Below, piece after piece: positions 1 through 64,000 of a stretch of DNA of 64,000 nucleotides. The notes under the pieces are model-generated. The model was given only the letters and a program-made list of their open reading frames with translations. It was not told the DNA's origin and did no database searches. Both the position numbers and the translations under genes were made by a program. The first letter of the stretch is position 1, and every line of letters begins with the position of its first letter. Source of the DNA: Branchiostoma floridae (taxonomy: Eukaryota > Chordata > Leptocardii > Amphioxiformes > Branchiostomatidae); contig NC_049997.1 of assembly GCF_000003815.2 (NCBI RefSeq), positions 11,894,459 to 11,958,458 of the forward strand, in the 5' to 3' direction.

Positions 1-214
1 CCACTTGAATAGGAATTTTCTTAAAGGGCCTCATGTTAAATCTATCACTTAAACATTAAACAATCCAATTCCACACCTTTAAAATACACTGCTACTATAT
101 ATACAGTTACATTAAGACACAATTCCGAATTGATGCTTGAAATAAACAACATCTATGACCACTCTTAGGACATGTATCTTATATCGTAACACATAAAAGG
201 CTATAGGCACTTAC

Positions 215-281
215 TGTGGGAAGCCCCATGGTGGACGTAGTTTGTGCACCAGCCACAAGACGTACTGGGACCTGACGACTA
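215..281 (-). CDS. Possible internal coding exon, 67 nt
   Basis: Minus strand: acceptor GGGCCACAG and donor GTAAGTG bracket 67 nt that are open in two frames, one reading RQVPVRLVAGAQTTSTMGLP and the other SQYVLWLVHKLRPPWGFP. GC content is higher than the flanks. It could belong to a minus-strand gene whose other exons lie outside the window. No family assignment is possible. Confidence 0.3.
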
Positions 282-2971
282 CTGTGGCCCAGGTAAGCCT
301 GCCTGATAGTATGTAAATGTGCAGTGGGCTGTTCCATCTACTAAAGGGGGTGTTGTATCAAATATGCGATGTGTAATCCTGCATATTGGATATAAAGCCA
401 ACTGTGATGGTCTCTGATCTAGTACTGATAAATACTAAGCAACAAATCACAGCTACTCTAACAATTGAAAATGCAAAATATTGATTCAAAACATGATACT
501 GATAGCTTCCTACATTGTGTATGTGAAAACAGAATTAGTCAATCATTTATAAATAATGGATATAATTTAACACAGCACAGTATCAGGGATAAAAGTACAT
601 TGTATAAGTAAGTATAAGCGGTAAGTAAGTATCAGGTATATAACAGAAAGCATTTGTTGTAAAATTTGCCACTCCATCAAACAGTAACTTTTTTGGGAAA
701 AAAAATTTAAATTTATGATATTTTTCAACCTACTCCCTCAGCTGCCTAACCCATAACCAATACAAATTTGGTGCCGTTAACGGTTACCTTAGCGGCTGGA
801 GGTTTAGATGTAAGAAGGATGCGTAAGACAGCGCGTGGCACTGTCGGCATAACCAATGGGCTCCCTGGGAAATCTACACCGACGCGTACCCGTTATCACT
901 CTTTGCAGGAAAACTCAATCAACACAATCTCGTTTCACACAGAGTTAGGCTGCATAACTAAACCTGATAGGATAAATGAATACATGAAGCTTACAACATG
1001 TGTGCCAATGCTGAGCTATGCAAACACTAAGTCTCACCTGCATGTAAGGCTTACGCTAATGAAATGTAGCCACACGCTGTAGTGTGCTTGGAATACACAC
1101 AACACGGTCATGGATTCAGGAACACCGACGGATTTTAGAGTATCTTATTACCCCCGAAACCCCAGAGCAGGTTTTGATAAACCAGTCACAGAAAGGGAAC
1201 AACTATGATGTTCAGATCGAAAACATATTGCAAAACGTCTTGACCTAAGACTTAAGCCAAACCAAATCATTTTCTTAGTCCTTGGTTCTTATTTCCTGCA
1301 GTTACAATGAAATTTAGCTACGGATTGAACCAGCAACACACTCTGTTGCAAGGTTAATTTTCAAGCTTTAATAGCATCCTTTCTTTAACCATCTTCATAC
1401 TGCCAAATGCTGTAACCAATCCAAATTTGTTGCCAAATGGCTACCCTAGCATGAAGAAGGTCAAAATCACAGAACCTACAAAATGGAATGGATGAGGTCT
1501 CAAGTTAAGGCTTTCCATACATATCTTACAAACACAGCTGTGCCTTCATTCTAATTCCAGTGAGTGTGTGTGCTGTACATGTGCTGTTGTGTGGGTTAAA
1601 AGGTGTTCATCGGAGGAATAATGCAGTGATGTAATTTGTGTTTTGGGGTCAATAGTCTGAGCTGTATGACTGAGATTTGGTTAGACCATTTGTGATGACA
1701 ACAGTGCTTTGGATCTCTACTACTAGTTGTGTCAAAAGACTGATTTTTAATGCCTGCCATTCTGAAAGTCTGATCACAATTAATACAGCCAAATGTAGAG
1801 GACACAACAAAAAATGAATATGATTTCATTATTGAATAAATTTAGATACATGTTTGAATAACATCTGCCGGGCACCCAGGCAAACTGATGCAAAAAAGCA
1901 CGCGCAAAAAATAAAAGTAGGGCCAAAAAACTCCTAAATCTATAGCTGGTCAGGAAGTTGAACAAATATTGAACACACAGCAATTGGTAATCAAACAATG
2001 GCTCCTTTATTTATCGTTTTTCAAATTTTCTTAATTTTTTTCTCATTTTCTTCTTTGACTTTGGAAGACTTTGCACATTTTAAATGTGATATCAAAATAT
2101 CTGAATTCTGATATCTATGCCTTGTAACCTTACAAACAATTTGCAAATTTGATGGCATAAGGCTACCTCAGCATGATGTTGGTTAAATGTGAGGGTTATT
2201 ACGTGCCAATCTTTCCTAACCTTTCCCTGACCTTACTCCCACGTAAAGTCTTCACCTTTTTCAAATTCAATCACAGAGTAATGCAGCACTGATCTTTAGA
2301 AACAAAACTCATTTAAACAGATGAGTGTCACAGTTTGAAAACCAGGCTTTTGACATAGGGATTCCCTGGCGGACAGGCTGAGGTGATTGAAACGTTGTAC
2401 ATAATGCTAGTCTAAGAGTTCAAAGACCTCATACCTCCCACAATGAAATGGTTCTTGCAATCTAAGTTTTAAGTTTCAGCAGTGAAAAATGTTTTCTTTT
2501 ATTTTCTACATCTGGATTGGCTCCAAATCTAGTCTTTTTTTAAAGTTTTTACTTGAACCTTCTCCCAGTTGCCTATCCTGTAACCAATTAAGAACTGTGA
2601 GAGCCAAGTCTGCTACTCGAGTGTGCTAAAGGACCTACACCCTTGCACCAACAATTAAAAAATCTTGAAGTAGGACTTATTGCCAATTTTGTTGGTCCTC
2701 TCTCTAGTTGACACTACATGATGTATATATTGACATCTTCCTTTAAAAGTTTAAGCAGTCGCAGTATTCTTATCCCTTCAACAATTCTTACCTCTCCTCT
2801 GCTACGCATTTCATCAACCAGAATGGCAGGAAAAATATTATAGGTAGAATTAGATATGGCAAAAATTGTATCAAAGAATGTTGTTTCCATACTATTATTC
2901 AAAATGAAAAATATGTACTAACTTGAAACTATCAACATTTCAGCTGCCTATTTTATAAAAAAATATAAGTT

Positions 2972-3136
2972 TAACGCCAGTTCACCTTTATCCGCGAGGT
3001 AACCTATATGCTATAAGCCTATAACCTAATATCATTGCAATTTGAAGCTACCGTCCATCAATCTGATATCCCTAATACACTGCTTTCAAATATAACGGAT
3101 ATAGGTTACGCCCCAGATAAAGGTGAACTAGCGTTA
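2972..3136. mobile_element. Fold-back MITE, TAACGCTAGTTCACC family, copy 1
   Basis: Ends TAACGCCAGTTCACCTTTA and GGTGAACTAGCGTTA, with TTTATCCGCG next to the left end. No coding. Family members recur at 8189, 9633 and 47561, and a degraded one near 3510-3673. Confidence 0.75.
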
Positions 3137-4819
3137 CTATTAATTTTTCAGGAATGATTAAAAAAAACTACCTGTAAAACTACTAACAGTTACAGTGTTC
3201 TAAATTATGCCTTCCTATAATTGAAAAAGCAACACTCTCTCTATCGAGTCATCAGTCTCAATTTGCCATGAAATTTCCGTGCACATTTTGATCAACCAAC
3301 CAGAAACCCTCTAAAAGGTTAGCCAGTCCACCTCATTAACCACAAAAACGTTCTACAGGGCACTTTCACATCTGATTCATTAGGTGCACAGACGTCATCA
3401 ATAAAACCAATACACGTCGCCAGAATGTCTAATGCTACTCTAACGTTTTCCGTTGGGGTAACTGAAATCTATTGTTTTTACAAACTAAGCATTTATCATT
3501 GAGGATTTAGTCATTGGACGGTGGTTCCAAATTGCAATATTTTGAAAACGTTGCATTTATTTTCAAGATATTGCAACCATGCAACATCCATAGACTTGAT
3601 ATCCCTAATGACCAACTGTGTAAAAACAACGGATTTAGATTACCCCCAGATAAAGATGATAAAGCGTTACAGTTGTAACTGCAAGAAAACTACTCCTACA
3701 ATGTCATGACTGATGCAACTGAAGTACTTGATCCGTCAAAGGTAAACAGTGTCCAGTTGTTGTTGACAGTTGACTTTGTCACTGATTATTACTTGAGACA
3801 CGTGATTCACCAGCTAAGCTAATAACTAGGAGTCCTGTATGTGCACATTAGGCCACACCAAATCTATTTGCTGCTTCTTGGATTTTTTTCCAGGAAAAAT
3901 TGGACCGACAGGACAAAAAAAATAAAAATAATTTTTTTCAAAAGGTCTGGGATGAAGATATACGGCTTAAACAAATTTTAAGAAACAGCCTGAGAAGTTT
4001 AACAGCATGTTTTATACAATGAATACTGAAATATACTATGTGGCTCTGAAAGGTAACATTTACAGTTTTGTTATAGCAAAACCTGTATTATTGTTTCTTG
4101 TGGCTTATTCTTTTTGAGAAAATGAAAAAAATGGACAGGTGAATCTGAGAAGCAACATATAAAATTGGTGTGGCCTTACCTTCTGCTGATGTGCTGTGTG
4201 GCCTACATGAAAAGACAAAAGCCTTGAAGTTTTGTACTGAATTTGCTATAAAATCTACCATGAACCTGTCCAAACTATAAAGTTAAAGGACTGTAAAATA
4301 GGCATTCTATTTCATTACTTTGATACAATTCCCTGGCAAGTTTGTTCCAAAGATTTACATCTACTGTAGTAGCACATTGCACACTATGGTCAATAATAAT
4401 GATGGTCAATAAAGCCTACATATTAAGTGCTGTGGAAATAGGCTCTCTATTTGATTTTGTTAAATGCAAATTTTGACAAAATACATGACAATTTGTTACC
4501 CAACAAAAAGTAGACTCATATAAATTACTTGAGCCCTAAAACTAAAGAATACAAAGAAGCAGTCCACTTCATTTTTTTCATGCATCAATTTCCCCTGTAA
4601 AGGTTTATTCAAATGATTTACAATGTACATAAGAGGCACGAGAGCAGATGAACTGTAAAACTAAAAAGCTTTCAGAGCAGGTACATGTATTCCATTTCAT
4701 TCTTTTAAGGCGAGTTTATGCGACATACTCTGAAATATCATGCCCAACACAAAATCATTAAAAAAATGTCTCTGTACCCTAAGACTGAAGTACTGTAAAA
4801 AAAATAGGCACTCTATTCC

Positions 4820-5168
4820 CAGGGCTCGAAATACCACCTGCATATGCAGGTTATTGCAGGTAAAATTGGAGCTGTACAGGTGTTTCTGGTGTCTACCTGC
4901 ACCTAGCCTGCACTGGTCCATGTACTAGGTTTTATACATAAATGTCTTATGATGCAGGTGTAAATGGATTGTTATCAGCTGCATTGACTGTTACCACCTA
5001 TAAAGAATAAAAGAAAAAATAGCAATGTTTCCTGAACAATTTTAGTATGATCCATACTTTCTAAATTCAGACTGGTGCAAGTAAAATTTGTCTGGTGCAG
5101 GTAATTTTCAATGTTACCTGCACCAGTGCAGGTACCGGGGTATGCAGAAAAAAGCATTTCGAGCCCTG
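4820..5168. mobile_element. Non-autonomous TIR element, CAGGGCTCGAAAT ends, 5-bp TSD
   Basis: Terminal inverted repeats CAGGGCTCGAAAT and ATTTCGAGCCCTG are flanked by a 5-bp direct repeat ATTCC on both sides. The interior is built from palindromic ACCTGCA/TGCAGGT motifs and has no coding frame. The ends resemble hAT-type elements; a 5-bp duplication is shorter than the usual 8 bp. Confidence 0.85.
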
Positions 5169-6104
5169 ATTCCATTTCTCAGCGCAAGTGACCACAAAGT
5201 ATAGTATTTACAGTACCTATCTCAAAAGCAGATGGCCGTTAAGTCACATTCGCAAAGATTGCAACCATGAATGATCATGGGATAGTAGGTTTAGCCGATA
5301 TGAAAGGAAAATTTATTGTACCATGCTTATCTAGCTATAGCATTATGGGGAGGCCTGCATTTCACTTTTTTTTTCACACACACACATGCCACTTTTTGTA
5401 AGGTGTTGTTATAAGTTATTTTGATTTTCTGTAATCCAAGGGAAAGCATGATCTTATTAACGTAATTTTTGTAGCAAATGTTGCATAACTTCCTTCCTTT
5501 AATTTAGCGTAAAGTATTGTCAGGACCCCCATGCAGACCACCCTTGTCTTGTATTGAACAAGCTTGATGTCTTGGTGAATGGGACGCATTATTTTCCTTT
5601 TTCCTCCTCTGAATCTAAAAATGTCCTCCATAAAATTAAAATTGCAATCCTTCTTGGTCTGTTACTAGGTAATTCAAGAAGCAAATCATACATAATTACT
5701 TGTACAAGTATCTATAGGCAAGGGGCTTTCATTTGATGAAAGTTTCTTGCTGTAGGCATCCAGAAAATCAACTCCATTCCAATTCCTGTTGAGCATAATC
5801 ATATATGGAATCTTGGTGCCTGGCACCACCCAAGGCAAAAAAAAGCTATTAATGACAGTATTGATATCATACAAACTGATATCATTATTATATTTCACTG
5901 TAAATTACATTCTATAATCATATGATTGTCTCATATGCTGCATGCCATTCATGGTTTTACTTGACCTAAATTGGCACTAATAGAAGTGTAATGTAACTGG
6001 TTTAAATTCATATTCATCCCAATTTCACTTCCATCCTTGATTCTGAAAAAAATATAAGTTGATAAAGCTATAGATCTTATGGCATGACATTCATGCTAAA
6101 AACA

Positions 6105-6260
6105 TTGTCCCTAGTACTGTTTGACTTTCACACCAATAGACATGTCCGTGGTACTGAACAACACTAACACTGAAAATTGCAACCCTTTCCTTGGTACTGA
6201 ATAACATTGACACATATAATCCTTTCCTTGGTGCTGAATAACATTCACACTGACAACCCT
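6105..6260. repeat. CCTTTCCTTGGTGCTGAATA repeat
   Basis: Three to four units of about 45 bp carry the complement of the RE1-like core, with the clearest at 6221-6238. Two more single copies lie near 6590 and 6632. Confidence 0.7.
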
Positions 6261-6392
6261 GTCAAAGGTCACATACAAGGGGGCCAAAAATCGACCATGA
6301 CTTTCATCTTTCAAATGCCTTTCCACATACCAAATATCATCAAAATCCATCCAGAGGTTCTTGAGTTTTGCTGACTACAAAATCCCAAAACA

Positions 6393-6433
6393 TACACAGA
6401 TACACACACAAACACACACACACACACACACAA
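6393..6433. repeat. CA microsatellite
   Basis: Imperfect ACAC run. Other dinucleotide runs in the window: GT at 25227-25256 and 31492-31530, AC at 48459-48482; a GGAT run lies at 10888-10945. Confidence 0.8.
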
Positions 6434-6869
6434 ACAAACAAAAAAACTATACATGTATCTCTATTTTTCATGGAAATAATAATAAGTTCAGCCTGCCTTA
6501 CCAAAATGCATACAGATACCTTCTTAGCCATGCTGACCAGATCTATGATTGTCAAAAATTAAAGTCAAGCACTCAAGCATTAATGTTCCTGTCCCTGGTA
6601 CTGAAATACTTATTATTATGAGATATGCCCTTTCCCTGGTGCTGAATGGCTTTCCACTTGAAACATGATTTCTTCTGTTTTAAAGAGCATTTATTTTATT
6701 CCTAGACCAGAAAAATAGCTACACAGAGCAACACAGGAATTCAAAACATATCAATTATTATTACTTCTCTACCCTACATTCACATTTCACAAATACCATT
6801 GATAGTAAATCAGTACATCCTACACTTAAGGCTCAACGATAATTGCCTTACAATTGCCATTCACCCCTA

Positions 6870-7017
6870 NNNNNNNNNNNNNNNNNNNNNNNNNNNNNNN
6901 NNNNNNNNNNNNNNNNNNNNNNNNNNNNNNNNNNNNNNNNNNNNNNNNNNNNNNNNNNNNNNNNNNNNNNNNNNNNNNNNNNNNNNNNNNNNNNNNNNNN
7001 NNNNNNNNNNNNNNNNN
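6870..7017. other. Assembly gap (148 N)
   Basis: A run of N. Nothing can be said about the missing bases; the flanks are AT-rich non-coding sequence. Confidence 1.
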
Positions 7018-7506
7018 AAACAAAGTAATCCTAGTCTATTGTATTCCTTTAATTGGGACTCTGAATGGAACTGCTATTAGCCATATATAAAATCGCTATT
7101 GTATCCTTATTCTTTAACACGCTGAAGTAGCTTTTGGCCACCAATTCTCTATCAGTTACAGGATAGGCATCAGGGAGATGTTAGAGTTGATAGCAAAATT
7201 TCTGTTGCATTCAAAAGGTATTTTTCATAAAGTTTTACTTGACAATAAGCCTTTATTCCATCTACTTTAGTATGGGTCTTTTCTTAAGCAGACCACTTTG
7301 TCAAAAAGTCAAGGGATGACAGTAACAAAATTTGTGATATTTTGCATATATATGATCAGCGTTTCCGCCAGACCTCATATGATACATTTGTATGATATGA
7401 TTTTCATTCATGGCCTAGACTGATTAGGTATAGAGATTACAAAATTTTCTCTAACTGCTGGCTAACTGAATGTGGATTATTTGGACGTCATGTTCAATTG
7501 CATAAA

Positions 7507-7833
7507 CAGGGCTCGAAATACTGGGTGCACGTGCACCCAGGTGCACCCAAAATTTGAGTTGTGCACCCAATTACTTTCTGTGGGTGCACAGGGTGCACCC
7601 AAATATTTTTTTGCATTTACGTATGTAAAGATATCAAAGTATACTAGTATACATCATATTCTTGAGATCTAAGTGTTAAAAAGGTAATAAAAATGTCTGT
7701 CATAGTACTTGTTTAAGAATTTGATAGCTTGTAACTAAATTTAAGTGGTGCACCCTAAAATATTTTACTGCACCTAATGCTTTAAGCTGGGTGCACCAGT
7801 GCACCTAATCCCCAAAAAGAATTTCGAGCCCTG
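7507..7833. mobile_element. Second CAGGGCTCGAAAT element with different interior, 5-bp TSD
   Basis: It has the same 13-bp ends as the element at 4820-5168 and a 5-bp target duplication ATAAA. The subterminal motifs are different: GTGCACCCA palindromes replace the ACCTGCA ones at the same relative positions. No coding frame. Confidence 0.85.
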
Positions 7834-8188
7834 ATAAAGTATTGCAATACTTTCCATAGAGTATTGTATTATAAATCACAGGCTATCAGTCAAATAGTAC
7901 AAGAGTCTAAGTGTAATAAATCTCACCATTGATAATGCCATAATAAAATAGATAACCCACTCTGATGCCTTTTCACACAACATACATTTTTTTTTAACTA
8001 TCAATTGCTCCAAGCCTTTCATATCCAAAGACTGTTAGTTTTGGAAAAATAATAAAAAATAAAAAATAAACACCATCTTGCAATTGTCTGAAAAGAAAAC
8101 TTTTAAAAAACTGTCCTAATAGCTTATCCCAAAATGAAACCAACACACAACATGAATACATAGACATCTACCTTTCACAAACTTCCTG

Positions 8189-8412
8189 TAAAGCTAGTTC
8201 ACCTTTATCCGCTGGGTTACCTATATCCGTCGTTTTTAAAACGGGGTACATAACAGTTATATACATCAAGTCGGAAGTTCCAAACTGATTAAAAGCCGAA
8301 CCAAAATTTGAAACCACCGGCCATCGACTTGATAACGGTAATCTCAAATATATCCTGATTTAAAAAAAAAACTTATATAGGTTACCTCACGAATAAAGGT
8401 GAACTAGCGTTA
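8189..8412. mobile_element. Fold-back MITE, TAACGCTAGTTCACC family, copy 2
   Basis: Left end AGCTAGTTCACCTTTATCCG and right end AAAGGTGAACTAGCGTTA, with an interior CGGCCATCGACTTGAT motif shared with the other copies. No coding frame. Confidence 0.75.
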
Positions 8413-8672
8413 TATACTAGTACACAGACGTTACACAGTCACGTACATTCAGTTGATAATATGATCTCTTTGGTGGTGGTAATAAAAAAAGTTATCCCAC
8501 TTGACAGGCCGCTGTGATAAATGTCACATCTGCGCACGGATATTTCTTCATCCCAAGCACATTTGTATGATGAAAGAGTCAGTATAATTACTCTTTGTAG
8601 GTGAGTTATTGTCCTGCAGAAATGGCCTTTAGTTAGGCTAGCCATTACTTACATCATTGCATACACACTGCA

Positions 8673-8884
8673 TACTGTAAATGCATTAAAGTTCGCGGGG
8701 ATTTAATTTCGCGGTAGCTTGAAAATGACTTTTCGCTGTGATTTTTATTTCGCGGTAACAACATAGACTGCAGTCTAATACCATAATAGAAAAATGTTCG
8801 TGGTGGGTTTAAGTTCGCGGTGAAGTGGTTGCCGCAAAAACCGCGAACTTTAATCCACCACGAACATTTCTGCATTTATAGTAT
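8673..8884. mobile_element. Fold-back MITE, TACTGTAAATGC / GTTCGCGG family, copy 1
   Basis: Left end TACTGTAAATGCATTAAAG and right end GAACATTTCTGCATTTATAGTA, with repeated TTCGCGGT on one arm and CCGCGAA on the other. No coding frame. Other copies sit at 18537 and about 43718. Confidence 0.75.
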
Positions 8885-9632
8885 ACCGTACCATGGAGGA
8901 GCCCTGTAGGGTTTCTCTCGTACATACTGGTACATGTACCTTGAAGGTTCCCTACAGGGGTGGTCTCATAATGTCAATTTCAGACATCATAAGAAATCTC
9001 ACATGCAAAATACATGATGTAAAGCAAAGTCTTGTCCAAAAGAGGAACCTCTGACATACACAGTGATTTGTTGAATTTGTATGCTGTTTGATATGTCAAC
9101 CTATGCTAGTAAGTTGCCAGATGATCTAAGGTAAGGTAAGGTGTGTGGCCATGGAGATTCCCGATAGGGTTCATCTCAGAAGTTCAAATGCTGTTTTTAA
9201 AGGATATATTACAAAAAAAGATTCATTTTTAATCCAAGAAATTTTCTTTTCTCTATAGAATTTAGAAACTCATGCATTAAAATTCCAAAGCAATGATTGG
9301 CTCATATTTTCCTTCCTACTTGTAAGGTCTAAAAAGGACTAAAATTCTTGAATCAAATCACAGAAAGATGGCAACAAGCCAGCTAGGTGCAATATGTGTA
9401 AATTGTACTTCAAACAACTCAATCTCGTAACAGCATCCCTAAAATGCTTCATTTCCTCTTCAAAGGTGCAAATATACATTTACTTCATATATATCTCATT
9501 GCAGGAGACAGGAAATAGATTTAGAAGCAACCACCAACAAAATACTCTTCACATATTGTCTGGAGGGAGAGAGTAAACCTGGTCCGGGCAACCCACCCGT
9601 GATGATGATGATGAATGATTATATCAAAAATG

Positions 9633-9821
9633 TAATGCTAGTTCACTTTTATTCGCGGGGTAACCTATATCCGTTGTACTTAAAAACTTGAATAGACGGT
9701 GGTTTCAAATTCAATCTAATGCAGTTTGAGACCACCGTCCGTCGACTTGATATCCCGAAATACCCTGGTGTTAAATTCAACGGATAAAGGTTACCCTGCA
9801 AATAAAGGTGAACTAGCGTTA
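9633..9821. mobile_element. Fold-back MITE, TAACGCTAGTTCACC family, copy 3
   Basis: Left end TAATGCTAGTTCAC and right end GGTGAACTAGCGTTA. The interior has facing GACGGTGGTTTCAAATT and TTTGAGACCACCGTC arms, the full fold-back layout. No coding frame. Confidence 0.78.
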
Positions 9822-9976
9822 CTGGGAAAAATCCAAGTCATAGAAAATTGTTTTCTTTTCAAGAGTAACATTAAATATTCAGTCATACAAAAGAATCACA
9901 TTGGAAAACTGTTCTTATATGCAATGACTGTATGACTGAGCTTTGTGAGGGTTACTACAGAGTCATATAATATATG

Positions 9977-10386
9977 ATTAGCCTGGATACCATACCCCAA
10001 CCTCAGATATCTTTCGTGTTGGGGTCTGGCAGGATGGCTGTAGAAAGGTTCTTGAAGGCCCTTGATCAGAGGGAGGAGAACCTAGGATTGATGACCACTC
10101 ACACCACAGGTAGCCAGCTACAACACACCACAGTTGGTCAGCAGGCTATCACAGCAGCAAATCAGGTACTTAGTGGTCACTGTTATGGATTCAAAAAATA
10201 CAGTTGGGGGCCTTTAACCAATCATGACAGGGGTGTAATTACTTCCTGCTGATCCTGTGCTGTTCTATTGGTGGAGTTTTTTGCCCACTAGAAGAGGCAA
10301 AATTGAGAGGAGTTCCTATGTCATCCTGCCAGACCCCTGCACGATAGATACTTGAGATCGGGCTGGGGTTTGGTAACCAGGCTAAT
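9977..10386. mobile_element. 410-bp fold-back MITE, ATTAGCCTGG ends, 5-bp TSD
   Basis: Inverted ends ATTAGCCTGGATACCA and TGGTAACCAGGCTAAT continue inward through ACCCCA and GGGTCTGGCAGGATG on both arms. The 5-bp duplication ATATG flanks the element. No transposase coding. A fragment of the same family occurs near 13335 (GGATGGCAACCAGGCTAG). Confidence 0.8.
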
Positions 10387-12007
10387 ATATGTCATTGCAG
10401 AGAAAAAGGAAATAGACTCAAGGCACTCCTAAAAGAATATCCTCTTCAAATGTTGACATTGCACTAGGGGAGATCCTAGCTACACAGACTTGTTGAGAGT
10501 GCTGCATATATTCACTTTAATTGTCCTTCTAGGGTATTGAACTTAAGGAAACAGACAAATACAAGTATTATTATATAACTGCAACAATATGAGAACTCTC
10601 TGCTGTAAATATTAGCTTTGGAAAGTATGCATATATCGTATGCATATAGGAAAAGCATGGGGAACATTGTAATTGCACGATGAACACTTTGCAAACAGCC
10701 CCTTCAATCTGTTATTCCTCAGAATTTATGGTGATATTGATAACATTATTATTAATAACTCGACGTCAGGCCTGGTTTACATTCAGCTGCAGATCTAGAG
10801 TTGCCAGAAGGCAAAAAACTACAGAAACCAACTAAGTCAGAAATTTACACTCAGGTAAGAAGACAGGTGGGTGGGCAGGCGGCTGAATGGATAAATGGAT
10901 GGATGGATGGATGGATGCGCAGACGGACGGACGGATGGATGAATGAATGAAAAGATAGATTGTTTTTATGCATCAGACAATATAATTTTGAATTGACCTG
11001 ATTTGTTCATAGTCATTTTTTTATAATTGACCTGGAAATGTCTCAAATAAGAACATTAAAATCAAATGTGATTAATATACCATATATATCAAAATGGACA
11101 CTACCTGACTCTCCTTTCATTATATCTGTAACTTCTTTTGCTGACAATTGACCTGGACTTGTCTGCGTATCTCGAAGAAATTATGTCTTGATTCAATTTC
11201 TGACAACGTAAAAGTCTTACATGTGACAGATAAGATAACAAAACACATTTCTGTTGCAAACAATTGAATCTACAAATTCGATCTTGCTTTAAAAAAAATG
11301 CTGAACTTTCTAAACAAGGCCAAAATTTGTGGATCAAAATTTAGCACTGCATTCTGTGAATAAACCGGTTGCCAGTTAAAAATCACGCATCTGTTACTGT
11401 GGTGAAAGAACATGATTGTTCAACAACTGTGCACTGTTTAGTGATTGTCATACACACATACGAGTTCTACCTAATAGTAAATGACTCATGAGTTAGCACG
11501 TGTCAGTGCATGAAGTCTTGAAGATAAATTTAATCTTTCTGTCCGATGGCGTAAGAGTCTTACACGTGACAGATAAGAGTCGCCAACACACTCCTGTTTC
11601 AAAGATAAGACATCGACACACGCTGCAATTTTGTTAATTTGGCTATCTATATGCAACATGGTATTCATGAATAATGCATTAACAAGATTTATCGTATTCC
11701 TTGTCTCATTCACAATGTATTACTATTAGCAGTCTGCCACATTTGGTTAGTGAGTCTCACGATCTAGTTTAGCAGGAACGAAATGTGCAACAAATGAGGG
11801 CATTCTGAGGCAAGGACATGGCAAGAGGCACAGAGGCACAGTGACTTTTATCATATTATATATCTTATATCATTTTGTCATATAATTTTAAGTGAGGCTA
11901 GGAGAGAATCAACTGTTGAAGAGAATCTATGACAAATTTTTGGAGTCACAAGACAGAATTCTGATTTTTTTTCTGGTACAATGTATATCCATGACTGTCC
12001 CACTTAC

Positions 12008-12112
12008 TTTGCCATCATAAACATTAATATCTCTGTCAGTCAGAAGAACGTGATTGGGGCTAGTCAGAAATGCCATCAATTCAAAGTTCGATGAACCTGT
12101 ATACTGCAGCAC
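12008..12112 (-). CDS. Possible internal coding exon, 35 codons
   Basis: Minus strand: acceptor TTGTCAG, then 105 nt open in one frame only, phase 0 to 0 (VLQYTGSSNFELMAFLTSPN then HVLLTDRDINVYDGK), then a strong donor GTAAGT. Splice signals, exact codon length and composition favour a real exon. I do not recognise the protein. It cannot follow directly from the candidate at 14646-14817 because the phases differ. Confidence 0.45.
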
Positions 12113-12811
12113 CTGACAAGCAGCTAATTTGTAGCTTTCTCATTTGCATTTTCAATTTAGCCCATGCCATGGAATAGGTCAGGGACACAGTCACTGTATT
12201 CAATAAAGCTGAGACTCTTAGGACAAACTCTAAATAAAAGATCGCACATCTTTCAACTTTGTTAGGTCAGATTTCAGATGGGTAACAAGTCTTTATATAC
12301 TATGACTAGCTGCAAAATCTTTTTAAAAAAACATGGTCCTGTTCCTGTATGAAGGGCTTGATACACTTTTTTGTTCTCTTTTCTGGAAAATGTTGTTAAG
12401 GATAACAGGTCTGTGATACTTCAACTTGTCAAAAGTCAAAGTGCACATTGCTGGCAAGTATTTTCAGCCCTGCTGTATGTTGCCCTGCTGTACAGCAGAG
12501 AGCATTTTCAAATGAAAACAAATCTAAACATTTAAGAGATAAAGGCTTAAAACTTAAGAGTAAATAAAGATGATTTTGAAAAAAAAACATTAATTTTCAA
12601 GCTATAGCTCTAAAGCTGTTGTTAAATGATATACTTAGTTGTTTTCTATTAGATTTAGACTTGTCTACTACAAAGACTTTAAAACAAGGCCAAAGTGAAA
12701 AACAAAAACCAAACAGTTTGAAAGTAAAGTTCCTTTAAAGCAAAACCACAATTTTCACACCTACCAAAGTTTCCACTAGCCTTGCAGGAGTCCAGTCTTG
12801 TTTAACTCTAG

Positions 12812-12934
12812 TCTACTTCAAATGGCCGATATCCAACAACGAGTCAACTGTCAGAAATGAAACGGATGATCTGTACAATGGGAAGTATGGAATGTCCGAA
12901 CACTTCGTTGGAAACCACGTCAGCAGTATGGCGG
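12812..12934 (+). CDS. Possible internal coding exon, phase 1-1
   Basis: Plus strand: acceptor TTTAACTCTAG, a 123-nt open stretch (YFKWPISNNESTVRNETDDL then YNGKYGMSEHFVGNHVSS) and donor GTAAGC. The symmetric 1-1 phase and NxT/NxS sites would suit an extracellular-domain exon. Its 3' end shares a repeated GGAAACCACGTCA motif with the following 300 bp, so it could be part of a repeat. Family not recognised. Confidence 0.28.
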
Positions 12935-14645
12935 GTAAGCCCCTTCGTCCATAGAAACTATGTCATAGTACCAGGGGGTAACCCCTCACTCCATTGGAAA
13001 CCATGTCATAGTGAGGGTCTCCATGGGGTTAGTGCACTGCAATTTATGGAAAAAATTCTTGCACTCCTCATACATTTTGGTAATAAAAAAAAAAGTTCGT
13101 AACATACTGTATGTGAAATGGGCTTTACATTGATTTCGATCTGATTACAAGTTATATAAAATCAGAAATGGTGACTATGCTTTATGAAAAAGGGACATGC
13201 ATGCTCCCAACAATAGGTAAACCCCCAACAGCGACAGAAACCACGTCATTGTGAGATTGTAGCATGGATACAAGACTCGTTAAGCCTCTAACGTTCGACG
13301 GTTCTTCAAAGCGACAAAACATTAACCCACGCAGGATGGCAACCAGGCTAGTATCGTAGGAAACTACGTAGTTTTCTGTGTTAGAAGTATTCTAAATAAA
13401 GGGGTGTTCTGATATCAAAGCAAACCTACTCTGGAAGAGCACTTCAGCCCTGTGATAATAATCGTTATTGATTTGTCTGGCATTTTCATAAAGAAAGATT
13501 TTTTCTTATTTTGATGGACTTTCTAGGGTGAGGAAAAAGAGCTAGAAACACCTGTTTGTTTAATATGTTAGGTTTACGTTAACATTATATAATAATAATT
13601 ATGATTTTTTTTTCAAAACATTACAGGGTATTGCAAAGTAGCAAATCGAATTTGAAAGATCTTCTATGTACATACATTAAACTTTTGATAATAATTTTTT
13701 GTTTGTTTTATTAAACACAGAAATACTCTATTTCCAGTAAGGAACACTTGAATAATGACTAACATGTGATGTAAGTGTTTGGGTAGCTATGAGTCATCAT
13801 TTTTTGTTACTGTAAACATGAGAAACAATGGAATTAAGCCAAGGCAAGAATTAAGATAAAGTTGCTTAATACTGCACATTACTCCCATTGCAAAGAGATC
13901 CTCATATCCTTGTTATACAGTCAAACCTGTCTATAGCGGCCACTCAAGGGACCGGACAAATTTGGCCACTATAGACAGGTGGCCTCTGTATAGAGGTGGT
14001 AACTTGTAGATAAAATACCCAAGGGACCGACAAAAAGTGGCCACTATGGACAGGTGGCCCCTCTGTAGAGGTAGCCCCTAATACAGGTTTGACTGTACCA
14101 TCATCATATTTGTACAAAAGGTCACAACTGCATTGAGAGCTAAAGGCTATAGCATATCAATGTCAATTTATGAAATGCAATGTACAAAATCAAACATCAG
14201 ATGAGGACACTAGATCAGCCAGGAAACCAAGCTGCACAACGTTAATAGACATATTCATATTTTCACAAAATCATCAAAGATTATCCTGTGTTACCTTTGA
14301 ACTACCGCGCCAGAAAGCAATGAGATGTAATCTCCAAGCAGATATTGGGAGGGAGATCCTTTAACGTTTTCTGACTGCCGGGTTTCGCTAACACTCTAGT
14401 AGTAACAGCCCATAACTCCACACTCTCCGGACAGTAGGCTTGTACAAAAGCTCTTCATAACCACATGGGGTTTAGCAGTCACTTCAAAGCAGCCCAGCAG
14501 TTAGAAAACGTCCCGATCTTTACCGCAACATCTGCTTTGAGATTTCCGACCTACTTGAGTACAACGTTAAGTTTTTTTTTAAAAATGAGATAATCAAAAG
14601 AAACAATAGTATCGTGAAGTCATTGAGGGAAATGGAAGAAGTTAC
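12935..14645. other. Non-coding stretch with two inverted-repeat elements
   Basis: No supported gene. 12920-13260 carries several diverged copies of a GGAAACCATGTCATAGTGAG-like unit. A 182-bp fold-back element lies at 13916-14097 (listed). A smaller one at about 14357-14521 has imperfect ends, ACGTTTTCTGACTGC and its complement. Confidence 0.5.
13916..14097. mobile_element. 182-bp fold-back MITE, TACAGTCAAACCTGT ends, copy 1
   Basis: Ends TACAGTCAAACCTGT and ACAGGTTTGACTGTA, with an interior of repeated GGCCACTATAGACAGGTGGCC palindrome-like blocks. Almost identical to the inverted copy at 16169-16350. No coding frame. Confidence 0.85.
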
Positions 14646-14817
14646 CTGGATATTCTCTCGAAGTAGCAAGTCTCAAACCGGCTGCAATTTCTTGAGAGTT
14701 CGTCTTATTTTTCTGTTGCTTGGCATGGGGTTTCCCCTGGTCACAACTTCCTAGTTGTGTAAGGTCAAAGGTCGCTGGGATAGTCCACGCAAATTGGGTA
14801 GAAACAGGTTTAACCAT
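14646..14817 (-). CDS. Possible first coding exon of an unidentified gene
   Basis: On the minus strand an ATG opens a 57-codon frame (MVKPVSTQFAWTIPATFDLT...) that ends TATCCAG followed by a good donor, GTAACT, leaving phase 1. The composition is protein-like, but I do not recognise a family. The open frame extends upstream to another ATG at 14868. It lies just beyond the 3' end of PIH1D1 on the same strand. No phase-compatible next exon was found, so it may be spurious. Confidence 0.3.
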
Positions 14818-15665
14818 TGTGTAAAAATAGGAGTGTCGGCACTTGTATAGATCTAAACCATAATACATGTAATGTCTGCACTTATAAAACGTTTTAGAAA
14901 AAATTATCTTTATTTATCGATAGCCATATACCATAATTACATTTTTGAGTGACCGTTTCCTTATGCTGCTATCAGTCAGTCAGTCAGTCCCATAGCTTAT
15001 AAAAATACAAATAATGACTCAGCTTTATTTTTGACACATTATTATTGTTCTTGGAAATGAACTAGTACGCTTACTGAGAATTCAGTGAAATTCTTTTCAT
15101 AAAACCTCCCTGTAGCTGACACTCAACTGCAGTTTTCACCATTATCACAAGGTGGCAGGTCACAACAAGGCTTTTATCCAAGCATATTTACTGGTGGCAT
15201 TAGGCAGCATCAAAAGTTATTACTCACACCTTTGACCCACTATCTTTTACAGAGTTTCTTTATTTCTATGTGTATGAAAATGGCATACAGCAAAAAAAAT
15301 ACATAAATCTTGACATGTTTGTGGTAGTTATATTTTCACATGAACTGATATTTTCACAAGCACAATGAACTCTCCAATACGAATTGGTGACACTGCAAAT
15401 GTATGGTTCCATTGTATTACCACACTTAAGAATTGGGAAAAGCTCCTTTTTCTTACTACAGTAATACATATCTTGCATATTTCATTTAACGAAATAATAG
15501 ACGTTGAACAAGGACAAACACCACAACAACAACAAATCTTCTTTTCATTTGTTCAAAGATTATCTAAACCAAACCAACACTTTCACACCAAGAGAAATAT
15601 ATGCTGCACAAAGTTTGCAAATGCCATATTTATCTTCTTTTCCCTTCATATCATGATGACAGCTA

Positions 15666-18600
15666 TCAACTTGCTGGCTGTACTGGCATTGTCAGGGTCA
15701 ACGTCTGTAAAGACAGAAAAAAAAATATGAACATCTAAAAAAACCAACAGCTTCAAATTTTCAAGCAATTGTATTGTAATGTACAATGGAGCAGTGTTCA
15801 AGCCAGCCTGAATTTGTTTTCCGTCCCCTGGATTTTGAATGGAAGTCCTGTCAAGTGTGGAAGGTGCAACGATCCTAGGGGGTCTGGGAAAATTTTGAAA
15901 TCTAGACCCTCTGAAACACTAGTACTATTGCCTGCATTTTGAGGGGCAAATTTTCCTGGTAGAGTAGACCTGATTCAATGGCATATGTGCTAAATTTTGG
16001 AGATCTTTGCAAAATTTGATTTTTTTAATACCATTACATGCCAATTTTTGTCCATCAGCAGATGGAATAGGCAAAATTTCTTCCATCCCCAGCTGCAAAA
16101 TTCCTCAATGGACAAAAGGATGGATGCTGGCTAGAACCCTGCATTGGAGACAAAGGATACATTTGATGTACAGTCAAACCTGTATTAGGGGCCACCTCTA
16201 CAGAGGGGCCACCTGTCCATAGTGGCCACTTTTTGTCAGTCCCTTGGGTATTTTATCTACAAGTTACCACCTCTATACAGAGGCCACCTGTCTATAGTGG
16301 CCAAATTTGTCCGTTCCCTTGAGTGGCCGCTATAGACAGGTTTGACTGTAGTTGAAACAGAATTCAGCAAAATATATGATAAAACTACAGACCCTAGTTT
16401 TTTTGTTGAACTGTGCCCCAGACTCTTCCCGGTTGATGTTATAAGGTAGAAAGATGTCCAGATGGTAGAGGTCAGGCCGTGCACCCAGGACTATTCTGTC
16501 CTCACCAACATCCAAGGTCAAAAATTTCACAGATCTCTGCAAACCAAGAAAACATATAGAACTCAACACAAAGAGTTTGGAAATTTGATTTCTGTGGATA
16601 ACATCTCTGTGAATACTTGAATTGTATTAAAAATCATGAATTGTATTGTATCAAAAATCATTGGAAAGATTGTTTATTGCCCTTTATAAATATAATGATA
16701 GTCCTTTATATGATCATCAGTTGAGCACCAAGGCTACATATGAGAGTTAGTCGCAAAAAAATGAAGTGCCAAAATTTCATTGAAACATTTCATAGTTTTA
16801 CTTATATCGAGCGCCCTATTAAGAAATGTTACGTCAAGTTAGTTCAAATCGTAGGTATCTTCAACCGAGGACATTTTAGGAGTTTATCAAGGAGTTAAAT
16901 ACTTAGACTATACATAGACTGAACTTTTTCAAGAGGCTATATGATATTTTCACAACAATAGATCCCGACACATCATCTTATGATACCATCTTGTGATACT
17001 TCAGAAATCTTGTTGACTGCACTACATAAAATAACACTACTTTTTTTTCTAAAATCATTATCAGTAAAAATCCTGAATGTTGTTGTTTTTACCACAGCAG
17101 GTAGTTTGAATTCTGCCACCAGGAATTCTGGGTAGCCGTCTGCTGGTTCTTTGATGATTGTGTACTCTGGCTCTGGTATTCTGTGGATAAGACAAGAAAC
17201 CTGATTGGTCAATCAAATCCTTCTTCAAATATACTGATTGGTTGTAAAAAGAAAAGCTTGGAAACTTTCCCCTTGTGTGATTGGCTAATAAACAAAAACA
17301 TGTTACAGAGGCAACCAATACACTAACACCTAATGCAAGTTAAATAGCAAAGATGATCAAAAACTACAACAATTTAAAGCTACATTTTGGAAACCAACCT
17401 GGTTTCTGTTGATTCAACTTCAGAAATCAGAGATGAAGACTTGTCCCTGGAAAAATACAGAATGATATCACTTAAATATTGTTCATAGTTCCAGACAAGG
17501 CTTAAAAGTACTAGTAAAGCAACAACAAAGTAATAATATCCTCAATCGTATAAAGTATAATTATAGAAAATGTTGGCAAGAACTTTTTTCTACTACATGT
17601 ATTACAAGTTTGGAATCTAATAGCATTTTAAGCTATACCTATCCATTGACAAAGCAAAATTGGAATAAGAGGAATCAAAATAAAGGTTTGGAAAAATGTG
17701 ATTTACTACCTGTCCATCTCATGGATGAAAGGTTTAGACTTTGTCCGGAGGAACTGTTCTTGAAGAGCACCAAGACATCTTCTGTTCTTCAAGATGGTGT
17801 AGTCTGAGAAACAAAAGGTAAGGAAATCATTACAATCAATATTTAAGCAGTGAATTATATTATAATACCAGACTTCTTCATTTAAACACATTCATGGTGT
17901 AAAAGCATCAGTACGATAACAAACATCAACAGACTCATGATGACATAAATAATTGTAACATTATATCCATGCATATGTGACAAAAAGGATGGAAAAGGCT
18001 GAAGACAATAATGTTAGACAAATTGAGTAATACTAACTTCTACTGAGAAGCATTTGGTACTTTTGTTCCAGTCCCTCCAGACAAACCACAAGGAAGAAGG
18101 CCTTGAAGATGTCTTGTTTCTAGAAATAAAGCACAACATTATGATTAAGAACAACATTCATGTACATTATAACACAAAAAAAAACAAAGTTATGGGGATT
18201 CAATATCCTGAAAGATTCTAACTTCACAGAAAACTGTACATGTATGTGCTTTAAATGAAATACCTGCATTTTGTCGTAAAAGTTTGGATTGACTATCACA
18301 TCATATGCTGTACAGCCTTTTCCACCTGTAAAGGCACACTCATGAGTTACTGTATTCAATGTTCATCAAACTCTTCAGAACTTAGTCATAACAAGGACAT
18401 CACATCTACATATTAATGTCTCTGGTCATAAACTATCAAGAGGCTCAACACCAGATACTTAACCTTTAAGTTGCAATTTAATTAAACTAATATTATACTT
18501 AATAATGATTGTTGGGTCAACCAGACTTTAACTAAGTACTGTAAATGCATTTAATTTTGTAGGGATTCAATTTCGCAGTAGCAGAAAAATAGAAAGTTGT

Positions 18601-21600
18601 TGAGTTTGTGGTAGAGTCATAGTCACAGTGGTTTTGAGTTTGTGGTGAAGCGGCCACCGCAAAGACGGCAAACATAAAACCACCACAAACATTTCTACAT
18701 TCACAGTATGTAAACTGTAGCACCAAAGATAGTCTTAAACTGTAAGATTTTGCAGGATGGTTACAATGACACGTATGGCCAAAATAACTTGACAAAGAGA
18801 GTTGACAACAACAAAGTGCTGACGTCTCCAACCTTTGTCCACTTCTGTGTGCGGCTCCCCGATACTCATACTGACGCGATATTTCCCAGCATCCTCTGAC
18901 TCCAGAATCTCTCTCAGCTCCTCCTCATTGATATCCCTGGGCTCAGGGACCTGTGTGAAATAGAGAAGTTTTTTTATGCCAACACCTCAGAGGGGGAAAT
19001 CATTTTGTGCAGTACTATGATCCTGCTTTTACATTGTGTCTGACAATCTGTTTGGGATATAAAAACTAAACTATCATGGAAGGGATAAAAAATACAAATC
19101 ACTGAATGTAATTCCACCCATCTGAATTGAATTTGTACCTATCTTGTTACAGGAATATCTTGTAATCTCTTACTTTGAGGAAGTCTTTTTATGGGATAAC
19201 TAAGTTTCAAGTCATTTAATCACCTCTTCAGCTGTACAGACATTGATGAACACTTTCTGCTCATTATCTGCCTTGGTTTTCACACAGAAACCTGGAAAAT
19301 AAAAGGAGAATATTAGAAAAACTTTCTTGTTTCAACTTACTCTCTAAAACCTAAAAGTTGATTGAACCAGTACATTAAAAAATATATGGAACTGAGTTTC
19401 TCTCAAAAAGTGTACTTATCATTGAAGTTAGCTGAACGCACACCAGTGGCGGCGGCAGAGGGGGGGCAGGGGGGGCGGCTGCCCCCCCGGAAAATATGTT
19501 GGGGGGGCGTCGCCCCCCCCCCCAAAATCAAGCTGAAACCTTGTGTATTTTTTTGATGATGGAAATTTCATAAAATCAAGCTAGTCTAACAGCAAAATTT
19601 ACCCTTGAAAATGCAAGAAATGGCGTTTCAGAGAGTCCCGATTTCAAAATTTCGCCAGACCTTCCTTGTGACGGCTGCGTCTTTGGCGCAGGACAATATT
19701 TTGCTGTAGCGTTGCTCTGAAAAATCTTTTAAACCAATAGAAATTGTACTATCGTACTTAGCTTAGTTTACAAGCAGAAAGTGCCACTAAAATGCAGAAA
19801 ATGACGTTTCAGACGGTCAAGATTTTAAAATTTTCTCCGGACCTCCCAAGCGATGACGTTCGCCTCCGGCGCTCACAACGACATGGTGAAAATTTGTGCG
19901 TGGTAGCTTATGTCATCGCCCTCAAACATCTTTTTCTTTGACAAAAATGGCATAAGATTTAGCATAGTCTACCAGCAAAATTTGTCCCTCAAAATACAGA
20001 AAATGTCGTTTCATAGGGGGCAGATTTCGAAATTTCCCAAGACCAACCAACCTTGCGACAGCTCGCACCTTCGGCACTCGAAATCGTGAAAATATTTTTG
20101 GGGCATCGCCTTCGCTAAAACCATGTGTCTTTCTAACAGAATTGCCATCAAACTTTGCTTAGTACTAGTAGATGGCAGCAAAATTTGCCCGTCAAAACGC
20201 AGGAAATGCCGCTTTAGAGGGCCTAGATTTCAAATTTTCCCGGGGGAACATGCCCCCGGACACCCCTAGCGTGGTCGCGCCTATGGCGCGACGGGTAGCG
20301 CCAGCGTGAGCCGCAAAATTCTGTTAGGAAAAGTTCGCCCCCCCAGACGAAATTTCCTGCCGCCGCCTCTGCACACAAGTCTGACTTATGATGATGTTGG
20401 TACCGGTAATATATCATGTCAAAGTTGAAGGCCCCTGAGACATAAACAAAACATTGTTATGCAAATTACGATAGTGGTTGAGACAGAACTATTTACAAGT
20501 CAAGGGCCTTCACTTTTAACATACTACCCACAACCATTGTTGCCAAGCATGCGTAAGTTCAGACATGTGGACAAGATTATAAATCACCAGGTTTAGGTAC
20601 GACCCTCCTCCCGAGCGGCTCCTGTGGCTGTAGGCCCCCCAATCCTGCTGCACCTTCCTTCTCCAAACTCTGAAAACAGAGACATTCAATTTACACACAA
20701 TTTACTGTAAATTCTTTTATTTCACAGGGGACTTCAATTCCTAGCCATGGTTATGAATACATGTTAGTATGAACAAGGAGGTTGAAAGAGGTCCTTTTAA
20801 CCTCCTTGGTATGAATAACATGTCTCCACAGTGCACTGAGGTAGAGGGGAATGGAGGTTTTCGTTGTATTTCAGGTTTGCTTCCTTGGTTCTACTAACAG
20901 TAGAAATATGGAGTAAAACAGACTATGACATGTACAGTAAAACCTTGCATAAGTTGAATGTACTTCAAAAACTAGTAGTAGGGGGCCTTGAAAAAATTAT
21001 GCACACATGGAGTTCTCACATTTTTCCTATCACCCATGACAACATCAGAACAATAGATAGTGTACTACAGATGGTGAACGTAGCAAGTATACCAAAGTCA
21101 CGGTCACTGGGTGCCCAGTGCGGAACTCGTGGAGAAAATGGCGTCGGCACTCGGGGCCCAGTGCGGAAGAATCTTCAGCACAGGAATTCCAGTGCGGAAA
21201 GGCTTTGTTCGAGTGCTGAAGACCCGTCAGCACTGGAATTCAAGAGCCGAAACTTGTCTCGGCACTCGTTTTCTAGTGCTGAACTCCGCCCGGCACTCGG
21301 TTTCTAGTGCTGATCTCCGCTCAGCACTCGGTTTCTAGTGCGGAAGGGTGGTTGAAAGGTCGTCCAGCACTGGTTACCCAGTGCGGAGGTCATTCAGCAC
21401 TGGATAACCTAGTGACGATCTACCTAAGTCACGGGTTCCGCACTGGGATTTCTAGTGCTCGGTGACTTTTCGGCACTAGAGGCCGAGTGCTAAGACCACT
21501 TCGGCACTGGAAGCCGAGTGCTATTATCATTTTTGGACCGTCAGCACTGGGTTTCCAGTGCTCGCGTCCAAATCGTTACTCAAAAACATTGCTTGGATAG

Positions 21601-21966
21601 CAGATAATCTAAATTTAGAAAGCAGGAACTTGAACTTGAGTGCTGAGTTAAAGATCTTACTTGACATACAGCAGCACAGCCTAATGTTGCCTTCTCACCT
21701 TATGTCACTTATACTGTAATGTAAATCAATTTTGCCCAAGTGTTGTCTCTCTCGGAACTCGGAACAGCATGTGTAACGTTAATCATAATCATGCGGAAGG
21801 GGCCTTCCGCACTAGACACCGAGTGCTGAGAGAGGAACCCGTGACTTCGGTAGTTTTGCGTGAACGTACGATCCTCATAGTTTACTCGCCTACTTACCTC
21901 CAGCAGCAGCCGTTTGTAGAGATCTTCATCGTCCAAGTTCAGCAAACTCGAATCACTTTCCGCCAT
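15666..21966 (-). CDS. PIH1D1: PIH1 domain-containing protein 1, 11 coding exons, 274 aa
   Basis: Coding exons on the minus strand, 5' to 3': 21898-21966, 20588-20669, 19224-19291, 18833-18950, 18264-18325, 18038-18119, 17710-17803, 17399-17446, 17093-17180, 16393-16536, 15666-15704. Phases close to 825 nt with a TGA. Donors are GT and acceptors AG throughout; the exon 10 donor (AGG/GTCTGT) is weak, but it joins a last exon coding [12 protein letters not shown], which fits the human C-terminus. The PIH1 domain (about residues 40-170) holds [14 protein letters not shown] and [14 protein letters not shown]. The two lysines matching human K57 and K64, which bind phosphorylated DSDD motifs, are conserved. 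The C-terminal CS-like region contains [20 protein letters not shown]. In the family this is the R2TP/HSP90 subunit that recruits clients such as TEL2 and binds RPAP3 and RUVBL1/2, in cytosol and nucleus. Length compares with 290 aa in human. It is head to head with ALDH16A1. Confidence 0.93.
16169..16350. mobile_element. 182-bp fold-back MITE, TACAGTCAAACCTGT ends, copy 2 (PIH1D1 intron 10)
   Basis: Same length as copy 1 and, by eye, about three differences over 182 bp, in reverse orientation. It lies between PIH1D1 exons 10 and 11. Read through from exon 10 it would supply an in-frame stop. Decayed relatives of the family occur near 23715 and 47157. Confidence 0.85.
18537..18708. mobile_element. 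Fold-back MITE, TACTGTAAATGC family, copy 2 (PIH1D1 intron 4)
   Basis: Left end TACTGTAAATGCATTTAA and right end CATTTCTACATTCACAGTA. The GTTCGCGG motifs are decayed to GTTTGTGG, consistent with CpG loss. It lies between PIH1D1 exons 4 and 5. Confidence 0.7.
19444..20371. mobile_element. 928-bp TIR element, CAGTGGCGGCGGCAG ends (PIH1D1 intron 2)
   Basis: 15-bp ends CAGTGGCGGCGGCAG and CTGCCGCCGCCTCTG with a 5-bp flanking duplication CACAC. The interior contains four diverged tandem units of about 190 bp, each with GCAAAATTT, a GAAATGNCGTTT-like block and a CCGG/GGCGC segment. G and C homopolymer tracts lie just inside the ends. No coding frame. The CAGTGGCG start is typical of hAT-like elements. 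Confidence 0.78.
21095..21560. repeat. Array of GCACT / AGTGC palindromic units (PIH1D1 intron 1)
   Basis: About a dozen short units alternate CAGCACTGG or CGGCACTCG with CCAGTGCGGA or CTAGTGCGGA, so every unit can pair with its neighbours. A lone related piece sits at about 21790-21830, just downstream of PIH1D1 exon 1. Open frames across it are repeat products, not genes. Confidence 0.75.
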
Positions 21967-22223
21967 TATTTCAATTCTTTGCGGACACTACCACTCGATA
22001 AAGGGAGGTTCAATGCTTATACTCTCGTTATTTTAGCCTATCTTTTTTTAACTTGTGTATTATGAGTAGTGTTTACTATACTAAAATACTTTATATTGTC
22101 TTTATTTCATTTAATCTTTTTAACTATCCACTAAAGACGTAAATAGAACGTTATAAACTATAATTTTTACCTCTTACGAAGTGAAATGATCCGAATTGTC
22201 ATGTGACTTTCATCTGGGTAAAG
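21967..22223. promoter_or_regulatory. Bidirectional PIH1D1/ALDH16A1 promoter
   Basis: Only 257 bp separate the two divergent start codons, so both 5' UTRs and both core promoters must sit here or extend into the genes. The stretch is AT-rich with no clear TATA box in either direction. It has an E-box-like TCATGTGAC just upstream of ALDH16A1, whose start codon lies in AAGATGGCTGCC, resembling a YY1 initiator. The same head-to-head pair exists in human, which supports a shared promoter. No transcription start can be fixed from sequence alone. Confidence 0.75.
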
Positions 22224-25200
22224 ATGGCTGCCACTACGGGAAATGTGAGGGCCTCTGGCGATTCTGTCCCCGAAATCTTCGAGTCTATGGACTATGGACC
22301 AGCTCCGGAAAGCCCAGACGTTGTACGGGTAAGTAGAGAATATATAGAGACACTTTAAGTAAACTTTGCATGCAATCTTAAAGGAATATTGTGGCAGAGA
22401 AAGTTTGTGACGTCATACGCGGAAGTGAGTGAACTTTGGTCACTCAGAACTTTTGTTTGTTCATTCTGCAAAATGGCGTGATTTTCTTACACAAATGTTG
22501 TTCTTGCAGTTTTGGAACTAACATAGATCTGATGTATGACAGTTTATGTGATGCTATAGCTCATTATTGAATCGTTAAGTGCTGCATACAAAGTTTGGTT
22601 TAGTCTGAAAATGCTTAGTCAACGTTTTACAGTCATCAAGTTTTAAGGGGGTGGAGTTTTAGAAATTATGGCCTTGACTATTTGAGCGATTGATGCGGTT
22701 TGAATAACTGGTAGTTCAGACCCTTTAAAGCATTGATTTGTAGTCAAATTTTCAATCAATCCATGAAAAAATTCTTCTCCATATCTCTAGCCTTGTTTTT
22801 ATATTATCAATGTTAATTATTCACATGGTGAAAGTACTTAAAATCACTTTGTTTAGAAGAGAAAGTTTAGTTCAAATATTTACAGTCTGTTGCATGTGTC
22901 AAAACTATGAGCAGATACCCCCTCTATTCTGGCACAATATTGTTCCTAGCACCTTTTTTCAGTATTTGTGGAACAAAACATCAAAAATTTTGTGGCCCTC
23001 TTCAGGTCAATGAATAAGGCAGTAACTCTTAAGTGCTTGTTCCCCCTTAAGTAGGCAATAAATGCCAGATGTTAGGCTAGTACTGTAAATGCAGAAATGT
23101 TCACAGTAGTTCTTTGTCTCACTTGCTACCCTTTCTGTAACAAAGGAAGTTTCTGACATCTAGGAAAATATGATACTTTTTCCTCACAACCCTCTACTTG
23201 GAGATAATTAGTGACCTCCATTATTCAAATATATTGTTTTAATTACTTTATGTTGATTTCCAATGTACAAGCAAAAGCAATAATGTTATATACCATTTCA
23301 AATCAATTCCAAGAAAGTAAATGTCAAATGGGAAAAGTTGGGGAAAGTAGAAGAGGCCATACACATATGCATGTTGAATTTGAAATTAAGGTTGAAAAAA
23401 AAAGTAATTTGTTCCAAAGCTTTAAAACTATATTAAAACTAAATGGGTTGTTCCTTTTTGCAGGCATGGTTGGACAAATATGACCGCAGCTTTGGTCACT
23501 TCATCAATGGGAAATGGGTGAAACCAGAGGGGAGGAAAACCTACCAGACTAAATGTCCTTCTACAGGTATGGTAGTAGGGTGTTATCCTGTTTGTGAATG
23601 TAATTTGTTACTGAGGGGCAGTTCTATTGAACTTGAAGCTACTTGTTAGCAGAGGAGCATAGAATACTATCTATATTCATGTACAAATGTGCATGTATAC
23701 AGTTTGGCACTTATATAATCAAACCTGTATTGTGTATAAGTGACCAACTCTTTATAAGGGCCACCTGGCCACTGTGAATGCTTTTACATGCAGGTCCCTT
23801 CCATTGACACAAGTATCCTGTCCACAGTGATCACATGTCCAAATAGACCAGATTTATTTCATTTCCTTAGGTATGTTTCACTACACAACACGAATTAAAA
23901 GTGGAGTTCTAAGTGGTCACTCTTTCTAGTTTTTCCAAGTTTTGTAATTGAAGGACTATTCCATTTTGTAGCAGACTTAAAATGTGTGTCATAATAAAGT
24001 GTGACATTGATTAATGTATACAAAAACATCACCTTTCTCTTCATAATCAAAGTCTTTTATGATTTTTGTTGGAAGTGTTGACAAATGTGAATAAGTATCA
24101 AGACTCAAGAGATAAAAAGAAGAGAGAATAAAAAAAGCTTTCAATTTTGTCCACTCTAACAGGTGAGGTCCTGGCCACAACAATCCAGGGTGAAGATGAA
24201 GATGTAGATCTGGCTGTGGCAGCAGCGAGGAAGGCGTTTGAGTCATGGAGCACACTACCCTGTCATGTCAGGGCTCGCTACCTCTACAGGTAGAGCTCAT
24301 AATGAAATTATGCACTTTTGTAAAAGAGAGGCAACCTTTATTAAGAGATTACCCTCCCTTAACCTGACTAAATAATGCTTCTACTCGAGTTCTAGCAACC
24401 TCTCCACCGGCTTGGAGAGGCCCCCCTGACAGCAAGAGATTCTGTGACACAAGCTAACCCTCTCCCAGGCTTAGCAGAGAAATAAATACAAATCTACCAT
24501 TCGGCCACACCAATTTAATTTGTTTGTTTCACAGATTAAATTTTTCAAAAAATGAAAAAATATGCTTAACTGTAAAAACATCATGAAAACAAAGCCTGAG
24601 GACTTTGGTGCTCTCAGGTTTATGGGGTGGACATGGTCATATTCATGGTTTCCTCCCTGCAATGATGATATCTGTTTGCTGTATTTTCACTTTAAAAATA
24701 TCAGTGAAACAACAAATTAAATTGGTGTGGCACAATTACTTCAGGATTAGGATTGAATGACATTGTCATGATTTTCCCTGCTTAATGAACCATTTGATTC
24801 AGTTGAATGCGTGACAATGTGACTCTGTCCCCCCACAGTATTGCCCGTAACATGCAGAAGCACCAGCGAATCCTGACAGTCATGGAGAGCCTGGATAACG
24901 GGAAGCCGTTCCGTGAGAGTCGCGATGCAGACATCCCTCTGGTGGTGCGACACTTCTACCACCATGCAGGCTGGGCACAACTTATGGACACAGAGATGAA
25001 GGGGTGGAAACCCATTGGTGAGAAGCAGTGCTTAGAATTGTGTTTTTGTAATGATTAGCGCAAAAATCCAATTGTACTCTCTATTTGAAGCATTTTCTAT
25101 CTTAACTGTAAGCAGATATGCTGAAGCATTTGTACAAATTCTTTTTAATCTGATACATGATACTAACTTTATGAAAAACTCACTAAGCACTACATGAAAA

Positions 25201-28200
25201 CATTACAAAATTCATTATGTCCCAATTTGTGTGTGTGTGTGTTTGTGTGTGTGTTTGAATGTTTCTTCAGTGCAGTTTTTGCCAGAGGGCACTTGAGGGA
25301 GTGCGATCTCTGACTGCCTTGTTTCCACAGGTGTTGTGGGAGCCATTGTCCCCTGGAACTTCCCCCTGATGCTGCTGACATGGAAGGTGTGCCCTGCCCT
25401 GGCCATGGGGAACACTGTAGTCCTGAAGCCTGCTACATACACCAGGATGTCTGCACTCATGTTAGCTGAGATCTGCGCTGAAGCTGGGCTCCCTCCTGGT
25501 ATGTATTAGTTAATTGCAGTTAATTGCACAATGGATTACCATGCACTTCTGTTTATTGCACAGAATCCCCAAATTCCGATTGAGTGCTGTTAAGCTGGAT
25601 AACTCTGAATTTTTGAACCACCAGGATAATTGCATGAAATACATTCATTTGGCAAATGGGGTGTGCAATTAAATGGCTTCTACTCACTGGTGTATTAAGA
25701 TGTACATGTACCGGTAGTTGCGTATGAATTATTGTATTCACTCTGTAGAATCCATCTGTCAATGAATGATTTTCTTCTTGATTTACTCATGTTACATTGA
25801 CTTTGACTTTGTTTATGTTTTTCTGTACATAGGGTATACCCTTAAATGAGTTGACATACATACATTATATACATGTCACTTATGATTTTCCATTAAGATG
25901 ACTGTCTTGTTGAAAGTCATGTACACAGTTTCAGTGATACTAAATGTACAAGGAAGGTATCAGCTTTACATCATCATTACTCCACTTGATCTGTTTCATC
26001 TCATATGATACTTGTGTTAGTGTTTAACAATCTACATGACTGTATTGTTTAAAGAAAGTTGCCTCAGTAACAAGACATTATCTTGTACTTGCAGGTGTAT
26101 TTAACGTGGTGACAGGAAACGGCAGGTTTGGGAGTAAACTGGCCTGCCACCCTGATGTGGATAAAGTAGGCTTCACTGGGTCTACAGAGGTATGTCTTGT
26201 AACGTCTTTTGTCTTAAGCCTCAGATTTTCTCTTTAGTCCTAACAGCAGGATACAAAACTAGTGTACTGTGTAGTTTGTCTCCTTTTATTCTGTGCCCGC
26301 AACCCTTGTTTTTGAACTGCTGGTATCCTCCAAATGTTTTTTGTCTCCCCTGTTTTTATTTGTTAGATATTGTGTTGCCCATCATAGCTGATACATAAGA
26401 AACAGTATGCCTAATAATATGGATAACAATATTCCTCTATGTAAGGATATGATATGTTATCCCCTGTCTGTTTGAAGTCTATGAAATGCATGTAGATGTT
26501 AAGTTAACTGTTCTACTGCTCTAACTGTTACACTTATATATTTTGTAGATTAAGTGTTCTTACCCTTGGTGAGTTAATCAAAATGAAGAATCTACAACTT
26601 CAGATTTCAATCACTTCATGATCCAATCAAAGTTTTATTAGATTTTACAAATCATACAAAAAAGAGGTGCTATATTGGTAGAAACTTCTTGTTCTTTGAT
26701 TGGCATGACTATGACAATATTATCACCCAGTCCAGATGTATGCATTGTAATCACTCACCCACTCAGTGAAATATAGTTAGTAGTAGCCGTAGGGGCAGTC
26801 TGTCAGTCCTACTAATCAACTGTAATAGTTTATTCTGTCACGGATAAAGGTGAAGTACAATGTAGCATTTGCTAAGATTTATATAGTGTATTTTTGTAAG
26901 CAACATACATGGAACAGTAACTGTTGATAGAATTTAAACCAAAATTCCCACAGTTTTGTTGACCTTGTTGACCTTCTTTTTTAAGGTAGGACAGTTGCTG
27001 CGCCGTGCAGTGGCTGGTACAGGGAAGAAGCTGTCCCTGGAGCTGGGGGGGAAGTCTCCCTTCGTGGTGTTTGACTCAGCAGACCTGGACAGTGCTGTGG
27101 AGGGGGTGGTGGACGCCATCTGGTTCAACCAGGGGCAGGTGTGCAACATTTAGGATTTCAGTACTATACTACATTACTCATATTCAGCAACTTTGAATTC
27201 AAAATGTTGCAGTCTAGTAAAGCTGTGATTGCATCATTGCATGCCATGTACCTACAAAGCTGGTATGTTGTGCTGAAGTGTGTTTGTACTGGCTATAGGA
27301 TACAGATACAGATTCAGATTTAAATTCAGACAAAAATTATATATTTAACCTTCTCCCTGCTATCTAAGAATGGTGTAACTGATGCAAATAAAAACTGTGA
27401 TAAAAGGCTACTAATACCTTGGTAGGGAGAAAGTTAACTCTCAACTATCAACAGGTGTGCAGTGCAACTTCTTGTCCATGAGTATGTCTTTAATTGAGCT
27501 CAACACCTTCATTTCCAAACAATTTATGATCCACACCAACATTTTAGTCTGTCCCTTACTCGTTACTGAATGCACATCTTTACTTTCTATTCCTAGGTGT
27601 GCAGTGCGGGTTCTCGCCTGCCTGTCCAGGAGATTGTCTTTAATTGAGTTCAACACTTTCATTACCAAACAATTCATGAACAACACTAACATTTTAGTCT
27701 GTCCCTCACTGAATGTACATCAGAGTCTTAACTTTCTATTCCTACATGTACATGTAGGTGTGCAGTGTGGGTTCTCGCCTACTCGTCCTGGATTTTGTCT
27801 TTATTGATTGAGTTCAACACTTGCAATACCAAACAATTCATGATCAACACTAACATTTACTCTGTCCCTCACTGAATGTTTGCCCTAACTTTTCATCCCC
27901 AGGTGTGCAGTGCAGGTTCTCGCCTGCTTGTCCAGGAATCTGTCTTCAACCCCTTCATCACCAAACTGAAGGCGCGCATGAGTCACCTGCGGGTGGGGGA
28001 TAATCTGGACAAGTGTATCGACATGGGGGCTCTGGTGGACGAGACTCAGATGAAGACTATAAAAGAGTATGTGGAGGAGGCCAGGAAAGAAGGGGCAGAG
28101 GTATGTTATTTTGTTGCAAATTTTGAAATGTTTGTAAACTGCGGAAGGATTTCGTTATCAATTTTGTTTGGGGGTAAGACTTGAGTGATTTTTAAAAAAC

Positions 28201-31200
28201 TTTTAAAGATCTGTATTCAGATGCTAATCATATTATTTTGAAGGATTTTTTAGTATAATTGCAGAAGTAACAGTTGCTATTTAAGCTATGATATATTTGT
28301 TTGACTTTCTAACATTGTTGATAACTTCATATTTGGGAGAAAATCTGTGCAATATCAAAGTTAACGTTGGCAATGCAAAAGCCTTGCAGAGCATACTGGA
28401 ACCAGAACGCGCTCTATAGTACAAATGTAGCTATAGAATACAACATTGATGGTCACATATTCCATATTGTCAGTAAGTGCTGCCCTTAAGCTTATGCCAA
28501 AAGGAAAACAATTTTTTTCATGTAATTATAGGTTCACCAGGTATCAGCCAGTTTCCCTAAGCATGACAAGGGGTTCTTCTACCCACCTACACTCATCACT
28601 AATGTGCAGACTGTGTCAAGGGTCGTCAGAGAAGAGGTATGTACAGTATGTTGTATAATGTGTGTTCTTATGCTTGATAAAATGGCATGTGTAGATTTGT
28701 ATGCTTGTTCTACAATAATGGATATAGAATTATAATGGATTACCGAAAATGCTCTTCTTTGACCATTTTCCTTACAGTATCCTAATCAGCTTGTGTTCAT
28801 ATCATGTATAGGACCTTAGAATCTCTATGATGAGTGATCAATTTCAATTTTTGTTTTCTTGCATGTAATATTTTCAAAGTACTGTACTTTTTGCATATAC
28901 AATCATGTAGTTGCTAGATTGTTATGGTGTTAAGTGCAATAAAATTTGAATCAAAAGAACATGCAGAACTGGTTTTAAAGAAATGCAAAATTTGATTAAA
29001 TTTTATCCCAAAGATCTTTGGCCCAGTGCTGGTGGCCCTGCCATTCCGTACTGCTAAGGAGGCCATCGCCCTGGGTAACAACACCAACTATGGGCTGGGG
29101 GCAAGTGTCTGGACGGAGTCTATTCCTCTGGGACTGGAGGTTTGTGATTTCTTTTTCTTCTTTTGCAAACTGTGGTATGCAATGATTATCTTTGAGAGTG
29201 TGTGTTAGGGTCCGTGGAAAATTCTGCTTGTGTTGATTAATTTTCAAATTATATCTAATTCAATATCTATGCAATATGATCCCAGGCTGCAGTTAGTCTG
29301 AAGGCAGGTGCTGTCTGGGTGAACTGTCACAACATGTTTGATGCTGCAGCTGGTTTTGGAGGCTACAAGGAGAGTGGATATGGAAGAGATGGGGGAAAAG
29401 AGGTCAGCAACTTCACTTTCTAGTTTAGGTTTAACTTATTAATAATATTAGTATTTCAAGGTATCATTTATTCAATGTACATTTATTTTGTCTTTTTTTC
29501 TAACATTTCAGGGCCTGTATGAGTATGCCAAGCCCTCCTGGCAGGACAGACCCCGCCCCAACTGTGGTGAAATCAACTACACAACATTTGCTGCCAAGTA
29601 TGGGGCAACTGTGCCCCCCATCCCTGGCAGTGGTACAGTCGGGGACAAGAGTCTGACTTCAGATGGAGCTATTTTACCAGGGTAAGTTGGTGTACAGAAT
29701 ATCACATCATAAATCTTACAATACATTTAGTGTCAATTGTTAAATTGTGCATGTCAGATCTCTTAATTGTTCATAAATTATGCATTATGATACTTCTCAG
29801 TATTGTGCCAAAGTGACTGTATGCATGACGTCACTGAAACACCAATTTACTTGTGAATGCCATTTTCTTACATACACAAATGTACGTAATTTAAGTAGTT
29901 TGACCAGTAGCAGTGTGTTAGAGATAGATTTTTGTACAGCAAATATTTGCCAATCATGATCTTACTATTCTTAAACACCATGCTCTTTAAGTCTCTAAAT
30001 GTGTGTATAAACTGTTTTTATCAAAAAAATATTGTGTGTACGATATTGGCATGTTAGACTCCACTATTTTAGGAGCGACATCATGTTGGTAGATCTAGAA
30101 TCTAGAAAATTAGTGTGACAACATAATCTAAAGAAAATTGTCTGACAGACATGCAAAAATTGAAGCAATTTTGACTGTTGTAAAATCATATTATCCCTTT
30201 CAAAGTTGACCATCAGATTCTACATGATTGTTGCATTGAACAGGATTGACCGTACCTACAAACTGTACTACGGTGGGGGACAGAAGAGGCCGGACGGGCA
30301 GTACTCGCGGCCAGTGACTGGTCAGGAGGGCAGGGTGCTGGCGCTGGTGGGCGAGGCTAACAGGAAGGATGTGAGAAACGCCGTGGAGGCTGCACACAAG
30401 GCCGCTCCTGGGTAATCCTGATTTGCAAATTGAAATGTCCTGATTCTTGATTTAGTGGCGTGATGCTTTTTTTTACTATGTTCCTGGTTTGAAATTAGCA
30501 CTGTATTAGTTCTATTACTGATAGGCAAAATTACAGTTACTGTATACTGTCAATCTTGAAATACCCATGGTGTTTTGTTTTATTTTTCACATTTACACTG
30601 CAGAATCATGCCCTCCAAATTTTTGGTTTGTTTTAAAACCATGAACATAAAACTCAACAACATAGACCTTCTTCCCATAAACGTCCTCACCACAAAAATA
30701 AAGTGAATTTACTATACAACGTACAATGTAGTATGTTATTCCTTGGTTATTCTCAGGTTTCGGTTTGGGAAGGCGTAAAAAAATGATTGATCTGCTAGTA
30801 TATCATGTGAACATACTAAAGAAGTATAAGATCATTATTGAAAGTCTTGAGAAATAATCTCAGACTGATAGCTTTATGTAACTTTTCAACGTATTTTCCA
30901 GCTGGGGAAAGCGTGCTGCCCACAACCGTGCCCAGATTGTGTACTACATGGCAGAGAACCTGGAGATCCGCAGGCAGGAGTTCACACAGCAGCTGCAGCT
31001 CATGACTGGTCGCAGCGAGGAGGACTGTAGGAGAGAAGTGGACCTGGCTGTACAGAGGCTGTTCTACTGGGGAGCCTACTGTGACAAGTACGGGGGCACT
31101 GTGCAGGTAAGATTTGGGGTGTGGTTATTGTTTAATGTAGGGGAAGGACGGTAATGTAAGAGAGAAGGGGCCTGGCTGTACAGAGGCTGTTCTACTGGGG

Positions 31201-31491
31201 GGCCTACTGTGACAAGTATGGGGGCACGGTGTAGGTAAGGCTTGGGACAGTGTAGGTAAGATTTGAGACTGCTTGGAAGTTGCTGTTAGAATGTTGGGGG
31301 AGTATGATATAGAGTAGCAATACATCTAATGTATGGGTGTAGATAGTGTTCAGCACCAAGGACAGGTATGGTAATGTATGTGTGTTTGTATGTGCGAGTG
31401 TGCACTGTGTTCAGCACCAAGGACAGGTATAGTAACGTGTGTGTGTGTATGTTTGTGTGCATAGTGTTCAGCACCAAGGACAGGTATAATA

Positions 31492-31527
<36 letters not shown>

Positions 31528-33540
31528 TTGTGTGTGTGCGCACACGTGTGCATAGTGTTCAGCACCAATGACAGGTATAGTAACGTGTGTGTGTGTATGT
31601 TTGTGTGTGCCCGCAATGTGTGCATAGTGTTCAGCACCAATGACAGGTATGATAATGTGTGTGTGTTTTCGTGGATAGTGTGGATCTGTGTAATAAGGTT
31701 GTATTGTTCTTCTGGGGGCCTAAGTATGGGGGCCTTGTTCCGGTTATATTGGGTGATATTGTAGAAGACAAATTTGAAATGGGACATCGCACTGTTTAGA
31801 TTGTCATTTTCATGTACATGTACATGTATAACACGTTATGTTTTACCAAATACTCATGAGCAGAATCTCTACCAATAGGAAACCACCTTATATGGAGTCA
31901 CGGCCAAGATCCACGAGCCAATGGGTGTGATCGGCATTGCCTGTCCAGAGGAATACCCTTTGCTGGGGTTCGTGTCACTGTTCGCACCGGCTGTCGTCCG
32001 TGGTAATGCCATGATAGTCGTACCCAGTCAGAAACACCCACTCAGTGCTCTGGATTTCTATCAGGTAATTATAAATAGCCGTTGAATGATGTGAAACTGT
32101 TGGATCAGCTCTTAATGTTATTTCAATTTCCCAACTATATGCCTGGAAACAATTTGTTCGTATAAAATATATGATCCTGAAGACCAAGTCATGTACATGT
32201 ATATTGTCAGGTAAATGCAGCACAATGGCAGTGAATTTGAAGCTGTTTAAGTTGCTAAAACATGACTGTTAAAGTCTGATTTTTTTTCTTTTACATGATT
32301 GTCTGTGTGGATTTTTATTGCAGAATGGCCTTGTCTTTTCCTTTTCCTAAGTTTTTTATTCATTTTCAAATATATATTGATGTGTATTTCTTTCCAGATG
32401 TGTAAATAAAAAACGTTCATGCATTTGTCAAGTTGTCACAGTCTGAATACATCAGATGTGTTGTGCTACAAATACGTGGTAGTCATACAGAACAAAGCTG
32501 TATTTCTCCCCATGAAGTGATTGTAGACCTTGCTGTCTGGCTGTCTACGCCAAAGAGCAGTTACTCAAGCAACTGGATATGATTTGGGAAACGTTTAGAT
32601 GCTTCAGGTAGCGTCCACTACCTTTCAACATAGACCAAAGATGCTACAATGTACCTGAAACATCTGACCGTTTCCAAAATCATATCCAGTTGCTTCAATA
32701 ACAGCTATTCTATGTTTGTTTGTCTTGCCTACCCTGTAAACCAGCTTGTTTGGCATATATTATTACCTGGATGTCTTCATCGACCCATCTGTCTGTCCGT
32801 CCGTCTGCAGGTGTTTGACACATCTGACCTGCCAGGGGGCGTTGTGAACATCCTGACAGGGGACAGGGACCACATCACCAAGTACCTGGTGGAACATCAG
32901 GACATCCAGGCCATGTGGTACTTCGGGTCTGCTGAGGTGAGCTCAAGATAAAGATACATTTGTAGAACCTTCTCACTCCCTCTCTTGCTCAATCATTCAT
33001 TCACTCACACACTGATTCATTCAATCACGCACTCACTCACTCATTTACTAACTCACCCACTTGCTCACTCATTCACTTGATATATTTTCCCAGGCCTAAA
33101 ATGGATATTGATCTGTTTCCAATGCAGAATTACTGCACCTCATTGAGTTTTTAAACTTCTGGACAAAGTTAAACTTGAACTTTCAACACAAAAATTGGAC
33201 TTTCCAAAATTTTTGACTGTTCAAATGGAATGGACAATTCACTGCTTCTGTCACGTCACGTTATGCAGATAGCAAATGTGACTCGGTGAGTAGTGGATCA
33301 TAAGTTGCAGGAAGTCTGTGGCGCTCGCCGTCTCGGTTAATCAAGTTTTTAATCTTGTTTCAATAGGGGTCAAAGTTCGTAGAGTGGACCTCTGCGGAGA
33401 ACCTGAAGCGTACCTGGGTGGATTATGGGATAGCTCGTGACTGGACAGACCCCCAGCAGGGCCAGGGGGAGGAGTTTCTGTACCAGGCAACCCAGGCCAA
33501 GAACATCTGGCTACCAATGGGGGACATCTTTGCAAATTGA
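22224..33540 (+). CDS. ALDH16A1: Aldehyde dehydrogenase family 16 member A1, 17 coding exons, 834 aa
   Basis: Coding exons: 22224-22328, 23464-23566, 24163-24289, 24839-25017, 25331-25498, 26095-26189, 26986-27138, 27903-28100, 28532-28636, 29014-29139, 29286-29402, 29512-29681, 30244-30411, 30902-31106, 31879-32064, 32811-32936, 33367-33540 (TGA). Phases close to 2505 nt. The start MAATTGN lies in a YY1-like AAGATGGC context and leads into [14 protein letters not shown], as in human. The first ALDH domain has every catalytic element: PWNFPL (oxyanion Asn), LKPA (Lys), GFTGSTE, LELGGK (general base Glu), [11 protein letters not shown] (nucleophilic Cys, first codons of exon 8) and EEIFGPV. 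The second, incomplete ALDH-like domain starts near [11 protein letters not shown] and ends in WLPMGD, as in human; it shows no Cys motif. Mammalian ALDH16A1 lacks the catalytic Cys, so this protein may be an active NAD(P)-dependent aldehyde dehydrogenase; that is inferred. Exons 8 and 14 have decayed partial duplicates in adjoining introns. Confidence 0.95.
27455..27902 (+). pseudogene. Three decayed copies of the start of ALDH16A1 exon 8
   Basis: Blocks beginning at 27455, 27597 and 27758 repeat the first 40-70 bp of the real exon at 27903 (GTGTGCAGTGCAGGTTCTCG), with periods of 142, 161 and 145 bp. Each is preceded by an AG acceptor. Each still starts VCS in frame (the second continues AGSRL), then meets a stop (TGA) within about 20 codons. 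They lie in intron 7 and look like a tandem exon-start duplication that has decayed. Confidence 0.85.
31157..31240 (+). pseudogene. Decayed partial duplicate of ALDH16A1 exon 14
   Basis: It repeats the last about 80 bp of exon 14 (CCTGGCTGTACAGAGGCTGT, CCTACTGTGACAAGTA) about 130 bp downstream, including a GTAAGG donor. The final CAG codon is now TAG and there are small deletions. No acceptor precedes it. Confidence 0.85.
31345..31660 (+). repeat. Minisatellite with RE1-like core (ALDH16A1 intron 14)
   Basis: Five units carry TTCAGCACCAAGGACAGG or the T variant (TTCAGCACCAATGACAGG), starting at 31349, 31410, 31467, 31558 and 31630. They are separated by GT-rich microsatellite spacers. The core stays nearly constant while the spacers vary in length. 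Confidence 0.85.
32556..32706. repeat. Fold-back repeat (ALDH16A1 intron 15)
   Basis: Two arms of about 55 bp (AACTGGATATGATTTGGGAA on the left, TTTCCAAAATCATATCCAGT on the right) face each other around a loop of about 41 bp. No coding frame; probably a short inverted-repeat element. Confidence 0.7.
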
Positions 33541-34454
33541 TTGACATCTAATTTGCATATTGTGTGTTTGTAGAATATATAGACTGTGTTGTGTATTGTA
33601 GAAAGTATGTATGCCATATGAAGCTTTGTCAGTATTCTTAAAACTTTCTTACTATTCAGGCACATTTAGTCATAGTTACACAGTTTCCTGAATAAAAATA
33701 ACATTTTTTTCACATTAATTCATGCACTTCATTTTATTTCATACAACTTACTAATAAGACATACTTTAGTGCCTGTGCAAAATAGATTAAGGTGATTAAT
33801 AATCTGGTAATTGTGCTTGCTTGATATATTTTCTGGCTGTGCCATTTGATACAAATAAATAAAATTTCCAGTTTTGTAAAAATGGAGAGATTTATAAGAA
33901 GATAATGAAGATTTAAGAATTGTATCAGTACTTTTTGATACCTCAATTTCATCAGTCACTTGGTGAATTAGAATAATGATATCAGACATGGAATACAAAT
34001 GTCTTCCCAAAAGTATCTATTTTCTATACTCAAATTGATTGGGTGCTTTGTACCTGTCCTATTTCATATATAATACATATAGCACATGGTGATTATTGTA
34101 ATTCTTGTACAAACTATAGACTTAAAATGTCTTCCAAAAGATTTAAAATGTGGATCATTATTGACTTGAACTTTGTGTGAAACTTTGAGCAATTTTTTTT
34201 AAACTACTGTTGATTGAAAGATGATACAGGATAGGATCAATTCATTGAGTCAAAATAAATCTTAAAATCTGACCAATAGAATGCCCTCTTCAATTTCTCT
34301 TTGTGGATGTTGGATGGAATGTGTAAGAGTGTTGTTGGTGATGTGTTGTATACATGTAATAGATGAGATGCTTGTTATCCTCTGCATATCCTTTCCTCCA
34401 GAGAAATAATGAAGGCTTGTATGTGATGTGTGTATGCTAGGTTGTAGGTGACAG
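33541..34454. other. ALDH16A1 3' UTR and non-coding flank
   Basis: AT-rich, no supported gene. After the AATAAA at 33691 there is a second possible signal near 34253. Open frames here are short and AT-driven. Confidence 0.5.
33691..33696 (+). promoter_or_regulatory. ALDH16A1 polyadenylation signal
   Basis: AATAAA about 150 bp past the stop codon, the first canonical signal on the strand. Confidence 0.65.
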
Positions 34455-35212
34455 CCAGACAGGGATGGATGTGTGAAAGTTGTTTATGGACAGGGATGTG
34501 TGTGTGAATGTTGTTTGACACCATGGACAGGTGTGGGTGTGTGAATGTCATTTAGGGACTGATGGATGTGTGAATGTTGTTCAGGGACAGGGGTGGAGGT
34601 GTGAATGTTCTTCAGGGACAGGGATGGATTTGTGAATGTTGTTCAGCACCAGGGATAGGGGTGGATGTTGTTTAGGGACAGGGATAGATGTGTAAATGTT
34701 GTTCAGCACCAAGGACAGGGATGGATGTACAAATGTTGTTCAGGGACAGGGATGGATGTGTGAATGCTGTTCAGGACAGGGATGGGGGTGTGAATGTTGT
34801 TTGGCACCAGGGATAGGAATGGATGTGTGAATGTTGTTCAGCAGCAGGGATAGGGATGGATGTGTGAATGTTGATTTGGGATGGGTATGAATGTTGTTTA
34901 GTGACAGGCATGGGTGTGTGAATGTTAAGGAAGGGTGGATGTGTGAATTTTCAGGGGTGGATTTGTGTCATTCAGCACCAGGGATAGGTAGGGATGTGTG
35001 AATTTTATTCAGCACCAGGGACAGGTATGGATGTGTGAATGTTGTTTAGGCACATGGATGGATGTTTAGATATTTAGGGACAGGCATGAAAGTGTGAATG
35101 CTGTTTAACACCAAGTACAGGTATGGTGTGTGAATGTTGTTCAGCAACAGGGATGGAAGTGTGAATGTTGTTTAGCACCAGAGGCAGGGATAGATATGTG
35201 AATGTTGTTCAG
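34455..35212 (+). repeat. GGATGTGTGAATGTTGTTCAG minisatellite (interrupted)
   Basis: About twenty units of 30-45 bp share GGGATGGATGTGTGAATG then TTGTTCAGCACCAGGGACAG in many variants. Full RE1-like cores occur at 34642, 34702, 34971 and 35008. The array resumes after the inserted retroelement at 36601-36650. Confidence 0.85.
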
Positions 35213-36600
35213 CGCCAACATTGACAAGGGGACGCGATAGTGAATCATAGGAGCCGATGCAACTTGATTGGAAGAGGCGTTTATTCCGTGATGCTCATTC
35301 AAGTACAGCCATGATAGAAGAGAGCGAAGAGGATCATGGGATCCCTGACAGTGAAGGCAGTGACGTCACTAACTCATTACATAACCCAGTGGCGTGATTT
35401 CTCTTTATCTTCTTATTTCTCTCTTTCTCCTTTTTACCAAACTATCATGTGGTAACAAAAATGTAATATCAGAAAACAGAACCTGTTGTCTACTTTTCAT
35501 AATAAAATGGTATAGATACTATAAATCTGCAGAGTGTGCATTAATAATAATGAATCCATGAAATAACCCCATAACAATACTTGGGAAATCTAGATCTAAT
35601 GAAAAATACGTGAAGAAAATTGTTGACTAATGAGGTAAGGTTTGTTAAACACAATATGAAAGATAACATGTAACATCAGATTGTGAATACATTACGGACA
35701 AATAAAGATAACAGTTGAACTGAAATAGATTGTCAATGTTTTTCTGTGAGATAATGTCTAGCTACCATAAAGGGAAAATACAATATCGATTATCTGCAGA
35801 AGAAAGAGAAAAAAAATACTGGTAGAGCAGAGTTCTGTTTGGGCAAAGTTCGTGACTGTCAAAGTTCTGTGACTCTCTTGGCCGGAGGTGTTAACAGTTA
35901 CAGTTCGGCGTGAGCGATGTTCTTCTCGGCTGGAGCATAAGGTGCCTCTTGGCTGGTATACAGTTCAGCGGTGATCAGACGAAGTTTGTAGAGCGGAGTT
36001 CGTGGGGGAAAGTCCGTGGGCGGTCCGCGTCTAATCGGGTAGAACGTTACGTTGAAGGTTGAACGAAAGAAACATGGCGGTTGGTGAATTTTGACGTTGT
36101 ACTCACACGGCCGGGGGACACTGGGAAGATGCGGGGTTTTGCCGGATAGGTAAGCCGAGTACTACTCCCTGCGACTTCTATGAGTCCTCTGGGGGTTGTT
36201 CAGCGAAGCTGGCACAGGGATGAGGTGTAGACACGCATAACTTCCGACCAAGGGCTCCGCTGGGGAGCTAAGACCAGATCCCCTCCTGCACAAGTGATGG
36301 CGCCATTGTTGACCTACATCCTCATTTGCTAGTGGCTTCCCGTCCACTCAGAGTGCGATCTCCCCTGCTCAAAGTTCGGGTTTGGGCCTGGGTATCGTTT
36401 CCCAGCCGCTGCACACCACGCCAACATTGACAAGGGGACGCGATAGTGAATCATAGGAGCCGATGCAACTTGATTGGAAGAGGCGTTTATTCCGTGATGC
36501 TCATTCAAGTACAGCCATGATAGAAGAGAGCGAAGAGGATCATGGGATCCCTGACAGTGAAGGCAGTGACGTCACTAACTCATTACATAACCCAGTGGCG
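35213..36600 (-). mobile_element. TRIM-like miniature LTR retrotransposon
   Basis: Identical 182-bp direct repeats at 35213-35394 and 36419-36600 flank a 1,024-bp interior without coding capacity. Read on the minus strand it has a retroelement layout: right after the first repeat comes TGGTGTGCAGCGGCTGGG, a primer-binding-site-like stretch starting TGG. A polypurine tract (pyrimidine-rich on plus, about 35398-35437) precedes the last repeat, and the repeat contains AATAAA. The repeat ends are CGCCA/TGGCG rather than TG/CA. A 3-bp duplication CAG flanks the element. The matching tRNA was not identified. Perfectly matching repeats imply a recent insertion. Confidence 0.82.
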
Positions 36601-36947
36601 CAGGGACAGGGATGTGTGACTGTTGTCTGGCACCAGAAGCAGACTGTGTGAAAGTTGAACGACAATACACCGTGTATATCTAAGAAATCACACACCGTAA
36701 AGCAACTAGACTGAAATGTCAACACTCTTTTGTCATTTCTGAAGAAAAATGTTGCCACAGCCAAACCTTTAATGTGTCCATATTACTATACTAATGAACA
36801 CGCACTGTGTTTCTTTTCAGTGTTTTAAACGCCACGTAAGGTGTAACATGTTAGAAGCATTGCTTGTAAAAGTTTATTCTTAAGTGCATAAAGCCTCGTG
36901 TGAGATATAAGCCAACCAAAAGCATCGTACAAGCCACGAAAATCATG

Positions 36948-38033
36948 TAACGGCACTGAACTTTAATCCAACACATTCCAACAAATTCTAAACTGAACCA
37001 TGAATAAACAAGCGGGCTTTAGCGCATTCTGGAAACTGTTTAGTGCATTGTTTACTATGTTTCCCCGGCCATTGCTACACACGCATTGGTCTGCCACTTT
37101 CTGTTGTGTCGCGAGAAAATAACATTTCAAAGACAGTGTAACTGATAGCAAGTCCTTTGGATTTCTATTCACAGTGGAACTTTTATCCCACACAAATAAT
37201 ATAACAAGGCTGTTTATCTATGGATTTCATATTTACAACGACAAATTAGTATCAATCGGCAGGCACTTACTCAAGGTTAAATTGGCAAATCAGCATGTCG
37301 GTAAACTGCTGATAGCAGCGATCAAAACACGGCCCGAAAATACATCAACCAGCGGCAAATCCGTTCTGCTGTTCCACTACACAGTTATGACGTTCTATGA
37401 AACTTTTCATCCGTTGTTTGGTCAGCAAATGGTGGCAAAATACGTTGTTTGTGAATGGTTCCCCAAAAATATCCCCGCAAAACACAGTACAAACTCCCTA
37501 CAGCACGTCCCCCATGTGGGGCTGTAATAGTATCGCCAGTGAGATCCGTCCTACTGGCCTTTGGATGTGATCACTTTCAAAAATAGGGGTGAAGGGGCGT
37601 GCTGAAATATGATTCAAAATGGCGCGTGTTCGGATTTCCACTGAATTTGCGTAACAAAGCCTGACCCTGTACTTTAAAGAGGGATACTTCAAGGCATGTT
37701 GGTTGTGTTGGATGGACAGTTTATTGATATTTCACTATATTTACTGTCATGATGATTGTGTAATGTGAGGACGAAGAGCTGCTTGAAATTACAATCGCTG
37801 CCCTCTTCCCACGGCTTGATTAACAGCATGAAAACATACCAGAAGATTGATTAACTTGTCACTGCAACATGCGATCTTTGTGAGCTCAAACTTACAAGGT
37901 TTTAAGTCGTATACCTTACTGGTCTTGTAAAGCACTCAAAAGAATTTGCAAACCGGAGCTAGTTTTTGACTGACAGATGGGTTCTGAAAAGTGTTGGATT
38001 AAAGTTGCGTTGGATTAAAGTTCAGTGCCGTTA
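36948..38033. mobile_element. TA-flanked inverted-repeat element, ACGGCACTGAACTTTAATCC ends
   Basis: 25-bp perfect inverted ends (TAACGGCACTGAAC ... and complement) at 36948-36972 and 38009-38033, bounded by TA, as in Tc1/mariner-type insertions. The right end has a second GTTGGATTAAAG block. The interior holds one 117-codon frame (37174-37527) with no recognisable transposase motif, so the element looks non-autonomous. Confidence 0.7.
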
Positions 38034-38204
38034 TCTAAACCTCAACACGAAGATACTTTGTAAACTCACAAAACACTTTGTAAAACAGAATGTAAAATCC
38101 AACGTCACTCTAGTAACGTTATCGTCGTATACATCTTTTAAAAGCTTCTAAAACGTGTATAGCTGGCAAGTGTGATAGATTTTTCAAAGCTCTAAGGGCT
38201 TTTG

Positions 38205-39800
38205 CTAAAGGTTTATTGCGTCATTCGAATCAAAGTCAATGGTCACGCGCATGTAGTGGTTAGAGGGCATTGACCTTGCGTCTTGTCCCTGGTCGGACTG
38301 ATCCATTACAGGTTGGGGGTGCAGATATCCCTCACTACTTTTGTTTTCTTGAACAGCAGTTGATGGCTGATCTTTCTGTGCTCGCACATTCTTTTTTTGA
38401 AAAGTTCCAAGAAACTGCTCTTGGCCTTGCTCTTGGCTGTAGTCCCTATCAGGACCGCCCGATGGCGTTTCTGTGGCGTTGATCATTGGAATCATCTCTG
38501 GCATTCGGCTTCCACCTGTCTCGGTGGAATCACCGTTTAAATTTGATCGTCGCCTCTGTCTTTTCCTGCTCTTATTCCTTATACAAAGGAAGAAGAATAT
38601 ACACGTCAAGATCAGCGTAACAACCGAACACCCAACGCCAACAAGAACGACAAGTCCAATGTACTTCGTCTTCATGCAGTTTTTGTCACAGTCATCAGAT
38701 GACACATTTATGAACTTCATCGTTGAGAAGAGCGTTCCTGGCGGAATCTCTGTGAATGACATGGACGTTTGCTCCGATTCAGTGGACGAAACTGAAGTTG
38801 AGACGATGCTGCAGTTGTCTAACATTGGGGTCGAAAACTCTTCAATACTTAGTCCACTGTAGAGTAGAGGGTGTGAACATACTAGGGTGTCCTGAAGACT
38901 GTTTTCTAAACATATCTTCGCATGTAGCAAGTCACAATCGCAGTTCCATGGATTTCCAGAAACATGCATTTCCATAAGGGGAGAAAAGGTCTTGCATGAA
39001 AGTGTTTTGATCATATTTCCGTCCATCCACAGTGAGCGAAGTTCATCCAACTGGTAAAAGCAGTTACTCGGGATGTCGCTGATAGTATTGTAAGATAACT
39101 TCAATGTTTCTGTTTGTACTGGTAAGTCTCTACACGGAACTTCTGTAAAACGGTTGTAAGAAAGGTCCAAATACGAAACCATCAACCCGTCAAAACTATC
39201 ACCCTCCAATGTTGTTAGTTTGTTGTAAGACAGATCAAGATATTTCAGAAGATGTAATCTTAAGAATGCATGTGGCTCGATGTGTTCTAGCTGATTACTA
39301 GCGAGGTTTAGTGAAATCATGCTATCTAGACCTTTAAATGTGTCGTTATTAATGATTGTGAGTTTGTTGTTGTTTAGACGTAGTTGCTTCAACTGGGAAA
39401 TAGTTTCGAAAGCATCTTGTTCAATGTCAATCAGATCATTACCACCCAGAAATAGACTTGTGAGATTCGTCACTCCAACGAAAGTGTTATTTCTTAAAAC
39501 CACTAAGGCGTTGTTCTCAATGTTGAGAAGTTTCAGACTGGAAAGATTTCTTAAAAATCCAAGTGGGATGTCTTGAAGCATGTTACCGCTAAGGTCAAGG
39601 GTGACGGTGACGTCAGGAATACCGTTAATGGCCGTCATGATGTTTTTGAAACTGCAGTCTACTTCGAACTGCATCTCGGGAGTCAGAACACAGGTGCAAA
39701 GTGTGTTGTCACCGCGAAAGCAGGCCGTGTATTGTGCCTCTGTCACGTAAACGTGAAGAAAGCACAGAGCGGTTGCCACCATAACAGAAAAGCTCGACAT
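38205..39800 (-). CDS. Single-pass leucine-rich repeat receptor, single coding exon, 531 aa
   Basis: One uninterrupted reading frame with a complete receptor layout. Signal peptide residues 1-22, then a Cys-rich LRR N-cap (CFRGDNTLCTCV, VDCS). About nine LRRs of the LxxLxLxxNxL type follow (for example LDLSGNMLQDIP, LRLNNNKLTII, YLDLSYNKLTTL). A C-terminal cap starts NPWNCDCDL and is followed by a Ser/Thr stalk. One hydrophobic span (YIGLVVLVGVGCSVV...) precedes a basic stop-transfer RNKSRKRQRRR. The cytosolic tail is about 125 aa, with tyrosines in EGYLHP and NHYMRV and a C-terminal INL that could be a class II PDZ ligand. No TIR or Ig domain is seen. Just upstream of the ATG a pyrimidine tract and CTCTAG (39813-39818) look like an acceptor, so a 5' UTR exon, perhaps ending at the GTAGG donor near 40239, is likely. 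AATAAA overlaps the final codons. Ligand unknown; I cannot name an orthologue. Confidence 0.88.
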   Translation of the reverse strand: MSSFSVMVATALCFLHVYVTEAQYTACFRGDNTLCTCVLTPEMQFEVDCSFKNIMTAINGIPDVTVTLDLSGNMLQDIPLGFLRNLSSLKLLNIENNALVVLRNNTFVGVTNLTSLFLGGNDLIDIEQDAFETISQLKQLRLNNNKLTIINNDTFKGLDSMISLNLASNQLEHIEPHAFLRLHLLKYLDLSYNKLTTLEGDSFDGLMVSYLDLSYNRFTEVPCRDLPVQTETLKLSYNTISDIPSNCFYQLDELRSLWMDGNMIKTLSCKTFSPLMEMHVSGNPWNCDCDLLHAKICLENSLQDTLVCSHPLLYSGLSIEEFSTPMLDNCSIVSTSVSSTESEQTSMSFTEIPPGTLFSTMKFINVSSDDCDKNCMKTKYIGLVVLVGVGCSVVTLILTCIFFFLCIRNKSRKRQRRRSNLNGDSTETGGSRMPEMIPMINATETPSGGPDRDYSQEQGQEQFLGTFQKKNVRAQKDQPSTAVQENKSSEGYLHPQPVMDQSDQGQDARSMPSNHYMRVTIDFDSNDAINL

Positions 39801-40601
39801 CTTTGACGGTTGCTAGAGTCCAAAAGAAAGAAAAAGAAACAAGGTTAAACAAGTTATAGTGTGGGTGTCAAGAACTAGTTGAATATGGCTCCCGCCCACA
39901 CAAATAGCAAAGTAACTGTAGACCTATTCAAACTCTTTGAACCTCAGAATCTGCATACTGTACCACTTTTCAGTTTTCTAATATTTATATAAAAGATTCT
40001 GTCCGTATCAAAATTCATAACGCTTTCCCCTTCGGGAAATAGTGGTTGTACTTTTGCGATTTTCATTAGTGATCGCATTTTTGGTAACTAACTTACCTTT
40101 GTAAACCTTGTGCACAGAAACGTAATGCCTAAACGATATGGGGAGTAGCACAAAATGAACAGTGGCAAATGAACGATCTGTATGTCATGAAGCTTAAACT
40201 AACCGTGTCACCACACTGTACAGAAGGATACAACCTACCTTTCAGATCTTCAAGTTCCAAGGCTGTGAACACTGAGGAATTTATAAACTTTCTCTCAAGA
40301 GAAATAGCGTAACCTCGTTCGTCACTCAGAGGTAAAATGCGTAAGACCAAGGGTGCGGGATATCTTAGAAGAAGGCGAAAGTCCACTTCCTCAATGACGT
40401 AATGTTGTACAAAGTTCATGTGGCATGACCCTTGAAGAGTCAATATCCTCACCCGTTCGCCGTTTCAAACTTGATACTCCAATTGATTGTCAATTGTTTT
40501 TAATTATTTTCGAATTTCTTTGCGCTTTTTTGTGTGCTAAGCTTTTACAATGGGGTTGGCTCTGATATGTTGTGTCACTGTTTGTGGTTTGTTCAACATA
40601 T

Positions 40602-40715
40602 AATGACTATAGGTTTTAATGACTTAATAACTATAGGTTTCAATGACTTAATGACTATAGGTTTTAATGACTTAATGATTATAGTTTCAATGACTTAATG
40701 ACTATTGGTTTTATA
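40602..40715. repeat. 24-bp tandem repeat
   Basis: About five copies of a TAATGACTATAGGTTT-type unit with few changes. Confidence 0.75.
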
Positions 40716-40775
40716 AGACTTTCTACAAACACCAGTCTAAGATACTTACGTCTATATAGGAAGTATCTATTAGTG

Positions 40776-40817
40776 ACAATGACAATGACAATGACAATGA
40801 CAATGCCAATGACAATG
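40776..40817. repeat. TGACAA microsatellite
   Basis: Seven near-perfect hexamers TGACAA, followed by ATGATGTTTATTGCATG. The block may be the 3' tail of an old non-LTR element; that is only a suggestion. Confidence 0.6.
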
Positions 40818-42175
40818 ATGTTTATTGCATGTTCATGCCCCAATGGGGCTAAATGCATTAAGTTTGATATAAAGTTAATGACAACAAATAAACAATGATA
40901 TATTCTAATAATAACTATTTTCTACAAGCTTCTTTAGTAAGAACGTTCTCTTGAAGCTCTGGTTTCTACTAGACAAAATACACTTGAAAACGGTTTGTCT
41001 ATAGCTTCACGTAGTTTAACGAGATTACGTCATACAGGCTCAACCCGCACATGTATACACAGTTTTGTACACCTGTTGTTTAACATCATTGACGTTTTCG
41101 AAAACTGTAGGTTAATGTGTTTCTTCTTATTTCTTCACGCCAACGTGTCTTTTCGCGATTTGGATATCAAATTTCGACATCTTCAACCATAACAACGTTT
41201 CTTCTCCTGTCTAATCTTCAAACGAGTTCAACTTTTTCATTTTGGGCCAAATGACCTGACATTTGCCATTGGTACGGAGTGGGCATTAGCTTGTAACATA
41301 TAGTCATCATGTCAAATAGTTTTTATATAGATAGCCCTGTAATATTGCAATTGCCACAGATAGTGCTCGTGTTAGGCTAAACACAGATCATAAACACATA
41401 TCGTCTCCGTATCTTTTGTATTTCCCTGCTTTACGTTGTTTGTACAGCCCAGTACGTAAAAAGATAGTGCGTAAAAAAACTCATTTATCTGTAACAAAAA
41501 CGCACCGTAATCGTTTATGTTGTTTCTATTTCTATGCACTACTGGGCAAAGCCCCTTTTAGGGGCATCCCGCCCAGGTTTACTGTACATTGTTCCAAGGC
41601 TAACCCTTAATGATGGCCTCCGGCTAGTTTGGCTGGTAGTCCTGGCTGTATTTCTTTTTATAAATCAAGCCAAATGAAAGCAAATCAAAACGCCAGGTAA
41701 ATCATTTTCGAACTTGACCTTCCTTTCCACAACAGCTACCCATCTATCAAATATCATGAAGATAAAATCCCGCAGCTTCTTGAGTTATGCTGTTGACATA
41801 CATACAGACCCACACCATAGCCAATACACCATGAACCGATGACATAACCTGCCATAGTGCGTGGGTCAAGGTCGCGTCCAGGGGCATCTAGGGACACCGT
41901 CGAACTGAGCGGGAGGACAACAGTCTAGTTAGCACAATAGAGTATTACAGTATGTAGACTAGGACTGAATGAGTGCGTGTGTGTCGGAGATCCCAGAATG
42001 AAATAGTCTACCCGACTGACTACGCTGGCTATTATTATAGGGAGAATAATTTGGCAGAGTTTTGCTACCAGAGGAGTTGTTCGACCAGAGCTTTAATAGG
42101 GGAAACATGAACCTTGGCGTGGACTGACTCTCCTGGCAAATTTCCCGATTTGGGGCCTGGTGGAGGCTATTAGGA

Positions 42176-45100
42176 ATGAAAGTGCTCGGCTTGCTGATCG
42201 TGTTAGCGGGATGTTTCTGCGGCCGGGACGCACAGTTCCCGCGGGTGTGCACCAGCGATGTCGCCCTGAACAGTAAGGAGTGCTGCCCGGTACCGCCGGG
42301 GTTCACCGAACCGTGCGGCGGAGCTGGTCGGGGACACTGCGCCGACACCCCCGACCCCACCGTGGAAGACCCCGCCTGGAAAAAAGCGTATCACGTGGAT
42401 GACCGGCGCCACTGGCCGACAGTGTTTTTTAACAGAACTTGCTCATGTGAAGGCAACTTCATGGGGTACGACTGCACAAGGTGTATCTGGGGATACCGTG
42501 GGGCCAACTGCGAAACAAAACAACAGCCAGGTGTCCGTAGAAACATCAAGGACATAAGTTCTGAAGAGAAAAACAAGTACCAGTGCTACTTTAACCGCGC
42601 CAAGAATACTCCAAGTGACTTCGTCTTCGCTCTGGAATTTAAAGAAAACATCAGGGGAAGTGAAGACCTCGCCAACATCTCAGTGTATGACTTCTTAGTG
42701 GCGACGCATTACTACGCCAGCCGTGAAACCATGCCGCCCTTCAACACAGGTAACGGAGCATTTCTAAAATGTCGTCCGATTGTTCAAAACGCGTGTCCTT
42801 AAATCGCGGACAGAGTTAAATATTTAACCCGTAAAGAGTCATGTGAGGAAAGATCACTGGTCTTTTACTATGAACAATGCAAGGTCTGTAACCCATACCT
42901 TAACCCAGTTCTTCAGTACAGACTACAGTATATCATCACTCGGCGTTAAACAGACGGAGAACAAGCTGTGAGTCCGACTCAAATGAACGACCATATATAT
43001 ACTATAATAGCATTGTCGTTCGCTTGGTATGCTCACATCATCATGCATGTTAGTGCAGCCCACATCAAAACATAGAAACGGCAAAATTTTCCACGTAAGT
43101 GGCCAAAGTAGTCTACAAATCAAGAACAATTCATAGAATTCTCGATCGTGTAGTTTTGAAAACGGGAATGAAATACGGTGTTTCGATGTGCATATACTTA
43201 CACGTCATTACCTTCGCCAGACGGTTATGTTTGGTGATATTCACAGAGTACTTTAATACTATCACAAGATGTTCATTAAATGTCATACTCCCCAAGCAGA
43301 GATTAGGCTCTGGTTAGTTTTTGGAGACAGGTGCGAGGGGTAGTCAATAAGTTCTCGGCCTCACCCAGAAATATTTGGCACAACCAAGGAGGTTAAAGAA
43401 TCACTTTAACCTCCTTGGCACAACTCAGATTTCGAAGCATAGATGTCAAATATAAAGTCTTGATATGTCATAAAATGAATGTGTGCCAAAAATCAAATTA
43501 TTGTGATCATCACTTTACAGGCCACACCTAGTAACGGTAAGTAAGAGAGAAGGACAGAACCATAGAGCTGCGACCTGAGGTGTGCGGGTCAACTTGCGCA
43601 TGCGCTGCTGAAATGCAGACACCCAATCCTTTCTACTTGAAATAGGAAGGGAATCCTCATCTAATATTTTGACAATGTCTTCAATTTTGACAATGCGCGA
43701 GCAGAAGACATGAGGAAAATGTTCGCGGTGGTTTTTAGTTCGCGGTAAAGCTGCCACCGCGAACATAAAATCACCGCGAAAGTTTCTGTATTTACAAAAA
43801 TACATTTTTTTCATGCGATGTTAACAATACAGTCACGGACATTGCTTTTGTACAAAATACCTGTTACTTTGTTATCCAGGTATCTGTCAGGATGAGGACG
43901 ACTGTACCCTGGACTTCGCGCATGATGGCTCGGGGTTTCTCACCTGGCACCGCGCGTACGTGCTGGAGGTTGAGCGGGCCCTACAGGAGGTCAACGGCGA
44001 CCCGGACTGGACCATGCCGTACTGGGACTGGGGCGCCGCGGAGAAGAACCAGTGCGACATCTGCACCAACGAGTACGTCGGCGCTAACAACAAGCACGGT
44101 GACATAGACACGGGGTCTCTCTTCGCTAGCTGGCGGACGATCTGCGAAGATCTAGACCCGTCCGACAATGCCACCTACATGAACCACACCAGACCGTGCA
44201 ATGTGACCAATGCCAGTGGGAAGCTGAAGAGGAACCCCGGCCACGCGGACACGAGAAGACTCGGGGAGGCAATAACTCACCTGCCGCTAGCGACTGAGGT
44301 AGACTTTGCCCTCAGCTTCCCCGTGTACGACACGCCCCCTTACAGCTCAGCATCGAACTGCAGCTTTCGGAACTTATTGGAAGGGAACGCCGACACCAGT
44401 ACCGGCAAGACTAGGAGAGAAATGTGAGCAGAATGCTCCCCAATTTTTATCGGCATAAAGTTTAAATGGGTACTCCATTTTGTGGGTGGGCGCTTACATC
44501 TGCTCGGAGTTTATAGGCAGAAGACGCAGGCCATGTTATGACTGTTCGTTCTGCGTTCAGCTAGTATATAACTAGTAGTAGTATCCATTATTTTATCATA
44601 CTGCTGCTGGGTTCCCTGACACAGAGTTAGGAACAATCTGTTAGTCTTCACATCGCGCTGCTGCCATGCCTCTGTCCAGCTTATCACCAAGCAGATCCTA
44701 CATACATGGCATAAAATAGTACCAAACTGGTCAAGGAGTGTATTCAGCCCAAAGTTGTCCATTTGCCTTGTTAACATTTTCCCGGTAGCGAAACACACTC
44801 CTAAGCCGGCTTCACTCCTCTGACAGCTTTTGATACTGTGTTATGCTACCGTAGGATCTGCTTCGAGATTACTGTCAAGCTGGTTTATGCAGATATCGCT
44901 CAGCTTTGATTATCCCCCCATGCACAGAATCTCCGCCAACGGCACGGTGCTGGTCCCCGAAGCTATCACCCTGCACGACGAAGTGCATATATACCTGAAC
45001 GGCACGATGTCTAACGTCCCCACCGCACCGAACGACCCCATGTTCTTCCTGCATCACTGTAACGTCGACCGCTTGCTGGAGACGTGGATACGCCGACACG

Positions 45101-46234
45101 GGTGAGTGTCGTCATCTGAGAGAAAGTTCTCATTTTCTTGGGTTGAATGCTGTGTACATTGTCGCTACTGATGTTTATTTGTCGTGTTATCAATATTCTT
45201 CGAGTTAAAGTAGTTTTTCATGTGCCTGTCGAAGCCTATTTCTAATAACACATGCATCCCCCATGCATTCCTATTTCTAATAACACATGCATCATTATTT
45301 CTGCCCTTGGTGCTGATTTGTCACCATCACTCCTGTCCTTAGTGCTGATTGGACATCACCACCCCTGTCTTTGATGCTGATTGGTCATCACCATCCTGTC
45401 CTTGGTGCTGAATTGTCATTATCAAGCCCCCCACCCCCACCCACCCCGGGCACAAACACACACCCATGTCCTGTTTTTAAATACGTATCTCTATTCATTT
45501 TTGTCCTTTGTGCTGATTGGCCATCTCCATTCCAGTCTTGGTGCTGTCACTTTGACTTGACTTGTTACTGAGTCGTATATACTTACATTGTTTCAATTTT
45601 TTTTTTCGTATACGATGCTTTACCCAGCATTATAGACATATCTGATTGATTGATTGATCTATCGATGAATCGATTGGTTGATCGATTGATTTTCAGGGCC
45701 CCAGAGTCTGCTCTGCCGGAGATAGGTGCGCCGCCCGGCCATAACCGCCATGAGCACATCGTGCCGTTCTTCCCGCCATACAGCCACACCCACATGTTCA
45801 AACCCTCCATAGAACTAGGATACGACTACCAGGAACTTCACAACAAAGGTACAATATAGTTTCCTGGTCAGACAGACGTTTTTGTCTTGAATTTGATTCA
45901 TAGGACTCACCAAATGCGTGTCGAGTTGTCCTATGAATACTCATTCAGCTTAAACGTAACTTTACGTTACTGGGACGTCAGCAAAGGTCAGAGGTGGCTA
46001 GAAGTCTGTGGCGTCCTCCGTCTTTTATGCTAATGATAATATGTTCCACTGTTATCCTCCCATGTAGGACCGCCGGGTGGAAAGAGCTACATGGGACAGT
46101 GCAGCCCAGAACCGCAAGGGGGCGTGTATGCCTGGATGGGGATTGGCATGGGGTTAGGGCTGGCACTTGTGTTTGGAGTCACCTGTGTTATGGTGTTCAT
46201 CTCCTGCAGAGAGCAAGAGTATCAGGAGATATGA
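42176..46234 (+). CDS. TYR: Tyrosinase, type I membrane copper oxidase, 5 coding exons, 544 aa
   Basis: Coding exons: 42176-42749, 43880-44423, 44904-45101, 45697-45848, 46068-46234 (TGA); phases close to 1635 nt. The signal peptide MKVLGLLIVLAGCFC leads into a Cys-rich, EGF-like N-terminal region (CSCEGNFMGYDCTRCIWGY). CuA ligands lie in ATHYY, DFAHD and LTWHRAYVLEVE, followed by the PYWDWG signature. CuB ligands lie in LHDEVHIYLNGTM and NDPMFFLHHCNVD. GHNRHEHIVPFFP follows, as in vertebrate tyrosinase. A single transmembrane span (about VYAWMGIGMGLGLALVFGV) ends in a short cytosolic tail, REQEYQEI. The family oxidises tyrosine and DOPA to dopaquinone for melanin or cuticle pigments. TYR and TYRP-type paralogues cannot be told apart with certainty here, so the symbol is tentative. 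The exon 3 acceptor is chosen at CTCAG/C because only that one keeps frame. The gene is convergent with the phosphatase gene. Confidence 0.92.
43718..43797. mobile_element. GTTCGCGG-family fragment in tyrosinase intron 1
   Basis: The core ATGTTCGCGGTGG ... CCACCGCGAACAT is conserved. The outer end remains on the right only (TTTCTGTATTTACA); the left end is not recognisable. Confidence 0.6.
45295..45545. repeat. CTGTCCTTGGTGCTGATTGG repeat (tyrosinase intron 3)
   Basis: Five to six units of 30-60 bp carry the complement of the RE1-like core, the best being CCTGTCCTTGGTGCTGAA at 45395-45412. Confidence 0.75.
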
Positions 46235-46702
46235 TATGACATGATATACTAAGCCACCAACATACTCACCTTGCAGATACAAGGTTCCAGTTTGGCATTA
46301 ACTTTGACCGGATCACACAAAATGGGATGCAAATCATGTGTTTGCACTTCAGATTTTATGGGTATAGCAATAGCTATGTATTTCTATTTCTTAAAAACCT
46401 AGTTCATCATAGCTTTTTTGTGTCTCAACGTCGATAATGCAGCAAATACTTCCTGGCAGAAGTGAATGATAAAGGTAACTTAAGGTAATGCGGCATTGTC
46501 GCCTGCTCGTTTATACCCAGATAGTACATTGGGTATTTGCGATCTCTTATATGGGATGGACAGACAGAGACTATGTTTTGTACCATGTATATGTAGTGAT
46601 ATATGTTGATTTATTAGGACTCGATGTAATCTGTATCTGTGTTATATTTCATCAGAACCTACCTCCCTCATGACCTCAATGAAAAGATTTGAGCTTCTCA
46701 TG

Positions 46703-46708
46703 AATAAA
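46703..46708 (+). promoter_or_regulatory. Tyrosinase polyadenylation signal
   Basis: AATAAA about 470 bp past the tyrosinase stop, the first canonical signal on this strand. Confidence 0.6.
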
Positions 46709-46770
46709 CTCTACATGTATGTACACAAAGACAAAATACAACAAATCATTATGGATACACAATTGTGATT

Positions 46771-46776
46771 TTTATT
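46771..46776 (-). promoter_or_regulatory. Receptor phosphatase polyadenylation signal
   Basis: AATAAA on the minus strand about 650 bp past the phosphatase stop. It lies only 63 bp beyond the tyrosinase signal, so the two convergent transcripts may overlap slightly. Confidence 0.55.
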
Positions 46777-47425
46777 TCTACTTTTTTTTAGAAGTTACAA
46801 AAGCATACTAGAAAAGAGTTTAAGTTTTATCTGCTACATAAAAGTCTTATCGAACAGAAAAACAAAAATCTATTATCAGTTATTTGTAGTGTGTGCTTAG
46901 CAAGGAAAAGCAAGAACCTTTAAACAAGACTTGGTCTCAATAACTTGACAGGTGGCCAGCACCCTTCCTGACATCTGCCTTAAACTTATAACTTGTCAGC
47001 AGCTCTTCTGAATAATCCATATCATCATTGTTCATTGTTAAAATTGCTCTGACTAATTGTGTGAACAAACATTATTGGTCTCTTGTCATCAAAATGTCCT
47101 ATCAATGTATCCTATTACATGACACTGTAGATATCTAACCATAGTTGCTACATATACAGTCAAACCCACACTAGTGACCAACTGTCTGGAATCACTGGGC
47201 CATTGTGAACACTCTTGACATTAACCTTCAGCCCACTAAGGGCGCCATTTGACACCAAATTTGTACTGGTTATGGGTTAGGCATCAGGGAGAAGGTTAAG
47301 AATCCTGTCTGAAGTGTACTGACCATTTCCTTCATATCAGTTACTAAACAGGGTTGACAATGTGGCTGTTGTCCTCTTGTTCATTATATTAATTGATTCC
47401 AAGTGACTCAAATGGCAGAGATGGT

Positions 47426-57240
<9,815 letters not shown>

Positions 57241-57246
57241 GGTCAG

Positions 57247-57346
57247 NNNNNNNNNNNNNNNNNNNNNNNNNNNNNNNNNNNNNNNNNNNNNNNNNNNNNN
57301 NNNNNNNNNNNNNNNNNNNNNNNNNNNNNNNNNNNNNNNNNNNNNN
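57247..57346. other. Assembly gap (100 N)
   Basis: Exactly 100 N, which usually marks a gap of unknown length. It begins six bases upstream of the phosphatase start codon, so that gene's 5' UTR and promoter are partly missing, and it cuts close to the left end of a fold-back element. Confidence 1.
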
Positions 57347-57352
57347 AACTCT

Positions 57353-57602
57353 TAAGGCCCCCTCTCACTTTACGTGCGGCACGCTTGCGGCATTGCCGCG
57401 TTCGTTCACTGCGTCACCATTTTGTTAGATTCTTCGATTTTTTATGATTCAGATATTGCGCAATACGTAAAAGTATAACATAAAAGACGACAAAATATAC
57501 AACAAGTAAGAAAATTCGTTCTTTATCTCTGAAATTCGTTGAGCATCTTCCGAACGCAGCAATGCCGCAAGCGTGCCGCACGTCAAGTGAGAGGGGGCCT
57601 TT
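57353..57602. mobile_element. 250-bp fold-back MITE, AAGGCCCCCTCTCACTT ends
   Basis: Facing arms of about 45 bp (GGCCCCCTCTCACTT, GTGCGGCACGCTTGCGGCAT). TTAA on the left and TTTA on the right suggest a decayed TTAA-type duplication. The left end lies seven bases from an assembly gap. Confidence 0.7.
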
Positions 57603-58518
57603 AGAGTTTAACGCCTCAACTCTCAGATACCCTAAGACATTGTCTGTCATTGTCAAAAGTAACCAGACGTTTTGAAGAAATGGTTGTAGTTCTATGATTA
57701 AGGCTGCTTCTAAAATAAAGTCCTATACGCAACAATCGGTGACAATGTTTACTTTTCAGGTGCGTATTGTTTGCCTTGTGGGCGGTAGAGATCAGGGGGA
57801 TATTATTACACTATCAGTTACACGTTCGGCCATGTTAACATTTATGGTCCTTTAACGGCCAGGTCATATAAATCCGCCACCCAGAAAAAATGCGTCAAAA
57901 GAAATCTCCGATGCAATGTCACTCAGTGTAATACACTTCTGTATATCTAAACTGTATATACTTGGGGTGATTCACTAGCAATCCCTTATAATACCTCCTT
58001 GCTTAAACACACTGTCTTTCGGATGTATGTAACCCAACGAATAAATGATGATGGAGGATCGAATCCGGGAGGATATTTGTACATTTGTTACAGTCATATT
58101 TCTAGGGTTTTACGCCACATGACTGTGTCGATAAAAGGTACTGGAAGTTGTTGGCCTTAGCTGGTAACATTCAGTCTAGTTTGATTTCCGACCTGTTTGT
58201 ACTTTTTAACGACTACTAGTGCACTATAGCTATTTGTACATGACGACTTCGGAACGCACCTGAGCAATTTCAACTTTTGGTGACCCTTGCTCGTGGTTAT
58301 GTGCTTTAGACGATCTATGGTAATGTGTCGAACCAAAGTTCTCGGTATCATTTGTTTTCATCAAGACCAAAACTGTTACGACAATTTTCGATCGCTACTG
58401 TAAAAGTTGTTGTTCAGTAGTAAGAGGGTTATCAATTTTCTTATTCGCTGACAATGAATATCACATGACAAGTTAACACACGTAAATGAAAATGTATGGC
58501 GACCACAAATAGCCCCTT
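57603..58518. other. Intergenic region between phosphatase and AIG1 genes
   Basis: No supported gene. Both neighbours are on the minus strand, so the 5' flank of the phosphatase gene and the 3' flank of the CARD-AIG1-AIG1 gene meet here. Confidence 0.5.
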
Positions 58519-58524
58519 TTTATT
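58519..58524 (-). promoter_or_regulatory. CARD-AIG1-AIG1 polyadenylation signal
   Basis: AATAAA on the minus strand about 217 bp downstream of the stop codon. Confidence 0.55.
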
Positions 58525-58740
58525 GTGGACGGGACAAGCTATAAATCACATTCAATTGGGGGCCATTCCATTATTGAAGCAAAGGGATGGAAGAACGTTG
58601 TTTTCCACGTAGCAGTACAGCTCGGGAACGGTACATTGACATATATATAATAGTGTACGATCACCTGCTTCTGATGTTTGAATCACTCTAGCACAAGGGA
58701 AAAGGTAAGAATGCAAACGTCTTATACAATAGTATACTGG

Positions 58741-60648
58741 CTATACATTTTGCACTAGGTTCATGTCTATAGGGTTAACTCTCCTAGATTTCCTCCAACT
58801 CTTGATGAGATGAAGGATTTTCTTCCATATGGCATGCCAGTGATCTGTGCCTTTAGGTGTATCGTCTGTGGGACACACTGTAACTACATCACTCTTGTCA
58901 GGTGTGCTGGTCGCCTGCACGTCTTCCTCCTTCCGCAAGAGGCCGTCGCTGTAAGGTCCGTTGTTGATCTCAACTGTTTTCTCGACCATCGTTACAAGTT
59001 TCCACAGCTGTGTTCTTCGTAGCGTCTCGTCCTTTGTCTTGTTGTCGAAGAAGACACATCTTGTGCCACATTCCTTGAGCACGTCCAGGAATTCGCGGGG
59101 TGCTGTCTTGAGGTAGTCTTGCTTGTTTCTCACCCTTTCATCCGCGTCTATCACATCCATACCAGTGACTACCATGACTGAACACTGAAGAAATCTCTCA
59201 CCAAAAACGTGTCTCAAAAGATCTACTGCTAAGGCATCCTCCTTTGTGAATCTAGTATGGTTTACTACAAACAATAGTGCATGTAACCCGTTTGGGAACA
59301 TTGTTGCTACCTGAGTAAGAATAGTTGCGGTGTGCTCATCATTGTTTCCAGTGTCTAGTATCCCCGGTGTGTCTACAACAGAGATCTTACGGTCTCCCTT
59401 GTCTCTTGTGAAAAACAAGCAGTGTTTCGTTTCTGACGATAGGCCGCATGACACTGCAGAGGCAGCGTATCCGAGGATGCTGTTTGCTGTACTGCTTTTG
59501 CCAGCTCCGGTTTTCCCTATCAGGGCAATTCTAAGCTCCACACCTAGCGGAATGTGACATCTTGGGGACAGGTCGTTGTGCGTGTACGTTGAACCGTTTT
59601 TCTCGGTCAGTTTCAAAGACACGTCGATCAGTTTAGATGTTTGACGCAGTGCAGTTTCTTGGTCATATGCGTTGCTCATTAACAGAACTCGGCCCTGACT
59701 ATGCTGTGCGATTTCTTTCATGCACTCTGGCAGCTCTTCTAAAATTTCAGACTTTGACATCGTGACATCGTCTGCACCTGTTATCACTATGACAAGGCGA
59801 CTGAGGAAGCCATTGCCAAGCAAGCGATGCAGGGACTTGAACACACTACACTCTCTTTCTTCGTTGTCATACGATTTTATGTAAGACCAAGTCAAGATTA
59901 TGGCATCCAGACCGTGGAGAGAAAATTCGACGCCATTTACAACTTCGTGAAACTCCGTTTCTGTCATCTCCTTCGATATCCCCGGTGTGTCTATGACTGT
60001 CATTTCCCAGAAACCGTCCCCGATTCGGCGATGAAGACACTTCCCTTTGGCTGTCTTGGTGCCTTCTCTAGGGTTTCGTCTGACACGGAATGCTCCTTTA
60101 TGTCCAATGAGAACGTTTGACAGCTCACTTTTCCCATTTCCTGAGCAACCAACGACTAGCAAGCTGACTGGCTGAGGGGTGACTGTAGCATCTTCCAGTA
60201 AGTGACATGCTTCAAAACGGCTTTGTAAAGTTTTAGAAAGTTGCGATGTAGAAGCAGATGTGTTTGACGGGGTGCTTCTAAAAGTCGCGGCCTCTGAAAG
60301 CGGCCATGTGTTTGATTTAGTTTGGTTGGATGACTGCCCTGCACCATCCACTTCTGCTTCGCTGTTTGCCAAACCTTCCTCCAGCGCCGAATCAATCTCT
60401 TCTGCCAGAGAAGAATTCGCCCTTCTCAGAGCTCTATGGAATGACTTCATGGCTGTTGTTCCGCGTGTTAGGATATAATCTAGAAAGTCTGTTGCCGGTT
60501 CATGATGGGTGCTTTGTGATGGGATCCTTGGGTACTCGGCAGTGTCAATGAAATCCTTTTCAACTAATTGTTCAAGTACCCTGTTTATTGAGGACTTCCT
60601 TGGGTTTTTTTTTAGCACTGTTCTCCTTGAATTTAGGGCTTTTGACAT
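58741..60648 (-). CDS. CARD-AIG1-AIG1 (tandem GIMAP-type GTPase) protein, single coding exon, 635 aa
   Basis: One open frame. Residues about 10-90 look like a CARD: helix-rich, with VLEQLVEKDFIDTAEYPRI and DFLDYILTRGTTAMKSFHRAL matching the CARD pattern. A Ser/Thr-rich linker follows. The first AIG1 G domain has G1 GCSGNGKS (167-174), G3 DTPG (220-223) and G4 TGAD (290-293); its conserved box is diverged (LTWSYIKSYDNEE). The second has G1 GKTGAGKS (378-385), G3 DTPG (426-429), a normal AIG1 box (LLFVVNHTRFTKED) and G4 TGMD (495-498). The C-terminus is basic without a clear membrane anchor. GIMAPs are septin-like GTPases involved in lymphocyte survival and immunity; CARDs mediate death-fold assembly. 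A role in innate immune signalling is inferred. ATG 60648 begins just before the CARD; the frame stays open a few codons further upstream, so an extra 5' exon is possible. An AATAAA lies about 220 bp past the stop. Confidence 0.85.
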   Translation of the reverse strand: MSKALNSRRTVLKKNPRKSSINRVLEQLVEKDFIDTAEYPRIPSQSTHHEPATDFLDYILTRGTTAMKSFHRALRRANSSLAEEIDSALEEGLANSEAEVDGAGQSSNQTKSNTWPLSEAATFRSTPSNTSASTSQLSKTLQSRFEACHLLEDATVTPQPVSLLVVGCSGNGKSELSNVLIGHKGAFRVRRNPREGTKTAKGKCLHRRIGDGFWEMTVIDTPGISKEMTETEFHEVVNGVEFSLHGLDAIILTWSYIKSYDNEERECSVFKSLHRLLGNGFLSRLVIVITGADDVTMSKSEILEELPECMKEIAQHSQGRVLLMSNAYDQETALRQTSKLIDVSLKLTEKNGSTYTHNDLSPRCHIPLGVELRIALIGKTGAGKSSTANSILGYAASAVSCGLSSETKHCLFFTRDKGDRKISVVDTPGILDTGNNDEHTATILTQVATMFPNGLHALLFVVNHTRFTKEDALAVDLLRHVFGERFLQCSVMVVTGMDVIDADERVRNKQDYLKTAPREFLDVLKECGTRCVFFDNKTKDETLRRTQLWKLVTMVEKTVEINNGPYSDGLLRKEEDVQATSTPDKSDVVTVCPTDDTPKGTDHWHAIWKKILHLIKSWRKSRRVNPIDMNLVQNV

Positions 60649-62502
60649 CTCCAGGGCTCCACTCCTGTAGTTTTTTTTTGGGTAATGGGGTGGACACTTT
60701 TCTTTAACAGTGTTCCCTTAAGAAAAATCAACCGTCATTGGTTAAACAAGTCGGTAATACTTCAACATGAAGCCTCTCTAGATTTTAGTTTTTAGGGTCC
60801 CATGCCACTTGGGGTTTCACCCCCCCCCCCCCCCCCACACACACACACCGGATAACCACACCACACCACCCACACCCATAACCTCCACACCCCCAAGTCC
60901 ACCAAACAAGCGATGGATTTCGTATGACCTTATAGATCTATATACAATGAAAACTTTTACTTTCAAATTCAGCCGTTTGATTGATTGATTGATTTAGACT
61001 AGTACAAGGCTACAAATGACAAGGTTCAGATGTTGACAGACCTGTAGGTTCGGTCTGTAAGCGTTTAAAATGTCTATCACAAATGTTGGCAACCGTAGCT
61101 ACAATCTTGATTTACAACCATACTCTCTTTCAAACAATTGCACAACATTTAACTGATCGCTTGGGATATTTGGCCTGCTTACCTTACGGTCAGAGGTTAG
61201 TGCAGCAGTGGCTGACTGTGGGAATTCCCTGAACGTTACTCAGCAAAATTATTGTATTTTTTAGTCTATTCATTAAGATCCACAATGAGAATCTTCAGGG
61301 GCCATTTTATCAATAACTGTTAATCTTGGCAATGTTTGTAAAAATGTGACCAATATATTTCAGCATTTAAGATTTTGCAATTTTACACTTACGTTGGGTG
61401 GCACTAGAAAGGCAAACACAGAGGCAAACTCTGGCAAACGCCGATAGATGCCCGCTCAGCAACAAGCCTTTATATGTCCCGAAACAACTTTTCATTGTAA
61501 CGGTGTTTCATACACTAACAACAATTGGCTATGGTGAATGAAATCTAGTATTGACAATAGTAAAAGAAGAAGTATCTTACCCAACAATCACTTTAAACGC
61601 TTCGTCCTTGCAAAGAACCTGGCCGGTTCCAGCTATGACTCACAGCCAAATGACACTGTGTACACTAAGAACTATGCCGTTTGAGCACCGGTGGGTTGAC
61701 CTTTGTCCACACACGGACAGGTACATTGCAAAGGTAGCATGTGCTGCAACGTTTTGATTAGAAACCTTTATCATCTTCCTAGTTTATAATCAAGACATAA
61801 ACCCTGAGAAAGATTAGTTGAAGAACGTTATAAGCTAGAAAAGCGTTACTTTCCACTCGCACAGTTTCGTAACTGTTAGCAGATCGATGATGAAGTGCAG
61901 GCTACCTTTGCAGTGTAGCTTACTTGGAAATCCCTATTGTGGGCACGTGATTGTTTCGGGGGTCAAAAAGTCGAGACGGCTATATTAGGGCATATTGACT
62001 GCTTTATTTACTACATAGAACATTTTCCTCTTTTTCGAATCGGTGCATACCTCAGTTTCTATACCCCTTGGTCCACACAGGGCCCATAAAGTAGGAGCTA
62101 GTCTGTTAAAGCGTTAAGGTTTAGGGCGGGTTTCAAACAGATTTTCTGAATTAAGATCAGCTTGTTTTAGAACAGCGAATAGTTCAGGCAAATTGATTTG
62201 GACAAAACACAACTTGCACATCATTGTACTTCAGTATCTACCATCTTGTATTCAGAATGAAACATTGAAAACATGACAGTGAAAATGAATTCAAGTATGT
62301 ACATCTTTCTTTTTATCATATTAGCTATCATGAATAAAAAAATGCTATGTACATGAGCAACAAAAATCACACCAAACAGGCCCTTTACAAGTCCATGTCT
62401 CTGAACTACTTCGCAAGGCCAAGGTTAACTTTACTAAAACGCAAGCTTAACCCTATCGTTTCTTTCTTAGCCATCTTCCTTATAATGGATTTTGGTTCAG
62501 TT
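60649..62502. other. Intergenic region between the two AIG1 genes
   Basis: It holds the presumed promoter of the CARD-AIG1-AIG1 gene and the 3' UTR of its partial neighbour. A C-run followed by CACA repeats sits at 60820-60848. No coding potential is seen. Confidence 0.5.
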
Positions 62503-64000
62503 TCAGCTGACAGGAACCACCGAGTTTCTCTTTCTACGCTTCCTAAGCTTCCTACGAATTGTTCGCCACAACTTTGTCAATCTTAGGTTTGACAATGCAG
62601 CAATATGCCTAACCCTCTCCTCTGTAATGTCAGTGACATTGTGTCCATGAACTGTTTCTTCAGATTGTCTGACGGACAGAGACGAAGCACTGGCTCCAAC
62701 GCACGGATCATCTAGTGACTCCTGACTTTGCATTATGTCCGAATCATGCGACTGGTTTTCAACCAGACTGACAGTTGTTTGGTTTCTTACAGACGCCAAA
62801 TGTTCAGCGAATGTTTCGTCAACATATTCAGTTGCAGCTCCCGGTAAACCCCCTTCTTCAGAGAGACTCTCATTGTGGAATGACATTGAAGAGATACTTC
62901 TGACTCGAAGTCCTGGGAAGGACCTGGCTCTGGTAGAGAGTGGTGGGGGTTGCTTCGGTCGAGTTTGTTGCAATGGAGAGAGGGAACCTGGCGGTAAGAT
63001 AATCACTTCGAGGTCTTCTGAGTGAGACCTCTCACCTGCGAAGTGGAATGACGTTAAGCTGTTACTAGTGACTGGCAGTTTGGAGGTGGACTTGGCTTTA
63101 GTGGACAGCTTTGAACGTGCTTCAATGTTTCCTGCCACAGCCTTTCCTTCCCTGAAGTGGTCATCAATGTAGGGCCCTTCGTTCTTTTCAACAAGACCAT
63201 CGATCATTCTGATGAGCTTTGCAAGCTGCATCCGTTGGATAGTCTCATCTCGGGTTTTGTTGTTGAAGAAAACAACTCTATGTTTGCAGAGTTTCAGCAC
63301 CTCCTGTAGGCCCGGTGGAGCATTACGAAGATAGGTTTTAACATCGCCCCTCATCTTAATGTCTGCATCTATATCATCTTTACCCGTGATGACAATGATA
63401 GTATATTCATGCAACAGCCTGTCTCCGAAGACTGCCCTTAGGCACTGAACAGCGTCCTTGTCTTCTTGTGTGAACCTCTGTCTTCCGCTGATCACGAGTA
63501 ACATTGAATGAAGTCCCTCGATGTGATATGTCGCAGCTATCCTGGATAGCTGATCTACAAGTCTATCTTTGTCACCGACTCCCGTGTCGGTATGCATGAC
63601 GCCGGGTGAATCCAATACTGCCACTTTACGTGGTTGCTCCCTTCTGTGGTAAGGACAATCAGGCGTTTCGGAAGCAGCTGAGCAGGAGAAGGTGAATTTC
63701 TCACAGCCTATGATACTGTTACCTGTACTGCTCTTACCAACACCAGTTTTCCCCATCAGTGCCAGTCGGAGCTCGCCTCCCTCAGGAATGATGCAGTTGG
63801 GGGACAAATCTAACACACTGTGCCTGTGCCTATTCCCCTTAGACAGACTGTAGGCGATATTGCAAAGTTCCTCTCTACTCTGTTGTACGCCCTCCAAAGG
63901 ATCGTTTTCAAAAGTTACTAATCTACCTGAACACTTTTCTTCTATTTCCCTTAGTGGTTCCGGCAAGTCTTCAATGTAGTCTTCCACTGATACAAGACGG
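62503..64000 (-). CDS. AIG1/GIMAP-type GTPase, partial (5' end beyond window)
   Basis: The frame is open to the window edge with no ATG at the front (the first plausible start would be a GTG at 63987), so this is the C-terminal part of a longer protein. The first about 50 residues (VEDYIEDLPEPLREIEEKCSGRLVTF) align with the end of the first G domain of the neighbouring gene (LEELPECMKEIAQHSQGRVLL), so it probably also has two AIG1 domains. The complete domain has G1 GKTGVGKSSTGNS, G3 DSPG in place of DTPG, the AIG1 box (LLVISGRQRFTQED) and G4 TGKDD. A Pro/Ser-rich region (ILPPGSLSPLQQ, PKQPPPL) and a strongly basic C-terminus (RKLRKRRKRNS) follow. Same strand and head to tail with the CARD-AIG1-AIG1 gene: a tandem duplicate. 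Whether it carries a CARD cannot be seen. Confidence 0.85.
   Translation of the reverse strand, partial: RLVSVEDYIEDLPEPLREIEEKCSGRLVTFENDPLEGVQQSREELCNIAYSLSKGNRHRHSVLDLSPNCIIPEGGELRLALMGKTGVGKSSTGNSIIGCEKFTFSCSAASETPDCPYHRREQPRKVAVLDSPGVMHTDTGVGDKDRLVDQLSRIAATYHIEGLHSMLLVISGRQRFTQEDKDAVQCLRAVFGDRLLHEYTIIVITGKDDIDADIKMRGDVKTYLRNAPPGLQEVLKLCKHRVVFFNNKTRDETIQRMQLAKLIRMIDGLVEKNEGPYIDDHFREGKAVAGNIEARSKLSTKAKSTSKLPVTSNSLTSFHFAGERSHSEDLEVIILPPGSLSPLQQTRPKQPPPLSTRARSFPGLRVRSISSMSFHNESLSEEGGLPGAATEYVDETFAEHLASVRNQTTVSLVENQSHDSDIMQSQESLDDPCVGASASSLSVRQSEETVHGHNVTDITEERVRHIAALSNLRLTKLWRTIRRKLRKRRKRNSVVPVS

Follow-up and report, generated by a model that had tools for sequence, protein, structure and literature searches.

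The closest described relatives of the gene analysed here come from lancelets and from a snail. A 2025 study (PLoS Genet, PMC12373286) describes an N-terminal CARD, and two or three AIG1 domains, in proteins of lancelets; the parts of that paper considered here propose a link between GIMAPs and apoptosis in lancelets and state that among animals amphioxus alone has such architectures, and the exact CARD-AIG1-AIG1 string follows from its text as read. In Biomphalaria glabrata, the protein Bg8770 combines a DD-CARD with an AIG1 domain and a coiled coil, according to the consulted portions of a 2020 study (BMC Genomics, PMC7053062) in which the coiled coil is the criterion that separates 'GIMAP' from 'AIG'. 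As far as these portions go, the two papers disagree somewhat, since the claim of an amphioxus-unique architecture stands against the earlier snail combination of DD-CARD and AIG1. The CARD-AIG1-AIG1 architecture of the Branchiostoma floridae locus is real and already known, making the locus a well-placed example and not a discovery, and the word 'unrecognised' in the preliminary description of this DNA was overstated in the light of what both texts, in the parts considered, report. The present analysis adds that the CARD-bearing genes of this genome appear to form a single lineage and that the penultimate AIG1 domain is atypical family-wide.

The gene occupies a single uninterrupted minus-strand frame of 635 aa (Table 1) in the window, the whole 64-kb stretch of DNA under analysis (C19:11894459-11958458), and the coordinates first assigned to it prove exact. 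The surrounding stop-to-stop frame spans 58741-60717. Given the local base composition, 635 stop-free codons have a chance probability of ~1e-15 for a given stretch, which rules out a chance open frame for 58741-60648. Comparison with a tandem paralogue reveals differences at the third position in 204 of 280 aligned codons, against 117 at the first and 93 at the second, a third-position excess that is the pattern expected of coding sequence; moreover, different codons are used at 80 of the 120 residues that the two proteins share. A CTACAG acceptor-like site 16 bases upstream of the ATG at 60648 is the feature that speaks for an annotation artefact, in which the CARD and the G domains would come from separate transcripts and share a long frame by coincidence. 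Splicing at this site would keep the CARD, because the site lies upstream of it. The length of the stop-free frame and the recurrence of this one-frame domain order in two other genes count against the artefact, which we regard as extremely improbable. An earlier worry, that another 5' exon might replace the CARD, is accordingly weakened at the level of sequence by the one-frame arrangement in three genes, without being closed.

Table 1. Features of the CARD-AIG1-AIG1 locus in window coordinates, with strand and basis of assignment
Feature	Coordinates	Strand	Basis
CARD-AIG1-AIG1 coding frame	58741..60648	-	ATG at 60648, stop ends at 58741; no intron needed
CARD, residues 11-85	60394..60618	-	PF00619; four-paralogue CARD profile against solved structures
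Ser/Thr-rich linker, residues 96-155	60184..60363	-	Composition, 33% S+T
First AIG1 G domain, diverged	59569..60165	-	Pfam PF04548, 86.1 bits
Second AIG1 G domain, canonical	58915..59535	-	Pfam PF04548, 161.5 bits
C-terminal basic helix, ~residues 602-621	58786..58845	-	Low-confidence model; tail composition
Tandem paralogue, cut by window edge	62503..63999	-	42% identity over 289 aa

Several other features share the window. Tyrosinase gene pieces are present at 42128-44427 on the plus strand; among solved structures, the Cys-rich N-terminal piece matches TYRP1 entries only, and a second piece matches hemocyanin (3.9e-31) just ahead of TYRP1 (1.8e-30), which makes the gene a partial clue to a lancelet host. 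A single-frame leucine-rich-repeat protein of 535 codons (38205-39812, minus strand; Pfam LRR_8) shows, by eye, a transmembrane-like stretch after its repeats. Aldehyde dehydrogenase exons lie at 27876-28184 and 32634-32951 on the plus strand, and their reverse profile order (266-336, then 166-218) suggests two tandem genes. On the minus strand, a Ser/Thr-rich, mucin-like frame of 486 codons (53251-54711) matches nothing in Pfam at E <= 0.001. Neither Rfam nor a tRNA scan gives a hit in the 64-kb window, a promoter and terminator scan yields about what shuffled sequence is expected to give under a bacterial model that is not apt for this genome, and a search of the prokaryote and virus contig collections found no relative of the locus.

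The N-terminal segment is recognised by PF00619 at 36.2 bits (E 6.2e-9; cut-off 23.9) when presented as a separate piece, a score that qualifies it as a CARD, and at 32.1 bits (E 1.2e-7) within the whole protein. With HMMER filters on, none of ten shuffled versions of residues 1-110 gives a CARD match at E <= 10; Death, DED and PYD are absent at E <= 10 from the matches to 21 Pfam families, under filters that drop most matches above ~0.1. Against solved structures, the segment alone gives weak matches to 8 sequences (E 0.14-0.99), the best of them a de novo designed protein, followed by CED-3, cIAP1 and Apaf-1. A profile of the four CARDs linked to GIMAP genes in this genome matches 42 PDB sequences at E <= 0.01, a strength that comes partly from the three paralogues. 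Specifically, 40 of these are chains of cIAP1, ICEBERG, ASC, RAIDD, CED-3, Apaf-1, NLRC4, BCL10, caspase-1, RIPK2 and NOD1, which carry CARDs, and the remaining two are one designed protein and one QRICH1. The cut-off score, the shuffles and the four-CARD profile together rule out a chance CARD match. AlphaFold2 returns low-confidence models both for residues 1-110 without relatives (mean pLDDT 59.6) and for the full length with one paralogue, as two rows (mean pLDDT 42.1); the former draws residues 51-102 as an improbable single helix of 52 residues, unlike a CARD, at a confidence too low to weigh.

Beyond the CARD, a probably flexible linker leads into the G domains, both of which exceed the PF04548 cut-off of 27 bits, the first covering profile positions 2-197 and the second positions 1-205 of 212. 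The first domain carries a P-loop (GCSGNGKS), DTPG and TGADD, and lacks the R(F/Y)T box; G1, G3 and a G4 acid are kept and the conserved box is diverged. Lys258 stands opposite the Arg of GIMAP7 in a pairwise alignment, and the family alignment places an Asp in that column. In the second domain the full set of motifs is present, namely GKTGAGKS, DTPG, TGMD and an HTRFTKED box with Arg466. Its best solved relatives are GIMAP7 (E 1.6e-29) and GIMAP4 (E 5.2e-27), and it shares the box Arg with the five aligned human GIMAPs (7, 4, 1, 5 and 2), which have Asp or Glu at G4. The preliminary description had placed a CARD ahead of two GIMAP-type G domains and had called the first of them diverged; the Pfam scores over cut-off for the CARD and for both AIG1 domains bear out the former statement, and the absent R(F/Y)T box the latter.

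Other models respond to the nucleotide-binding character of the protein. The general GTPase models MMR_HSR1, RsgA, Septin and Dynamin_N in Pfam overlap the AIG1 domains over their own cut-offs, with lower scores. Among the best 25 of 33 NCBIfam families, which are mostly P-loop GTPases and ABC transporters, none exceeds its cut-off for the 635-aa protein, and PADLOC gives it 6 weak to moderate P-loop matches, the best to LeoA (E 3.1e-10). The last 40 residues have a pI of 10.5, and the putative basic helix within them might contact a membrane or a partner; the best hydrophobic moment of the tail ranks only 19th of 618 windows in this protein, and in the in-window part of the neighbouring gene the C-terminal helix window ranks best of 481.

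A search of the genome (513,431,437 bases, 431 contigs) yields 30 stretches matching PF04548 and 149 matching PF00619; a Pfam scan covered 15 frames with AIG1 and one with a CARD, and five further neighbouring frames scanned in the same way hold no AIG1 domain. In control genomes, the AIG1 profile finds matches in 12 of 14, over the cut-off in 7, so that weak PF04548 matches can be other GTPases, and the CARD profile finds matches in none of the 14. The tandem paralogue lies 1.85 kb upstream on the same strand and continues beyond the window, where its first ATG would fall at window position 65196; its whole frame (L017:4964-7681) encodes a protein of 897 aa in which a CARD (E 2.8e-11) is followed by two AIG1 domains, and the two genes, judged from their sequences, are tandem copies. 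A third CARD-AIG1-AIG1 protein in one frame, of 1017 codons, is L019 on contig C9. At L021, three AIG1 stretches follow a CARD (E 3.5e-12) that sits in a separate frame at least 2.5 kb upstream; the 624-codon length of that CARD frame is inflated by two runs of N inside it, and the two frames are likely parts of the same gene. Seven frames (L018 and L023-L028) hold a pair of AIG1 domains and no CARD, and one AIG1 domain each is found in L022 and in two L029 frames. Since CARDs may sit in separate exons, the CARD genes counted here are a minimum.

Some AIG1 loci show additional features. At L020:1266-3176 (minus strand), AIG1 is combined with a Hint module (Pfam 83.1 bits), which is the second partner domain described in lancelet proteins. 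Broken AIG1 pieces at C19:15251121-15252216, one with two stops, are probably a decaying copy, and two open single-AIG1 frames lie ~9 kb away. Reverse transcriptase frames adjoin AIG1 genes at L019:6136-8730 (minus strand) and at L026:4044-5453 (plus strand), the latter weak and under the cut-off, and a link to presence/absence variation is possible.

The AIG1 tree covers 26 of the 30 stretches, which score 78.5-201.4 bits, and omits a partial domain (L021_d1), the two fragments at C19:15251121-15252216 and one fragment at C236; for L021, the middle domain is counted as the first. Within this genome, a single branch separates the 11 first domains from the rest (100/99), and the same holds for the 11 last domains (97/95) and for the four single domains (98/92). 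This separation of first, last and single domains indicates that the double-domain form probably predates the multiplication of the genes. The last domains of the present gene, its neighbour, L018, L019 and L021 group together (93/94), and four of these five genes have or adjoin a CARD.

The CARDs give a corresponding picture in a tree of 65 of the 149 stretches, comprising the four linked CARDs, the C236 CARD and 60 others picked for near-full coverage from across the list. The four linked CARDs group (92/78) and do so in 94% of 200 bootstrap trees, a support that falls short of the strict threshold and comes from a bootstrap that had not settled. An AIG1 fragment lies 2.5 kb from the C236 CARD, which clusters with unlinked CARDs (100/95) and is not counted as linked. 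By BLAST among the 65, the best match of the neighbour's CARD is an unlinked one (52.4 versus 52.0 bits), and the other three linked CARDs each have a linked one as their best. A one-off fusion is ruled out by the further CARD-AIG1 genes together with the grouping in the CARD tree. Collectively, the CARD-bearing GIMAP genes look like a small inherited lineage, and a single CARD-AIG1 fusion would be the simplest reading of their history, short of proof.

The state of the CARD in this particular gene is less uniform with its relatives. Its identity to the other three linked CARDs is 23, 27 and 27%, which makes it the least alike of the four, and its score is the lowest but one among them, so the partner surface of this CARD may be lost. 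Its identity of 22-27% to the four others compared and its long branch in the 65-CARD tree (1.49 changes per column) would fit a vestigial CARD that has drifted in this gene, leaving the GTPase part to work alone as in the CARD-less paralogues, and the seven two-AIG1 frames without an in-frame CARD, among them L018, which falls in the last-domain group of the present gene, point the same way. However, the CARD remains over its curated cut-off, the frame is kept, and ten residues are invariant in the four linked CARDs (L5, L25, D32, I34, I42, A66, S69, F70, L74 and E90); we consider a vestige quite improbable.

Divergence of the first G domain extends across the family, as revealed by an alignment of 27 AIG1 domains used for the G4 and box counts. 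The G4 column holds Asp in all 15 last and single domains, whereas the acid is missing from it in 10 of the 11 first domains, the exception being the TGADD of the present gene; two of the ten (L026 and L027) have Glu one column later, and the omitted partial domain of L021 has Glu in the G4 column. No first domain carries R(F/Y)T, and L025 alone is noted without the P-loop lysine. In that gene (L025:1902-3467, minus strand) the lysine is replaced (GCKGNGNS), and its first domain probably binds nucleotide poorly. The box Arg of GIMAP7, R103, is catalytic. In the corresponding column, last domains have Arg in nine and Lys in two of 11 cases, and seven of the 11 first domains (L019 and L023-L028) have Arg followed by other residues, so a general 'loss of catalytic arginine' in first domains is rejected; the four without Arg there are those of the present gene, its neighbour, L018 and L021.

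These patterns suggest that the atypical first domain would be regulatory, with a milder change in the present gene, which is the first branch of the first-domain clade in the midpoint-rooted tree. A bolder conjecture, which we rate as unlikely, is that, while the genes multiplied, the penultimate domain turned into a dedicated module that switches poorly. Each chain would then contain its own heterodimer, which pairs a degenerate G domain with a working one and presents the CARD. If true, this would amount to a GTP-gated, NLR-like platform built from AIG1 GTPases, with the present gene nearest to the starting state.

The reading to which we give about an even chance is that this protein is a CARD-AIG1-AIG1 GIMAP, one of at least three such genes plus a fourth CARD adjoining a three-AIG1 frame, in which GTP drives the clustering of CARDs. 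The second G domain would bind GTP and dimerise or oligomerise by analogy with human GIMAP2 and GIMAP7, the first would serve as a regulatory or scaffolding module, and the assembly of G domains would gather the N-terminal CARDs, which could then seed a CARD assembly together with a caspase or adaptor that has a CARD of its own. A membrane tether may be provided by the basic C-terminal helix, and the assembly would be reset once the second domain hydrolyses GTP. In the consulted parts of a review, dimers of human GIMAP2 are GTP-dependent, GIMAP7 promotes GIMAP2 hydrolysis and membrane scaffolds are proposed (PMC8201404). For amphioxus, the portions considered of another paper allow caspases a DD, DED or CARD prodomain and state that NLR-like proteins may trigger apoptosis directly and not via an ASC-like hub (PMC2575513). 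Nucleotide-driven assembly coupled to CARD signalling would be the most natural mechanism.

The CARD might instead act as a brake or decoy, with the protein capping or sequestering CARD proteins and restraining cell death, a serious rival albeit a somewhat unlikely one. ICEBERG caps or sequesters caspase-1 in this manner, and it is among the best matches of the four-CARD profile (E 5.3e-7), a match that says little beyond both being CARDs. A restraining role agrees with the way in which vertebrate GIMAPs favour survival; the consulted part of the review suggests that GTP-bound GIMAP5 scaffolds inhibit apoptosis (PMC8201404), and, apart from the GTPases, no enzymatic effector domain turns up in the Pfam scan. 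The two G domains that follow the CARD, however, point to regulated assembly. GTP-driven CARD clustering would directly connect death-fold signalling with the GIMAPs, a family examined chiefly for its part in lymphocyte survival, and the suspected link between GIMAPs and apoptosis would become testable in an invertebrate chordate.

Compared with human GIMAP7 and GIMAP4, the second G domain shares the P-loop, DTPG and the R(F/Y)T-box Arg; those proteins have one G domain and are not known to carry a CARD. CARD-bearing NLRs and Apaf-1 combine a CARD with a STAND ATPase and with LRR or WD40 repeats. The likeness to them consists in a CARD beside a nucleotide-dependent oligomerising domain and is a works-like analogy only, for the present protein has AIG1 GTPases and no sensor domain was found in it. 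An NLR or inflammasome sensor is rejected, as the whole-protein Pfam scan with HMMER filters on detects no NACHT, NB-ARC or sensor repeat; the same scan shows no sensing domain, which leaves the earlier label of 'sensor' unsupported. Vertebrate GIMAP8 likewise carries several G domains per chain, three in its case, and the examined text of PMC4201521 mentions no CARD for it; the main text of the vertebrate GIMAP review (PMC8201404) contains no occurrence of CARD. In a comparison with the considered text on the lancelet CARD-AIG1 GIMAPs (PMC12373286), no difference from the present gene was found, and the G4 change of first domains is absent from that text. With Biomphalaria Bg8770, as described in the consulted part of its source, the likeness is the placement of a CARD before AIG1, whereas Bg8770 has one AIG1 domain and coiled coils; because its host is a mollusc, Bg8770 possibly represents an independent fusion.
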